Assembly: GCA_022571295.1 (NCBI GenBank)
Contig: JACZYA010000004.1
Coordinates: forward strand, 1-55,995
Length of the DNA stretch: 55,995 nt
Source: Acidobacteriota bacterium
GTDB taxonomy: Bacteria; Acidobacteriota; Terriglobia; Acidiferrales; 2-02-FULL-67-57
Reading direction: 5' to 3'
A program made the position numbers and the translations under genes. This document shows positions 1 through 55,995 of the stretch, one piece after another; position 1 is the stretch's first letter, and each line of letters opens with the position of its first letter. A model generated the notes under the pieces. The model did not search any database. It saw nothing but the letters and a program-made list of their open reading frames with translations, and was not told the DNA's origin.

Positions 1-1371
1 CAGGGGGTCCACCACCGCGGTGACGCCGGTGTTAGTGGCTCGCAACAAAAACCGCCGGGTCTCCACCGCTCGCACCCGCGCCATGTTCAGGTGCTGCGCG
101 GCCGCCGAGGAGCGCCCGAACCAACCGTCGTTGGAGATGTTCACCAACACGGTGGCGCCGCCTTGCACAAACTTGCGCACCAAGTCGGGGAAGATAGCCT
201 CGTAGCAGATGAAGACTGCCAGGCGGTTCTCCCCCGCCGCCAGTACCACCGGGCCGCGGCCGGGCCGAAAGTCGCTGACCTCAGCCACCAAAGAACCGGT
301 CAGCCCGAGCAGGTTCCTGATCGGCAAGTACTCGCCGAAGGGCACCAGATGAATTTTATCATACTGCCCGACAAACCCTCCTGTGGGCGAGAGCAGAACG
401 GCGCTGTTGTAAGGGTGGGGCGGGCCGTCGCCCTCCGAACGGTAGTCCACAATCCCCGCCAGCAAATAGCTGCGCGTGCCCTGCGCCAACTGGAGCAGGC
501 GAGCGCGCAGGACCGGGTCGCGGTGGAAATAGAACGGCACCGGGACTTCCGGCCAGACCAGCAGGGAGGGCTGCGAGGCTGCCTGCTGCTGCACAGCCTC
601 TCGTGAGAGCTGCTCCAGCGCGAGCAGCTCGTCGGGATGGTTCCGCACCCAAGCCGGGTCAAACTCTTGCAGCTGAGACAGGTTCGGCTGCACCAAGACC
701 GCCTGCTCGGGGGCGGCGACCGGGGGAAGGCTAAGACCCCACCCGTACGTCACCCCCAGCACAACCGCGACCATTGCCAGCAGCCAGAGTTGGCGACGGG
801 CGGGCGCCAACCAATAGGAAGCTACCACCGCGTTCGTCGCCGCCACCAGAAACGAGACGCCGTAGATGCCCGCATAAGCAGCGGGCTGAATCCATCCGAC
901 GTGAGGCGCTACCGCGTAGCCGAGCAGATTCCAGGGAAAGCCGCCGAAAATCAGGAAGGCGCGCAGCCACTCCAACGCCACCCACGCGAAAGGAAACAGG
1001 AGAAGCGCCAGCAGTTGCCAGCGCCGCGCCAGTTCCCCCACCAGTAAAGTGAACAGCCCCAGGAAAGCGGCAAACACCAACACAAACAGCAGCAGGATGC
1101 CGCCGGCCGCCGCGACGGACAGACGGCCGAAGATATGCATAACGTCGTAAATCCAGTAGCAGGAGCCCGCGAAGAAGACCACTCCGGCCAAGTAGCCATA
1201 GAGAAACAGCCGCAGCCGGCTCCACCGGTGCACGCAAACCGCAAACAGCGGCGCCAGCGCCACCCACGCCAGCCAACTCAAATGCAAGGAGGGGAAAATA
1301 GCGACCAGGAGAACTCCCGTGAGCACAGAGCACAGAAACGGATGACGCAGGGGGGAGAGGAAAGCAGGCAT
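1..1371 (-). CDS. lnt: Apolipoprotein N-acyltransferase (3' end cut by window edge)
   Basis: Minus-strand reading from ATG at 1371 (overlaps SPOR stop as ATGA) gives ...LLVWPEVPVPFYF...YDKIHLVPFGEYLP...AVFICYEAIFPDLVRKFVQGGATVLVNISNDGWFGRSSAAAQHLNMARVRAVETRRFLLRATNTGVTAVVDPL, the typical nitrilase-like Lnt core; frame checked at both ends. Not in the ORF track because it lacks a stop inside the window. Confidence 0.93.
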   Translation of the reverse strand, partial: MPAFLSPLRHPFLCSVLTGVLLVAIFPSLHLSWLAWVALAPLFAVCVHRWSRLRLFLYGYLAGVVFFAGSCYWIYDVMHIFGRLSVAAAGGILLLFVLVFAAFLGLFTLLVGELARRWQLLALLLFPFAWVALEWLRAFLIFGGFPWNLLGYAVAPHVGWIQPAAYAGIYGVSFLVAATNAVVASYWLAPARRQLWLLAMVAVVLGVTYGWGLSLPPVAAPEQAVLVQPNLSQLQEFDPAWVRNHPDELLALEQLSREAVQQQAASQPSLLVWPEVPVPFYFHRDPVLRARLLQLAQGTRSYLLAGIVDYRSEGDGPPHPYNSAVLLSPTGGFVGQYDKIHLVPFGEYLPIRNLLGLTGSLVAEVSDFRPGRGPVVLAAGENRLAVFICYEAIFPDLVRKFVQGGATVLVNISNDGWFGRSSAAAQHLNMARVRAVETRRFLLRATNTGVTAVVDPL

Positions 1372-1946
1372 CAGCGGCGGAGAATCTGACGGAATCCTTG
1401 TGCTTCCAGGCGCTTCTGGGCGGCATCAGCCAACTCGGCGCTTGCAAAGGGCCCCACCCGCACACGGTGGAGGCGGTCCTTGCTAGAAGGCTGAATGACG
1501 ACCGGGAAATCAAGCTTGAGCAACCTTTGCGCCAGGCTGCGGGCCTGCACCTCCTCGGCGAAAGCTCCCACCTGAAGATAAATCGGCTTCACGGGAGCCG
1601 CAGGGGGCTTGGTGGCCGGCTTGCGGAGCGTAGAGGCCGTCTTGGTCGCCGAGGAAGCAGCTTTGGGCTTAGGCTTGGGCAGCAAGGTTTCCTTGAGCTG
1701 CTTACCCGCTACCCGGTCGTAGAAGGTCAGGTCGCTGGGCGCGGAAGCCTGGCCGGACTTCTGCTCGGCCTTGGTGGGGGGCGCAGATGTCTTGGCGACC
1801 AGGGAAGCATGCGCCCGGTCCCGGCCCAGGACGAACCCCAACGTAAAAAACACCGCGCACAAGAGAACGACGGCGAAGAACACCCCGAGCAGGTGCCGCT
1901 GTTCCAGCACAATCTCGTAGTGCCCTGCTTTTTCCCCTCTTGCCAT
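1371..1946 (-). CDS. SPOR-domain membrane protein
   Basis: N-terminal TM segment (VFFAVVLLCAVFFTLGFVLG) and C-terminal SPOR repeat (YLQVGAFAEEVQARSLAQRL...HRVRVGPF...AQKRLEAQGF). Confidence 0.85.
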   Translation of the reverse strand: MARGEKAGHYEIVLEQRHLLGVFFAVVLLCAVFFTLGFVLGRDRAHASLVAKTSAPPTKAEQKSGQASAPSDLTFYDRVAGKQLKETLLPKPKPKAASSATKTASTLRKPATKPPAAPVKPIYLQVGAFAEEVQARSLAQRLLKLDFPVVIQPSSKDRLHRVRVGPFASAELADAAQKRLEAQGFRQILRR

Positions 1947-1964
1947 GCGCGCGACCCCGGGCGG

Positions 1965-2723
1965 TTATTTCCCCTTATCTTTCCCTTTCGACCCGAGCCA
2001 GCCGCTGATGAGATCCACCGGCACCGGGAAGATCACGGTGGTGTTTTGTTCCGCGCCGATTTCCGTCAGGGTTTGCAAATAACGCAACTGGATGGAAATC
2101 GGCTGCTCGGCCAGCTTTTTGGCGGCGTTGGCCAACTGCGCGGAGGCCTGGAACTCGCCTTCGGCGTGGATGATCTTGGCGCGGCGTTCGCGCTCGGCCT
2201 CGGCCTGCTTGGCGATGGCGCGGCGCATCTCCTCGGGGAGGTCCACGGCCTTGACCTGCACCGAGGTCACTTTGATGCCCCAGGGATCGGTCTGCTCGTC
2301 AAGGATTCCCTGCAAGCGCGCGTTGACCTTCTCGCGCCGCGAGAGCAAGTCGTCGAGCTCGAACTGGCCCAGGACGTCGCGCAGAGCGAGCTGCGCCTGT
2401 TGCGAGGTGGCGTAGAGATAGTTCTCAATCGCCTGGATGGCCCGGTTCGGGTCTACCACCCGGAAGTAGGCCACGGCGTTGACGCGCACGGTGACGTTGT
2501 CGCGGGTGATGATGTCCTGCGGAGGCACGTCCAGCGTGATGATGCGCAGGGAGATGCGCATGAGGCGGTCAATCGGCCACCAGATCCAGATCAGGCCCGG
2601 CCCTTTAGGCTTCGGACGCATGCGGCCCAGGCGGAGGATCACTCCCCGTTCCCACTCGTTGAGGATCTTCAGGCAGTTGACGGCCCAAAACAGCGCAAGA
2701 ACTACGATAACCAAAAGTGGCAT
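1965..2723 (-). CDS. SPFH/Band 7 (slipin/stomatin-like) protein
   Basis: NEWERGVILRLGRM...GPGLIWIWWPIDRLMRISLRIITLDVPPQDIITRDNVTVRVNAVAYFRVVDP...; followed upstream by an NfeD protein. Confidence 0.92.
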   Translation of the reverse strand: MPLLVIVVLALFWAVNCLKILNEWERGVILRLGRMRPKPKGPGLIWIWWPIDRLMRISLRIITLDVPPQDIITRDNVTVRVNAVAYFRVVDPNRAIQAIENYLYATSQQAQLALRDVLGQFELDDLLSRREKVNARLQGILDEQTDPWGIKVTSVQVKAVDLPEEMRRAIAKQAEAERERRAKIIHAEGEFQASAQLANAAKKLAEQPISIQLRYLQTLTEIGAEQNTTVIFPVPVDLISGWLGSKGKDKGK

Positions 2724-4048
2724 TACGTTTGCTCCTTTCCGGCACTTGGACCGGCCTCTAAGCCGCCCGCGTGCGGCTCAACCTGTAGCAACAGCCCCTG
2801 CGCCTTGACCACGCGCACCTGCTGGCCTACGGGAATCTTCTGCGAAGCGGTGGCGCGCCACAACTCGCCCACCACCAAGATCAAACCTTTTTTACCCTCT
2901 TCGATTTTCTGCCGGACTTCGCCGATCTCACCCACCAGCCCTTCCCGGCCGGTGGCCCCGCGCCAACTGCGCGAGCGCAGCACCAAGCGCAGGAGCAGGA
3001 TGGTGATCACCGCAAAAGGAATGGCGACCGCGAAGGCAAGGTCCATGCGCACCCGCATCTCCGGGATGGGCGGCGCCTCAATCATCATCATCGCACCCAG
3101 CACCATGGAGATCACACCGCCCACCGCCAGCACCCCGTGGCTCACGTACATCGCCTCCAGAATGAAGAGTGCCATCGCCAGAATAATCAGCAGCACACCG
3201 GCATAGTTGACCGGCAGCAGATTAATGGCGAACAGCGCCAGAATCAGGCAAATCCCACCCGCCACCCCAAAGATAATAAAACCCGGCTGGGTGAATTCAA
3301 TGTACAACCCCAGGATGCCAAACACCAGCAACAAAAAAGCGATGTTGGGGTCAACCAGCCGGCTGAGGAAGCGCTGCCGGCCGGTCATCTCCCAGGACTC
3401 GACCTCACCGGATGCCAGCTCCAGCGTGTGCTCGCTGCCGTCGAAGCGCTGGATGGTCTGCTGGTGGAAGCGTTCGAAGATCTGCTGGCGCGATTCCACC
3501 ACCGCATCGATGAGACCTTCCTTCAACGCTTCCTCGTCGGTGAACGACTTGGCTTCAGTGACCGCCAGCTCAGCCAACTCCGGGTTGCGACCGCGCTTGG
3601 AAGTATAACTGCGCAGGTAAGCGGCGGCATCATTGGTGATCTTCTTCTTCATCGTCTCAGGTATTTCTGCACCACCCATGGCTACGGGCGAAGCAGCGCC
3701 GGTGGTGGTTCCCGGAGCCATCACCGCCAGGTCGGCCGCCATCAGGATAAAGAAGCCGGCGGAGGCGGCCCGGCTGCCGGTGGGGGCCACGTACACAATC
3801 ACCGGGACGCGCGAAGAAGTAATGCGGTCAACGATCTTGCGCATCGAAGTCATCAGGCCGCCCGGAGTATTGAGGATAATCAAAACAGCGTCGGCCTTCG
3901 TCTGCTCGGCATGGTCGATGCCCGCCAGCACATACTCGGCAGACACCGGATGGATGATTTTGTTGAGCGTGATTTCCACCACCTGCGCGCCCGCCGCCCA
4001 GGGAAAGAGAACCGCCAGCAGCAGTAGTAGAATTGAACCGCGTTTCAT
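2723..4048 (-). CDS. NfeD family ClpP-class membrane serine protease
   Basis: VEITLNKIIHPVSAEYVLAGIDHAEQTKADAVLIILNTPGGLMTSMRKIVDRITSSRVPVIVYVAPTGSRAASAGFFILMAADLAVMAPGTTTGAASPV; C-terminal TM helices plus OB-like NfeD domain. Confidence 0.92.
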   Translation of the reverse strand: MKRGSILLLLLAVLFPWAAGAQVVEITLNKIIHPVSAEYVLAGIDHAEQTKADAVLIILNTPGGLMTSMRKIVDRITSSRVPVIVYVAPTGSRAASAGFFILMAADLAVMAPGTTTGAASPVAMGGAEIPETMKKKITNDAAAYLRSYTSKRGRNPELAELAVTEAKSFTDEEALKEGLIDAVVESRQQIFERFHQQTIQRFDGSEHTLELASGEVESWEMTGRQRFLSRLVDPNIAFLLLVFGILGLYIEFTQPGFIIFGVAGGICLILALFAINLLPVNYAGVLLIILAMALFILEAMYVSHGVLAVGGVISMVLGAMMMIEAPPIPEMRVRMDLAFAVAIPFAVITILLLRLVLRSRSWRGATGREGLVGEIGEVRQKIEEGKKGLILVVGELWRATASQKIPVGQQVRVVKAQGLLLQVEPHAGGLEAGPSAGKEQT

Positions 4049-5649
4049 TGCTCACCTCCAGAGCCGTTCCCGGCCGGCGCGAGCGCAAGGTTCAGGCGGT
4101 CGGCAAGACTACGCGCCTCGGAGCTGGCGGGATCAAGCGCCAGGGCAGCCCGCACCTGTTCGCGCGCTTCCCGGTCGCGATCCTCTTCCAAGTAGAGCTC
4201 AGCCAGCCGGAGGCGCACCGGGAGCGTATCCTGACTCCAGAGCGCCGCCCTCAACTCCGAGATCGCTTCAGAGGCCTGGCCCTGCCGGCGGTACACCTCC
4301 GCCAGATAGAAGTGGCCCTCATAGGAGCTCGGGGCAAGGTACACCATCTGGGTAAATTCGTAGCGGGCTGATTCGAGTTGGTCACGCGCCAGAAAATCCC
4401 TTCCGCGCTCCAGATGCACGGTGACGTGCTGGGCGCGGGCAGAGTCGTCGGAGGGCTCGCGCCGCGCCTCTCCCCTCCGGCGGGCCAATGCCGCACTGAA
4501 GTTTTGCTTGAGCCGAGCAAGGCCGGCCGGCCGCCGCGCCAGACTGTCCACCGGGGCCGGGTCCTCACCCAGCGCCTGGGCGGAAAGAAGGCGAGCTTCA
4601 CTATCTTCGGAGTTCAATGCCAGACATTGGTCGAAGGCTTGCGCAGCCGCAGTCCACTGCCGGCGGCGAAGGTAGTGAAGACCGAGATTGAAGTGCACGT
4701 CCGGGTCAGCGGAGTCTTCGCGCAGCGCACGGGCAAAATAGTCAGGCGGGTTGGATGCGCCGGCCTGCGAGGCAAAAACTCCGAGGTTGTTCCACACCTC
4801 TTTGACGGGAAACTGCCGGCCCAGCGGGCGGAGGGTGGCGGCCGCCCGGGCCGGGTCGCCGCCGAAGAAATACGAAAGCGAAAGATAGAACCGAGCATCG
4901 GCACCGTCTCTGTGTTCCGCCGGAACCTTCTCCAGCCAGCGGGCGGCGGTGGCATAGTCCTGGTCTTCAAAATAGAGCTTTCCCAGACGCCAGGCCGGGG
5001 GATTGAACTTGGGAGCCAGGCGGGCGGCCTGGAGAAAATACCGCACCTGGAGTTCGCGGCTGGGAGCGCGCAAGCCGCGCAGATAATTCTCCAAAGCGCT
5101 CACCGGAGGAGCTTGCACCCGCTCCAGGAAAGACTTACGGCTGTATGAGAAGTCAGGATCGAGCGTGCGAAGAATTTGCCACGCCAGCGCCCCCTGAATG
5201 TCGAGCAACTGCGCGAACGAACCCTTCTGCTCCAACGGCGCCGAGAGGCTCAAACGGCGCAAGTGGAGGAGCCGCGCCCAGCCGCTGAGGCGGTTCTCTC
5301 GAAGCTCAAACCGGCCCACCACCACCCAGTCGGCTCCCAACTCCTCGCCCAACCGCACCAGGCTGGCGCGGGTGAGCGGGCTGGTGGCCGACAGTCCCAG
5401 CCGTTCCAGCGCTGCCAGACGCTGGGCGCGACTGATGAGAGCGAACCCATTGCCCGCCAGCCGGTCCGTCAAAACTTCTGCAAAACTTTCGCCTACCCAC
5501 TCCAGGTTGGGTTGACCGCCGACGTTGTCAAAAGGCGCCACCAGCAAGGTTTGAGACGCGACCGGGCCAATGGCCACAAGCGTGAGGAGAACCACCGAAC
5601 CAAAAAGTGAAACGAAGCGTGGACTACACACTAGCATGCTCAGCTTCAA
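4045..5649 (-). CDS. TPR protein with N-terminal FlgO/TolB-like domain
   Basis: Signal peptide, LLVAPFDNVGGQPNLEWVGESFAEVLTDRLAG..., then multiple TPR units (FNPPAWRLGKLYFEDQDYATAARWLEKV, PDVHFNLGLHYLRRRQWTAAAQAFDQCLALN). Confidence 0.8.
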   Translation of the reverse strand: MKLSMLVCSPRFVSLFGSVVLLTLVAIGPVASQTLLVAPFDNVGGQPNLEWVGESFAEVLTDRLAGNGFALISRAQRLAALERLGLSATSPLTRASLVRLGEELGADWVVVGRFELRENRLSGWARLLHLRRLSLSAPLEQKGSFAQLLDIQGALAWQILRTLDPDFSYSRKSFLERVQAPPVSALENYLRGLRAPSRELQVRYFLQAARLAPKFNPPAWRLGKLYFEDQDYATAARWLEKVPAEHRDGADARFYLSLSYFFGGDPARAAATLRPLGRQFPVKEVWNNLGVFASQAGASNPPDYFARALREDSADPDVHFNLGLHYLRRRQWTAAAQAFDQCLALNSEDSEARLLSAQALGEDPAPVDSLARRPAGLARLKQNFSAALARRRGEARREPSDDSARAQHVTVHLERGRDFLARDQLESARYEFTQMVYLAPSSYEGHFYLAEVYRRQGQASEAISELRAALWSQDTLPVRLRLAELYLEEDRDREAREQVRAALALDPASSEARSLADRLNLALAPAGNGSGGEQ

Positions 5650-5683
5650 TTATAACAGAAGGCACCGGGCCGGATGGCAGGGC

Positions 5684-6451
5684 CTAGCGCAGAAGGTCGG
5701 GCGGGAGCTGGAACAATGTCTCAAAGCGGGCGTCCTGGTGCAGGCTGGCAAATGCCGGGTCGTCGCGGAGTTCGTCGGGCGGAAAACCGTCTTCCAGGGC
5801 GCGGCGGAGATACTTCAAGCACTGGTCGGTGTAGCCCAACGCCACGAAAGTCTTCCCCAGCAAGAAATAGAACCGGCCGCGGTCTTCGACCGAGCGGTCC
5901 TGGAGCCGCACGCCGAAAATGCTGCGACGCTCAAAGACCTTCGGGTCGAGCAGCAAAGCCAGGCGATATTGCTCAATAGCTTCTTGGTACTTCTTTCGTT
6001 GGAAGAGCGCGTTGCCGAGGCCGGAGCGAATGGTGGCGTCGGTGGGGCCGGCCTGGAGCGCCCGCCGGTAGTAGCGGATGGCCTTCTTGTACTTCTTGCG
6101 GCCGTAGTACACCGTGCCCAGGTTGTTCCAGGCGGGTGCGTAGGTTCCATCTACTTTGGTGGAGCGCTTGTAAAACTTCTCCGCGTTGCGCAAGCGGAAC
6201 AGTTGATGGTGGGCGATTCCGGTCTTATTCAACAGCACAGCATTCTGGGGGTCGTGCTGGAGCGCTTCCTGGTAGTAGTCAATCGCCTCCAAGTACCGCT
6301 TGCGAATCATGCGCAAATCGGCGCGGAGTTCAAGCTGTCGTACTTGCTCCTGCCGAGGCAGGACGGTAAGAAGCGGGGCCTCTTGGGCCTGGGCAGCGAG
6401 CGTGGCGGCGAGGAGTGCACCGCCCACGCCAATCAACCCGAAGCAACGCAT
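5684..6451 (-). CDS. Secreted tetratricopeptide repeat protein
   Basis: Signal peptide then TPRs (YLEAIDYYQEALQHDPQNAVLLNKTGIAHHQL; APAWNNLGTVYYGRKKYKKAIRYYRRALQAGP). Confidence 0.85.
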   Translation of the reverse strand: MRCFGLIGVGGALLAATLAAQAQEAPLLTVLPRQEQVRQLELRADLRMIRKRYLEAIDYYQEALQHDPQNAVLLNKTGIAHHQLFRLRNAEKFYKRSTKVDGTYAPAWNNLGTVYYGRKKYKKAIRYYRRALQAGPTDATIRSGLGNALFQRKKYQEAIEQYRLALLLDPKVFERRSIFGVRLQDRSVEDRGRFYFLLGKTFVALGYTDQCLKYLRRALEDGFPPDELRDDPAFASLHQDARFETLFQLPPDLLR

Positions 6452-6463
6452 GGACTCTTTACC

Positions 6464-8953
6464 TCAATTCTGATTCCCGCCAAGAGAACGAGGAGTCTGA
6501 GGCTGCGGCCGCACCGGGGCCGGCGGACCAGTCCCCGGCTCCAGGGGAGAATCAGGAACGGGTTCTTGTGAGCGCGGTCGAGAGCGAATACCGATGACAC
6601 GGGACAAAGAACGGGTAACACGCCGAACCAGCGAAGGCCGATGCTTGGGGCAGAGGTCCCGGGGCTCGGTCCCGAGGATGAACAATTCTGTCCGCACCTC
6701 GGGGCAGTCGGCGGTGGCTATTTGCAGGGTCTCGGGGTCGAGCGGCACCGCCACCATCCCCTCAGGCGGAGTGAAAGTTTGGGGGTTACGATAGGCGGGC
6801 AACTGCACCGCGCGCTTCATGAACGCCGTCCAGATGGGCAAGGCAGCCGCGTTGCCCGACAACCCCAGGTCACGGTAGTCATCGAAGCCCACCCAGACAG
6901 CACAGAGGAGATTGGAGGTAAACCCGACAAACCAACCGTCGCGCGAAGTCCCGGTCTTGCCGGCAGCCGGTGCGGTGAATCCGCGGGCACGGGAACCCGC
7001 CCCGGTGCCACGGTTCATGTTGTCCACCAAAAGGTCCAGAACAAGATAAGCGACACGTGCGTCCAGCACGGGGACGGGCCGGTTTTCCGTCTTCAGCAAA
7101 ACTTCGTTCTCGGAGGACAGCACAATATCAATCAGGGTGGGCGAGACGCGATTGCCACCGTTGGCAAAGAGGGTATAGGCAGCTGCGACTTCCAAGGGGG
7201 TGGAGTCGTAAGCGCCCAAGGCGACCGAAGGCGTAGGCCGCAGGCGGGGATTCAGCCCGGCGGCCACCGCCAGCGCGGCCACCCGGTCATAGCCGGCCAT
7301 CTCCGCCACCTTGACGGTGGCCACGTTGAGGGAGCGGATCAGGGCGTCGCGCGCCGTGACCACGCCGTAAAACTTCTCCCCGTAGTTGGAAGGCTCGTAT
7401 TCCTCGCCCTCCCAGAAAAACGTGGTGGGCTCATCCACAATCGTGGTCACAGGAGTAATGGCGCTCTCCGGAGTCTCCAAAGCGGTGGCGAAGGCAGCGG
7501 CAAAGACAAACGGCTTGAAGGAGGAACCCGGCTGCCGGTGGGCGACAGCGCGGTTGAGTTGGGTCTGGTTGTAATCCCGGCCGCCCACCAAAGCCTTGAC
7601 CTGGCCGGTGTGCGGGTCGAGGGCAATCAGAGCAACCTGCGGGAGGGGGGACGAGTCTTCCCGCTCTCCAAATCGCTCGGCGAGCTTGGCATCCACTTCC
7701 GGCAAGGCTTCCCGGATGGCCTCAGCAGCGGCGCGCTGCAAACCAAGGTCGAGGCTGGTGTGGACGCGATAGCTGCGCGAGATCAACTGCTCCTCAGAGA
7801 AGTGGCCCAACAGTTGCTCGCGCACCAAGTCAACGAAATAGGGGGCGTCGTTGGCCTCCACATTCTGGGGGGTAATGGTGAGCTCTTCTTCCCGGGCCTG
7901 GTCGGCCTGCTCCTCAGTGATCAAGCCAATCGTCACCATGCCGTTGAGGATATGGTCGCGGCGCTGGCGGGCGCGGTCAGGGTGGCGATAGAGATTGTAA
8001 TAGTTGGGGCCGCGAATGATGCCGGCCAGCAGGGCGGACTCGCTCAGGGTCAGCCGGCTGATGTCCTTGCCGAAGTAGGCCTGGGCGCCTTCGCCGAAGC
8101 CGTGGACGCTGAAGCTGCCACGCTGGCCCAGGTAGATTTCATTGGCGTACAGCTCGAAGATTTTTTCTTTCTCAAAGCGCCGCTCGAGCTGCACAGCAAT
8201 CAGTGCCTCGGACGCCTTACGTTTCCAACTGAGGTCGCGGGTAAGGAAGAAACTGCGCGCCAGTTGCATGGTCAGGGTGCTGGCCCCCTGGACACGAGCG
8301 CCCTTGCGCTTTCCCGACCAGACACCCAGGTCGTACCACAAGGCGCGGGCCACATCCACCACCGAGATGCCGGGGTGGTCGAAGAAGCGCCGGTCTTCGG
8401 CCGTCAAAACTGCCTGCACTAACTCCGGAGGAATGTCGGTGTAAGTCACCAAGCGGCGCTTGGTGCGACGGCGATCGAACAGGTTGGTGACGTGGGCAGG
8501 CTCGATGAGCACCGACGTGAGCAGGCGACCCGTGCGCAGCGAGACCAAATTCTTGATCTCTCCCTCTTCCACTTCCACCCGCACCGCCTGGGCGGGCCCC
8601 ACCGAGGAGCGCTCCCGGGGGCGAATCTCAATCACCTTCTCGCTACGCTGGTACCAGCCGTAGAGAGAAGGCTCTTCCTCAGGGCTGCTGTAGCCAAAGC
8701 GGCGAAGCTGGGCGGTAATTTGTGCCAGCGAGGCGGGCTCGCCTACATAGAGAGCGGTAGGGGCAGAATAGATGCGGGCGGCATTTTCAAAAATCTCCCC
8801 GCTCAGCCGGGTGTCAATCAAACGCGCGAAGCGAAACCAGATGTAGCCAAAAACCGCAGCCCCCACAAAGGAAAAAACCAGGAGAGCAATCAGGAGAGCT
8901 CGCCCCCACCGCCCCGTCCAAAAGCCACGCGCAATGCGAATACGAATCGCCAC
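6464..8953 (-). CDS. Class A penicillin-binding protein (transglycosylase/transpeptidase, PBP1-like)
   Basis: GT51 motifs (VQAVLTAEDRRFFDHPGI, GASTLTMQLAR, RKASEALIAVQLE) and transpeptidase motifs (QPGSSFKPF, SLN, GKTGTSRDGWFVGFT). Confidence 0.95.
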   Translation of the reverse strand: MAIRIRIARGFWTGRWGRALLIALLVFSFVGAAVFGYIWFRFARLIDTRLSGEIFENAARIYSAPTALYVGEPASLAQITAQLRRFGYSSPEEEPSLYGWYQRSEKVIEIRPRERSSVGPAQAVRVEVEEGEIKNLVSLRTGRLLTSVLIEPAHVTNLFDRRRTKRRLVTYTDIPPELVQAVLTAEDRRFFDHPGISVVDVARALWYDLGVWSGKRKGARVQGASTLTMQLARSFFLTRDLSWKRKASEALIAVQLERRFEKEKIFELYANEIYLGQRGSFSVHGFGEGAQAYFGKDISRLTLSESALLAGIIRGPNYYNLYRHPDRARQRRDHILNGMVTIGLITEEQADQAREEELTITPQNVEANDAPYFVDLVREQLLGHFSEEQLISRSYRVHTSLDLGLQRAAAEAIREALPEVDAKLAERFGEREDSSPLPQVALIALDPHTGQVKALVGGRDYNQTQLNRAVAHRQPGSSFKPFVFAAAFATALETPESAITPVTTIVDEPTTFFWEGEEYEPSNYGEKFYGVVTARDALIRSLNVATVKVAEMAGYDRVAALAVAAGLNPRLRPTPSVALGAYDSTPLEVAAAYTLFANGGNRVSPTLIDIVLSSENEVLLKTENRPVPVLDARVAYLVLDLLVDNMNRGTGAGSRARGFTAPAAGKTGTSRDGWFVGFTSNLLCAVWVGFDDYRDLGLSGNAAALPIWTAFMKRAVQLPAYRNPQTFTPPEGMVAVPLDPETLQIATADCPEVRTELFILGTEPRDLCPKHRPSLVRRVTRSLSRVIGIRSRPRSQEPVPDSPLEPGTGPPAPVRPQPQTPRSLGGNQN

Positions 8954-8964
8954 GAGTTTTGACC

Positions 8965-9471
8965 CTAATACACCGATCCGGTGTCAGCCTGGAAATCGAA
9001 AGTGAAGTTGGCCGTGTACACAACCAAATCAATCGGCACGGTGTACCGGGCAGCAATGCGAACGCCGCGGGCAGCCGGAGTTACGCTGATTTGTTTGCGC
9101 TCGAGCGGCAAGCTCAACTCCAGCGCTTTCCGGTGCAGTTCCTGCTGAATCTGCCGGGGCGACTTGTTATTGACGCCGGCGTATTTCGCCTGGCTGCGCA
9201 TGGCGTCTTCAAACTCATAGCTGCGGACATATACAGGAATGATGCGGACAGCAGCCAAAATGATGGCCGCAACGATGAGGAGAGTGATGAGAAGCTGAAG
9301 CCTGCTTCCGCCCTGTTCGGTTGCCGCCGGGTGTCGTGGAGAGCGCACCCTGACCCGGCCCTGTTCTTCCTGCGTGAGGCTTAACACCCCTCCACCGCTC
9401 GCCGCCTTTCCTGCCTGCGAAAGAGGCCCCATCCGGCCTTCCCAGGGCAGTTTGGCACAACTCAGCCGCAA
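8965..9471 (-). CDS. Small membrane-anchored protein, DUF4845-like
   Basis: Single TM ([28 protein letters not shown]) followed by a short periplasmic domain ([33 protein letters not shown]). Confidence 0.6.
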
Positions 9472-11183
9472 TAGCGGCTCCGAACCAGCGTCACCACGTC
9501 AGCAATCTTAGCATCGGCCCGAACCCCTGTCGAGCGTTCGGACAGCTCTACCAAGCCGTCGCCTACCTTCCGGCCCACAGTGATGCGCAGGGGGATGCCG
9601 ATCAGGTCGGCGTCTTTGAACTTGACGCCGGGGCGCTCGTCGCGGTCGTCGTAGAGCACCTCCACACCAGTCTGTCGCAGCTCGGCGTAGAGCTGCTCAG
9701 CGGCCTGACGGATGGAGTCGTCTTTGAGGTTGGTCGGAGTGAGCACAACTTCAAAGGGAGCGACGGCCCGCGGCGGACACATGCCGTTTTGGTCGTGGTT
9801 TTGCTCAATGGCGGCAGTGAGAATGCGCTCCACCCCGATGCCGTAGGAGCCCATGATAGGCGTGACCTCTTTGCCGTCGCGGTCGAGCACGCGCAAACCC
9901 ATGGCTTGGGCATAGCGGCGACCGAGCTTGAAGATGTGTCCCACCTCGATGGCGGAGGCAACCCGCAGGGAACGCCCGCAACGGACGCATGGGTCGCCGT
10001 CGGCCACTTCGCGCAGGTCGTGGTAGGCGCCGGTAAAATCTTTTTCGGGCGTGAGGTAGCGGATGTGGTGGTGATCGCGGTTGGCGCCGCTGATGAGGTT
10101 GCGGCGGCCGCGAAACGCCTCGTCTATCAGGATGCGCACACCCTTAACGCCCAGCGGGCCGATGGAGCCGGGCGCAGCGCCGAAGGTTTGCTGAATTTCT
10201 TCGGGGCGAGCGGAACGCACGGTGGCGCCGCCGAGGGCGTCGGCCAGCTTGGCCTCACTGAGCTGGTGGTCGCCGCGGACGAAGGCCAGCACGACTTCAT
10301 CTTTCTTGTCCTTGTCGGCGGCGGGTGCGACATAGACCACCGCCTTCATCATGTGCTCGGGGCCGGTCTTGCTGAAAGCAACCAACTCCTCAATGGTGCG
10401 GATGTTGGGCGTGGAGAATTCTTCCGGGGCGTGATCGCCGTCGAGGTCCTGCACAGGCTTGACGGCGGAGCGAGCCTTTTCCAAGTTGGCGGCGTAGCCG
10501 CACTCTTTAACGCACAGGGCGATGTGGTCTTCCCCGGCGTCGGAGACCACCATAAATTCGTGCGATTGCGAGCCGCCCATGGCGCCGGAGTGGGCTTCAA
10601 CAATCTGGTAGTCAAGACCGCAGCGGCTGAAGATGCGGCAGTAGGCGTCGTAGTGCTTCTTGTAGCTGGCGTCGAGGCCGGCCTCGTCAATGTCGAAGGA
10701 GTAGGAGTCCTTCATGATGAACTGGCGCAGGCGCATCAGGCCGGACTTGGGGCGGGCTTCGTCGCGGAACTTGGTCTGGATTTGGTACCAGATTTGAGGC
10801 AGTTGGCGGTAGCTGCGCAGCTCGCCGCGCGCGATGTCGGTCATCACCTCTTCGTGGGTCATGCCCAGGCAGAGTTCGCGGCCGCCGTGGTCCTTGAACT
10901 GGAACATGGTGTCGGCCAACTGGTCCCAGCGGCCACTCTCCTGCCAGAGTTCGGCGGGGTGGATGGCGGGCAAGAAGAACTCTTGCGCGCCGATGCGGTC
11001 CATCTCCTCGCGGATGATGCGCGAGATTTTGAGGACCGAGCGCTGGCCGAGATAGAGATAGGAGTAGATGCCCGCCGCCAGTTGGCGGATGTAGCCCGCG
11101 CGCAGCAGCAGGCGGTGGCTGGGGACTTCCGCGTCGGCGGGGTCTTCCCGCAGCGTGGGGATGAAGAGTTGGCTCCAGCGCAT
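9462..11183 (-). CDS. proS: Prolyl-tRNA synthetase (bacterial type)
   Basis: [53 protein letters not shown]..., [42 protein letters not shown], anticodon-binding C-terminus. Confidence 0.97.
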
Positions 11184-11188
11184 CGTCT

Positions 11189-11275
11189 CTGAATAGATTC
11201 AGGGCTCTGTTTCCAGTTGAAAGCCTGCGACCACCCAAACCATCGAACAGTAGGGCAGCCACGCAGACGTGTCAA
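11189..11275 (-). promoter_or_regulatory. Predicted proS promoter and leader hairpin
   Basis: Minus strand: -35 TTGACA (11275-11270), 17-bp spacer, -10 TACTGT (11252-11247); leader hairpin CTGAAT-CT-ATTCAG (11202-11189) just upstream of the proS ATG. Confidence 0.55.
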
Positions 11276-11306
11276 GGCGCAGGAAGAGATGCTGGAAAAC
11301 CGCAGC

Positions 11307-12563
11307 TTACCAACTGGTGCAGCGGCGCTGGGTTTCTTCGTAGCGCCGGGCGGTGTCGAGGGCGGCGGCGGCGGCGTTGCGCGCCTGCGACATCCGCGCA
11401 AAGTTGGGCTGGAGAACCTTGTCCAGCTCGGCTTTGGCCTGCTGCATCGCTTCACGGAAGGGAGTGTTCCACCGTGGCCGTGCGTAGGTAGGAAGGGAGA
11501 CGGAGACCGGCCCCGCCATCGGCGGAGCGAGAGCGGCTCTGACTTCCTGGACGAACTTCTCCACCACGGCCCGGTCGGCGCGGACGTGCTGGTTTTCGTG
11601 GTCGAGCGTGGCCTGGTACTCGCACGAACCCTTCGGATATTCCCGGACAAGGTAGATATCAATGGAGCGATAGCGGAAAGCTACGTTGATCTCTGAGACC
11701 CAGAAGCAGTCGTCGTCTTCTCCGGCGGAAAAAAAGGTGGCGTCAATCTTGCTTTCCATCCCGAGGTCGAAGATTGTCAGGCCTATGCTGTTGGCACTGC
11801 CACCCGAGAGCGCGCGAATCTGGCCGCGAGTCCGGTCGTGATGTAAACGCGCCTCCGGCACTTCCAGGGTTACGTTGACGGCATAGCGGAGCGCCGGGGT
11901 CGGTGTGGCCACACATCCCGCTGTGAGGGTGTACTTGGTTTCCACCGAAGCGGCGTCCAAGGGGGACGAAATCAGTTGAGAGGGGCCGAGGTAGGTGCCC
12001 GCCTGGCGCGGGAGCATGACAGGGGGAGGAAGAAAAGGGGTGACGGTCCTCCGCGGGCTTGGCTGGCTTTCCCCGTCCGGGGAGGTGCAGGCGACCTGGT
12101 AGCTCGACCGTTGCTGCGGGTTTCCCTGAAAGCTAAGGATAAAAGCCGGTAGGTTGCCGACGGTGGCAAGGCCGCGGAGGTTGACCTCGATGGGGATGGG
12201 GCCGCTCCGGTAGGCGGCGCAGTGTCCGGCTGGCGTGTCCCGCCAGGAATGGATTCCTCTGGCGGTGGCGCTGATGGGCTGGTCGAGCGGGGAGAAAGCG
12301 GGCGCATCCGGAATTTCAAACTCGCCGTGGAACCAGGTCTCATGGTGGGACTCATAGGCGGGGTCGGACGCGTGTCGCAAAACGACTTTGTGTTCCACCT
12401 GGATCGCCCATCGGGGCCGAACCATGGGTGGCTGGGCCATGAGCTTGCGCAAGGCTTGGCGGTCGTCGAGACGCACGGGGTTCTGGGCGGAGCCGCGCAT
12501 CAAAGGGAAACAGGCAAAGACGATGGAGATGATTGCCGCTGTAGGTGGGAGAGCGTGCCTCAC
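11307..12563 (-). CDS. Uncharacterised secreted protein with C-terminal HExxH motif (putative zincin-like domain)
   Basis: GTG start at 12563 gives a signal peptide (VRHALPPTAAIISIVFACFPLMRGSAQ); C-terminal ...IDIYLVREYPKGSCEYQATLDHENQHVRADRAVVEKFVQEVRAALAPP. Longer ORF to 12611 possible. Confidence 0.6.
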   Translation of the reverse strand: MRHALPPTAAIISIVFACFPLMRGSAQNPVRLDDRQALRKLMAQPPMVRPRWAIQVEHKVVLRHASDPAYESHHETWFHGEFEIPDAPAFSPLDQPISATARGIHSWRDTPAGHCAAYRSGPIPIEVNLRGLATVGNLPAFILSFQGNPQQRSSYQVACTSPDGESQPSPRRTVTPFLPPPVMLPRQAGTYLGPSQLISSPLDAASVETKYTLTAGCVATPTPALRYAVNVTLEVPEARLHHDRTRGQIRALSGGSANSIGLTIFDLGMESKIDATFFSAGEDDDCFWVSEINVAFRYRSIDIYLVREYPKGSCEYQATLDHENQHVRADRAVVEKFVQEVRAALAPPMAGPVSVSLPTYARPRWNTPFREAMQQAKAELDKVLQPNFARMSQARNAAAAALDTARRYEETQRRCTSW

Positions 12564-12664
12564 TGGATTATCCCGAAGCCACAAGCATACAGATTGTGGA
12601 GGCGCCGGCAAAGTTGCACGCGCGCGAATCGGCCCGGCAGATCGTACTCACCGCCAAGGCGCAG

Positions 12665-12681
12665 CCCCGCCTCCGGCGGGG
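12665..12681. repeat. GC-rich hairpin CCCCGCC-TCC-GGCGGGG
   Basis: Perfect 7-bp stem with 3-nt loop in the divergent intergenic region. Confidence 0.5.
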
Positions 12682-12730
12682 TGCAGGGCGCAGAGAACTC
12701 ACTCGTCCTTCTCGGTGTTCTCCGGCGCGG

Positions 12731-12760
12731 TTGCCAAAAGCCAGCGGCGAGGAATAGAAT
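12731..12760 (+). promoter_or_regulatory. Predicted rpiB promoter
   Basis: -35 TTGCCA (12731-12736), 18-bp spacer, -10 TAGAAT (12755-12760), 24 nt before the rpiB ATG. Confidence 0.5.
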
Positions 12761-12783
12761 GCCATGAGTGTATGGGGTGAAAC

Positions 12784-13263
12784 ATGATTGAAAAGGGCGC
12801 GCGCATTGCCCTGGGAGCCGACCACGCCGGCTTCCAGATAAAAGACCGGATCAAAGAAACGCTGCAGAAGCAGGGCTATGAGGTGATTGACTTCGGCACC
12901 CATTCGGAAGAGTCGGTGGACTATCCTGACTACGCCCGCCAAGTAGCGCAGAGCGTCTCGCAGGCCGAGAGCGACCGCGGCATCCTGGTGTGCGGCACCG
13001 GGCTGGGCATGGCCGTCACCGCCAACAAGTTCCGCAGCATCCGCGCCGCCACCTGCAACGACACCTACACCGCGCACATGGCGGCCGAGCACACCGACGC
13101 CAACATCCTCTGCGTGGGGGCGCGGGTAGTGGACGCCGATCACGCGGTGGCAATCGTAGCAGAATGGCTGAAGGGAAAGTTCGGCGGCGGCCGCCACCAG
13201 CGCCGCATTGACAAGATCACTGAAATCGAGCGTTCCCTCCCCGTCCCGGCCGGCAAACCATGA
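12784..13263 (+). CDS. rpiB: Ribose-5-phosphate isomerase B
   Basis: [48 protein letters not shown]...[51 protein letters not shown]. Confidence 0.95.
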
Positions 13264-14561
13264 AGTCATCCGCCGCTCACCTTCAGCGCCCGCTGCGCGA
13301 CGTGGATCCCGACGTGTACCAAGCGGTGCAGAACGAAGTCAGCCGCCAAGCTGAAACCCTGGAGTTGATCGCCTCGGAAAACTTCACCAGCGAGGCGGTG
13401 CTGGAAGCCACCGGCTCGGTCTTTACCAACAAGTACGCCGAAGGCTACCCCGGACGCCGCTACTACGGCGGCTGCGAGCACGCCGACGTGGTCGAGTCGC
13501 TGGCACGCGAGCGCGCCAAGCAGCTCTTCGGCGCCGAGCACGCCAACGTCCAACCCCACTCGGGCACGCAGGCCAACATCGCCGTCTATGAAACCATCCT
13601 CCAAGAAGGCGACCCGGTACTGGGGATGAACCTGAACCACGGTGGCCACCTCACCCACGGCCACAAACTCAATTTCTCCGGCAAGCATTATCGCTTCATC
13701 CCCTACGGCGTGCGCCGCGACACCGAAACCATTGACTACGACCAGCTCCAGCACCTGGCCCAGGAACACCGGCCCAAGCTGCTGGTGGCCGGCGCCAGCG
13801 CCTACGCGCGCATCATTGACTTCGAGCGCATGGCGGCCATTGCGCGCTCGGTGGACGCGCTCTTCATGATGGACATGGCGCACATCGCCGGCCTGATCGC
13901 CGTCGGCGTCCATCCCAGCCCGGTGCCGCACGCCGACTTCGTCACTACCACTACCCACAAAACCTTGCGCGGCCCGCGCGCGGGATTGATTCTCTGCCGC
14001 GAACAGTTTGCCAAAAGTCTGGATCGGGTGGTCTTCCCCGGCCAGCAGGGCGGCCCGCTGGTGCACGTCATCGCCGCCAAGGCCGTTTGCCTGAAGGAAG
14101 CGATGGAGCCGGAGTTCAAGGCCTACCAGCAGCAAACCGTTGCCAACGCCCAGCGGCTGGCCGAGACGCTGGCCGGGCGCGGCTTCCGCATTGTCTCGGG
14201 CGGCACCGACACCCACCTGCTGCTGGTGGACGTGTACAAGCGCGGCATCATGGGCCGCGACGCCGAGAAGTGGCTGGAGCAAGCCGGCATCACCGTCAAC
14301 AAAAACGCCATCCCCTTTGACGAATTGCCGCCGCTGAAGGCCAGCGGCATCCGCCTGGGCACGCCCGCGCTCACCACGCGCGGCATGAAAGAGGCGGAGA
14401 TGGATTTGATCGGCAACTGGATTGCCGACGTGCTCGAAAAGCTCGGGGACGAATCCGTCGTCCAACGCACCCGCAACCAGGTGAGCGAACTGACCGCCCG
14501 CTTCCCGCTCTATACCCACCGGCTGAACCAGGAGGTTGCCGCCGCGCCGCCGGTGCGCTAG
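13260..14561 (+). CDS. glyA: Serine hydroxymethyltransferase
   Basis: [48 protein letters not shown]...; PLP lysine motif [19 protein letters not shown]; overlaps rpiB stop by ATGA. Confidence 0.97.
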
Positions 14562-14642
14562 CTCGCCCCAGGACCGGCTGGCGAATCGAGCCGTCGGCGA
14601 GCAAGTTTTTCGCTCCCAAGTTCAGACACCGGGCTTCAGCCC

Positions 14643-15779
14643 ATGATCGTCGCTCTTGACATTCGACGCGTCCGTGACTTCGGCACCGGCACCTATACCC
14701 GCAACTTGGTGGAGGCCCTGGCCCGGCTGGACTCCACCACCTCTTACTTCCTGGTCGGCCGCGACTCCGACGCCGCCGCCCTCGGCCGCCTGCCGGACAA
14801 CTTCCAGTTGCTCGTCTTCGACCGCAGCCCGGACGGCCTCCACCACAACCTGCGTCTCGCCTGGCAACTGCACCGCCGCAAGGTGGACGTGTGGCACACA
14901 CCCTACTTGGCTACGTGCTGGATGGTCGCCTGCCCTCACATCATTACTGTGCATGACACCGCGCCCTTTTCTCTCCTCGCGCCCGACGGTGCCGCGCTCT
15001 CCGACCTGCTGCGTTTCTACCGCACCCGCCACTGCCTGCGCCGCGCCCACCGCATCCTGAGCGTCTCCCATGCCACCCGCCGCGACCTCATCCGCCAGTT
15101 CGGCCTGCCCGCCGACAAAATTGAAGTCGTGTACAACGCCGTGGACGCGCAACTCGATCCGCACCCGGCCCCGGACGAGGTCGAGCACACTCTCAGCCGC
15201 TACTCCGCCCACGACCCCTACCTTCTCTACGCCGGCAACGTCTCGCCCCGCAAAAACCTTCCCCGCCTGATTGAAGCCTTCGCGCTGGTCAAGCACGAGC
15301 TGCGTGACCACCCCGACTATCGCAACCTGAAACTAATCATCATCGGCGACGAGCTCTCCCAGAACCCGCAGCTCCGCCGCGCCGTCGTCAAGAGCCGCGC
15401 GCAGAACCACGTGCGCTTCCTGGGCTTCGTCCCGCCGCAAACCCTGAGTGTGTTCTACTCCCGCGCCGCTGCCTTCGCCTTCCCCTCTCTCTACGAAGGC
15501 TTCGGCCTGCCTCCGCTGGAAGCCATGGCGCACGGCGCGCCGGTGCTGGCCTCAAACGTTTCGGCACTGCCGGAAGTGCTGGGCGAAGCCGCCCTCTACG
15601 TCAATCCGGAAAACGTCTTCGACATCAGCCGCGGCATCCGCAGTCTGCTGCTGGATAAAAAATTGCGGAAACAGTTGGTCAAGCGAGGCCACGCCCAGGT
15701 GGAAAAATTTTCCTGGAAAGAATCGGTGCGGCGCGTGCTGGAAGTCTATAAAGCGGCGGCTGGCGCCGAGGCTAGCTAA
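14643..15779 (+). CDS. Glycosyltransferase family 4 (GT-B) protein
   Basis: MIVALDIRRVRDFGTGTYTRNLVEALARL...; YLLYAGNVSPRKNLPRLIEAF; PSLYEGFGLPPLEAMAHGAPVLASNVSALPEVLGEAALYVNPEN. Confidence 0.9.
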   Translation: MIVALDIRRVRDFGTGTYTRNLVEALARLDSTTSYFLVGRDSDAAALGRLPDNFQLLVFDRSPDGLHHNLRLAWQLHRRKVDVWHTPYLATCWMVACPHIITVHDTAPFSLLAPDGAALSDLLRFYRTRHCLRRAHRILSVSHATRRDLIRQFGLPADKIEVVYNAVDAQLDPHPAPDEVEHTLSRYSAHDPYLLYAGNVSPRKNLPRLIEAFALVKHELRDHPDYRNLKLIIIGDELSQNPQLRRAVVKSRAQNHVRFLGFVPPQTLSVFYSRAAAFAFPSLYEGFGLPPLEAMAHGAPVLASNVSALPEVLGEAALYVNPENVFDISRGIRSLLLDKKLRKQLVKRGHAQVEKFSWKESVRRVLEVYKAAAGAEAS

Positions 15780-16186
15780 TCAGTCAGTTCGACCGACAAC
15801 TCTTGCCATCCGTCCTTATGCAGCCGGAAGGCGCGGGCAGAAGTGCGAGCATCGTCGCCCGGGGCCACGATTATGTAGGCTGCTTCCGGATAGTAGGCGC
15901 GCGAGCGGTCCCGCCGCGACGGCGCGTTGTCCCCGGCGGGATGCGAGTGGTAAATCCCCACCAACTCCAGCTTGCGCGCGCGCAGCTCACGAAAAATGTC
16001 GAACAGTTCTTGGGGAGGAATCTCGAACGCGCTCGGCGAGGCCAGCTGGTTGCTGGCGGCGAACAGCTCCGTCACTTCCCGGCCGTGGCCGCCGAGCAAT
16101 CCGCAGCATTCATCGGGCAGCGCAGCGCGCGCCTCCGTCAACAAACGCTCATAGATGCGCCGGGGTAGTTTTAACTGCTCCGCCAT
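15776..16186 (-). CDS. M67 (JAMM/MPN+) family metallopeptidase
   Basis: ALPDECCGLLGG...LELVGIYHSHPAGDNAPSRRDRSRAYYPEAAYIIVAP (E...HSHP...S..D JAMM signature). Confidence 0.88.
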   Translation of the reverse strand: MAEQLKLPRRIYERLLTEARAALPDECCGLLGGHGREVTELFAASNQLASPSAFEIPPQELFDIFRELRARKLELVGIYHSHPAGDNAPSRRDRSRAYYPEAAYIIVAPGDDARTSARAFRLHKDGWQELSVELTD

Positions 16187-16260
16187 ACAGAGCGCCCCCT
16201 TTAGACAATGGTGTCTCGGGAAAATCCATCCAGCGCTAGTAGGCTGCTACCCAACCTAGA

Positions 16261-17463
16261 CTAGTGCCGGCTGCTCAACCGTCGGCGCAGGAAAGCCGGA
16301 GTGTCCAGGTCGGCGCCCTCGGCCAGCGGCAGCAGGCGCGGCACTTCCCCGTTGCTGCCCTTGCCGTTGCCCCGGCTGAGCACCGGGCGGGTCGCGGTCG
16401 GCAACCGCTCCGGCATTGACGGTCGCACCACCGCCCGCACCCGGTTGTCCTTGAAGCCGGTGGCGATGACGGTAATCTTGACCGCATCCTTCATCTTCTC
16501 GTCCTCGACCGCCCCGAAGATGATGTTGGCGTCCTCGTGCGCCACCTTTTGTACCAGCGAGCTGGCCTCCTGCACCTCGTCCAGGCTCAGGTTGGACGAG
16601 CCGGTGACGTTGATCAGCACGCCGCGCGCGCCTTCAATCGAACCGTCTTCCAGCAAAGGACTGGCCATCGCCCGCCGTGCGGCTTCGGTGGCGCGCTTCT
16701 CGCCCCGTGCCACCGCCGTCCCCATCACCGCATAGCCCATGCCGCGCATGATGGTCCTCACGTCGGCAAAGTCGCGATTGATGACACCGGGAATGGCGAT
16801 GATATCGGTGATGCCCTGCACCGCCTGCCGCAGGATGTCGTCGGCGATGCGGAAGGCCTCGAAAAAACTGGTGCCGGGCTCGACCGCCTGCAACAAGCGC
16901 TGGTTGGGAATGCAGATCAGCGTATCCACCGTGCCCAGCAGCTCCGCCAGCCCTTGCTCGGCTTGCAACTGCCGGCGGCGCCCCTCGAAGGCAAAAGGCT
17001 TGGTGACGACCGCCACCGTCAGCGCGCCCAGCTCGCTTGCCAAGTTGGCGATAATCGGCGCCGCGCCCGTGCCGGTGCCCCCGCCCAGCCCGGCGGTGAT
17101 GAACACCATGTCAGCGCCCTGCAACGCATCCACCAGCTTGTCCGTGTCTTCCAGCGCCGCCTGCCGGCCGATTTCCGGATTGGCGCCCGACCCCAGTCCC
17201 TTGGTGAGCTTCGCGCCCAGTTGCAGCTTGAGCGCCGCCTTGGACTGCTTGAGCGCCTGCAAATCAGTGTTGGCCGCCAGGAATTCCACTCCGCGCACCC
17301 GGGCCTGAATCATCCGGTTGACGGCGTTGCTGCCGCCGCCGCCGATGCCCACCACTTTGATCTGTGCCACGTTCAGCTCGTTGCCATTCGGCCCAACCCG
17401 TTTCCGCAATTTCTTTTTTGCCCCCATTGTCATCCGTGCCCTCCGGTTCAATTTATTCTTCAT
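16261..17463 (-). CDS. ftsZ: Cell division protein FtsZ
   Basis: [18 protein letters not shown], tubulin signature [11 protein letters not shown]-terminal tail [10 protein letters not shown]. Confidence 0.97.
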
Positions 17464-17476
17464 GAACTTTGTCCTC

Positions 17477-18697
17477 TCAGGCCGCGCGGCCGCTGAAAAA
17501 TGTTTGCAAGCGTCCCCACCAGTCGCCGTTCAACTCCAGGCGCGCCCGTTGCAGCCGCTGGGCGTGGAGCAACAATCCCACTGGCGTAGCGCAGGCCGCG
17601 TCGGCGAGCGTGCCGCCCGCATCCAACAAACCCTGCGGCAACCCCACTCGCACCGGCCACTGGAAGAACTGCGCCGCCAATTCTGCCAAGCCGTCCAGTT
17701 GCGCTCCGCCGCCGGTCAGCACCAGGCCGGTGGCCGGCAGACGCCCGTAGCCGCTGTGGTCCAACTCTTCTCGCAACATCTCCAGCAGTTCCAGCGCCCG
17801 CGGCTCGATGATTTCGCACAGCGCGCGCCGCGAAGTCACCCGCGCCGGACGTTCGCCCAGGCTGGCGACCTCCAGCAAGGTATCCTGCCCGATCCACCGC
17901 AAACCCGCGCAGCCGTAGGCGCGCTTGATGCGCTCGGCTTCCCAGAGCGGAACTCGCAGCCCGATAGCGATGTCGTTGGTGAAGTGCTCGCCGCCCACCG
18001 GCAGCACACCGCTGGCCCGCGGGGCGCCGTGCTCCAAAATAATCCAGTTGGTGCTGCCCCCGCCGATATCTGCCAGCACCACTCCCAGCTCGCGCTCGTC
18101 GCGCGTCAGGCAGGCGTGCGCAGCCGCCAGCGAAACCAACACCGTATCCTCCACCACCACTCCGGCGCGGTTTGCCACCGACACCAGATTCTGCGTCGTC
18201 GTCGCCTCGCTCGTGACCAGGTGGACGTTCACCTCCAGCCGCCGCCCCAGCAGCCCCAACGGGTCGCGGATGCCGCCTTGGTTATCGAGCAGATACTCCT
18301 GCGGCAGCACGTGCAGCAGCTCCTGCCCCGGCGGTAACGACACGCTCCGCGCCGCTTCGATGGCCCGCCGGACGTCTTCCGTCACCACCTCGCGCGGGCG
18401 CGGCCCCAGCGACACCCCGCCCCGGCTGTTGACGCTGCGGATGTGCGCGCCCGCCACACTGATGACCGCGCGCTCCACCGTCAGCCCGGCAGCCTGCTCG
18501 GCCGCTTCCACCGCCTGCCGGGTCGCATCCACGGCGGCGTCCAGATTAATCAGAACATTCTTGCGAAACCCTTTCGACTCGGCGCTGCCCGACCCGCACA
18601 GGCGCAACCCACCGTTGCCATCGGTTTCGGCAACCAAGACGTTCACGGTGCTGCTGCCCAGGTCCAGAACCGCTAGTTGCCGGTCGCGCGTTTTCAT
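17477..18697 (-). CDS. ftsA: Cell division protein FtsA
   Basis: [17 protein letters not shown]..., SHS2-type region ([25 protein letters not shown]), [15 protein letters not shown]. Confidence 0.95.
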
Positions 18698-18705
18698 CGC
18701 TTGGC

Positions 18706-19566
18706 CTATCTCCTCCCGTCCGGGTTCAGCACGATCTGGCCGCGATAGCGCAGATCGACCGAGCGCACGGTTGTGCCGCTCTTAAACAACAGATCCCGGT
18801 GTTCGAGGAAGGTCTGGTACTTTTCCTGGTAGCGTCCGCGGCCGAAGTGCAGACGAACGGCGCCGTCGGCCACCGCCACCGTAGCGCAGACGTCCTCGCG
18901 ATCACCGACGTCAACTTCAGAAAACTCCGCGCTGAAATTCCTGCCGTCGCGGTCCATCTCCTGCACGAATTTCCGGTACAGTTCCACCCGCTCTTGCCAC
19001 TCCGCCGGCGAAAGCTTCGATCCCATTCCGGTCAACACCGGAAAGCTGTAACTCTCCCCCGGCGGAACCGGCAACACAACCCCGTAGGCGTCAATCAACC
19101 AGAGTGATTTCCCTTGCCGCAAGAACGCCACCGGCGTGCGCTCGCGCAGGAACACCCGCAGGCGGTTGGGAAGCACCCGCTGCACCGTGGCCGCCTCCAC
19201 CCAGGGAATCTCTTCCAGCGCATGCCGCCGCTCTTCCAGCGGCACCGACCACACGCTACGGCCCACATCTTCGGTAAAGCGATCCCGCACCGCCGCCGGC
19301 GTGGCGTGCTTGGCCTCGGCCACCGCAATCGCCTCCACGCTCTCCACCCGAAAGACTTCGGCGCCGGTGGCAAAGCCATACACCAGCCAGCCTCCACCGC
19401 CCGCCAGCCCCAGTGTGACGGCTACCAGCAGCGCCCAACCGGCCCACACCAGGCCGCGCTTCCACCCGGCCCGGCGCCGCACCTCCACCCGCTGCCGGGG
19501 ACGCCGGAAACGCTCCCGGTCGCCGTTGCTCAGCTCTAATTCTGCCTGTCTCCGCTCGTTCGCCAT
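18706..19566 (-). CDS. ftsQ: Cell division protein FtsQ
   Basis: TM segment plus POTRA (VFRVESVEAIAVAEAKHATPAAVRDRFTEDVGRSVWSVPLEERRHALEEIPWVEAATVQRVLPNRLRVFLRERTPVAFL); start set at MANERRQ; position in dcw cluster. Confidence 0.92.
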   Translation of the reverse strand: MANERRQAELELSNGDRERFRRPRQRVEVRRRAGWKRGLVWAGWALLVAVTLGLAGGGGWLVYGFATGAEVFRVESVEAIAVAEAKHATPAAVRDRFTEDVGRSVWSVPLEERRHALEEIPWVEAATVQRVLPNRLRVFLRERTPVAFLRQGKSLWLIDAYGVVLPVPPGESYSFPVLTGMGSKLSPAEWQERVELYRKFVQEMDRDGRNFSAEFSEVDVGDREDVCATVAVADGAVRLHFGRGRYQEKYQTFLEHRDLLFKSGTTVRSVDLRYRGQIVLNPDGRR

Positions 19567-19570
19567 GGCT

Positions 19571-20479
19571 TTAGTCCGTCCAGAGAATGACTTCCCCTTC
19601 CAACTCATATCCAAACGCCTGCCGAATACGCTCCTTGATGAAATCAATCAGACGCAACAGGTCATCCGCGGTCGCCCCAAACCGGTTGATGAAAAAATTG
19701 GCGTGCCGCTCCGACACCACCGCCCCGCCTACGCGGTGCCCTTTCAAACCCAACTCGTCAATCATCTTGCCCACCGACGCTCCGCGCGGATTCTTGAAAA
19801 TGCAGCCGGCGCTCTTCTCGTTCAGCGGCTGCGAGGCGCGGCGCTTCTGGTTGCTCATCCGGATGGAGGCGCGAATCTCGTCGTAGGGTTTCGGCAGCAG
19901 CTCAAGTTCCGCCTCGATCATGATGTCGTCGGGCGCAATTGCGCTCTGCCGATAGCGAAAGCCGGCCTCGCCGGCCGAAATGGTTTCGATTCTGTTCCCG
20001 GCGGCCCGGTACACCGTGACGGTCCGAACGAACTGCCCGATCTCGATCCCGTAGGCTCCCGCGTTCATCCGCAGCGCGCCGCCCATCGAGCCGGGCACAC
20101 CGATCAAGCCCTCCATTCCGCCCAGGTTTTGCCGGGCGCACTCCGTCACTGTCCGGCCCAGGTCGGCGGCGGCCTGCACGCGCACGCGCGTGCCCAGGAA
20201 TTCCGGCTGCCGTCCCCGGGCGGAAAGATGCAGCACCACCCAGGGCAGCTCGCCTTCCCGCACCAACAGGTTGGACCCGCCGCCCAGCAGGCGCCAGCGC
20301 AACCCTTCCACCTCCAACGCGCCGATCAAATCCGGCAAGCACTGCGCTTGACGAATCACCAGCACGTCCGTGGTTCCGCCCACGCCCAGCGAGGTCCACT
20401 CCGCCAGCCGCTGGTCAGGGCGGTGCTCCACCCCCCAGCCGGCCAAGCGCGCCCGCAGTTGCGGATTCTCAACCCGCAT
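19571..20479 (-). CDS. murB: UDP-N-acetylenolpyruvoylglucosamine reductase
   Basis: [94 protein letters not shown]. Confidence 0.96.
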
Positions 20480-21887
20480 TCGTCACTCCCGGCGCCGCTG
20501 GCAAACGCGCCGCCAACTCGTCGGCGGCCTTCCCAATGCTGCCCGCTCCGATGGTCAGCAACGCATCACCCGGCTGAACGTGCAGCAGCACAGCTTCCTG
20601 GGCGCTCTCCATCGTGGCTTGGAATTCAACCCCGCCGTGTCCAGCGCTGCGAATGGCATCGGCCAGTGCCTCTCCGGTCATGCCGGGGATGGGCGGCTCG
20701 CTAGCCGCATAGATCTCCGTCAGCACCAGCACGTCCACACCGTCAAAGCAGCGCAAGAATTCCTCCCAGCAGTATTGGGTGCGGGTGTAGCGATGCGGCT
20801 GGAAGAGCACCACCAGCCGCTTGAATCCGCAGCCGCGCGCTGCCTCCAGTGTGGCGCGAATTTCCACCGGGTGATGCCCGTAATCGTCAATCAATGTCAC
20901 GCCGCCCACCTGCGCTTTGACTTCAAAGCGGCGCGCCACGCCGGTGAACTTGTTGAGCGCTCGCCGCACGCGCTCCATCGGAGCGCCCAACTCGCGCGCC
21001 ACTCCCAGTGTGGCCAGAGCGTTGCGCACGTTGTGCAGCCCGGGCAGCGGCAACCGAAACTTCCCGATCTCCTCACCACCGGCCCGCAAGGTGAACTCGC
21101 TCTTCCAACCTTTCAGCCGGACGTCGCAGGCGCAGAGATCGGCTTCCGCTTCGGCCGAAGTCCCGTAGGTAATCACTCGCCGGTGCAGGCGCGGAATGAT
21201 GGCGCGCACGTTGGGGTCGTCCGCGCACAGAATGGCCGCACCGTAGAACGGCACCTTGTTCAGAAAAGTGACGAACGCCTCTTGCAGGTCTTCCAGGCTG
21301 GAGTAGCAGTCCATGTGCTCGCGGTCGATGTTGGTCACCACCGCGATCACCGGCGCCAGCAACAGGAAGCTGCGGTCGCTCTCGTCGGCTTCCACCACAA
21401 TCAGCTCGCTCTTACCCAGCCGGGCGCTGGTGCCGGCTTGGTTCACTCGCCCGCCTACCACGAAGGTGGGGTCGAGCCCTGCGCCGGCCAGCGTGCTGGC
21501 AATCAACGAAGTGGTGGTGGTCTTGCCGTGCGAGCCAGCCACCGCCACGCCGTACTTGAGCCGCATCAGCTCCGCCAGCATCTCCGCGCGCGGAATGACC
21601 GCCAGGCCGCGCCGCAGCGCTTCCAGCACCTCCGGGTTCTCCGCCGTCACCGCCGTGGAAGTGACCACTACCTGCGCGTCTCCCAGGTTTTCCACCCGGT
21701 GCCCCTCGAACACTTTGGCGCCCAACTGCTCCAGCCGCGCCGTCACCGGCGAGAGTCGCAGGTCTGAGCCCGAAACTGTGTAGCCCAGGTTGAGCAGCAC
21801 CTCGGCGATACCGCTCATGCCGCTGCCGCCGATGCCCACAAAGTGGATGTGCTGGCGGGGAGGATAGTTCAGCCGAGTCGAAGTCAT
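20469..21887 (-). CDS. murC: UDP-N-acetylmuramate-L-alanine ligase
   Basis: [57 protein letters not shown]. Confidence 0.97.
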
Positions 21888-22945
21888 CGGGCCACGCTCT
21901 CCAGCAAATCGGCGATGCGACCGGCTGCGTCCGGCACCGCCAGCCCCCGTGCCGCCTGCTCCATCTCCGCCAGCCGCTCCGGCTGATCCAGCAAAGCCAT
22001 GATTTCCGCCGCCAGCCCGCCTAACTCTTGCTGTTCAATCAGCCGGGCGGCGCCGGCGCGCGCAAACACCTCAGCGTTGCGCAACTGGTGCTGGTCGGTG
22101 GCGTGAGGAAATGGCACCAATATAGCCGCGCGCCCGGCCGCTGCCAGCTCTGCCACTGTGCTGGCACCGGCGCGGCAAACGATCAGGTCGGCTTCCGCGA
22201 AGCGAGCGGCCATGTCAGTGAAAAAGGGGTTCACCTCAGCGCGGATTTCCCGGCGGGCGTATGCCGTCCGCACCGCGTCAAAGTCGCGCTCGCCGGTCTG
22301 GTGGACAAAGCGCAACTCGTGCCGGCCGGCGCGCAGCGCGTCGAGCGCATCGATCACCGCGCGGTTGAGCGCCAACGCGCCCCGGCTGCCGCCAAAAATC
22401 AACAGCGTGTAGGGCGGCTGGTGCCGGCGGGGCCGCACCCGCAGGAACTCTTCCCGCACCGGGCTTCCGGTACGCACCGCTCTGGTTCCGAAACACCGCA
22501 TGGTTTCCTCAAAGGTGACGGCCGCCCGCGTGACCAGCGGCGCCACCAGGCGATTCGCCAACCCCGGCTCGGCGTTGGGCTCAAACAACACCGTGGGCCG
22601 CCGACTCAATGCAGCCATGAGCATCGTAGGACCCGCGACATAGGCTCCCGTGCCGAACACCACGTCGGGATTGAACTCTCGCAGCCATCGCCGGTTGGCG
22701 AGCAGGCTCGACGGCAACAGAGCCAGGCTGCGCAGCTTGGCCCCGCCGCTCACACCTTTGAACCCCGCCGCTGCCACTGTACGCAGCGGAAAGCCAGCCG
22801 CGGGCACGGCGCGCGCTTCGACGCCCTTCTCTGTCCCCACAAACAGAACTTCGCAGGACGCGTCCCGCCGGCGCAGCTCCGCCGCCACCGCCAGCGCGGG
22901 GAAAACGTGGCCTCCGGTGCCGCCGCTCGCCATCATCACCTTCAT
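21884..22945 (-). CDS. murG: UDP-GlcNAc:undecaprenyl-PP-MurNAc-pentapeptide GlcNAc transferase
   Basis: [68 protein letters not shown]. Confidence 0.96.
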
Positions 22946-22958
22946 CGCCTCATTCCGG

Positions 22959-24050
22959 TCAATCCGTGTGCTGGCTCAGGTTGAGCAGCAAACCCATCCC
23001 CAGCAGCATCACCACCGCGTCGCTGCCGCCGTAACTGATGAACGGCAACGGGATGCCCTTGGTGGGCAACAGACCGACCACCACACTCAAATTGATCAAC
23101 GCCTGCCCCACAATCATAGTGGTGATGCCCACCGCCAGCAGGCGCGCGTAGCCGTCCGGGGCGCGGGCGGCGATGCGCAAGCCCCGCCAGCATAAAACCC
23201 CGACCAGCACCAGCACCGCTGCCGTTCCCAACAAGCCCAACTCCTCGCCCACCACTGCAAAAATAAAATCTGTGTGGGCTTCCGGCAGGTAGAACAGTTT
23301 CTGCTTGCCCTGCATCAAGCCCACACCGGTGATGCCGCCCGAGCCCATCGCCAGCATCGATTGAATCGCCTGGAAGCCCGAGCCTTGCGGGTCGGCGGTA
23401 GGGTCGAGAAAAGCCTGGATGCGGGCCAGGCGATACGGCACGCGCACCACCAGCAGATACGCCACCGGCGCGCCCGCCAGCGCCAAGCCGAACAGATAGC
23501 GTAGCGGCATCCCCGCCACAAAAAGCATCGAGCCGGCAATCAGTACCAGCAGCGCCGCCGTGCCCAGGTCCGGTTCAATCACCACCAGCGCAAAGAACAT
23601 CCCCGTAACCAGCACCGTCGGCAGCAGAGTCCCCGCCAGGTCGTTCATCGCGCGGCGCCGCCGTTCCAAGAAGTAGGCCAGGAAAAGCACCAGCACCAGC
23701 TTGGCGAACTCCGACGGCTGCAAGGAGAGCGATCCCCAACGCAGCCAGCGGTGGGTGTTGCGCGTGGGATCGAAAAACAACACCGCAATCAGCAATATCG
23801 TCACCAGAAACACCGCGGTGAAAATCGCACCCGGCTGCCGCAGTTGGCGGTAGTCGATCTGCAAAAGCGCAAACAGCCCAGCCAACCCCAACCCTACCCA
23901 GAGCAACTGCCGCAGCAGGAACATGGTTGGGCTATCGTACAATTCGCTGGCGTAGATGGCCGAGGCGCTGAACACCATCACAATGCCCAGCACCAGCAGG
24001 ATCAGCAAGCTGGCGAACAACACTCGGTCGGGACGGTAGCGTTTGGCCAT
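22959..24050 (-). CDS. ftsW: Lipid II polymerase/flippase-family protein FtsW
   Basis: SEDS polytopic protein; LRWGSLSLQPSEFAKLVLVLFLAYFL, LPEAHTDFIFAVVGEELG, LPTKGIPLPFISYGGSD. Confidence 0.96.
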   Translation of the reverse strand: MAKRYRPDRVLFASLLILLVLGIVMVFSASAIYASELYDSPTMFLLRQLLWVGLGLAGLFALLQIDYRQLRQPGAIFTAVFLVTILLIAVLFFDPTRNTHRWLRWGSLSLQPSEFAKLVLVLFLAYFLERRRRAMNDLAGTLLPTVLVTGMFFALVVIEPDLGTAALLVLIAGSMLFVAGMPLRYLFGLALAGAPVAYLLVVRVPYRLARIQAFLDPTADPQGSGFQAIQSMLAMGSGGITGVGLMQGKQKLFYLPEAHTDFIFAVVGEELGLLGTAAVLVLVGVLCWRGLRIAARAPDGYARLLAVGITTMIVGQALINLSVVVGLLPTKGIPLPFISYGGSDAVVMLLGMGLLLNLSQHTD

Positions 24051-24052
24051 GA

Positions 24053-25432
24053 CTAACGAGCCTGCCTCACAGCCGGAATGCGGCGCACTTCCTGCTTGAA
24101 CACGCGGCCGCGGTGCTCGAAGTTCTCAAACTGATCGAAGCTGGCGCAGCCCGGGGCCAACAGCACAGTATCGCCCGCCGCCGCCAACTCTCCGGCGCGA
24201 GCCACCGCCTGCGCCACCGTATCCAACGACTCCAGGGGCGCGCCGCCAGCCAACTGCGCGGCGATCTTTTCCTGCGCCGCGCCGATCAACAGCACGCGCT
24301 TGGCGCGCTGCCGCAACGCCTCCCGCAGCGGGCGGAAGTCTCCGCCTTTGTCTTTGCCGCCCAGGATGACAATCAACTGGCCGGAGAAAGCCGCCACCGC
24401 CTTCAGCGCCGCGTCCACGTTGGTCGCTTTGGAGTCGTTGTAGTAACGCACCCCGTCGATTTCGGCCACAAACTCCAGCCGGTGCTCCACCCCTTCGAAA
24501 CCGCTCACCGCCTCCCGGATGGCATCCGGCCCAACACCCAGCAGCCGCGCCGCGCACACCGCCGCCAGCACGTTCTCCAAGTTGTGCTCGCCTTTCAGGC
24601 GAATGAGGTTGCGGTCGAGCACGCGCTCCCGCGCCGGCCCATTGGAGAAAATGATGGCGCCGTTTTCCACATAGGCGCCCACGTCCACGCGCCGCCGACG
24701 GCTGAACCAGAACCGCTGCGCCCGGACTTCCGGCGCCAGGTCAGCGCTGAGCGAATCGTCGGCGTTGAAGATGGCGAAGTCCTCGCCCTGCTGGTAGCCG
24801 AACAGCCTCGCCTTCGCCGCCACGTACTCGCGCATGGAGGCGTGGCGGTCGAGGTGGTCCGGCGTGATGTTCAGCAGCGCCGCCACTCGCGGGCGGAAAC
24901 TGCTAATGGCCTCAAGCTGGAAGCTGCTCACTTCCACCACGTTCACCGTCTCGTCAGTGGCGCTCTCCACCAGAGCAATGAGCGGGGTTCCGATGTTGCC
25001 TCCCACCTGCGTCCGGCGGCCCGCCTGCGAGAAAATGCGGCCCAGCAGCGCGGTGGTGGTGGTCTTGCCGTTCGAGCCGGTGACCGCAACCACCGTCCCG
25101 CGCAGAAAGCGCCAGGCCAGCTCCAGCTCGCTGATGATCTCGATCCCCTTCCGCCGCGCTTTCTGGAGCACCGGCAAGTCAAGCGGAACGCCGGGGCTGG
25201 GTACGATGAGCTCCGCGCCCAGGAAGGCGGCCTCGCGGTGGCCGCCGCATTCGACCCCAACACCTCGGGCGCGCAACTCGGCCGCCGCTGCGGCCACTTC
25301 TTTTTCGGGGCGCAGCTCGCTGGCCGTCACCTGCGCTCCGCGCGCCGCCAGAAACTGCGCCGTGGCCACACCTGTGCGAGCCAGGCCAACCACTACCGCC
25401 CGCTTGCCCGCCAGTTCCATCGGCTCCGTCAT
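24053..25432 (-). CDS. murD: UDP-N-acetylmuramoylalanine-D-glutamate ligase
   Basis: GLARTGVATAQFLAARGAQVTASEL, VTGSNGKTTTTALLG, YYNDSKATNVDAALKAV, LGGKDKGGDF. Confidence 0.96.
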   Translation of the reverse strand: MTEPMELAGKRAVVVGLARTGVATAQFLAARGAQVTASELRPEKEVAAAAAELRARGVGVECGGHREAAFLGAELIVPSPGVPLDLPVLQKARRKGIEIISELELAWRFLRGTVVAVTGSNGKTTTTALLGRIFSQAGRRTQVGGNIGTPLIALVESATDETVNVVEVSSFQLEAISSFRPRVAALLNITPDHLDRHASMREYVAAKARLFGYQQGEDFAIFNADDSLSADLAPEVRAQRFWFSRRRRVDVGAYVENGAIIFSNGPARERVLDRNLIRLKGEHNLENVLAAVCAARLLGVGPDAIREAVSGFEGVEHRLEFVAEIDGVRYYNDSKATNVDAALKAVAAFSGQLIVILGGKDKGGDFRPLREALRQRAKRVLLIGAAQEKIAAQLAGGAPLESLDTVAQAVARAGELAAAGDTVLLAPGCASFDQFENFEHRGRVFKQEVRRIPAVRQAR

Positions 25433-26556
25433 CGCAGTTTCAACGTGCTCAACGAAAATAGCGCAAACACAAGGGCAACAATCCAGAAACGGATGATGAT
25501 CTTCGACTCCGCCCAGCCCTTCAGCTCAAAGTGGTGGTGCAGCGGCGCCATCAGAAAGATGCGCTTCCCGCGCAACTGAAAAGAGGCTACCTGCAAGATC
25601 ACCGAAAGCGCCTCCACCACAAAAATGCCGCCAATAAAAAAGAGTAGAATTTCCTGCTTGATGATGACCGCCACCGTGGCGATGGCCCCGCCCAGGGCGA
25701 GGGAGCCCACATCGCCCATAAAAATTTCCGCCGGATGAGCGTTGTACCAGAGGAAACCCAGGCCGGCGCCGGTCATCGCCCCGCAGAAGACAGTCAGCTC
25801 AGCCACCTGCGGTATGTTGGACAGGTCCAGGTATTCGGCGAAGCGGGCGTGGCCGCTGACGTAGGTGAGCGCCGTCAGCGCCGCCCCCGCGATGGTGACG
25901 CACCCGATGGCCAGCCCGTCCAAGCCGTCGGTCAAGTTGACGGCATTCGACGACCCCACCAGAACCAGCACAATGAAAATCACAAAAGGCAAAACCGCCA
26001 GCGCATAGACCAGCCCGCCGTCGAGCCAGGAGTCAATCACCAGGTCAGGCCGGAGCTGCTTGAAGAAGGGAAAGAGAATCTCGGTGGAATACATCCCGTT
26101 GCGCAGACTCAGCAGGGCGGCGGCGATCAGAACCGCGATCCCGACCTGCAAGCCAAACTTGGTTCGCGCGCGCAGGCCCAGGTTCTGCCGCCGGACAACT
26201 TTCCGGTAATCGTCGGCGAAGCCAATGGCTCCGTAGGCCAGCAGCGCAAACAACGCCAACCAGAGAAAGCGGTTGGTCAGATTGGTCCACAGCAGCGCCG
26301 GCACCACAATGCACACCAGGATCAACACGCCGCCCATCGTGGGCGTGCCGGCTTTGTGGCCGTGGTCGGGGCCTTCCTTGCGGATGTACTGGCCCACTTG
26401 AAACTCTTTCAGGCGGCGGATGACCCACGGCCCCAGCACCAACATCAGCAGCAGCGCCGTCAGGCCGGCAAAAGCGGTGCGCACCGTGATGTAGCGAAAC
26501 ACGTTGAGCGGGCTCCAGTACGGCTGCAACCATTCGTAGAGAATGTGGTAGAGCAC
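25429..26556 (-). CDS. mraY: Phospho-N-acetylmuramoyl-pentapeptide transferase
   Basis: GHKAGTPTMGGVLIL, NAVNLTDGLDGLAIG, AHPAEIFMGDVGSLALGGAI, APLHHHFELKGWAESKI. GTG start at 26556 (VLYHILYEWLQPYW); the ORF-track start at 26781 lies inside murF. Confidence 0.95.
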   Translation of the reverse strand: MLYHILYEWLQPYWSPLNVFRYITVRTAFAGLTALLLMLVLGPWVIRRLKEFQVGQYIRKEGPDHGHKAGTPTMGGVLILVCIVVPALLWTNLTNRFLWLALFALLAYGAIGFADDYRKVVRRQNLGLRARTKFGLQVGIAVLIAAALLSLRNGMYSTEILFPFFKQLRPDLVIDSWLDGGLVYALAVLPFVIFIVLVLVGSSNAVNLTDGLDGLAIGCVTIAGAALTALTYVSGHARFAEYLDLSNIPQVAELTVFCGAMTGAGLGFLWYNAHPAEIFMGDVGSLALGGAIATVAVIIKQEILLFFIGGIFVVEALSVILQVASFQLRGKRIFLMAPLHHHFELKGWAESKIIIRFWIVALVFALFSLSTLKLR

Positions 26557-26561
26557 CAGCT

Positions 26562-27989
26562 TTACTCTCTTCCTGATGCGGCCGGAATTCCCGCTGCAAA
26601 GCGCGCCTGCAAGGTTTCCAGCAACGTTTCCAACTCGATGGCCCGCGATCCCTTCAGCAACACCCAGTCCCCCGCCCGAACCGTCCGGCAGAGCCAGTCG
26701 CCCGCGTCTTGTTTGGAAGCAAAGAATTTCGCCCGCTCCTCCGGCATACCGGCAGAGGTCGCGCCCGCAATCAAGTGGCACGCCGCGCCGCCCACTCCGG
26801 CCAGAAAATCAATGTTGCCCAAGGCGGCTATCTTTTCCCCCGCTTGGCAGTGCAACTCAGCCGCGCCGGCTCCCAGTTCCTTCATCTCCCCCGCCACCAG
26901 CAACCGCCGCTTCGCCTCCGGGGTGCGGCTGAGGGCTTCCGCCATCGAGGCCAACGCGACGGGATTGGAGTTGTAGGCGTCGTTCACCACCGTGAAGCCT
27001 TGCTCAAACTGAATCCTCTGCCCGCGCAAGGGACGGGGCTTGAAGCCCGCCAGCGCTTCGCGGGCTTGCGCCGGTTCCACCTGAAACAAGCTGGCCGCCG
27101 CAGCCGCCGCCAACGCATTCGAGATATGCTGCCGACCGGGCAGACCGAGCGAAATCCGCTCGTGTTTCCCGCCCACCACCAGATCAAACTCGCTGCCCGC
27201 CAGTCCCCGGTCGTCCACGTTTTCCGCGCGCACCTCGGCGGCCTTTTCCGTTCCGAAGCGAACCACCCGCCCCGCAAACCCTTGGGCGAAACTGCTGACG
27301 CGCGCATCATCTGCGTTGAGCACGGCGGTGGCCGGTGGCTGCAACCCCTGGATGAGCTCGCGCTTGGCCTCGGCGATCTCTTCCACCGAAGAGAAAAACT
27401 CCAGGTGGACGGGGGCGACGTTGGTGACCACGCCCAGGTTAGGCTCGGCCAGCACGCACAGCTTGGCCAGCTCGCCCTTGTGCGCCATGGCCATCTCCAG
27501 CACGGCCAACTCATGCTCCTCGCTCAGCCGCAGCAAGCTCAGGGGCAAGCCGTACTCGTTGTTCAAATTTCCTTCCGATTTCAACACCCGGTAGCGAGTG
27601 GCGAGCACGGCCGCCAGCATATCTTTGGTGGTGGTCTTGCCGGTGGAGCCGGTGATGCCGATGACCGGGCGCCCCCAACGGTGGCGCGCCGCGCGTGCCA
27701 GGGTGTGCAAAGCTTGCAAGGTGTCCGGCACGCCGATCAAGCTCTTGCCGATGGCGGACGGATAGCTGGCGCGCCGCTCTTCCCGCACCACGCACACCGC
27801 CGCGCCGCGCTCCAACGCCGGCGCGACGAAATCGTGGCCATCGAAGCGCGGGCCTTTCACCGCAAAGAAGCACTGGCCAGCCTCGATGGTGCGCGAATCG
27901 ATGGAAAAGCCAGCCACCGGACGCCGAGCGGACTCCGACGGTGCCGCCGCGCCCAGCGTCTGCCCGATCTTGCCTACTGTCCACTGCAT
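26562..27989 (-). CDS. murF: UDP-MurNAc-tripeptide-D-Ala-D-Ala ligase
   Basis: VIGITGSTGKTTTKDMLAAVL, NLNNEYGLPLSLLRL, VNDAYNSNPVALASMAEAL, GEMKELG, LLKGSRAIELE. Start at MQWTVGKIGQ (27989) preferred over 28076. Confidence 0.95.
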   Translation of the reverse strand: MQWTVGKIGQTLGAAAPSESARRPVAGFSIDSRTIEAGQCFFAVKGPRFDGHDFVAPALERGAAVCVVREERRASYPSAIGKSLIGVPDTLQALHTLARAARHRWGRPVIGITGSTGKTTTKDMLAAVLATRYRVLKSEGNLNNEYGLPLSLLRLSEEHELAVLEMAMAHKGELAKLCVLAEPNLGVVTNVAPVHLEFFSSVEEIAEAKRELIQGLQPPATAVLNADDARVSSFAQGFAGRVVRFGTEKAAEVRAENVDDRGLAGSEFDLVVGGKHERISLGLPGRQHISNALAAAAAASLFQVEPAQAREALAGFKPRPLRGQRIQFEQGFTVVNDAYNSNPVALASMAEALSRTPEAKRRLLVAGEMKELGAGAAELHCQAGEKIAALGNIDFLAGVGGAACHLIAGATSAGMPEERAKFFASKQDAGDWLCRTVRAGDWVLLKGSRAIELETLLETLQARFAAGIPAASGRE

Positions 27990-28072
27990 CTCCAGTGCCC
28001 TGCTTCTCTTCTCTCCCGTTCCCGATTCCCTTACAACCTCCTGCCCTTCCAGGTGCGCGAAACAGAGCAGCG

Positions 28073-29578
28073 TCACGAGACTGCGTTCGAGGGTGCCGCT
28101 TCCGCTCGAACATAACCTCGGTGGGCCAGTGCCCGCTGCGCCGCTTCGATTTCGCTCCAGGGCTCGACTCGATCGGCGTACACCTGCGTGTCCTGATGGC
28201 CCTTGCCAACCAGCAGCACAATGTCGCCTTCGCGGGCGATTGCAAAGGCCCGCTCGAAAGCGCTTTTGCGATCAAGGACGATTTCGTAACGCCCACCTGC
28301 TTTCTGCACACCCACCACAATGTCGTTGATGATGCCCACCGGGTCTTCCGAGCGAGGATTGTCGGTGGTCAGAATGACGGTGTCGCTCAACCGCCCGGCA
28401 ATCTCACCCATCACCGGGCGCTTGGTGCGGTCCCGGTCGCCGCCGGAACCGAAAACGATAATCACCCGGCCGCGCGCCAGTTCCCGCGCCGTGGTGAGCA
28501 AGTGGGTGAAGGCCAAGTCGGTATGGGCAAAGTCCACCACCACTGCAAACGGCTGTCCGGCGTGCACGCGCTCGAAGCGCCCCGGCACGCGCTGGAGGGT
28601 TTCCAGCCCGGCGGCAATCGCTTCCAGCGGCAGCCCCAACCCATAGGCGGTGGCACCCGCCGCCAGCAGGTTGTGAAGGTTGGCTTTGCCTACAAGCTGA
28701 GAACGGACGGCCACGCGGCCGCCGGGCGTGCGGAGAGTAAATTGCGTCCCGGCCAAAGAAATTTTTGGATCGAGGGCAGTCACCGTTTCGGCGTCCTCCG
28801 CCAGACCGTAGAGCACCTTTTCCCCCCGGCAGGCCTGGGCCAGTTGCCGGCCGCGCGGGTCGTCGGTGTTCAGAACCGAGAGCGCGGGCGGCGCGGTGCC
28901 CTGCCCGAGAAAGAGCTGCTGCTTGGCCTGGAAGTAGTTGTCCATGGTCTGGTGAAAGTCGAGGTGGTCGCGGGCCAGGTTGGTGAAGACGGCGGCGGCG
29001 AAAGGAAGGCCATAGACGCGGTCGAACGCCAGCCCGTGCGAGGAAACCTCCATCACCATCCACTCCGCGCCCGCGTCCCGCCAGCCGGCCAGATACTGCT
29101 GCAAGTCGAGGGACTCGGGCGTGGTCTGCGCGGCCGGCACAGTGCCGGCGGCGGTGTGGTACTCCACCGTCCCAAACAGCCCAACCCGAAAGCCTGCCGC
29201 CCGCAGGATGGATTCGAGCAGAAAGGTGGTGGTGGTTTTCCCGTTGGTGCCGGTGATCCCGATCAACTTGAGCTGGCGGGCGGGGTGGCCGTAGAAGTTG
29301 GCGGCGGCCTGCGCAAGGGCCTGCCGGACGGAAGAAACCTGGATCCACGTGGCGGCTACGCCACGGCGCGGCGGTTGCTCACTCAGGACTGCGCTGGCCC
29401 CGCGCTCGACCGCCTGGGAGACAAACTGGTTGCCGTCGAGCTTTTCGCCCTTGATGGCGGCGAACAGCCAGCCTTGTTTTACCTGGCGCGAGTCATAGGC
29501 GATCCCGCTGATCTCCAACGATCCACTGCGGGACTTCTGAAGTGTTTTGACCCCCGTCAGTACTTTGCTCAGTTCCAT
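28073..29578 (-). CDS. murE: UDP-MurNAc-L-Ala-D-Glu-2,6-diaminopimelate ligase
   Basis: GITGTNGKTTTTFLLESIL, MVMEVSSHGLAFDRV, TDNPRSEDPVGIINDI (DNPR motif of meso-DAP-adding MurE), GKGHQDTQVY. Confidence 0.96.
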   Translation of the reverse strand: MELSKVLTGVKTLQKSRSGSLEISGIAYDSRQVKQGWLFAAIKGEKLDGNQFVSQAVERGASAVLSEQPPRRGVAATWIQVSSVRQALAQAAANFYGHPARQLKLIGITGTNGKTTTTFLLESILRAAGFRVGLFGTVEYHTAAGTVPAAQTTPESLDLQQYLAGWRDAGAEWMVMEVSSHGLAFDRVYGLPFAAAVFTNLARDHLDFHQTMDNYFQAKQQLFLGQGTAPPALSVLNTDDPRGRQLAQACRGEKVLYGLAEDAETVTALDPKISLAGTQFTLRTPGGRVAVRSQLVGKANLHNLLAAGATAYGLGLPLEAIAAGLETLQRVPGRFERVHAGQPFAVVVDFAHTDLAFTHLLTTARELARGRVIIVFGSGGDRDRTKRPVMGEIAGRLSDTVILTTDNPRSEDPVGIINDIVVGVQKAGGRYEIVLDRKSAFERAFAIAREGDIVLLVGKGHQDTQVYADRVEPWSEIEAAQRALAHRGYVRAEAAPSNAVS

Positions 29579-29610
29579 CCCTGAAGCCTTTCATGTCACC
29601 GCGCCTGCTC

Positions 29611-31722
29611 TCACATGGGCCGCGCGGGCGCCGCCGGAAGCGAAGCGCGAAACTCCACCCTGACTCGACTGCCACGCGGCAAGCGCGTGCGGGGTGCCGG
29701 CTGCTGCGCCACCGCCACGCCATTTCCCACCAGCACCAGCTCCAGGCCCAGGCGCGTGCACGCCTCCACCACCTTCCGTAAAGAGTTGCCGGCAAAATCA
29801 GGCACTTCAACCGCGTCCCCGTTGCGGGTGACGATGCTGCCAACGCGCAGGGAAGGTTCCATCAGCGCCGCCGTCACGCCCTGGACGCGCAAAACATTTC
29901 CTTGCGACGAAACAACCCCCTGGCTTGCTCGGAGCCGGGCCGGACCCTCGACGGTACCCACAAACAGTGCGGGTTGGAGCTGTCCCGGCCGGAAGTCCCG
30001 CAAGGCAGCTCGCTCCACCCGTGGGCGGTCTGACCGAGGACGCAGCGGCAAGTCGCGCGGCACGTTGAGATAGGCGAGCACCTGCTCGACCACGCGGCGA
30101 AAGACCGGCGCCGCCACCTCTCCGCCGTAAAACGATTCTCCGCGAGGAGAATCGAGCATGACCAGCACGGTAATGGCAGGCTCCAGCACCGGGGCAAAGC
30201 CGATGAAGGAGGCGACATAGTCGGTCTTGGAATAGGTTCCGGTCTCGTCAATCTTCTGCGCTGTGCCCGTCTTTCCGGCAGCCGAGTAACCAGCGGGTTG
30301 CGCTTCCAACCCGCCTCCGCGCGTAACCACCCCGGCTAGCATCCGCCGCAATTCCTCCGCTACCTCTACACTTATGATGCGCTGCTGGCGGGACGGGGGC
30401 AGCGTCTCCACCTGATTTACCCGTACGATTTCAGCGACCACCCGAGGCTGAATCCAAACCCCGCCGTTGGCGATGGCGGAAAAAGCCGCCGTCAGTTGCA
30501 ACGAGGTGGTAGCTATCTCTTGGCCCATAGAGATAGCCCCAATGGAGATCCGCGACCAGCTTCCAGGGGGCCGTAGCAGGCCGCGGCTTTCGGCGGGAAA
30601 CTCAACTCCGGTCGGCTGACCAAAATGCCACCGGCGAATGTGCTCGTACAGCTTTTTGTCACCCAAGCGTAACCCCAGCTTGATGGCGCCTACGTCGCTG
30701 GAGTAGTGGACAATTTCGCGCACGGTCAGGCGCCCGAATGGCTTGTGGTCGCGAATCAGGTGCCCGGCCAGCACAATCCTACCCTGCTGGCAGTCCACCA
30801 CCTCAGTGGCGCGCGCCAACCCTTCCTCCAACACCGCCGCGATGACCACCACTTTGAAGGTGGAGCCCGGCTCGTAGGCCAGAGTCACGCTGCGGTTGAC
30901 GTGGTAGAAAGTCGGCACGGCAGTGGGATGGTTGGGATTAAAAGTGGGCTGGTTGGCCAGAGCCAGAATCTCGCCGGTGGCGGGATTCTGGACGATCAGG
31001 CTGCCGCCGCGGGCCCGGGTGCGCTTGATGGCGGCTGCCAACTCGCGCTCGGCGATGTACTGAATGTTTTCATCCAGAGTCAGAACCAGGCTGGCCCCTT
31101 CCGGCGACCCGCCCCCCTGGCGACCGTAGGGACGGCGGCGGCCATCAGCGGTAATCACCAAGCGGCGCGGCGGGCCGCGAAGGACATCATCGAAAGCGTA
31201 TTCCAGACCGCCCAGCCCGTCTTCATCCAAGCCGACGAAGCCCAACACGTGGGCGGCCAGCTCGCGCTTGGGATAGAAACGTTTGTGCTCGCGCTCAAAG
31301 TAGATGCCGGGGAGCTCGAGCGCGCGCACGCGCTGCGCTTGGGCTACATCCAGCTTGCGCTTCACCCAGACGAAGGAGCGCGCCGACCGGAGGCGGTCTT
31401 CAACCTCGGTGCGGTCGATCCGAAGAGCCCGAGCTAACAGGCGCGCGGTGCGCGGCCGGTCAGACACCTCGGCGGGCACGGCAAAAACCGAATCCACCCC
31501 GATGCTGACGGCCAGTTCCCGCCGGTTGCGGTCGTAAATCACGCCCCGCTTGGGGGTCACTTCCAGGGTACGTTGCTGTTGGCGTTCGGCCCGGCGGGCG
31601 AGTTCCGCGTGGCGCAGAACTTGCAGGTCCACCAAGCGTACCAGCAACAAACCCAGCCAAAGACAGGCAGCGACACCCAGCAGTACTATGCGCACACGCG
31701 AAGTCGCCGGGGCCGACCGCAT
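29611..31722 (-). CDS. ftsI: Class B penicillin-binding protein FtsI/PBP3 with C-terminal PASTA domain
   Basis: AYEPGSTFKVV (STFK), YSSD (SXN-like), AAGKTGTAQKID (KTGT), C-terminal VPDFAGNSLRKVVEACTRLGLELVLVGNGVAVAQQPAPRTRLPRGSRVRVEF. Confidence 0.94.
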   Translation of the reverse strand: MRSAPATSRVRIVLLGVAACLWLGLLLVRLVDLQVLRHAELARRAERQQQRTLEVTPKRGVIYDRNRRELAVSIGVDSVFAVPAEVSDRPRTARLLARALRIDRTEVEDRLRSARSFVWVKRKLDVAQAQRVRALELPGIYFEREHKRFYPKRELAAHVLGFVGLDEDGLGGLEYAFDDVLRGPPRRLVITADGRRRPYGRQGGGSPEGASLVLTLDENIQYIAERELAAAIKRTRARGGSLIVQNPATGEILALANQPTFNPNHPTAVPTFYHVNRSVTLAYEPGSTFKVVVIAAVLEEGLARATEVVDCQQGRIVLAGHLIRDHKPFGRLTVREIVHYSSDVGAIKLGLRLGDKKLYEHIRRWHFGQPTGVEFPAESRGLLRPPGSWSRISIGAISMGQEIATTSLQLTAAFSAIANGGVWIQPRVVAEIVRVNQVETLPPSRQQRIISVEVAEELRRMLAGVVTRGGGLEAQPAGYSAAGKTGTAQKIDETGTYSKTDYVASFIGFAPVLEPAITVLVMLDSPRGESFYGGEVAAPVFRRVVEQVLAYLNVPRDLPLRPRSDRPRVERAALRDFRPGQLQPALFVGTVEGPARLRASQGVVSSQGNVLRVQGVTAALMEPSLRVGSIVTRNGDAVEVPDFAGNSLRKVVEACTRLGLELVLVGNGVAVAQQPAPRTRLPRGSRVRVEFRASLPAAPARPM

Positions 31723-31811
31723 CCAATCCTCAGCCTCACCTGTGAAAAAAGAGAGATTCCCGCGTCCTTCTGGACCGGGCTGTTACATTTGCCCTTAGTG
31801 AATTAGGTTAA

Positions 31812-32237
31812 TTAGTCCGTAAGAGAAACCGGCTGTGCGGCTTGGCCCACCGAGCGGACTCGCGCCCACACCGGCGCCGGCGTCCGCGGCGCTCCCGTAC
31901 CCAGCAGAATCATCTGCCCGGCCTGCGGGATTTCCAGACCCAGGCGGTTTCGCGCCAGGGCGTCGATGCGCATGGGATCGGTCAAGGTGGCGTGTTCGAG
32001 CCGCAAGGACCGATTCCATTCCAGCACTTGCTCGTGGCGGGCGCGCAACTCCTCCAACCGGTAGCCGGTCTGCACGTACTCGAAGTACTGCCAGGCGCAC
32101 AGCAGGACCACCGCCAGGCAGACCAGAGCCCCGGCCAGGAGAGCGGCGCATTCGCGGACGTAGCCGGGATCGCGCTGCCGCACCAGGCGGGAGTTGTCAA
32201 TGCGCTTCTGCCAACAGACTTGAACCGAAGTTCCCAC
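31812..32237 (-). CDS. ftsL: FtsL-like cell division protein
   Basis: Single TM (ALLAGALVCLAVVLLCAWQYFEYV) followed by a short coiled coil (GYRLEELRARHEQVLEWNRSLRLEHATLTDPMRIDALARNRLGLEIPQAGQMILL) between rsmH and ftsI. Confidence 0.8.
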   Translation of the reverse strand: MGTSVQVCWQKRIDNSRLVRQRDPGYVRECAALLAGALVCLAVVLLCAWQYFEYVQTGYRLEELRARHEQVLEWNRSLRLEHATLTDPMRIDALARNRLGLEIPQAGQMILLGTGAPRTPAPVWARVRSVGQAAQPVSLTD

Positions 32238-32246
32238 TGTGCTCCT

Positions 32247-33143
32247 CTAGTTCCCCTGAGGGGGCGAAATTAGTTCCGCCGCCCGCAGCTTGGCACTGCG
32301 CGCGCGGGGGTTGGCGCGCACTTCGTGAAGGTTGGGGGTAACCACCTTCTTGGTGAGGGGGTACATCGTGCCAGTAGCTGCAAAGCGGCGGAAACTCTGT
32401 TTGACGAGACGGTCTTCCAGCGAGTGGTAGCTGAGGATGACCGCGCGTCCCCCGGAACGTAAGTGGACGGGGACCCGGAAAAGAAACTGCTCGAGCTCCT
32501 CCTGCTCTCGATTCACCGCAATCCGCAGCGCCAGAAACGTTCTTGTTGCGGGATGCAGTTTCTGCCTTCCCTTGGCCTTCCGAGTCCCCGTCACTACCTG
32601 TGCCAGGTGTCGCGTGTCCCGGACGGGACGGGCACGCACAATAGCCCTGGCGATCCTGCGAGCGTGGCGCTCTTCGCCGTAGGTGTAAATCAGGTCGGCG
32701 AGTTCTTTCTCGTCGGCGTGATTCACCCAGTCGGCGGCGGTTTCCGGACCTGAAGGGTCCATCCGCATGTCGAGCGGCCCCGCCTGCTGAAAAGAGAACC
32801 CTCGCTCAGGAGCGTCGAGCTGGAGCGTGGACACGCCCAGGTCGGCCAGGATCCCGTCTACTGTGTCCACGCCTACCCGCTCGAGTACAGTGTGCAAATG
32901 CGCATGACTGGAGCGGATAAGCTCCAGCCGGGGCGCGAACGATCGCAAGCGCTCCTGAGCGATTTCCAATGCCATCGGATCCCTATCTACTCCAATCAAC
33001 TTTCCGGTCGTGAGCCGGGCGCAAATGGCTTCCGCGTGGCCGCCGGTGCCGACGGTCGCATCCAGGTAGATGCCGTCGGGCCGAATGGCCAGGAAGTGCA
33101 AGACTTCCTCCACCATCACCGGGGTATGCCATCGTGGCACCAT
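32247..33143 (-). CDS. rsmH: 16S rRNA m4C1402 methyltransferase
   Basis: HTPVMVEEVLHFLAIRPDGIYLDATVGTGGHAEAI, DGILADLGVSTLQLDAPERGFSFQQAGPLDMRMD, VILSYHSLEDRLVKQSFR. Confidence 0.97.
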   Translation of the reverse strand: MVPRWHTPVMVEEVLHFLAIRPDGIYLDATVGTGGHAEAICARLTTGKLIGVDRDPMALEIAQERLRSFAPRLELIRSSHAHLHTVLERVGVDTVDGILADLGVSTLQLDAPERGFSFQQAGPLDMRMDPSGPETAADWVNHADEKELADLIYTYGEERHARRIARAIVRARPVRDTRHLAQVVTGTRKAKGRQKLHPATRTFLALRIAVNREQEELEQFLFRVPVHLRSGGRAVILSYHSLEDRLVKQSFRRFAATGTMYPLTKKVVTPNLHEVRANPRARSAKLRAAELISPPQGN

Positions 33144-33202
33144 CGCATCCCCTCAGCCGTCCAACCGGCTCCACCAATGCTGGCTCAATGCCCATCGTTT
33201 CC

Positions 33203-33643
33203 CTATACGCCCAGATCATCCAAAATCTTCTCGTCGTCCGACGAGAGCGGGTTCTTGCGGATGTCTTCCAGGAAGCGCTGGTGGTTCCAGACGTCCAGGT
33301 AGGTCAGCGACCCCAGCACGTCCACCTCGCCCTTCATCGCCGCCGAGCTGCGCAGGAGGGGGGGAATCAACAGCCGCCCCTGCTTGTCCAGCTTCACCGA
33401 TTGCCCGTAGTAGTTGACCAAGTTGAGAAACTTTTTCTTCGACCGGTTGCTGGAACTGGCCTGGGCCAAGCGCTCCTCGACCCGCTTCCACACCTCCAGC
33501 GGCCAGATGCGAGCAAAATGGCCGTTGGTGCTGGTGACGAAAAATTCGTCGCCGTAGTCGTTTTTCAATTCGGAGAGGAAGGCCGCCGGGATCTTGAGCC
33601 GCCCCTTTTCGTCCACCCGTGCCTGATAGTTGCCCCGGAGCAT
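33203..33643 (-). CDS. mraZ: Transcriptional regulator MraZ
   Basis: MLRGNYQARVDEKGRLKIPAAFLSEL (DxxGRxxxP AbrB-like), second half SVKLDKQGRLLIPPLLR; first gene of dcw cluster. Confidence 0.95.
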   Translation of the reverse strand: MLRGNYQARVDEKGRLKIPAAFLSELKNDYGDEFFVTSTNGHFARIWPLEVWKRVEERLAQASSSNRSKKKFLNLVNYYGQSVKLDKQGRLLIPPLLRSSAAMKGEVDVLGSLTYLDVWNHQRFLEDIRKNPLSSDDEKILDDLGV

Positions 33644-33822
33644 TTGCCCCCATCTTCACAGCGCCGCTGAGTTGCTGGCTTTGCAACTTTCCCTTGCTCA
33701 CTCAGCCCAGCCCGCTGTGGGTCGGAAACTGGTCGTCCGACAGCGCGGAACCGGCAAATTTTACTTTCTTCGAGACCCAACTACTGGGGCAGGGCTTGAG
33801 CCACCACTGCACTACCCCGGGG

Positions 33823-33868
33823 AGCCACTATGCAACACTCATTTCCACTAGCTCCCACATAACCCCAC
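33823..33868 (-). promoter_or_regulatory. Putative MraZ operator: five GTGGNN-type repeats on an exact 10-bp register
   Basis: Minus strand 5'->3': GTGGGGttatGTGGGAgctaGTGGAAatgaGTGTTGcataGTGGCT; units at 33868-33863, 33858-33853, 33848-33843, 33838-33833, 33828-33823. Confidence 0.75.
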
Positions 33869-33869
33869 C

Positions 33870-33898
33870 TTGTTACGCCTGCCGTTCTCGCTTGTCAA
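33870..33898 (-). promoter_or_regulatory. Predicted dcw (mraZ) promoter
   Basis: Minus strand: perfect -35 TTGACA (33898-33893), 17-bp spacer, weak -10 TAACAA (33875-33870), immediately upstream of the operator array. Confidence 0.6.
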
Positions 33899-33921
33899 GT
33901 AAAAAGTGAATGCCTGAACAG

Positions 33922-33954
33922 GTAAAATCGAGAGGGCGCTTCCCTGCCCTACTC
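33922..33954 (-). terminator. Weak candidate intrinsic terminator of the sigma/anti-sigma/DUF3106 operon
   Basis: Minus strand GAGtAGGGC-AGGGAAGC-GCCCTCTC followed by GATTTTA; bulged 8-bp stem, short T tract. Confidence 0.35.
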
Positions 33955-34055
33955 AACCGCTAGGGGTACATCGGGAACTTGAAGCAGCGGGAACGCTATA
34001 TGTTGTGGTAGGGGACGGAAGAAAATTTTCTGGCTGCGTGCGCCCGACCTGTGCC

Positions 34056-34778
34056 TCAGAGCTCACCCTCGGACGGAAGAACCTGGCGCAGCCTCCACAA
34101 CCCGCGCAGCAAGCGTCGCTCTCCGGGCCGCAGCGGATCGAGGAAGGCGGGGTCGTCGATGAGGGCGCGGCGCCTGGCCGGCTCGGCCTGTTGCAAACGG
34201 CGGAGCCGTTGGCGCAGCAGTTGTCGCCGCTCCGGCGGCAACCCTCGCCAAGCGCGAAAGACCCGTTGGGCCCTTCGGCGCTGCTCGGGAGTCATGCGCT
34301 GGAAAACCTGCGCCCGGCGGCGCATCCGTTGCTGTCGCTCGGGGGCCAGCTCAGCAAAGCGCTGCATGTTCTCCAGCGCCCGCCGCCGCTGCTCCGGCGG
34401 AAGTTCATTGAGCGCGCGCAGGCGCCGGTGGAACCTCTCCTGCGCCCTGGGCGGCAGTCGCCGGAAGAACTGGTTGCTTTCTAAGGCCTGCCGTTGCTGG
34501 TCAGGAGGAAGCGCCGCCAGCCGGCGAAAAAGTTCCTGAACCCGGCGGCCGCGTTCGCCGTGCTGCCGTCGGCCTTGTGGACGGTGGCGCCGGCCCGACT
34601 GCCGCCGGCGGTCAGCCGGAGGCCGCTGAGGTGGTTGGTCCATGTCCCGGTCGGGACGCTGCTGCGCTTGGAGTCGGGCTGGATGCGAACCCCGGGTCTG
34701 AGCAAGGAGGTTCGATCCCACCAGCGTCGCCGCCAGCGCGGCCATCCCCAGTGCAACTTGAATTCGTCCGCGACTCAT
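34056..34778 (-). CDS. DUF3106-domain secreted protein
   Basis: Signal peptide, then repeated LPxxxRQxxLexxxxFxxLPPxxRxRxxxxLRxLxxLPPEQRRRxLExM units. Confidence 0.8.
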   Translation of the reverse strand: MSRGRIQVALGMAALAATLVGSNLLAQTRGSHPARLQAQQRPDRDMDQPPQRPPADRRRQSGRRHRPQGRRQHGERGRRVQELFRRLAALPPDQQRQALESNQFFRRLPPRAQERFHRRLRALNELPPEQRRRALENMQRFAELAPERQQRMRRRAQVFQRMTPEQRRRAQRVFRAWRGLPPERRQLLRQRLRRLQQAEPARRRALIDDPAFLDPLRPGERRLLRGLWRLRQVLPSEGEL

Positions 34779-35311
34779 AGCTGGTCTTTCTTGTTGTTCG
34801 CCTGTACGGGCTCAAAGAGGACATCGAACTCTGCCAGCAACTCGTAGTTTTCCAGCAGCACCGGGTCGTCCAGCAGCTCGAGGCTGTCTCCCTCGGCGGA
34901 TGCTGTCTCCGGCGCAGTGTCCGGCACCACCGTCGGCTCCACCTGCGCCCGCTCGGGGGCACTCCCCTGCTCTTGGAGCGGCACCGGCGAGGTAAGCTGC
35001 CAGAGACCGACGGCAACCATCACCAACACCACCAGAGCCGCTCCCCAGGCCGGGCGCAGACGCAGCCACGCCCATCGAGGCAAAGGCTCGGGCTGTGCGC
35101 GCAAGCGTTCCCGCACAGCCGCATCGAAAGCCGGCGAAGGCTCGACCGCTTTCCACTCCTCCAAGACGCCCAGCAGAGCGCGGAACTCCGCCATCTGCGT
35201 CCGGCAGGCGGAGCAGTCCGCCAGATGGCGGTCCAACCGCTGCCGCTCGGCGTCGCTGAGACGCGCATCGAGATACGGAATAATCTCGGCTTCTTTCAGA
35301 TGCTTACTCAT
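34775..35311 (-). CDS. Anti-sigma factor with N-terminal zinc-finger (zf-HC2-like)
   Basis: MSKHLKEAEIIPYLDARLSDAERQRLDRHLADCSACRTQMAEFRALL (HxxxCxxC), one TM segment (WGAALVVLVMVAVGLWQL); start overlaps sigma stop as ATGA. Confidence 0.88.
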   Translation of the reverse strand: MSKHLKEAEIIPYLDARLSDAERQRLDRHLADCSACRTQMAEFRALLGVLEEWKAVEPSPAFDAAVRERLRAQPEPLPRWAWLRLRPAWGAALVVLVMVAVGLWQLTSPVPLQEQGSAPERAQVEPTVVPDTAPETASAEGDSLELLDDPVLLENYELLAEFDVLFEPVQANNKKDQL

Positions 35312-35898
35312 GGCTGTGCTCCCGCCAAGGGCCGTAGCTTGACCCGGAGCGCTTCGTAGGCCCGGAAGAGAAGCGACTTGAGCGCGCTCTCCGAGCATTC
35401 CAGAATGGGGGCGATTTCCGCATAGTCCAAATCCTGGTACTTGTGCAGCAGGACGGCCAAGCGCTGCTTTTCCGGCAACGACTCGACCGCCGCGCGAATC
35501 TGGCGCGCCCGCTCGGCTTCCAGCAGCCGCTGCTCGGCGGTGGGGCCGGGGACGGACAACTGCGCCACCTGCGGGTCGGCGTCCTCGGCGTCGATGGAGG
35601 TCTCTCCCCAGCGCCGCATGCGACCGTCGCGGAGGGCGTTAAGGGCCACGTTGGTGGCAATGCGGAACAGCCAGGTGGTGAACTTAGCCCGCGGCCGGTA
35701 GTTCCGGCGGGCGCGAAAGACGCGGAGAAAGACTTCCTGCGCCAACTCTTCCGCCAGGGCCGGCTCGCGAACCAACCGATAGACAAAGTGCACAACCGGC
35801 GCCCGATATTTGCCCAGCAAATGGTCGAACGCATGGTCGTCCCCCGCCTGCAGGCGAAGCATCCATTCTTCATCGGTCTTCGCCACCTGCGGCTCCAT
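35308..35898 (-). CDS. ECF RNA polymerase sigma factor (RpoE-like)
   Basis: Sigma2 (DHAFDHLLGKYRAPVVHFVYRLVREPALAEELAQEVFLRVFRARRNYRPRAKFTTWLFRIATNVALNALRD) and sigma4 (LPEKQRLAVLLHKYQDLDYAEIAPILECSESALKSLLFRAYEALR). Confidence 0.95.
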   Translation of the reverse strand: MEPQVAKTDEEWMLRLQAGDDHAFDHLLGKYRAPVVHFVYRLVREPALAEELAQEVFLRVFRARRNYRPRAKFTTWLFRIATNVALNALRDGRMRRWGETSIDAEDADPQVAQLSVPGPTAEQRLLEAERARQIRAAVESLPEKQRLAVLLHKYQDLDYAEIAPILECSESALKSLLFRAYEALRVKLRPLAGAQP

Positions 35899-36007
35899 TC
35901 TATCTAACCCCGTTCCAGCCCTTAAGTTTCGCAGGTTTTCCGCGCGCCAGCATGCTGTCCCTGTCTTTGGTAGTGGGTCAGTTTCACGATGTTAATTTTA
36001 CCGCTGA

Positions 36008-36033
36008 GCCCGGCGGCCTGCCTGCCGCCGGGC
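36008..36033. repeat. Perfect 10-bp stem palindrome inside the MITE
   Basis: GCCCGGCGGC-CTGCCT-GCCGCCGGGC. Confidence 0.8.
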
Positions 36034-36050
36034 GGACAAGCGGCACAAAC

Positions 36051-36074
36051 GCCCCGTGGCAGGTGCCACGGGGC
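36051..36074. repeat. Perfect 11-bp stem palindrome inside the MITE
   Basis: GCCCCGTGGCA-GG-TGCCACGGGGC. Confidence 0.8.
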
Positions 36075-36123
36075 TCGGCGCGAGCTTCCCATTTCCAAAA
36101 TGTCCCACTACCCTGTCTTTCTG

Positions 36124-36852
36124 CTACACCGGAACCAGATGTTTGAAGAGCAGCATCAACGCTACCCCGACAAAGACCCAGAGCGGCATGAGGATGCCGG
36201 GCTCCCGGTTCACCTCCGGCATCAAGTCGCTGGCGGCGACGTAAAGCGTGGCACCAGCCGAAAGTGCCAGCCCGTAGGCGACCTGCGCTTGCAGCAACCA
36301 CATCACCCCCACGCCCGCCAGCGTGCCCACGCCCATCAGCACCACCGCCTGCAACGCCCGGCGCGGGCCGCGCCCGGCCGCCAGCATCACCGACGCCACC
36401 GTGAAGCCATCAGGAATCTTGTGCAGGAAGACGGCCAGAAAAATCACCGTGCCCAGATAACTCGAAACAATGAACCCGGAAGCGATGGCGGCGCCATCGA
36501 AAAAATTGTGGATGAGCATCCCCAGCACCGCCGTGTAGCCCACGCTGGGACGGATGAGCTCTTCCGGGTGGGTTTCCTCGCCGAAGTGAAAGTGAGCGGT
36601 GATGGCGTGCTCGAAGAAGTGGACCAGCAGGTAGCCGCCCAGCACCAGCGCCAGGGCCCGGTCCCCCGCCAACTCGATGCTTTCCGGCACCATCTCCAGC
36701 AGCGCCGCCGCCAACATGAAGCCGGAACCGAGGGCGATGAAATACTTCAGGAAGCGGCGCTCCCAGTGACGCTGCACGACCACTAGACCGCCAACGATGT
36801 TAGCCACCGCGGCCGCCAAGCCCAGCAGCAAACTCAAGGTAAAATTCGTCAC
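36124..36852 (-). CDS. ZIP family metal transporter
   Basis: Polytopic; LVHFFEHAITAHFHFGEETHPEE, LGMLIHNFFDGAAIASGFI, AVFLHKIPDGFTVASVML (HNFxDG and HKIPDG metal-site helices). Confidence 0.9.
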   Translation of the reverse strand: MTNFTLSLLLGLAAAVANIVGGLVVVQRHWERRFLKYFIALGSGFMLAAALLEMVPESIELAGDRALALVLGGYLLVHFFEHAITAHFHFGEETHPEELIRPSVGYTAVLGMLIHNFFDGAAIASGFIVSSYLGTVIFLAVFLHKIPDGFTVASVMLAAGRGPRRALQAVVLMGVGTLAGVGVMWLLQAQVAYGLALSAGATLYVAASDLMPEVNREPGILMPLWVFVGVALMLLFKHLVPV

Positions 36853-36870
36853 CGATTCCCTTCCCTGCTC

Positions 36871-37917
36871 TCAGGCGCCGTGGCGGATGTAAAGCACGTC
36901 GCCGTCGTGGATTTCGTGCTGCTTGCCCTCCAGGCGCACCCGGCCTTGCTCGCGGGCGGCGGCCAAACCGCCGGCTTCGACCAGCACGTCCCAGGGGAGC
37001 ACTTCCGCTTTGATGAAGCGACGGCCGAAATCGGAATGCACCGTGCCGGCGGCTTCCACCGCCACCGTCCCGCGCGGCACCGCCCAGGCGCGGCACTCCG
37101 CTTCCCCGACGGTGTAGAAAGTCAGCAAGCCCAGCAACCCGTAGGCGCTGTGGAGCAGCCGGCCCCGGGCCGACTCGCGCAGGTCGTAGCTGGCCATGAA
37201 CTCGGCCGCGTCGGCGGGTTCGAGCTCGGCCAGCTCAGCTTCAATCTGGCCGCAGATTTCAGTCAGGGCCACGCCGGGCTGCCCGGCCCAGCCGCCCAGA
37301 TCGTGTTTCTGCGGAAGCTGCTCCAGGTGGGGAGCGTCCTCCTCCCCGGCGTTCAGAACCAGCAGGAGCGGCTTGGCGCTCAAGAGCTGGAAGCCGCTCA
37401 GCAGCTTCCTCTCCTCCGCTGACCAGTCCTGCGCTCGCAGGGGAGTGCCCGCCGCCAGCGGCGCGCGCGCTTTCTCCACGATGCGGTGTTCCAGTTCTAG
37501 CTCCGGGGTACGCGCTTTCTTCAGGTCGCGTTCGAGTTTTCCGAGGCGCTTGCTGACGGTGTCGAGGTCCACCAGCGCAAATTCTGTTTCCAAGTCAGCG
37601 CCATCGCCGCCGGGATTGGGCTGCTCGCCAAAAACCCGCACCACGTGAACAAAGGCGTCGGCGCCCCGCACCTGTCCGAAGACGGTGGCGTCTTTGTCGG
37701 GGTCGCCGGCCAGGGCGGGCGCATCGAGAAATTCCAAACTGGCAGGGGTGACTTTCTTGGGATGGTAGATTCGCGCCAACTCTTCCAGACGCGGGTCGGG
37801 GACGTAGGCCACGCCGATGTGGGCGCCGTAGGCTTCCGGATGGGTCTGCGGGCCGCAGAGGATACGGAACAACGATGTCTTGCCGGTTTGCGCCAACCCC
37901 AGAATCGCAAAGCGCAT
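36871..37917 (-). CDS. YchF/Obg-like GTPase family protein with C-terminal TGS domain
   Basis: MRFAILGLAQTGKTSLFRILCG (P-loop), ATVFGQVRGADAFVHVVRVF, LLLVLNAGEEDA (non-NKxD, YchF-like), FYTVGEAECRAWAVPRGTVAVEAAGTVHSDFGRRFIKAEV...GDVLYIRHGA. Confidence 0.88.
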   Translation of the reverse strand: MRFAILGLAQTGKTSLFRILCGPQTHPEAYGAHIGVAYVPDPRLEELARIYHPKKVTPASLEFLDAPALAGDPDKDATVFGQVRGADAFVHVVRVFGEQPNPGGDGADLETEFALVDLDTVSKRLGKLERDLKKARTPELELEHRIVEKARAPLAAGTPLRAQDWSAEERKLLSGFQLLSAKPLLLVLNAGEEDAPHLEQLPQKHDLGGWAGQPGVALTEICGQIEAELAELEPADAAEFMASYDLRESARGRLLHSAYGLLGLLTFYTVGEAECRAWAVPRGTVAVEAAGTVHSDFGRRFIKAEVLPWDVLVEAGGLAAAREQGRVRLEGKQHEIHDGDVLYIRHGA

Positions 37918-38020
37918 GCGGTGAGTGTACCACGCGGCAAAACCCGCCGATGATTCCGAACCTCCGACGAAACAAGAAAACCTAGAGCCCGTTGCACAAC
38001 CTCATTTCAAGAGAAGCCTC

Positions 38021-38036
38021 AGGGGCTAAAGCCCCT
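38021..38036. repeat. Palindrome AGGGGCTAAAGCCCCT
   Basis: 7-bp perfect stem with AA centre. Confidence 0.85.
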
Positions 38037-38055
38037 AGCTTTTATGGCTTTTTAT

Positions 38056-38075
38056 GTCAGGGCTGAAGCCCTGAC
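38056..38075. repeat. Palindrome GTCAGGGCTGAAGCCCTGAC
   Basis: 9-bp perfect stem with GA centre. Confidence 0.85.
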
Positions 38076-38114
38076 CCGCCAAGCAGAGGTTATGCAACTG
38101 CTTCTAGAGTGAGA

Positions 38115-38606
38115 TCAGCGGAAGCGGCGCACGGTAAGAACGAAGAGCACGAGTGTCAGAAGCATGTTCGCCGACATCAACAAAGCGGAGACGCCGTGGT
38201 AGCGGCCGAAGGCGGCGCGCAGCGCGTGGTCGCGGGGGGTTTGGTCAATGCTGCCGAAGGTGGCGGTCATCTCCGTGCGCAGGGCCGCCAGGCGCTCCCC
38301 GAGAAAATACTGGTTGCAGAAGATCAGCAGCAGCATCACCGCCAGCAGACCGATGGGCAGAGCCACGGCCCGCAGAGAAGCGCCACTGAGGCGCTGCTCC
38401 ACCACCAGACCGAGGAGAAACAACGCGCCACAAATGTAACCCAACAGATAGAGTCGCGCGAGCGTGTGGCCCACCAATTGTCCGGCCAACTCCCGGCTGG
38501 GCAGCACCGCGAACGCTGCCGGCGCGACCACGAAGCTCAGGAAAACCATGCTCCCCAGCCAGAGACCGAGAGCGAGCGTTTCTACTATGCGAGCGGCAGT
38601 CAGCAT
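38115..38606 (-). CDS. DUF4149 (TMEM205-like) integral membrane protein
   Basis: ALGLWLGSMVFLSFVVAPAAFAVLPSRELAGQLVGHTLARLYLLGYICGALFL; four predicted TM segments. Confidence 0.8.
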   Translation of the reverse strand: MLTAARIVETLALGLWLGSMVFLSFVVAPAAFAVLPSRELAGQLVGHTLARLYLLGYICGALFLLGLVVEQRLSGASLRAVALPIGLLAVMLLLIFCNQYFLGERLAALRTEMTATFGSIDQTPRDHALRAAFGRYHGVSALLMSANMLLTLVLFVLTVRRFR

Positions 38607-38714
38607 ATTGACTCCCCCAGATTAGCGAAATTTCATGTTGTATGCGAGTGGGTTTGTTAGAATCGCTTGGGCGTGACCGGAACGTGGCCCACAAAGGTCG
38701 CATCATAAGGTGAG

Positions 38715-38790
38715 TGGTGGGCACTGTAGGATTCGAACCTACGACCTCTCCCGTGTGAGGGGAGCGCTCTAGCCGCTGAGCTAAGCGCCC
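38715..38790 (-). tRNA. tRNA-Val(CAC)
   Basis: Minus strand GGGCGCTTAGCTCAGCGGCTAGAGCGCTCCCCTCACACGGGAGAGGTCGTAGGTTCGAATCCTACAGTGCCCACCA: acceptor GGGCGCT/AGTGCCC, anticodon loop CTCACAC (anticodon CAC), T-arm GTAGG-TTCGAAT-CCTAC, encoded CCA. Confidence 0.95.
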
Positions 38791-38813
38791 ACAAAGAAAC
38801 AGAGCACCCCACG

Positions 38814-38842
38814 ATTGTACGGGGCTTCAGAAAGGGGCACAA
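38814..38842 (-). promoter_or_regulatory. Predicted tRNA-Val promoter
   Basis: Minus strand -35 TTGTGC (38842-38837), 17-bp spacer, -10 TACAAT (38819-38814), 23 nt before tRNA 5' end. Confidence 0.5.
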
Positions 38843-38847
38843 GAGGG

Positions 38848-39801
38848 ATGGTGCCAACGCAGACCGCAGAGCAACTGGCCGAGTTGCAGCGCGCCCTCGG
38901 CAGCGTCATTCGAGGCAAGGATGACGTAATCCGTCTGGCGTTGGTGGGGCTGCTGGCGCGGGGGCATCTACTGATCGAAGACGTGCCCGGCGTGGGCAAG
39001 ACCCTGCTGGCGCGCACACTGGCGCGCTGCCTCAACTGCACCTTCCATCGCATCCAGTTCACCTCCGACCTGCTGCCCAGCGACGTGATCGGCGTCTCCG
39101 TCTTCAACCAACACCAGCAGAGCTTTGAGTTCAGACCGGGGCCGGTATTTGCCAACGTGGTGCTGGCCGACGAAATCAACCGCACCACTCCCAAGACCCA
39201 ATCGGCGCTGCTGGAGGCGATGAACGAGCAGCAAGTGACGGTGGACAACCACACCCACCCGCTGCCCCAGCCCTTCCTGGTGCTGGCCACCCAGAACCCC
39301 ATCGAGCACCACGGCACCTATCCGTTGCCCGAGTCGCAGCTCGACCGCTTTCTGCTGCGCCTGCGCATGGGCTACCCCAGCGCAGAAAGCGAGAAGGAAA
39401 TTCTCCGCGCGCACGGCGACTCCCGCGAGCCACTGGAAAACGTGCAACCGGTGATGACGGCGGAAGAAGTCCTGCGCATGCAGGAGGAGGTGCGGCGGGT
39501 GCGGGTGGACGACGCGCTGATGGACTACGTGCTGGCGCTTACGCAGCGCACGCGCGCCAACGAACACCTCAGCCTGGGAGTGAGCCCGCGCGGAACACTC
39601 ATGCTCTACCGGGCCGCGCAGGCGCGCGCCTTCCTGGAAGGACGCGACTTCTGCGTACCGGACGACATCAAGCAACTGGTGATTCCGGTGTTTGCCCACC
39701 GGGTGGTGGTCAGCACCCGTTACACTTCCACGCTCCGCAAAGCCGACCAAGCCGAAGCCATCCTGCAGGAAATCCTCGACTCGGTTGAAGTTCCGCTGTG
39801 A
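38848..39801 (+). CDS. MoxR family AAA+ ATPase
   Basis: GHLLIEDVPGVGKTLLARTLARCLNCTFHRIQFTSDLLPSDVIGVSVF..., NVVLADEINRTTPKTQSALLEAMNEQQVTVD, LATQNPIEHHGTYPLPESQLDRFLLRL. Confidence 0.95.
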   Translation: MVPTQTAEQLAELQRALGSVIRGKDDVIRLALVGLLARGHLLIEDVPGVGKTLLARTLARCLNCTFHRIQFTSDLLPSDVIGVSVFNQHQQSFEFRPGPVFANVVLADEINRTTPKTQSALLEAMNEQQVTVDNHTHPLPQPFLVLATQNPIEHHGTYPLPESQLDRFLLRLRMGYPSAESEKEILRAHGDSREPLENVQPVMTAEEVLRMQEEVRRVRVDDALMDYVLALTQRTRANEHLSLGVSPRGTLMLYRAAQARAFLEGRDFCVPDDIKQLVIPVFAHRVVVSTRYTSTLRKADQAEAILQEILDSVEVPL

Positions 39802-39846
39802 AATGACCCTGAAATACGTCGTAGCAGACGGAAACGGCGCCAGACC

Positions 39847-41262
39847 ATGAAATCAGAGTCCCGTTTGCTGGCACTGGCTGCGCGCTTTCCGGTGGTGGAG
39901 CGCTGGTATCGTTCCGTCGGCATCGACCCCAAGACGCACGACTTCAGCGGCGCCAAGAATTTCCTGTTGTCACTACTGCTGCTGGGCGTATCGCTGGTGC
40001 TGGCCCTGAACGGAGCCGCCGCCTTCGAGCGCGGGCACAAGCAGTTGATGGTGGTCTATCATGCGCTGGCGCTCGCCCTCGCTTTCTTTGTGGCCGTCCG
40101 ACTGGTGCCCCGGCTGGCCGCGGGCACCCCGCTCCGGTGGCTCTTCTACCAGGTAGACTTCAAACTGACCCGGGAGGGCCTGGTCTATCTGGCGGTCACG
40201 CTGGTGCTGGTGATAGCCGCGCTCAACACCGGCAACAACCTGCTGTTCATCGTGCTGGCCAGTCTGCTGGCGGGGATTCTGGTGAGCGGGCTAGTGTCGC
40301 GCATCGTGCTGACCGGAATTGACCTGAGCCTGGAGCTGCCCGAGCACATTTTTGCCCGGCAACCGGTGCGAGCCACGCTCACGCTGCAGAACCATAAGCG
40401 CACCCTGCCGTCGTTCTCCTTGACCGTCAGCGGCGACACCGGCGGCTCCCGCAAGCGCAGGAAGAAAGCTGCGGCAAGCGGCGAAGAACGGAGGGTTTTG
40501 CGCCAGCCGGTTTATTTTCCCTACATCCCGCGCCACCGCAGTTCCGCGCAAGCAGTGGAGCTGACCTTCCCGCGCCGGGGCCGCTACGCGCAGGACGCCT
40601 TCAAAGTGAGCAGCAAGTTTCCTTTCGGGTTCCTGCTGAAGACCCGACAGGTGAAGGCAGCGAATGAGCTCGTGGTGTACCCGCCGGTCGCGCCGACCGA
40701 GGAGTTCTACGAAATTCTGCCGCTGCTGAGTGGCGAGCTGGAAAGCTACTACCGGGGACATGGGCACGACCTCTACTCCATCCGCGACTACCAGCCCACC
40801 GACAGCGCCCGGCACGTGGACTGGAAAGCGACGGCACGAGCGCAGAACGTGAAGGTGCGGGAGTTCGCTCGTGAAGATGAGCGCCGGGTGGAGCTGGTTT
40901 TCGATCCTTACCTGCCCCCGGAAGCTCGCCCCGCCGGCGACGGCGCGAAGTGGGAGGAGCAGTTCGAGCGGGCGGTCGCCTTTTGCGCCTGCCTGGCGTG
41001 GCACTTCTACGAGATTAACGCGCAGTTGAAGTTCAGCAGCCCGAAGTTCACCACGCCGGTCGCGCCCGCCACCGACAACATCTACCACGTACTGCGGGAG
41101 TTGGCGTTCGTGGAGCCCGAGTGGGGAGACGACGACGAGTTTCTGGCCCCGCTGGGCCAGGATACCGACACTTTCAAGGTTCTGCTGACGGCGCGGGAGC
41201 GAGGCTCCATCCCCACTACCCTGTGGGCCAATTCCTACGTGGTATTTTTCCAGTCACTATGA
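39847..41262 (+). CDS. DUF58 domain protein (vWA-like)
   Basis: Two TM regions then FPRRGRYAQDAFKVSSKFPFGFLLKTR...LVVYP, HDLYSIRDYQPTDSARHVDWKATARAQNVKVREFAREDERRVELVFDPY. Confidence 0.92.
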   Translation: MKSESRLLALAARFPVVERWYRSVGIDPKTHDFSGAKNFLLSLLLLGVSLVLALNGAAAFERGHKQLMVVYHALALALAFFVAVRLVPRLAAGTPLRWLFYQVDFKLTREGLVYLAVTLVLVIAALNTGNNLLFIVLASLLAGILVSGLVSRIVLTGIDLSLELPEHIFARQPVRATLTLQNHKRTLPSFSLTVSGDTGGSRKRRKKAAASGEERRVLRQPVYFPYIPRHRSSAQAVELTFPRRGRYAQDAFKVSSKFPFGFLLKTRQVKAANELVVYPPVAPTEEFYEILPLLSGELESYYRGHGHDLYSIRDYQPTDSARHVDWKATARAQNVKVREFAREDERRVELVFDPYLPPEARPAGDGAKWEEQFERAVAFCACLAWHFYEINAQLKFSSPKFTTPVAPATDNIYHVLRELAFVEPEWGDDDEFLAPLGQDTDTFKVLLTARERGSIPTTLWANSYVVFFQSL

Positions 41263-42365
41263 CGAGGAAGAAAAACGGCCCAGCCCCTCGCGCCCTGCGG
41301 CAGCGCCTGCTGCGCTGGTTCGACAGAAACAAACGCGAGATGCCCTGGCGGGGGACGAAGGACCCCTACCGGGTGTGGCTGTCGGAAATCATGTTGCAGC
41401 AGACGCGGGTGCCGGTGGTGGTTCCCTATTACCAGCGCTTTCTCCAAGCCTACCCCACGGTGAAGAAGCTGGCGCGCGCCAAGAGCGTTCTGCGTCTGTG
41501 GGCGGGGCTGGGCTACTACCAGCGCGCGCGCAACCTGCATCGCGCGGCGAAAGAAATCGTGCGCAAGCACGGAGGCCGGTTTCCAAAACGGTTGGAAGAC
41601 GCGCTGGCGCTGCCCGGCATTGGCCCCTACACCGCGCGCGCCATCCTCTCGATTGCGTACGGCCAGCCGGTGGCGGTGGTGGACGGCAACGTGGCGCGCG
41701 TACTGGTGCGGCTGTTTTGTTTGACCGAGGCCGAAGTGGACAACCGTCCGGCTTTGCAGCCGTTGGCGGAGCGGTTGGTTTCGCGCCGGCGTCCCGGCGA
41801 CTTCAACCAAGCGCTGATGGAGCTGGGCTCCACCATTTGCCTGCCCAAGATTCCCCGCTGCACGTTGTGTCCGCTGGAGAGGTTGTGCGCGGCGCGACAG
41901 GCCGGCGTGGAGAAGAAGATTCCCCACCGACAAAAAAAACGGCCGCGGCCACGGTTGGAGCTCAAAGTTTTTGTGATCGAGCGAGAGGAAAAAGTCCTAT
42001 TGGTGCGGGAAGCTGGCGGCTACTTTTCCGGCCTGTGGCACTTCCCCTACACAACTGGAAGAAACAAGAGCGGCATTCGAGCCAATGGCTATGAGATTGG
42101 AACAGGCGCGGGGCGGCGGGTGGCGACAGTGGAACACACCACCACCATGCGCGACCTGGTGCTGCAGGTGTATCAGCCGCCCGTGCGTGCGGGGAACCGC
42201 CGCGCGGTGTCAGAGAGCAACCGCCATACCCGCTGGGTGCGGCTGAATCGAGTGCAGCGGCTGGGCGTGGGAGCGGCGACGCGGAAAGTCGCCGCCCTAC
42301 TACAGGAGAAACGACGAAAGCAGCAGCGTGAGGATGTAGCGGGCCGGCAGCGGCCTGCTTCCTGA
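41259..42365 (+). CDS. mutY: A/G-specific adenine glycosylase MutY
   Basis: WFDRNKREMPWRGTKDPYRVWLSEIMLQQTRVPVVVPYYQRFLQAYP, LPGIGPYTARAILSIAYGQPVAVVDGNVARVLVRL, 4Fe-4S CLPKIPRCTLCPLERLC, C-terminal NUDIX-like region. ATG at 41259 overlaps DUF58 stop (ATGA). Confidence 0.94.
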   Translation: MTRKKNGPAPRALRQRLLRWFDRNKREMPWRGTKDPYRVWLSEIMLQQTRVPVVVPYYQRFLQAYPTVKKLARAKSVLRLWAGLGYYQRARNLHRAAKEIVRKHGGRFPKRLEDALALPGIGPYTARAILSIAYGQPVAVVDGNVARVLVRLFCLTEAEVDNRPALQPLAERLVSRRRPGDFNQALMELGSTICLPKIPRCTLCPLERLCAARQAGVEKKIPHRQKKRPRPRLELKVFVIEREEKVLLVREAGGYFSGLWHFPYTTGRNKSGIRANGYEIGTGAGRRVATVEHTTTMRDLVLQVYQPPVRAGNRRAVSESNRHTRWVRLNRVQRLGVGAATRKVAALLQEKRRKQQREDVAGRQRPAS

Positions 42366-42382
42366 GAGGTGTAACTGCGGCG

Positions 42383-44578
42383 ATGGCTGCCACGACTCCT
42401 GCCACGACAGCGAAAGTTGTCCACCGCTATTTCGAAGTCTCGCTCTTCCTGCTGGTGACGGTGGGGTTCCTGGCGCTGGCCAGCACGGGCCAACTGGACG
42501 TCCCGACGGTGCTACTGGTGGGCGGAGCGCTGGTGGTGAAAGCGCTGCGGTACCGGCGGCAGTCGGAGCCGGAGCTCAACCCCAAGTCGGTGACCCAGCT
42601 GGCATGGTTTTACTCAGTCTTCTACTTCTTCGACCTCTACCTGCTTTCGCAGAACTTCCTGCTGGCCACCTCGCACCTGGTGCTGTTCATCGCGATGGTG
42701 AAGATTTATTCCGCGCGCAACAACCGCGACTACCTGTGGCTGGCACTGGTGGCTTTCATGGAAATCCTAGCCGCCGCCACACTCACGGTGGACGCCACCT
42801 TTCTGGCGTTCTTCTTCCTCTTTCTGCTGCTGGGGATTTCCACCTTCGTCAGCTTCGAAATCAAGCGCAGCGGCGAGGCCTGCGCCGCCTCCGCGCCGCG
42901 CGCCGGCGATGCTGCGCTGGCACAGCGCTTGCCGCAATCTTTGCTGCTGACTTCGTGGGGCGTGGCAGTAGCGGTGCTGGCGCTGGGAACAGTGATTTTC
43001 TTTCTGTTGCCGCGCTTGAGCGCGGGCTACTTCAGCGCCTATGGGGTCCAGCCCGAGCTCATCAGCGGTTTTTCCGATCAGGTGTCGCTGGGCGACATCG
43101 GCAGGATCAAGCGCAACCGAAGCGTGGTGATGCGGGTGAAAACCGAAGAGGGCGACTCGCGCGCGCTGGAAGGATTGCGCTGGCGCGGCCTGGCGCTGGC
43201 GCACTTCGATGGCCTGCGCTGGTACAGATTGCCGGAGCGCCCCCGCATCCTGCACGGCCGGGCCGACGGGAGCTTCAACCTGCCGCTGCGCCCCCTGCCG
43301 AGCGCGACCCGCCGCCAGCTTCACTACCGGATCCTGCTGGAGCCGATCACCACCGACGTTTTGTTCGCCGCTTCGGTGCCGGTGGCGTTGCGCGGGCGCT
43401 TCCGCCTGCTGGGCATCGACAACACAGGCTCGCTGCGGCGGGTTCAGCGCGGCTTCGGGCTGGTGGGCTACGATGTGGTCTCCGACGTAGGCCAGCCCTT
43501 GCCGGATGAGTTGCGCGCCGCGGGGACTGACTACTCCCAATACCTTCGGGAAAACTATTTCCAGTTGCCCGAACTCGACCCGCGCATCGCCGAGCTGGCG
43601 GCGGAGTGGGCCTCCGAGTTCAATACCGCCTACGACAAGGCGGCGGAGCTGGAGCGCCGCTTGCGCACCGAGTTCGGTTACACGCTCGACCTGCCGGAAA
43701 AGCGCGAAGCCGACCCGGTGGCTTCTTTCCTGTTCGAGCGGCGCAAAGGCCACTGCGAATACTTCGCTGCTTCCATGACGGTCATGCTGCGCACCCTGAA
43801 CGTGCCCGCGCGCCTGGTGAACGGGTTCCTGACCGGCGAGTACAACGAAGTGGGGGAAAACTACATTGTGCGCGCGGCCGATGCCCACACCTGGGTGGAA
43901 GTATTCTTCCCCGACATCGGCTGGGTGGAGTTCGACCCCACGCCGCCCGACCCCAACGCCCGACAGCGAAGCTGGTGGACAACGGTGCAGCACTACTACG
44001 ACGCCTTCGACCTGTGGTGGGACGAGTGGGTGATCAACTACGACCTCAGCCAGCAGATGCGGCTGGGCCGGCGCCTGAACCGCAGCGTCTCCCTCTGGTC
44101 ACGAAATGCGCGGCGCTGGTTCCGGCGGCAGCGGCAGGCGCTCACTGCTGAGATTAACCAAGTGGGGGAGAATGTGGTGGAAAGTCCCTACACCGCCCCG
44201 GCGGCGCTGGCCCTGGCGCTGGGAGTAGTGCTGCTGTTGCGGGGAGGCGAATTGCGCGACCGGCTGCGCGAGTGGTGGCTGCTCCGCCGGGGCAGGCAGC
44301 GCGCGCTCTCCGCCTCCGAAGCGACGTTGACCTACCAGCACCTGCTGCGCGCGCTCAAGCGCAAGGGCTACCGCAGGAGCCTTGCCCAAACACCGCTGGA
44401 GTTTGCCGCCGCGCTTCCCCCGCCGGAACTCGCCCTCCAAGTCCGGGACTTCACGCAACTCTACAACCACGCGCGCTTCGGGCAGGCTCCGGCTGAATCG
44501 GTGCAGTTGCTCGACCTGCTGCGCAGCATCCAAACCTGGAAACCCAACCGCAAGCAACCGCCACAACACTCTGCCTGA
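42383..44578 (+). CDS. TgpA-type transmembrane transglutaminase (DUF3488-transglutaminase-DUF4129)
   Basis: N-terminal multi-TM, ADPVASFLFERRKGHCEYFAASMTVMLRTLNVPARLVNGFLTGEYNEVGENYIVRAADAHTWVEVFFPDIGWVEFDPTPP (C..H..D triad), C-terminal DUF4129-like. Confidence 0.93.
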   Translation: MAATTPATTAKVVHRYFEVSLFLLVTVGFLALASTGQLDVPTVLLVGGALVVKALRYRRQSEPELNPKSVTQLAWFYSVFYFFDLYLLSQNFLLATSHLVLFIAMVKIYSARNNRDYLWLALVAFMEILAAATLTVDATFLAFFFLFLLLGISTFVSFEIKRSGEACAASAPRAGDAALAQRLPQSLLLTSWGVAVAVLALGTVIFFLLPRLSAGYFSAYGVQPELISGFSDQVSLGDIGRIKRNRSVVMRVKTEEGDSRALEGLRWRGLALAHFDGLRWYRLPERPRILHGRADGSFNLPLRPLPSATRRQLHYRILLEPITTDVLFAASVPVALRGRFRLLGIDNTGSLRRVQRGFGLVGYDVVSDVGQPLPDELRAAGTDYSQYLRENYFQLPELDPRIAELAAEWASEFNTAYDKAAELERRLRTEFGYTLDLPEKREADPVASFLFERRKGHCEYFAASMTVMLRTLNVPARLVNGFLTGEYNEVGENYIVRAADAHTWVEVFFPDIGWVEFDPTPPDPNARQRSWWTTVQHYYDAFDLWWDEWVINYDLSQQMRLGRRLNRSVSLWSRNARRWFRRQRQALTAEINQVGENVVESPYTAPAALALALGVVLLLRGGELRDRLREWWLLRRGRQRALSASEATLTYQHLLRALKRKGYRRSLAQTPLEFAAALPPPELALQVRDFTQLYNHARFGQAPAESVQLLDLLRSIQTWKPNRKQPPQHSA

Positions 44579-44650
44579 AAGCGCGCAGGTTACGGGCGAG
44601 AGCATCCTAAGCAGGCAGGAAAGGATTCCCGGAAGGGAGAGCTTGCCGGG

Positions 44651-45232
44651 CTAGCTGGTGAAATAGTCGGGCGCGTTGCCGGGCTTCCACTTGATGTTGC
44701 AGCCGATGCTGGGCTTCTGTTCTTCCGGCACGGGCTTGCCGGCCAGCACTGCGTCGAGAGCGGCGCGCAGGTCAACGCCGGTGACGGGCTGATCGTTGCC
44801 CGGGCGGCTGTCGTCCATCTGGCCGCGATAGACCAGCTTCCGCTCCCGGTCGAAGACGTAGAAGTCGGGCGTGCAGGCGGCGCGGTAGGCTTTGGCGACT
44901 TCCTGATTTTCGTCGTAGAGGTAGGGGAAGGTGTAGAGGAACTGTTTGGCCTGCTCGGCCATCTTCTCCGGGCTGTCGTCCGGGTGGGCCTCGACGTCGT
45001 TGGAGTTGATGCCCACCACGGCCACGCCCATCTGCTGGTATTCCTCGCACAACTCGGCCAGCTCCGCCCGCACGTGCTGGACGTAGGGGCAGTGGTTGCA
45101 GATGAACATCACCAGCAGGGCGGGGGCGTCCTGGAAGTCGCCGGGCGCCACCACCTTGCCCTGCGTGTCGGGCAGGTGAAACTCAGGAGCCTGCATGCCG
45201 AGTGTGGGCATGGTCGAAGGCGTCATTACCAT
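44651..45232 (-). CDS. Thioredoxin-fold/AhpC-TSA family protein
   Basis: GMQAPEFHLPDTQGKVVAPGDFQDAPALLVMFICNHCPYVQHVRAELAELCEEYQQMGVAVVGINSNDVEAHPDDSPEKM. Confidence 0.9.
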   Translation of the reverse strand: MVMTPSTMPTLGMQAPEFHLPDTQGKVVAPGDFQDAPALLVMFICNHCPYVQHVRAELAELCEEYQQMGVAVVGINSNDVEAHPDDSPEKMAEQAKQFLYTFPYLYDENQEVAKAYRAACTPDFYVFDRERKLVYRGQMDDSRPGNDQPVTGVDLRAALDAVLAGKPVPEEQKPSIGCNIKWKPGNAPDYFTS

Positions 45233-45366
45233 GGCAGTCTGTCCTCTCCTCGTGCAGATCGAAAACCGTTCGCTCGGTAGTATAGCATGCAGATAGGTAG
45301 CCACGGCACACTCGGCTGCCTGTGCTAGAATAGAGTTTCGCATCCGATGGAGCGCAACTTTCCTTT

Positions 45367-46773
45367 ATGGCTAAAGTAGGATTCATCAGTCTGGGCTGCC
45401 CGAAGAACCTCGTGGACAGCGAGGTGATGATGGGCGTGCTGGCCCGGGCGGGCTACGAGATGACGCCGCGCGCGGACGACGCCGACATCCTGGTGGTGAA
45501 CACGTGCAGCTTCATCGAGCCAGCGCGCGAAGAATCGATTGAGACTATCCTGGAGATGGCCGAGCACAAGAAGTTCGGCGCGGCACAGAAGTTGATTGTG
45601 GCCGGCTGCCTGGTAGAACGCTACCGCGAGCAGATTCAGAAGGAAATCCCGGAAGTGGATGCGGTGGTGGGAACCAATGAGCTGGAGCAGATTCTCGAAG
45701 CCTGCCGCGGCACGCTCACTGAGCGCCCGCCGGTGCTGGAGCCCTATCTCTACCACGAGCTGACGCCGCGCCTGACCGCCACCCCGCGCCACTACGCCTA
45801 TATCAAGATTGCGGAAGGGTGCGACCACCCGTGCTCGTTCTGCATCATTCCGCAGTTGCGCGGGGGCTTCCGCAGCCGGCGGTTTGAGTCGGTGGTGCGC
45901 GAGGCCGAGCAACTGACGGCAGCGGGTGCGCGCGAACTGATCCTGATCGGACAGGACACCACCAGCTACGGCGAAGACCTGGGACTGCGCGACGGCTTGC
46001 CGATGCTGTTGGAACGGCTGGCTGGGCTGGATGATGTAGGCTGGGTGCGCTTCCTCTACGTCTATCCCAACCGGGTGAGCCAAAAACTGATCGACACGGT
46101 GGCCGCGCAGCCGAAGCTGGTGCCCTACTTTGACATTCCCTTGCAGCACGCCAGCGCGGCGGTGCTGAAGCGCATGCGACGCGGAAGCCACGGCGATGCC
46201 TTCCTGAAGCTGCTGGAGCGCATCCGGGCCGCGATGCCCGAGGTGGCCTTGCGGACTTCCTTCATCGTCGGCTTCCCCGGCGAAACAGAAAAGGATTTTG
46301 AAACCCTGTGCGACTTCGTGCGCGCCGCCCGCTTCGACCACGTGGGCGTGTTCACTTACTCGGACGAGGAAACATCACAGAGTTATCCCCTGGACGGAAA
46401 AGTTTCCGCGGGTGAAGCGCACCGCCGCCAGCGCCACCTGATGGCGGTGCAGCGGCCGATTGCAGCAGAGAAAAACCGCCAGCGGCTGGGGCAGCGTCTC
46501 ATTGCCTTGCTGGAAGGACCCTCGCAAGAAACCGAGCTGCTGTGGGAAGCGCGGCTGGCGGCGCAAGCGCCTGAGATCGACAGCAAGCTCTACATCAACG
46601 ACTGCGCGCTGGCGGAGATGCCGGCGGCGGGGAGCCTGGTGACGGTGGAAATCACCGAAGCGCGCGACTACGATCTGGTGGGGCGCGTGCTGGACACGCA
46701 GGTCGAAGCTGCACCGGTGCCGGTCCAACAGGAAGCCCCGCCCGCCCTGGTGCAAATTCACGCGGCTCGTTGA
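45367..46773 (+). CDS. rimO: Ribosomal protein S12 methylthiotransferase RimO
   Basis: KVGFISLGCPKNLVDSEVMMG, radical SAM EGCDHPCSFCIIPQLRGGFRSR, C-terminal TRAM domain. Confidence 0.96.
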   Translation: MAKVGFISLGCPKNLVDSEVMMGVLARAGYEMTPRADDADILVVNTCSFIEPAREESIETILEMAEHKKFGAAQKLIVAGCLVERYREQIQKEIPEVDAVVGTNELEQILEACRGTLTERPPVLEPYLYHELTPRLTATPRHYAYIKIAEGCDHPCSFCIIPQLRGGFRSRRFESVVREAEQLTAAGARELILIGQDTTSYGEDLGLRDGLPMLLERLAGLDDVGWVRFLYVYPNRVSQKLIDTVAAQPKLVPYFDIPLQHASAAVLKRMRRGSHGDAFLKLLERIRAAMPEVALRTSFIVGFPGETEKDFETLCDFVRAARFDHVGVFTYSDEETSQSYPLDGKVSAGEAHRRQRHLMAVQRPIAAEKNRQRLGQRLIALLEGPSQETELLWEARLAAQAPEIDSKLYINDCALAEMPAAGSLVTVEITEARDYDLVGRVLDTQVEAAPVPVQQEAPPALVQIHAAR

Positions 46774-46806
46774 ACCGGCGCGGAAGAACGGTTATAGGTA
46801 AGTGGT

Positions 46807-47010
46807 ATGCATTGGCGGTGCCCCATCTGCCGGAAGGCGACCGACACGGAGAGGCACACTGATTTTCCTTTTTGCTCGGAACGCTGTCGGCTAATCGACC
46901 TGGGGAACTGGGCCAGCGAAAAGTATAAAGTGAGCGAGCCCGCGGCCGCTACAACGCAGCCAGAAGACTTGGAGCCGGAGAACCATGAACAACGCAACCG
47001 CCGCACCTGA
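46807..47010 (+). CDS. yacG: DNA gyrase inhibitor YacG (zinc ribbon)
   Basis: CPICRKATDTERHTDFPFCSERCRLIDLGNWASEKYKV: CxxC...CxxxC typical of YacG. Confidence 0.9.
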   Translation: MHWRCPICRKATDTERHTDFPFCSERCRLIDLGNWASEKYKVSEPAAATTQPEDLEPENHEQRNRRT

Positions 47011-47524
47011 GTCGGCCACGCCCACGAAGACAGCGATTCGGCTGGCGACCGCCTTCGGACTGGGCTATGCGCCGGTGGCGCCGGGGACAGCGGGATCGCT
47101 GGGGGGCGTTGGGATATTTGCGCTGTTGCTGTTCACCCTGGAGGGGGTCGCGCTCGACCTGGCCTTCATCGCGGTATCGCTGTGTTTGGTTGCGACGGCC
47201 ATGTGGAGCACAGAACGCGCGCTGCCGCATTGGACCAGCCAAGACCCGTCGGCGGTGGTGATTGACGAAGTACTGGGGCAATTCCTGACTTACGGCGGCC
47301 CGCTGGCAGTAGCCTACGCAGGAGTGGCTGCGGTGGCGCCCACGTGGAAAACTTTGTTGGCCGGGCTTATACTTTTTCGCGCCTTCGACGTGCTGAAGCC
47401 CTATCCGATTCGGCAAAGCGAAGGTGTGCCCGGCGCCGCGGGCGTGGTGCTGGATGATTTTCTGGCCGCGGTCTATGCCGCGCTGGTGCTGGGAGTGCTG
47501 AGTTGGGTCGGATGGCTGGGATAA
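46985..47524 (+). CDS. pgpA: Phosphatidylglycerophosphatase A
   Basis: LATAFGLGYAPVAPGTAGSLGGVGIFALL, PSAVVIDEVLGQFLTY, FRAFDVLKPYPIRQSEGVPGAAGVVLDDFLAAVYAAL. Confidence 0.94.
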   Translation: MNNATAAPESATPTKTAIRLATAFGLGYAPVAPGTAGSLGGVGIFALLLFTLEGVALDLAFIAVSLCLVATAMWSTERALPHWTSQDPSAVVIDEVLGQFLTYGGPLAVAYAGVAAVAPTWKTLLAGLILFRAFDVLKPYPIRQSEGVPGAAGVVLDDFLAAVYAALVLGVLSWVGWLG

Positions 47525-48546
47525 CCACAAAAAAACCCGAGATTGAGCGGGTGGAGCCCGCGGCCGGCATTGCCGGGGGAGAGATTAGCATCCACGGCCG
47601 GGGCTTCAGCGGCGGAGACCACGGACGGCCGCAGGTGAGATTCGGGGGCAAAGAAGCGACCTTGCTGGTGGCCTCGGACGATTTTCTGATCGCGCGGGTT
47701 CCCGAAGGGTCGCCGGATTCCTTGCTGGAAGTGCGCACGCCCAAGGGCGAATCCGACCAGATGGCGATTGAGCTGGGGGTCTCGATTGCCGACAACCTCC
47801 ATCCGGTCGCCAACCCGGTGATTGATCAGGAAGGAAACATCTTCGCCACCGTTAGCGGGGCGCGCGGGCAGAAAGTTCCCATCTCCATTTACAAGTTTGA
47901 TCGCAACTACATCGCCAAGCCCTTCCTGAGCAACCTGGTGAACGCCACCGGGCTAGCGCTGGATGCCGCCGGGAACCTCTACGTCTCCAGCCGGCACGAT
48001 GGGGTGGTCTATCAGGTCACCTCCGACTCCCACAAAACGGTGTACGCGAAAGGAATGGGCGTGGCCACCGGAATCGCTTTCGATGCCGACGAGAACCTAT
48101 TGGTAGGAGACCGCACCGGCACCATCTTCAAGGTGGGCCACGACCGGCAAATTTTTGTCTTCGCCACGCTGGAACCGTCGGTGGCTGCCTACCATCTGGC
48201 CTTTGGCCCCGACCAAGCGCTCTACGTCACCGGGCCCACTACCTCCAGCTACGATTCCATTTACCGCATCGCGCCCAGCGGCGAGGTGGAAGTTTTTTAT
48301 CGCGGCCTGGGACGGCCGCAAGGGCTGGCGTTCGACCAGAAGGGCGAGCTCTACGTGGTGGCTTCGCTGGCAGGCCGGCGGGGCGTGGTTCACTTCCCCC
48401 GGACGGGAGAGCCGAAGCTGGCCATTTCGGGACAGGGCCTGGTGGGGCTGGCGTTCGGCGCGGGCAACCGACTGGTGCTGGCCACCAGCAACACGCTCTA
48501 CCACCTCAACTGGCCGGGCACCGGGGGTACCCGGCCGCGTCCATGA
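47503..48546 (+). CDS. IPT/TIG domain plus NHL/SMP-30-like beta-propeller protein, no evident signal peptide
   Basis: IERVEPAAGIAGGEISIHGRGFSGG (IPT) followed by repeated ATGLALDAAGNLYVSSR, ATGIAFDADENLLVGDR, PQGLAFDQKGELYVVAS propeller blades; start overlaps pgpA stop. Confidence 0.82.
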   Translation: MGRMAGITTKKPEIERVEPAAGIAGGEISIHGRGFSGGDHGRPQVRFGGKEATLLVASDDFLIARVPEGSPDSLLEVRTPKGESDQMAIELGVSIADNLHPVANPVIDQEGNIFATVSGARGQKVPISIYKFDRNYIAKPFLSNLVNATGLALDAAGNLYVSSRHDGVVYQVTSDSHKTVYAKGMGVATGIAFDADENLLVGDRTGTIFKVGHDRQIFVFATLEPSVAAYHLAFGPDQALYVTGPTTSSYDSIYRIAPSGEVEVFYRGLGRPQGLAFDQKGELYVVASLAGRRGVVHFPRTGEPKLAISGQGLVGLAFGAGNRLVLATSNTLYHLNWPGTGGTRPRP

Positions 48547-48567
48547 AGGCGACCGGACCGAGAAAAC

Positions 48568-49815
48568 TTGGCAGCCATGCAAGCTGAGATCATTGCCATC
48601 GGATCGGAGATGCTGACGCCGTTCCGGGTGGACACCAATTCCCTCTACCTCACCGATCAGCTCGAACGCCTGGGCATCCCCGTGATTCGGAAGACGGTGG
48701 TGGGCGACAACCGCGAACACCTGAAAGCGGTCTTTGCCGAAGCCCTCCAGCGCTCCGACTTAGTGATTGGGATCGGCGGCCTGGGCCCGACCGAAGATGA
48801 CCGCACGCGCGAGTCGGTGGCAGAGCTGCTGGGCCGGCCACTGGAGCGCAGCGAGGAAGTGGTGCGAATGATGCGCGAACGGTTCCGCGCGTTCGGGCGC
48901 AAGATGCCGGAAGTCAACCTGCGCCAAGCCATGGTGCCGGCGGGTGCGACCTGGCTCCCCAACGACAACGGCACGGCTCCGGGATTGTGGATGGAAACCG
49001 ACGGCGAAAAAATTGTGCTGTTGCTGCCGGGGCCGCCGCCGGAACTCAAACCCCTGTTTGAAGAGTATTGCCTGGTCAAGCTGCGCTCGCGCGCCCCCAG
49101 GCAGGCGTTTTCCACCAAGGTGCTGAAGGTGACGGGGATGGCGGAATCAGAGGTGGAAGAAAAGATCGCCCCCATCTACCGCACCTACAAAAATCCGGAA
49201 ACCACGCTGCTGGCCTCGGCGGGCGAGATTCAAATCCACTTGCGCGGCACCGGCGCTGACGCGGGCGACGCGCTGCGGCGGGTGGAAGAGTTGGGCGAGC
49301 GAATCGAGAACGCTTTGGGCGACGCGGTCTTTTCGCGCGGCAATGAATCGCTGGAACAGGTGGTGGGCCTCTACCTGATGATGCGCGGCGCTACGCTGGC
49401 GGTGGCGGAGAGCTGCACCGGCGGGCTGCTGGGCCAGCGCATCACCAGCGTGCCCGGCAGCTCCCACTATTTTCTCGGCGGCGTGGTGTGCTACTCCGAC
49501 AAGTTGAAGACGAAACTGGTGGGAGTGCCCGAGAGCATGCTGAAACGCAAAGGGGCGGTCTCGGCGGAAGTAGCGGAAGCGCTGGCGCGCGGCATCCGGA
49601 GCCGTGCCGGCGCCACGCTAGGGGTGGGCATCACCGGCGTTGCCGGACCCCAAGGCGGGAGCCCGGACAAGCCGGTGGGAACGGTTTTTATCTCGCTGGC
49701 CGAGGCCCACCGGGCGAAGACGGTGAAGCATCGTTTCCCGGGCGACCGCGAGCGCATTCGCCAGTTTGCCACCCAGGCGGCTCTCAATCTGGTTCGCCGC
49801 AAACTGCTGAAGTGA
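48568..49815 (+). CDS. cinA: CinA-like protein (nicotinamide mononucleotide deamidase family)
   Basis: AEIIAIGSEMLTPFRVDTNSLYLTDQLERLGI, GIGGLGPTEDDRTRESVAELL, AESCTGGLLGQRITSVPGSSHYFLGGVVCYSDKLKTKLVGV. Confidence 0.95.
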   Translation: MAAMQAEIIAIGSEMLTPFRVDTNSLYLTDQLERLGIPVIRKTVVGDNREHLKAVFAEALQRSDLVIGIGGLGPTEDDRTRESVAELLGRPLERSEEVVRMMRERFRAFGRKMPEVNLRQAMVPAGATWLPNDNGTAPGLWMETDGEKIVLLLPGPPPELKPLFEEYCLVKLRSRAPRQAFSTKVLKVTGMAESEVEEKIAPIYRTYKNPETTLLASAGEIQIHLRGTGADAGDALRRVEELGERIENALGDAVFSRGNESLEQVVGLYLMMRGATLAVAESCTGGLLGQRITSVPGSSHYFLGGVVCYSDKLKTKLVGVPESMLKRKGAVSAEVAEALARGIRSRAGATLGVGITGVAGPQGGSPDKPVGTVFISLAEAHRAKTVKHRFPGDRERIRQFATQAALNLVRRKLLK

Positions 49816-49869
49816 GCCGGGCATTGGCAAAGAACACACCCAACCACAAACCCTGAGTACCTTCTTCCG

Positions 49870-50454
49870 ATGCGCCTTTTCGTCGCGCTCGATTTGACCG
49901 ATGCCGTTCGCGCGGCCATCGCCGAGCTGCTGGCCAGGTTGAAACCCACCACCGGGGCGGTGCGCTGGGTGCGGCCCGACGTTCTACACCTGACGGTGAA
50001 ATTCATCGGGCATCTGGGGGAAGAAAAACTTCCTGCGCTTCGGGAAGCGCTGGCGCGAGTGGGGACGTCGGAGCCGGTGGAACTGGAGTTCCACGGGGTG
50101 GGATTTTTTCCCAACCCGCGCAGTCCGCGCGTCTTTTGGGTAGGGGTGCGTGGCAACGACGCGCTGTTCGACCTAGCCGGACAAATCGAGGCGGCGCTGG
50201 AACCGCTGGGTATCGCGCGCGAACGCCGCGCCTATGCGCCGCACCTGACGCTGGGCCGGTTCAAATCCGGGCCGGGCCGGAGAGTGGATTCGCGCCAGCT
50301 CACTCGCCTGCAAGAAAAAATCGCCGCGCTGCCCTCGACCGATTTCGGGCACGTGCGCTGCGAAGAGTTTTTTCTCTACCAGAGCAAACTCTCCCCCGGC
50401 GGCGCGAAATACTCTAAACTGGAGCGCTTCGGGTTCATCCGAGCCGAGAACTAG
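49870..50454 (+). CDS. thpR: RNA 2',3'-cyclic phosphodiesterase (2'-5' RNA ligase family)
   Basis: Two HxT motifs: HLTVKFIGHLG and HLTLGRFK; MRLFVALDLTDAVRAAI start. Confidence 0.93.
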   Translation: MRLFVALDLTDAVRAAIAELLARLKPTTGAVRWVRPDVLHLTVKFIGHLGEEKLPALREALARVGTSEPVELEFHGVGFFPNPRSPRVFWVGVRGNDALFDLAGQIEAALEPLGIARERRAYAPHLTLGRFKSGPGRRVDSRQLTRLQEKIAALPSTDFGHVRCEEFFLYQSKLSPGGAKYSKLERFGFIRAEN

Positions 50455-50466
50455 CTGGGGGCGTAG

Positions 50467-51081
50467 TTGCCTGTAAGCGCGATCGAGCTGAGCGGTGTGG
50501 TGCTGGCGTACCTACTGGGCTCACTTCCGTTTGGCTACGTGCTGGTGAAGCTGCGCGGCGCCGGGGACGTGCGCACGCAGGGGAGCGGCTCGACCGGCGC
50601 CACCAATGTCGCCCGCACGCTGGGGCCGGGGGCGGGCTTGCTGGTGCTGGCGCTGGACGCCGGCAAGGGTTACGCTGCGGTCTGGCTGGCTGCCCGGTTG
50701 GCGGAGGGTGATTTGCGTTGGACGGCAGCCGCAGGCGTGGCCGCCATTGTGGGGCACAGTTTTCCGGTCTTTATCCGCTTTCGCGGAGGCAAGAGCGTGG
50801 CCACCGGATTGGGCGTGTTTCTTTTCCTCACCCCGCTGGCAGTGGCGGCTTGCCTGGGGGTCTGGCTGTTGGCGTTGGCAATCTGGCGTTACGTCTCTCT
50901 GAGTTCGATGCTCGCCGCAGCTGCCTACCCGGTGCTGGCCTATGCGCTCTACCATCCGACGCTGCCGGTACTGCTGGCCGGCGCGGTGGGCGCGTGCATC
51001 ATCGTGCTTCGGCATCACGCCAACATCCGACAGCTGATGGCCGGCACCGAAAACAAATTCGCCCTGCGGCGGAAATCCTGA
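50467..51081 (+). CDS. plsY: Glycerol-3-phosphate acyltransferase PlsY (TTG start)
   Basis: AYLLGSLPFGYVLVKLRGAGDVRTQGSGSTGATNVARTLG, GHSFPVFIRFRGGKSVATGLGVFL, LRHHANIRQLMAGTENKF. Confidence 0.95.
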   Translation: MPVSAIELSGVVLAYLLGSLPFGYVLVKLRGAGDVRTQGSGSTGATNVARTLGPGAGLLVLALDAGKGYAAVWLAARLAEGDLRWTAAAGVAAIVGHSFPVFIRFRGGKSVATGLGVFLFLTPLAVAACLGVWLLALAIWRYVSLSSMLAAAAYPVLAYALYHPTLPVLLAGAVGACIIVLRHHANIRQLMAGTENKFALRRKS

Positions 51082-51097
51082 CCCGAGGACGATTGAC

Positions 51098-52102
51098 GTG
51101 CGCACCATCACAGTAATCGGCGGGGGCAGTTGGGGCACGGCGCTGGCGATCACGCTGGCCCGCAGCACGACTCCGCACCACGTGCGGCTGTGGGCGCTGG
51201 AAAAAGAGCTGGTCGAGCAGATGGTGGCTACGCGCGAGAACCACATCTTCCTGCCGGGCTTCCGCCTGCCGCGAGAAGTCCAACCCACCCATGACCTCGC
51301 CCAAGCCGCGCGCGGCGCCGACATCCTGCTGAGCGTTGTCCCGACACAGTTCCTGCGCCGCGTCTGGGAACAGATCCTGCCCCATCTGGCGCCGGAGACG
51401 CTGATTCTGAGCGCGGCCAAGGGGCTGGAGCGTGACTCTCTGGCGCGCCCCTCCGAAGTCATTGCCGAGGTAATCGGCAGCCGGTTCGAGCCGCGACTGG
51501 CCGCACTCTCCGGCCCGTCGTTCGCCCGCGAGGTGGCTGCCGGGCTTCCCACTGCAATCGTCATCGCCTCCGCTGATGCCTCACTCGCGCGCGACCTGCA
51601 AGCCGAGCTGGCCGGCCCCGGCCTGCGCCTCTACACCAACAACGACGTGGCCGGAACCGAGATTGGAGGCGCGGTCAAAAACATCATCGCCATTGCTGCC
51701 GGCGTCGCCGATGGACTGGGGCTGGGCACCAACGCGCGTGCGGCTTTGATTACGCGCGGCTTGGCGGAAATCTCCCGGCTTGCGCTTGCCTGCGGCGGGC
51801 AGCGCGAGACGCTGGCCGGCCTGGCAGGCCTGGGCGATTTGGTCCTGACCTGCACCGGTGGGCTGAGCCGGAATCGCACCGTCGGCCTGGAGCTGGCCAA
51901 AGGCCGTACGCTGGACCACATCATCCAATCCATGCGCATGGTGGCCGAAGGGGTGGAGACCACCCGCGTCACCCGCGCGCTAGCCCGCAAGCTGGGGGTG
52001 GAAATGCCCATCGTCGAGCAGATGCACAAAATCCTCTTTGAGGGCCAGGAGCCGCGCGCCGGCGTCCGCGCCCTGCTGGAGCGGGCGTTGCGCGACGAAT
52101 AA
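51098..52102 (+). CDS. gpsA: NAD(P)-dependent glycerol-3-phosphate dehydrogenase
   Basis: ITVIGGGSWGTALAITLAR, LSGPSFAREVAAGLPTAIVIAS, EIGGAVKNIIAIAAGVADGLGLGTNARAALITRGLAEISRL. Confidence 0.97.
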   Translation: MRTITVIGGGSWGTALAITLARSTTPHHVRLWALEKELVEQMVATRENHIFLPGFRLPREVQPTHDLAQAARGADILLSVVPTQFLRRVWEQILPHLAPETLILSAAKGLERDSLARPSEVIAEVIGSRFEPRLAALSGPSFAREVAAGLPTAIVIASADASLARDLQAELAGPGLRLYTNNDVAGTEIGGAVKNIIAIAAGVADGLGLGTNARAALITRGLAEISRLALACGGQRETLAGLAGLGDLVLTCTGGLSRNRTVGLELAKGRTLDHIIQSMRMVAEGVETTRVTRALARKLGVEMPIVEQMHKILFEGQEPRAGVRALLERALRDE

Positions 52103-52111
52103 ATCTGCGCA

Positions 52112-52140
52112 TTGCTTTCTGAGGGAGCTTTCGGTAGAAT
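52112..52140 (+). promoter_or_regulatory. Predicted promoter for the HD-GYP gene
   Basis: -35 TTGCTT (52112-52117), 17-bp spacer, -10 TAGAAT (52135-52140). Confidence 0.55.
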
Positions 52141-52221
52141 TTCGTGGGGGGCGTGAAGCCCAGTGAACAGGTGGAGGGCCCTAAGAAAGAGCGGGGGAGG
52201 GCTGTTGCTTAGCCGGACCCC

Positions 52222-53991
52222 ATGAACCGAGTGCTGGAACAACTCAACCACCTGTTGGGGCGCTTGCTGCCCCGTCGCATCCCTCTGCTGTATCTTATCC
52301 TGACCGTTCTTCTCCTCTTGAGCGTTGTGCCCTTGCTGGTCTTTGGCCTGAAGGTCAGCTCGCGCAACCGCCAAGAGTTGCAGACCAACCAGCAGGTACT
52401 GCAGAGCACCGTCACCAGCGCCATCGCCGAAGAAATCCGCCTCTACGTGCAGGGCATCGACGGGCAGGTGGAGAGCCTGATCCGCATGCTGGAGATTACC
52501 GGGGCCATCGGAGACGTGGCCGACCCCAACTACGCCGGCGCCCTCGACCGCTCCATCCGCAGCTTTGTGGGCGGGGGAGACAACGTCCGCTTCCTCACCA
52601 TCGTCAACGCCGAACAGCGTGGCCGGCAAGGAGGCGTGCCGGAGGTGGGCCAGGACGACTTCATCCGACAACAATTGAGCAAGGGCTTCCAGGCCGCGCA
52701 TCTCGGCAACGCCTTCCACAGCGGCAGCTTCCTGGTCCATTCCGGCGGGCGCAGCGAGCCGGTGATGGTGATGGCGCGGCCGTTGACGGTGCGCAACGAC
52801 TTCCGCGGGATGGTGGCGATTGTCGTCAGCCTGGAATTCTTGCGGGAGCAGTTGAAGAAATCGCCCGGGGGGCTGGTCACCTACGTGGTGAACCGCGAGG
52901 GGCGGCTGATTCTCTACCCCGACGAGAAGAGCTACACCGTCGGCCAGGACATGAGCGGAATTGAAATCGTGCAGTCCTTCCTCACCGGCACCGAGCAAGC
53001 CATCGTCACCACCACCTTCGATCTTGAACAGAACAACGAAGTCGTCACAATGCTGGGCACGCAGGCGCCGGTGCCCACCTTGAATTGGGCCGTCATCGCC
53101 CAGAAACCGCTGGACGAAGCCTACGCGGCCGTTTACGAAATGGATCGCTACGCCTTCATGCTGGGTTTCATTGCCATCGTACTTTCGCTCGCCATCGGCT
53201 ACTACTCCGCCCGCCGGCTCACCACCCCCATCCAGATGCTGGCGGAAAGCACGCGTGTCATCGCCAAGGGTGACTTCTCCCGTCGGGTCCATCTCTCCAG
53301 CCGCACCGAAATCGGCGAGTTGGCGGATACCTTCAACCTGATGACCGCCGACCTGGAACGCTACGTCGAGCGCCTGAAGCAGGCCGCGCAGGAGAACCAC
53401 GAGCTTTTCCTGGGCTCCATCCGAACGCTGGCCGCCGCCATCGACGAAAAGGACCCCTACACCCGCGGCCACTCCGACCGCGTGGCGCGTTACTCCGTCA
53501 TCCTGGCGGAAGCGATGGGGCTGCCCGAAGATGATGTGTACAAGATCCGCATCTCGGCGCTGCTGCACGATGTGGGCAAGATCGGCATCGACGACCGCAT
53601 CTTGAAAAAACCCACCGGGCTGACCGCCGAAGAGTTTGAAGTCATGAAGCAGCACCCGGTCAAAGGCGCCAATATCATCCGTCCGGTGGGCAAGCTGCGA
53701 GAGATGATTCCCGGCATCGAGCTCCATCACGAAAGCATGAACGGGCGCGGCTATCCCTACGGGCTTAAAGGCGAGGAAATCCCGATGATGGCGCGGGTCA
53801 TCATGGTGGCTGACACGCTCGACGCCATGACCACTCACCGCCCCTATCAGTCCGCCATGGACATGGAACTGGCGCTGGAGAAAATTACCGCCATCCAAGG
53901 AACCAAGTTCGACCCCGCCGTCGTGCAGGCGCTCATCAAATCCGTCGAAGCCCGCCGCCTCAAACTTACCCCGCAGATGGTCGAAGTCTGA
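52222..53991 (+). CDS. Membrane sensor: periplasmic (dCache-like) domain, HAMP, HD-GYP phosphodiesterase
   Basis: TM + extracellular domain + TM; HAMP RRLTTPIQMLAESTRVIAKGDFSRRV; HD-GYP: RGHSDRVARYSVILAEAMGL, ALLHDVGKIGIDDRIL, HHESMNGRGYPYGLKGEEIPMMARVIMVADTLDAMTTHRPYQ. Confidence 0.95.
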   Translation: MNRVLEQLNHLLGRLLPRRIPLLYLILTVLLLLSVVPLLVFGLKVSSRNRQELQTNQQVLQSTVTSAIAEEIRLYVQGIDGQVESLIRMLEITGAIGDVADPNYAGALDRSIRSFVGGGDNVRFLTIVNAEQRGRQGGVPEVGQDDFIRQQLSKGFQAAHLGNAFHSGSFLVHSGGRSEPVMVMARPLTVRNDFRGMVAIVVSLEFLREQLKKSPGGLVTYVVNREGRLILYPDEKSYTVGQDMSGIEIVQSFLTGTEQAIVTTTFDLEQNNEVVTMLGTQAPVPTLNWAVIAQKPLDEAYAAVYEMDRYAFMLGFIAIVLSLAIGYYSARRLTTPIQMLAESTRVIAKGDFSRRVHLSSRTEIGELADTFNLMTADLERYVERLKQAAQENHELFLGSIRTLAAAIDEKDPYTRGHSDRVARYSVILAEAMGLPEDDVYKIRISALLHDVGKIGIDDRILKKPTGLTAEEFEVMKQHPVKGANIIRPVGKLREMIPGIELHHESMNGRGYPYGLKGEEIPMMARVIMVADTLDAMTTHRPYQSAMDMELALEKITAIQGTKFDPAVVQALIKSVEARRLKLTPQMVEV

Positions 53992-54121
53992 CCCCGCCCG
54001 CGCTGCATCCTTGTACCCTCTGCGCATTCCGCGTCTCAGCGGTGCACAACAAGCTGCCACCGCAACTCCTTAACGCAGGCACCTCTGGCTGACTCTGCTA
54101 CAATAAACGCGGAGTTGGCCC

Positions 54122-55078
54122 GTGCCTGAAGTAACACAACAGAAAGCAAGCTGGTGGGGACGCCTGCAACAGGCCGCGGCCCGCACCCGCGAGCAGCTCA
54201 CCGAGCGCATGGACGACGTCCTGCTCGGCAAGAAAGAAATTGACCCGCAGGTCTTCTCCGACCTGGAAGCCGTCCTGCTCGCGAGCGACCTCGGCCTGGA
54301 AACCACTACCGAAGTCCTCGACCGCCTGCGCGACCGCGCCCAGCGCAAAGACCTGGCCGACGTCGCCGCCCTCCGCGCCGCCCTGCGCGACGAGCTCGCT
54401 TCCCTGCTCCGCTCCCTGAGCCCGCAGCCGCAGTTCCCCGACGGCAAACTTGCCCCGACAACGGCGGGGCCCCACGTAGTCTTCCTGGTCGGCGTCAACG
54501 GTACCGGCAAAACCACCACTGTCGCCAAGCTCGCCCGCCGCTGGCAGAGCGACGGACGCCGCGTCATCCTCTGCGCTGCCGATACGTTTCGCGCCGCCGC
54601 CAGCGAGCAACTGGAAATCTGGGCCGAGCGCCTCGGCGCAGAACTCCTCCGCCAAAAGCCCGGCGCCGACCCCGCCGCCGTAGTTCACGACGCCGTCAGC
54701 GCCGCCCGCTCCCGCGCCGCTGACCTGGTGCTGGTGGACACCGCCGGCCGCCTCCACACCAAGTCGAACCTGATGGCCGAGCTGGAAAAGATGAAGCGCG
54801 TCGCCGGCCGGCTGGTGGAAGGCGCGCCGCACGAGATTCTCCTGGTCCTCGACGCCACCACTGGCCAGAACGGCCTGGCGCAGGCCCGCCGCTTCACCGA
54901 GTCGGTCGGCGTCACCGGCATCGTGCTCACCAAGCTGGACGGGACCGCCAAAGGAGGCGTGGCATTGGCTATCGCCCGCGAGTTGCAGTTGCCCATTCGT
55001 TATGTGGGTGTCGGGGAACAGCAGGAGGACCTGCTGCCCTTCGACGCGGAGCTGTTTGTCGAATCCCTGTTCGCGTAA
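54122..55078 (+). CDS. ftsY: Signal recognition particle receptor FtsY
   Basis: VVFLVGVNGTGKTTTVAKLARRW, LCAADTFRAAASEQLEIWAERL, DLVLVDTAGRLHTKSNLMAEL, GIVLTKLDGTAKGGVALAIARELQLPIRYVGVGEQQEDLLPFDAELFVESLF. Confidence 0.96.
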   Translation: MPEVTQQKASWWGRLQQAAARTREQLTERMDDVLLGKKEIDPQVFSDLEAVLLASDLGLETTTEVLDRLRDRAQRKDLADVAALRAALRDELASLLRSLSPQPQFPDGKLAPTTAGPHVVFLVGVNGTGKTTTVAKLARRWQSDGRRVILCAADTFRAAASEQLEIWAERLGAELLRQKPGADPAAVVHDAVSAARSRAADLVLVDTAGRLHTKSNLMAELEKMKRVAGRLVEGAPHEILLVLDATTGQNGLAQARRFTESVGVTGIVLTKLDGTAKGGVALAIARELQLPIRYVGVGEQQEDLLPFDAELFVESLFA

Positions 55079-55184
55079 AGTTCCGGGCGCGGCCCTTTTC
55101 TTGCCAGCCGTGCTTGTTCCGGCGAACACTCACAAGAAGTCCAACCCCGGGAGATAACCCCAGGCGTGAAATGCAGGCAGTGGA

Positions 55185-55682
55185 ATGGATGACCTAGAAT
55201 GGATCTCCAAAGCACTGGAGCTGGCTCGGCAAGGGACGGCGCTGGCCTCCCCGAATCCGCTGGTCGGAGCGCTTCTGGTGAAGGATGGGCACCTCATCGG
55301 CCAGGGCTTCCATACCTACGACGGCAGGGAACATGCGGAAATCCGGGCGCTGCAAGACGCCGAAGCAGCAGCCCGAGGAGCAACGCTTTATATTAATCTC
55401 GAGCCCTGCTGCCATCAGGGGCGCACCGGTCCCTGCACGGAGGCGATTCTGGCCGCCGGAGTGAAGCGTGTGGTGGCGGCGATGCCGGACCCCAACCCGC
55501 TGGTTGCGGGCCGAGGGTTCGAGCGGCGTCGCCGGGCGGTCCACATCGGTGTAGAGCCGCAGGCGGTCGCAGCCGATCGTGTGCGCCAGCAGCAACTCGG
55601 CGAAGAAAGGGACGTCGGGGTCGTTCTCACCAAGCTTGGACAGAGGCTTGTAGTAGGCTACCCGTTTGTCTGCGGAAGCTAG
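55185..55682 (+). pseudogene. ribD: Truncated ribD: N-terminal deaminase domain only; RibD-like sequence ends about codon 113 (near 55525) and the rest is non-homologous tail
   Basis: ASPNPLVGALLVKDGHLIGQGFHTYDGREHAEIRALQDAEAAARGATLYINLEPCCHQGRTGPCTEAILAAGVKRVVAAMPDPNPLVAGRGFER, then RRRAVHIGVEPQ... does not continue as RibD; the opposite strand there codes a different protein. Confidence 0.8.
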
Positions 55683-55757
55683 ATGGAGCAGCAAGGCGCC
55701 GGCCAGGCTGGATTTCCCGGAACCGGGGCGGTCTGCGGAGATTTGCAAGACTGCCAA
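55530..55757 (-). pseudogene. 5' fragment of a BioD-like P-loop (AAA_26/phosphotransacetylase N-terminal-like) gene, TTG start
   Basis: Minus strand (L)AVLQISADRPGSGKSSLAGALLLHLASADKRVAYYKPLSKLGENDPDVPFFAELLLAHTIGCDRLRLYTDVDRPATP, after which the reading frame enters antisense ribD. Confidence 0.55.
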
Positions 55758-55862
55758 TTAACCCTCACACAATGGGCTCACTTAGGAAAGGAGCGCCTGA
55801 AGCTGCTGTCGGCGGTCATTTTAACATAGGTCTCACTTTGGATTTTTTATCGTAGTTCGAAC

Positions 55863-55949
55863 CTAACCGTCCACATCCTTTTGCCCGGTGTTGTTGGGGT
55901 CGAATCCCTTGGGGAACCGGGTAGATTCGTCGTACTTAGCCATTGACAT
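55863..55949 (-). CDS. Possible 28-aa small ORF (MSMAKYDESTRFPKGFDPNNTGQKDVDG)
   Basis: ATG at 55949 (second in-frame ATG at 55943), TAG at 55863; non-random-looking composition but no strong RBS. Confidence 0.25.
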   Translation of the reverse strand: MSMAKYDESTRFPKGFDPNNTGQKDVDG

Positions 55950-55995
55950 ATCCGAGCGGTGCAAACTGGCTTGGTGAAAGTTGGCCCCCCGGAGA

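Follow-up and report, generated by a model that had tools for sequence, protein, structure and literature searches.

A MITE-like element with IS1-type ends and a REPIN-like body beside an ECF sigma factor gene of an acidobacterium

IS1-family insertion sequences (NF033558/PF03400) encode a DDE transposase of the IS1 profile between ends that begin GGT and generate 8-bp duplications; classical members are compact, at about 0.7-0.8 kb, and larger members exist. ISAba3 relatives (IS1 family) have 24-bp ends (GGTGGTGTTTC...) and 8-bp duplications, and the 0.11-kb MITEAba12 shares its ends with a parent IS and has a duplication of the length typical of that IS (PMC6382973). A second kind of mobile repeat, the REPIN, has been described as a RAYT-linked doublet (PMC3116915), and REPINs and BIMEs comprise two inverted REP hairpins with their tails outward, lie between genes and are linked to RAYTs (PMC3116915; PMC2817692). 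Most REPs, though not all, carry GTAG/CGTC tags, and in A. variabilis and H. neapolitanus REP dimers are regularly enclosed by a second inverted repeat, forming longer palindromes whose outer part has been assigned to no transposon (PMC3733652).

Here we describe an acidobacterial element that is, with high confidence, a MITE with a REPIN body, which an IS1-like DDE transposase would have inserted in trans and which spread as one DDE element. Its probable parent resembles the IS1 family in transposase profile, in ends beginning GGT and in 8-bp duplications, but differs from that family and its derived MITEs in encoding a transposase of about 280 aa as one ORF that scores below the NCBIfam IS1 cut-off, in measuring 1.85-3.8 kb with cargo genes, which does not match the compact classical size, and in having gone undetected in the genome that bears the MITE. 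Like MITEAba12, the element is short, has ends in common with a parent and has a duplication of the length typical of it; unlike here, the parent of MITEAba12 is resident and is a different IS with 9-bp duplications, and the available portion of that account does not mention a REP body (PMC6382973). The body is built like a REPIN or BIME, intergenic and RAYT-linked, yet it is enclosed by DDE-type ends, has spread with 8-bp duplications and carries the tag CTCGGCG/CGCCGAG in place of GTAG/CGTC. The enclosing second inverted repeat recalls A. variabilis and H. neapolitanus, except that here both a transposase and target duplications could be tied to the outer repeats. Mobile insertion cassettes (MICs) match the architecture not of this element but of single-gene, transposase-less units in relatives, which differ from MICs in bearing IS1-like ends.

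The window analyzed is the whole 55,995-nucleotide stretch at the head of this text. Within it, the 144-bp element, a non-autonomous unit of what we call family A, occupies positions 35969-36112 (no strand assigned), is bounded by GGTAGTGGGTCAGTTT...AAAATGTCCCACTACC and is flanked on both sides by CTGTCTTT (35961-35968 and 36113-36120, no strand assigned), the two copies agreeing at 8/8 positions. The left terminal inverted repeat, GGTAGTGGGTCAGTTT, is of IS1-like type and lies on the plus strand at 35969-35984; the right one, at 36097-36112, reads GGTAGTGGGACATTTT on the minus strand, and the two agree at 14 of 16 positions. An earlier note made from the letters alone had proposed a MITE-like element of this size with these ends and this duplication, no coding content and two internal palindromes, all of which we confirmed: no credible gene lies inside, and the palindromes at 36008-36033 and 36051-36074 have stems of 10 and 11 bp, respectively, both strongly GC-rich and stable. 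The element is thus short, non-coding and bounded by inverted repeats, as expected of a MITE. The folding z-score was -5.6 for RNA and -4.4 for DNA, and not one of 200 shuffles reached the same stability. An Rfam search of the region matched no family, and a promoter and terminator scan returned nothing, including no terminator with a T run.

Mobility is supported by copies elsewhere in the same genome, which was searched as a 3.24-Mb assembly of 287 contigs with 98.6% completeness. About 40 places are related to the element, full-length copies being 74-96% identical, and the aligned copies have common ends, a conserved body and a length mostly between 141 and 208 bp. At the 43 two-ended sites, a count that takes in the window element and other end-sharing families, the flanks agree at 6 or more of 8 positions in 20 (6 perfect, 9 at 7/8 and 5 at 6/8), values slightly favoured by the choice of the best end pair at each locus; when left and right flanks were instead paired across different copies, agreement of at least 6/8 occurred in 1% and of 8/8 never. 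A multi-copy element whose copies have common ends and differing 8-bp duplications is what the earlier note had asked for as confirmation of a non-autonomous transposon. A clear duplication is missing at about half of the sites, which fits old copies and also some mis-set ends. A crude coding-potential caller, applied to 26 copies with longer flanks, showed no predicted gene interrupted by any of them, and the copies adjoin many unrelated genes. The full-length element was not found in any of the 60 relatives searched from the same order, so the history of its assembly cannot be traced through them.

The insertion site itself can be compared with an empty one. The element lies between a ZIP metal transporter gene (PF02535, 36124-36852) and an ECF sigma factor gene (Sigma70_r2/r4, 35308-35898), both on the minus strand and with the boundaries previously claimed; a zf-HC2 gene of anti-sigma type follows the sigma gene downstream. 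Gene order at this locus (YchF-like GTPase, ZIP, ECF, zf-HC2) is maintained throughout the taxonomic order, and in the 22 relatives with adjacent ZIP and ECF genes the gap measures 45-190 bp and holds no such ends. In the window the gap is 225 bp, and 73 bp once the insert and one duplication are removed. The empty site for which the earlier note had suggested looking is therefore found in 22 syntenic relatives.

In these relatives the ECF start is preceded by GCAACTTT and then, after about 16 bases, by GGGTTnGATA, and the window has a corresponding -35/-10-like pair, with GCGAAACTT at 35924-35932 and GGGTTAGATA next to the ECF start. This probable ECF-type promoter (35899-35932, minus strand) is uninterrupted. 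Since the duplication ends 28 bp upstream of the conserved motif, the element did not land in the promoter, and the suggestion that it occupies the promoter region of the sigma gene was not upheld; it sits upstream of an intact promoter. That position could be read as a hairpin region selected for regulation at the sigma promoter rather than a mobile element, which we regard as extremely improbable, because relatives have the same gene order and promoter with no element and because copies stand beside many unrelated genes. As a primary explanation, regulation is refuted by the copies and the empty sites, while a secondary effect on expression is possible: the insert places a strong RNA hairpin between the ZIP gene and the intact ECF promoter, which may have a mild insulating effect. 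Separately, the strong conservation of the ECF-type promoter directly before the ECF start, in the window and in the syntenic relatives alike, suggests autoregulation, and a leader that is very short if present at all.

To the transposon reading, the relatives add a candidate source of the ends. A scan of the 60 order relatives for the end motif revealed paired ends at kilobase distance, among them transposase-bearing elements of 1852, 2103, 2175, 2275, 2302, 3172, and 3763 bp whose ends begin GGTAGTG and whose duplications are 8 bp, with 9 bp readable in one, a length of 8-9 bp as in the IS1 family. The 1852-bp element (L113, 640-2491) is flanked by CGTCAGCG and has a 16-bp end identical to the left end in the window, and the 2103-bp element (L141) has CCGGGACA on both sides. 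Their transposases are 270-290 aa long with invariant D68, D140, and E204, and score 28-36 bits against PF03400, above its cut-off of 24.1. The best NCBIfam profile is that of IS1 (NF033558) at 56-70 bits, below the cut-off of 100, so the parent is best described as IS1-related rather than as a confirmed IS1 member. Pfam matches to IS1 were initially weak and at the level of the order, and several proved to lie inside end pairs.

The full-length IS with the same ends that the earlier note had sought therefore exists in relatives, as an IS1-like element, but its transposase went undetected in the MITE-bearing genome by profile searches, and within the family only short fragments of it turned up, in two relatives. 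The MITE thus has ends in common with an autonomous transposon of relatives, not of its own genome, and the parent is deduced from relatives of other genera. Since no matching transposase was detected in the genome, its MITE family is probably dormant and immobile there. Two other candidate parents were rejected: IS256 (PF00872) is absent from the genome, as is IS1595 (PF12762), whose ends in relatives (GGGCAATAATATACTTGAC) are unlike those of the element.

The internal palindromes point to a second source. The earlier note was right that they are real but overlooked that both belong to a single REP family and are one repeat inverted, made up of a stem, GGCAGGTGCC, the complementary stem and then GGCTCGGCG, with the tails outward. 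Hairpin 1 (36002-36033) reads GGGCTCAGCG on the minus strand and has the outward tail CGCTGAG on the plus strand; hairpin 2 (36052-36080, plus strand) is CCCCGTGGCAGGTGCCACGGGGCTCGGCG. Across 44 distinct hairpins from this genome and related Acidobacteria, a set that excludes matches from unrelated named genomes, 97.5% of cells pair and 53 double-sided changes are found versus a shuffled mean of 15.8, a count reached in 0 of 500 shuffles, and the pairing breaks down when its register is shifted. The hairpins were collected with a pattern that fixes the loop and tail and leaves the outer stem free, and the variable pairs fall in this free part. Shuffles of the window contained no hairpin motif. 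The body is accordingly an inverted pair of REP hairpins whose variation preserves structure.

The same motif family flanks RAYT genes. A RAYT gene on contig C256 of this genome (NF047646, 94.8 bits, cut-off 80) lies between two inverted hairpins, and in a second genus, in Acidobacteriia bacterium AH_259_A11_L15, a RAYT gene 66% identical to it is flanked by five, so that the REP family is linked to RAYT genes at two loci only, in two genera. Relatives have such hairpins either alone or in inverted pairs separated by some 35-57 bp, in both cases away from IS1-type ends, and the pair in the window is oriented alike and similarly spaced. The hairpins carry neither a GTAG nor a CGTC tag; because most but not all REPs carry them, the tag serves as a family label and not as a strict requirement. 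Among named genomes, a 25-base hairpin scan requiring exact identity gave no match. A looser scan recovered the repeat from two named Acidobacteria records; it also gave about 20 single hits elsewhere, most of them lacking a proper stem, which we took as chance. By these sequence comparisons, the body is REPIN-like and the element a REPIN inside IS1-type ends.

Hairpins are present in many bacterial MITEs, and stems as GC-rich and stable as these might simply be terminator-like hairpins of a plain MITE with no REP ancestry. We consider this improbable, as the scan showed no T-run terminator and the loop, tail and covarying stems are common to a repeat that several genera have outside any MITE and that borders RAYT genes. 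Conversely, the whole unit might have been mobilized by a RAYT, the outer repeats being merely part of it, given that hairpin-flanked RAYT genes exist in the genome. Y1 HUH transposases of the RAYT type are not known to make target duplications, whereas the ends of this element are flanked by 8-bp duplications; moreover, the same ends bound DDE transposase genes with no REP at all, and REP pairs of relatives lack the ends, which leaves RAYT mobilization of the unit very improbable.

A separate small repeat was seen in the loops of REP hairpins. The sequence CTTCG[A/G]CnnnGCTCAGGACA, 20-odd bp long with varying inner triplets and a constant loop position, occurs at L025, L031, L043, L045, L046, L076, L077, L078, L079, L087, L088, and other loci, and hairpins of other families contain it as well (L024, L090); it may represent a small quasi-palindrome that recurrently enters hairpin loops.

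The composite of REPIN and IS1-type ends could have arisen by capture of a REPIN by such ends, or by a REPIN landing between them in an existing MITE, and would then have spread as one DDE element in this lineage. In the window, the ends were most likely recognized by an IS1-like DDE transposase supplied in trans, which would have brought the composite in between the ZIP and ECF genes with staggered 8-bp cuts, whose repair would yield the duplicates of CTGTCTTT. That such a transposase moved this copy we infer from the ends, the duplication, the copies, the empty sites and the same-ended autonomous elements. The REPIN origin of the body rests on the hairpin family, its orientation, the similar spacing, the end-less pairs and the RAYT linkage, and the order of events is inferred: the spread of end-less REPINs across genera, and the restriction of the composite to this genome among those searched, favour the REPIN as the older part.

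The same ends were also seen around other contents. In this genome, a second end-sharing MITE family (L082 1521-1660, L083 1318-1518, L084 1967-2106) and a third (L081 1655-1801, L089 about 1383-1511) have hairpin pairs of different sequence, with tails GTCCAA/TTGGAC and CACCGAG/CTCGGTG, and two end-sharing units (L074, L075) have no such hairpins. In relatives, IS1-like-ended units of 0.5-1.0 kb lack a transposase and mostly hold one unrelated gene each, encoding a beta-barrel protein, a glyoxalase, a cupin, a RibD-like reductase, an unknown protein or others. Perfect 8-bp duplications flank five of them (L121 318-1316, L122 290-1031, L123 286-958, L124 244-929, L125 307-825), and 6/8 duplications flank L119 351-1176 and L128 323-1056. 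Two autonomous IS1-like elements (L117 396-3567, L118 450-4212) carry toxin-antitoxin-like cargo, one set comprising a HigB-like toxin and an HTH protein, the other pairing an HTH protein with a SocA/Panacea-domain protein. The smallest unit seen, in Acidobacteriia bacterium AH_259_A11_L15 (L129 426-460, contig C188), is 35 bp of two ends head to head (GGTAGTGGATCAGTTTGACAAACTGACCCACTACC). The cargo thus takes in three or more sequence types of hairpin pair in this genome, single genes without a transposase, and a transposase with toxin-antitoxin-like genes; tentatively, IS1-like ends might act as a general-purpose platform in this acidobacterial order that repeatedly captures and moves gene- and repeat-sized cargo.

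Collectively, the element is an ordinary kind of mini-transposon with an unusual hybrid build drawn from two unrelated mobile systems. One mobile repeat, the RAYT-linked REPIN, rides inside another, the IS1-type MITE, and both source systems could be identified by sequence. This build is a concrete candidate for explaining the unassigned palindromes around REP dimers in earlier reports. Additionally, the single genes between the same ends in relatives suggest a cassette-like route of gene mobility in Acidobacteriota that can be surveyed directly.
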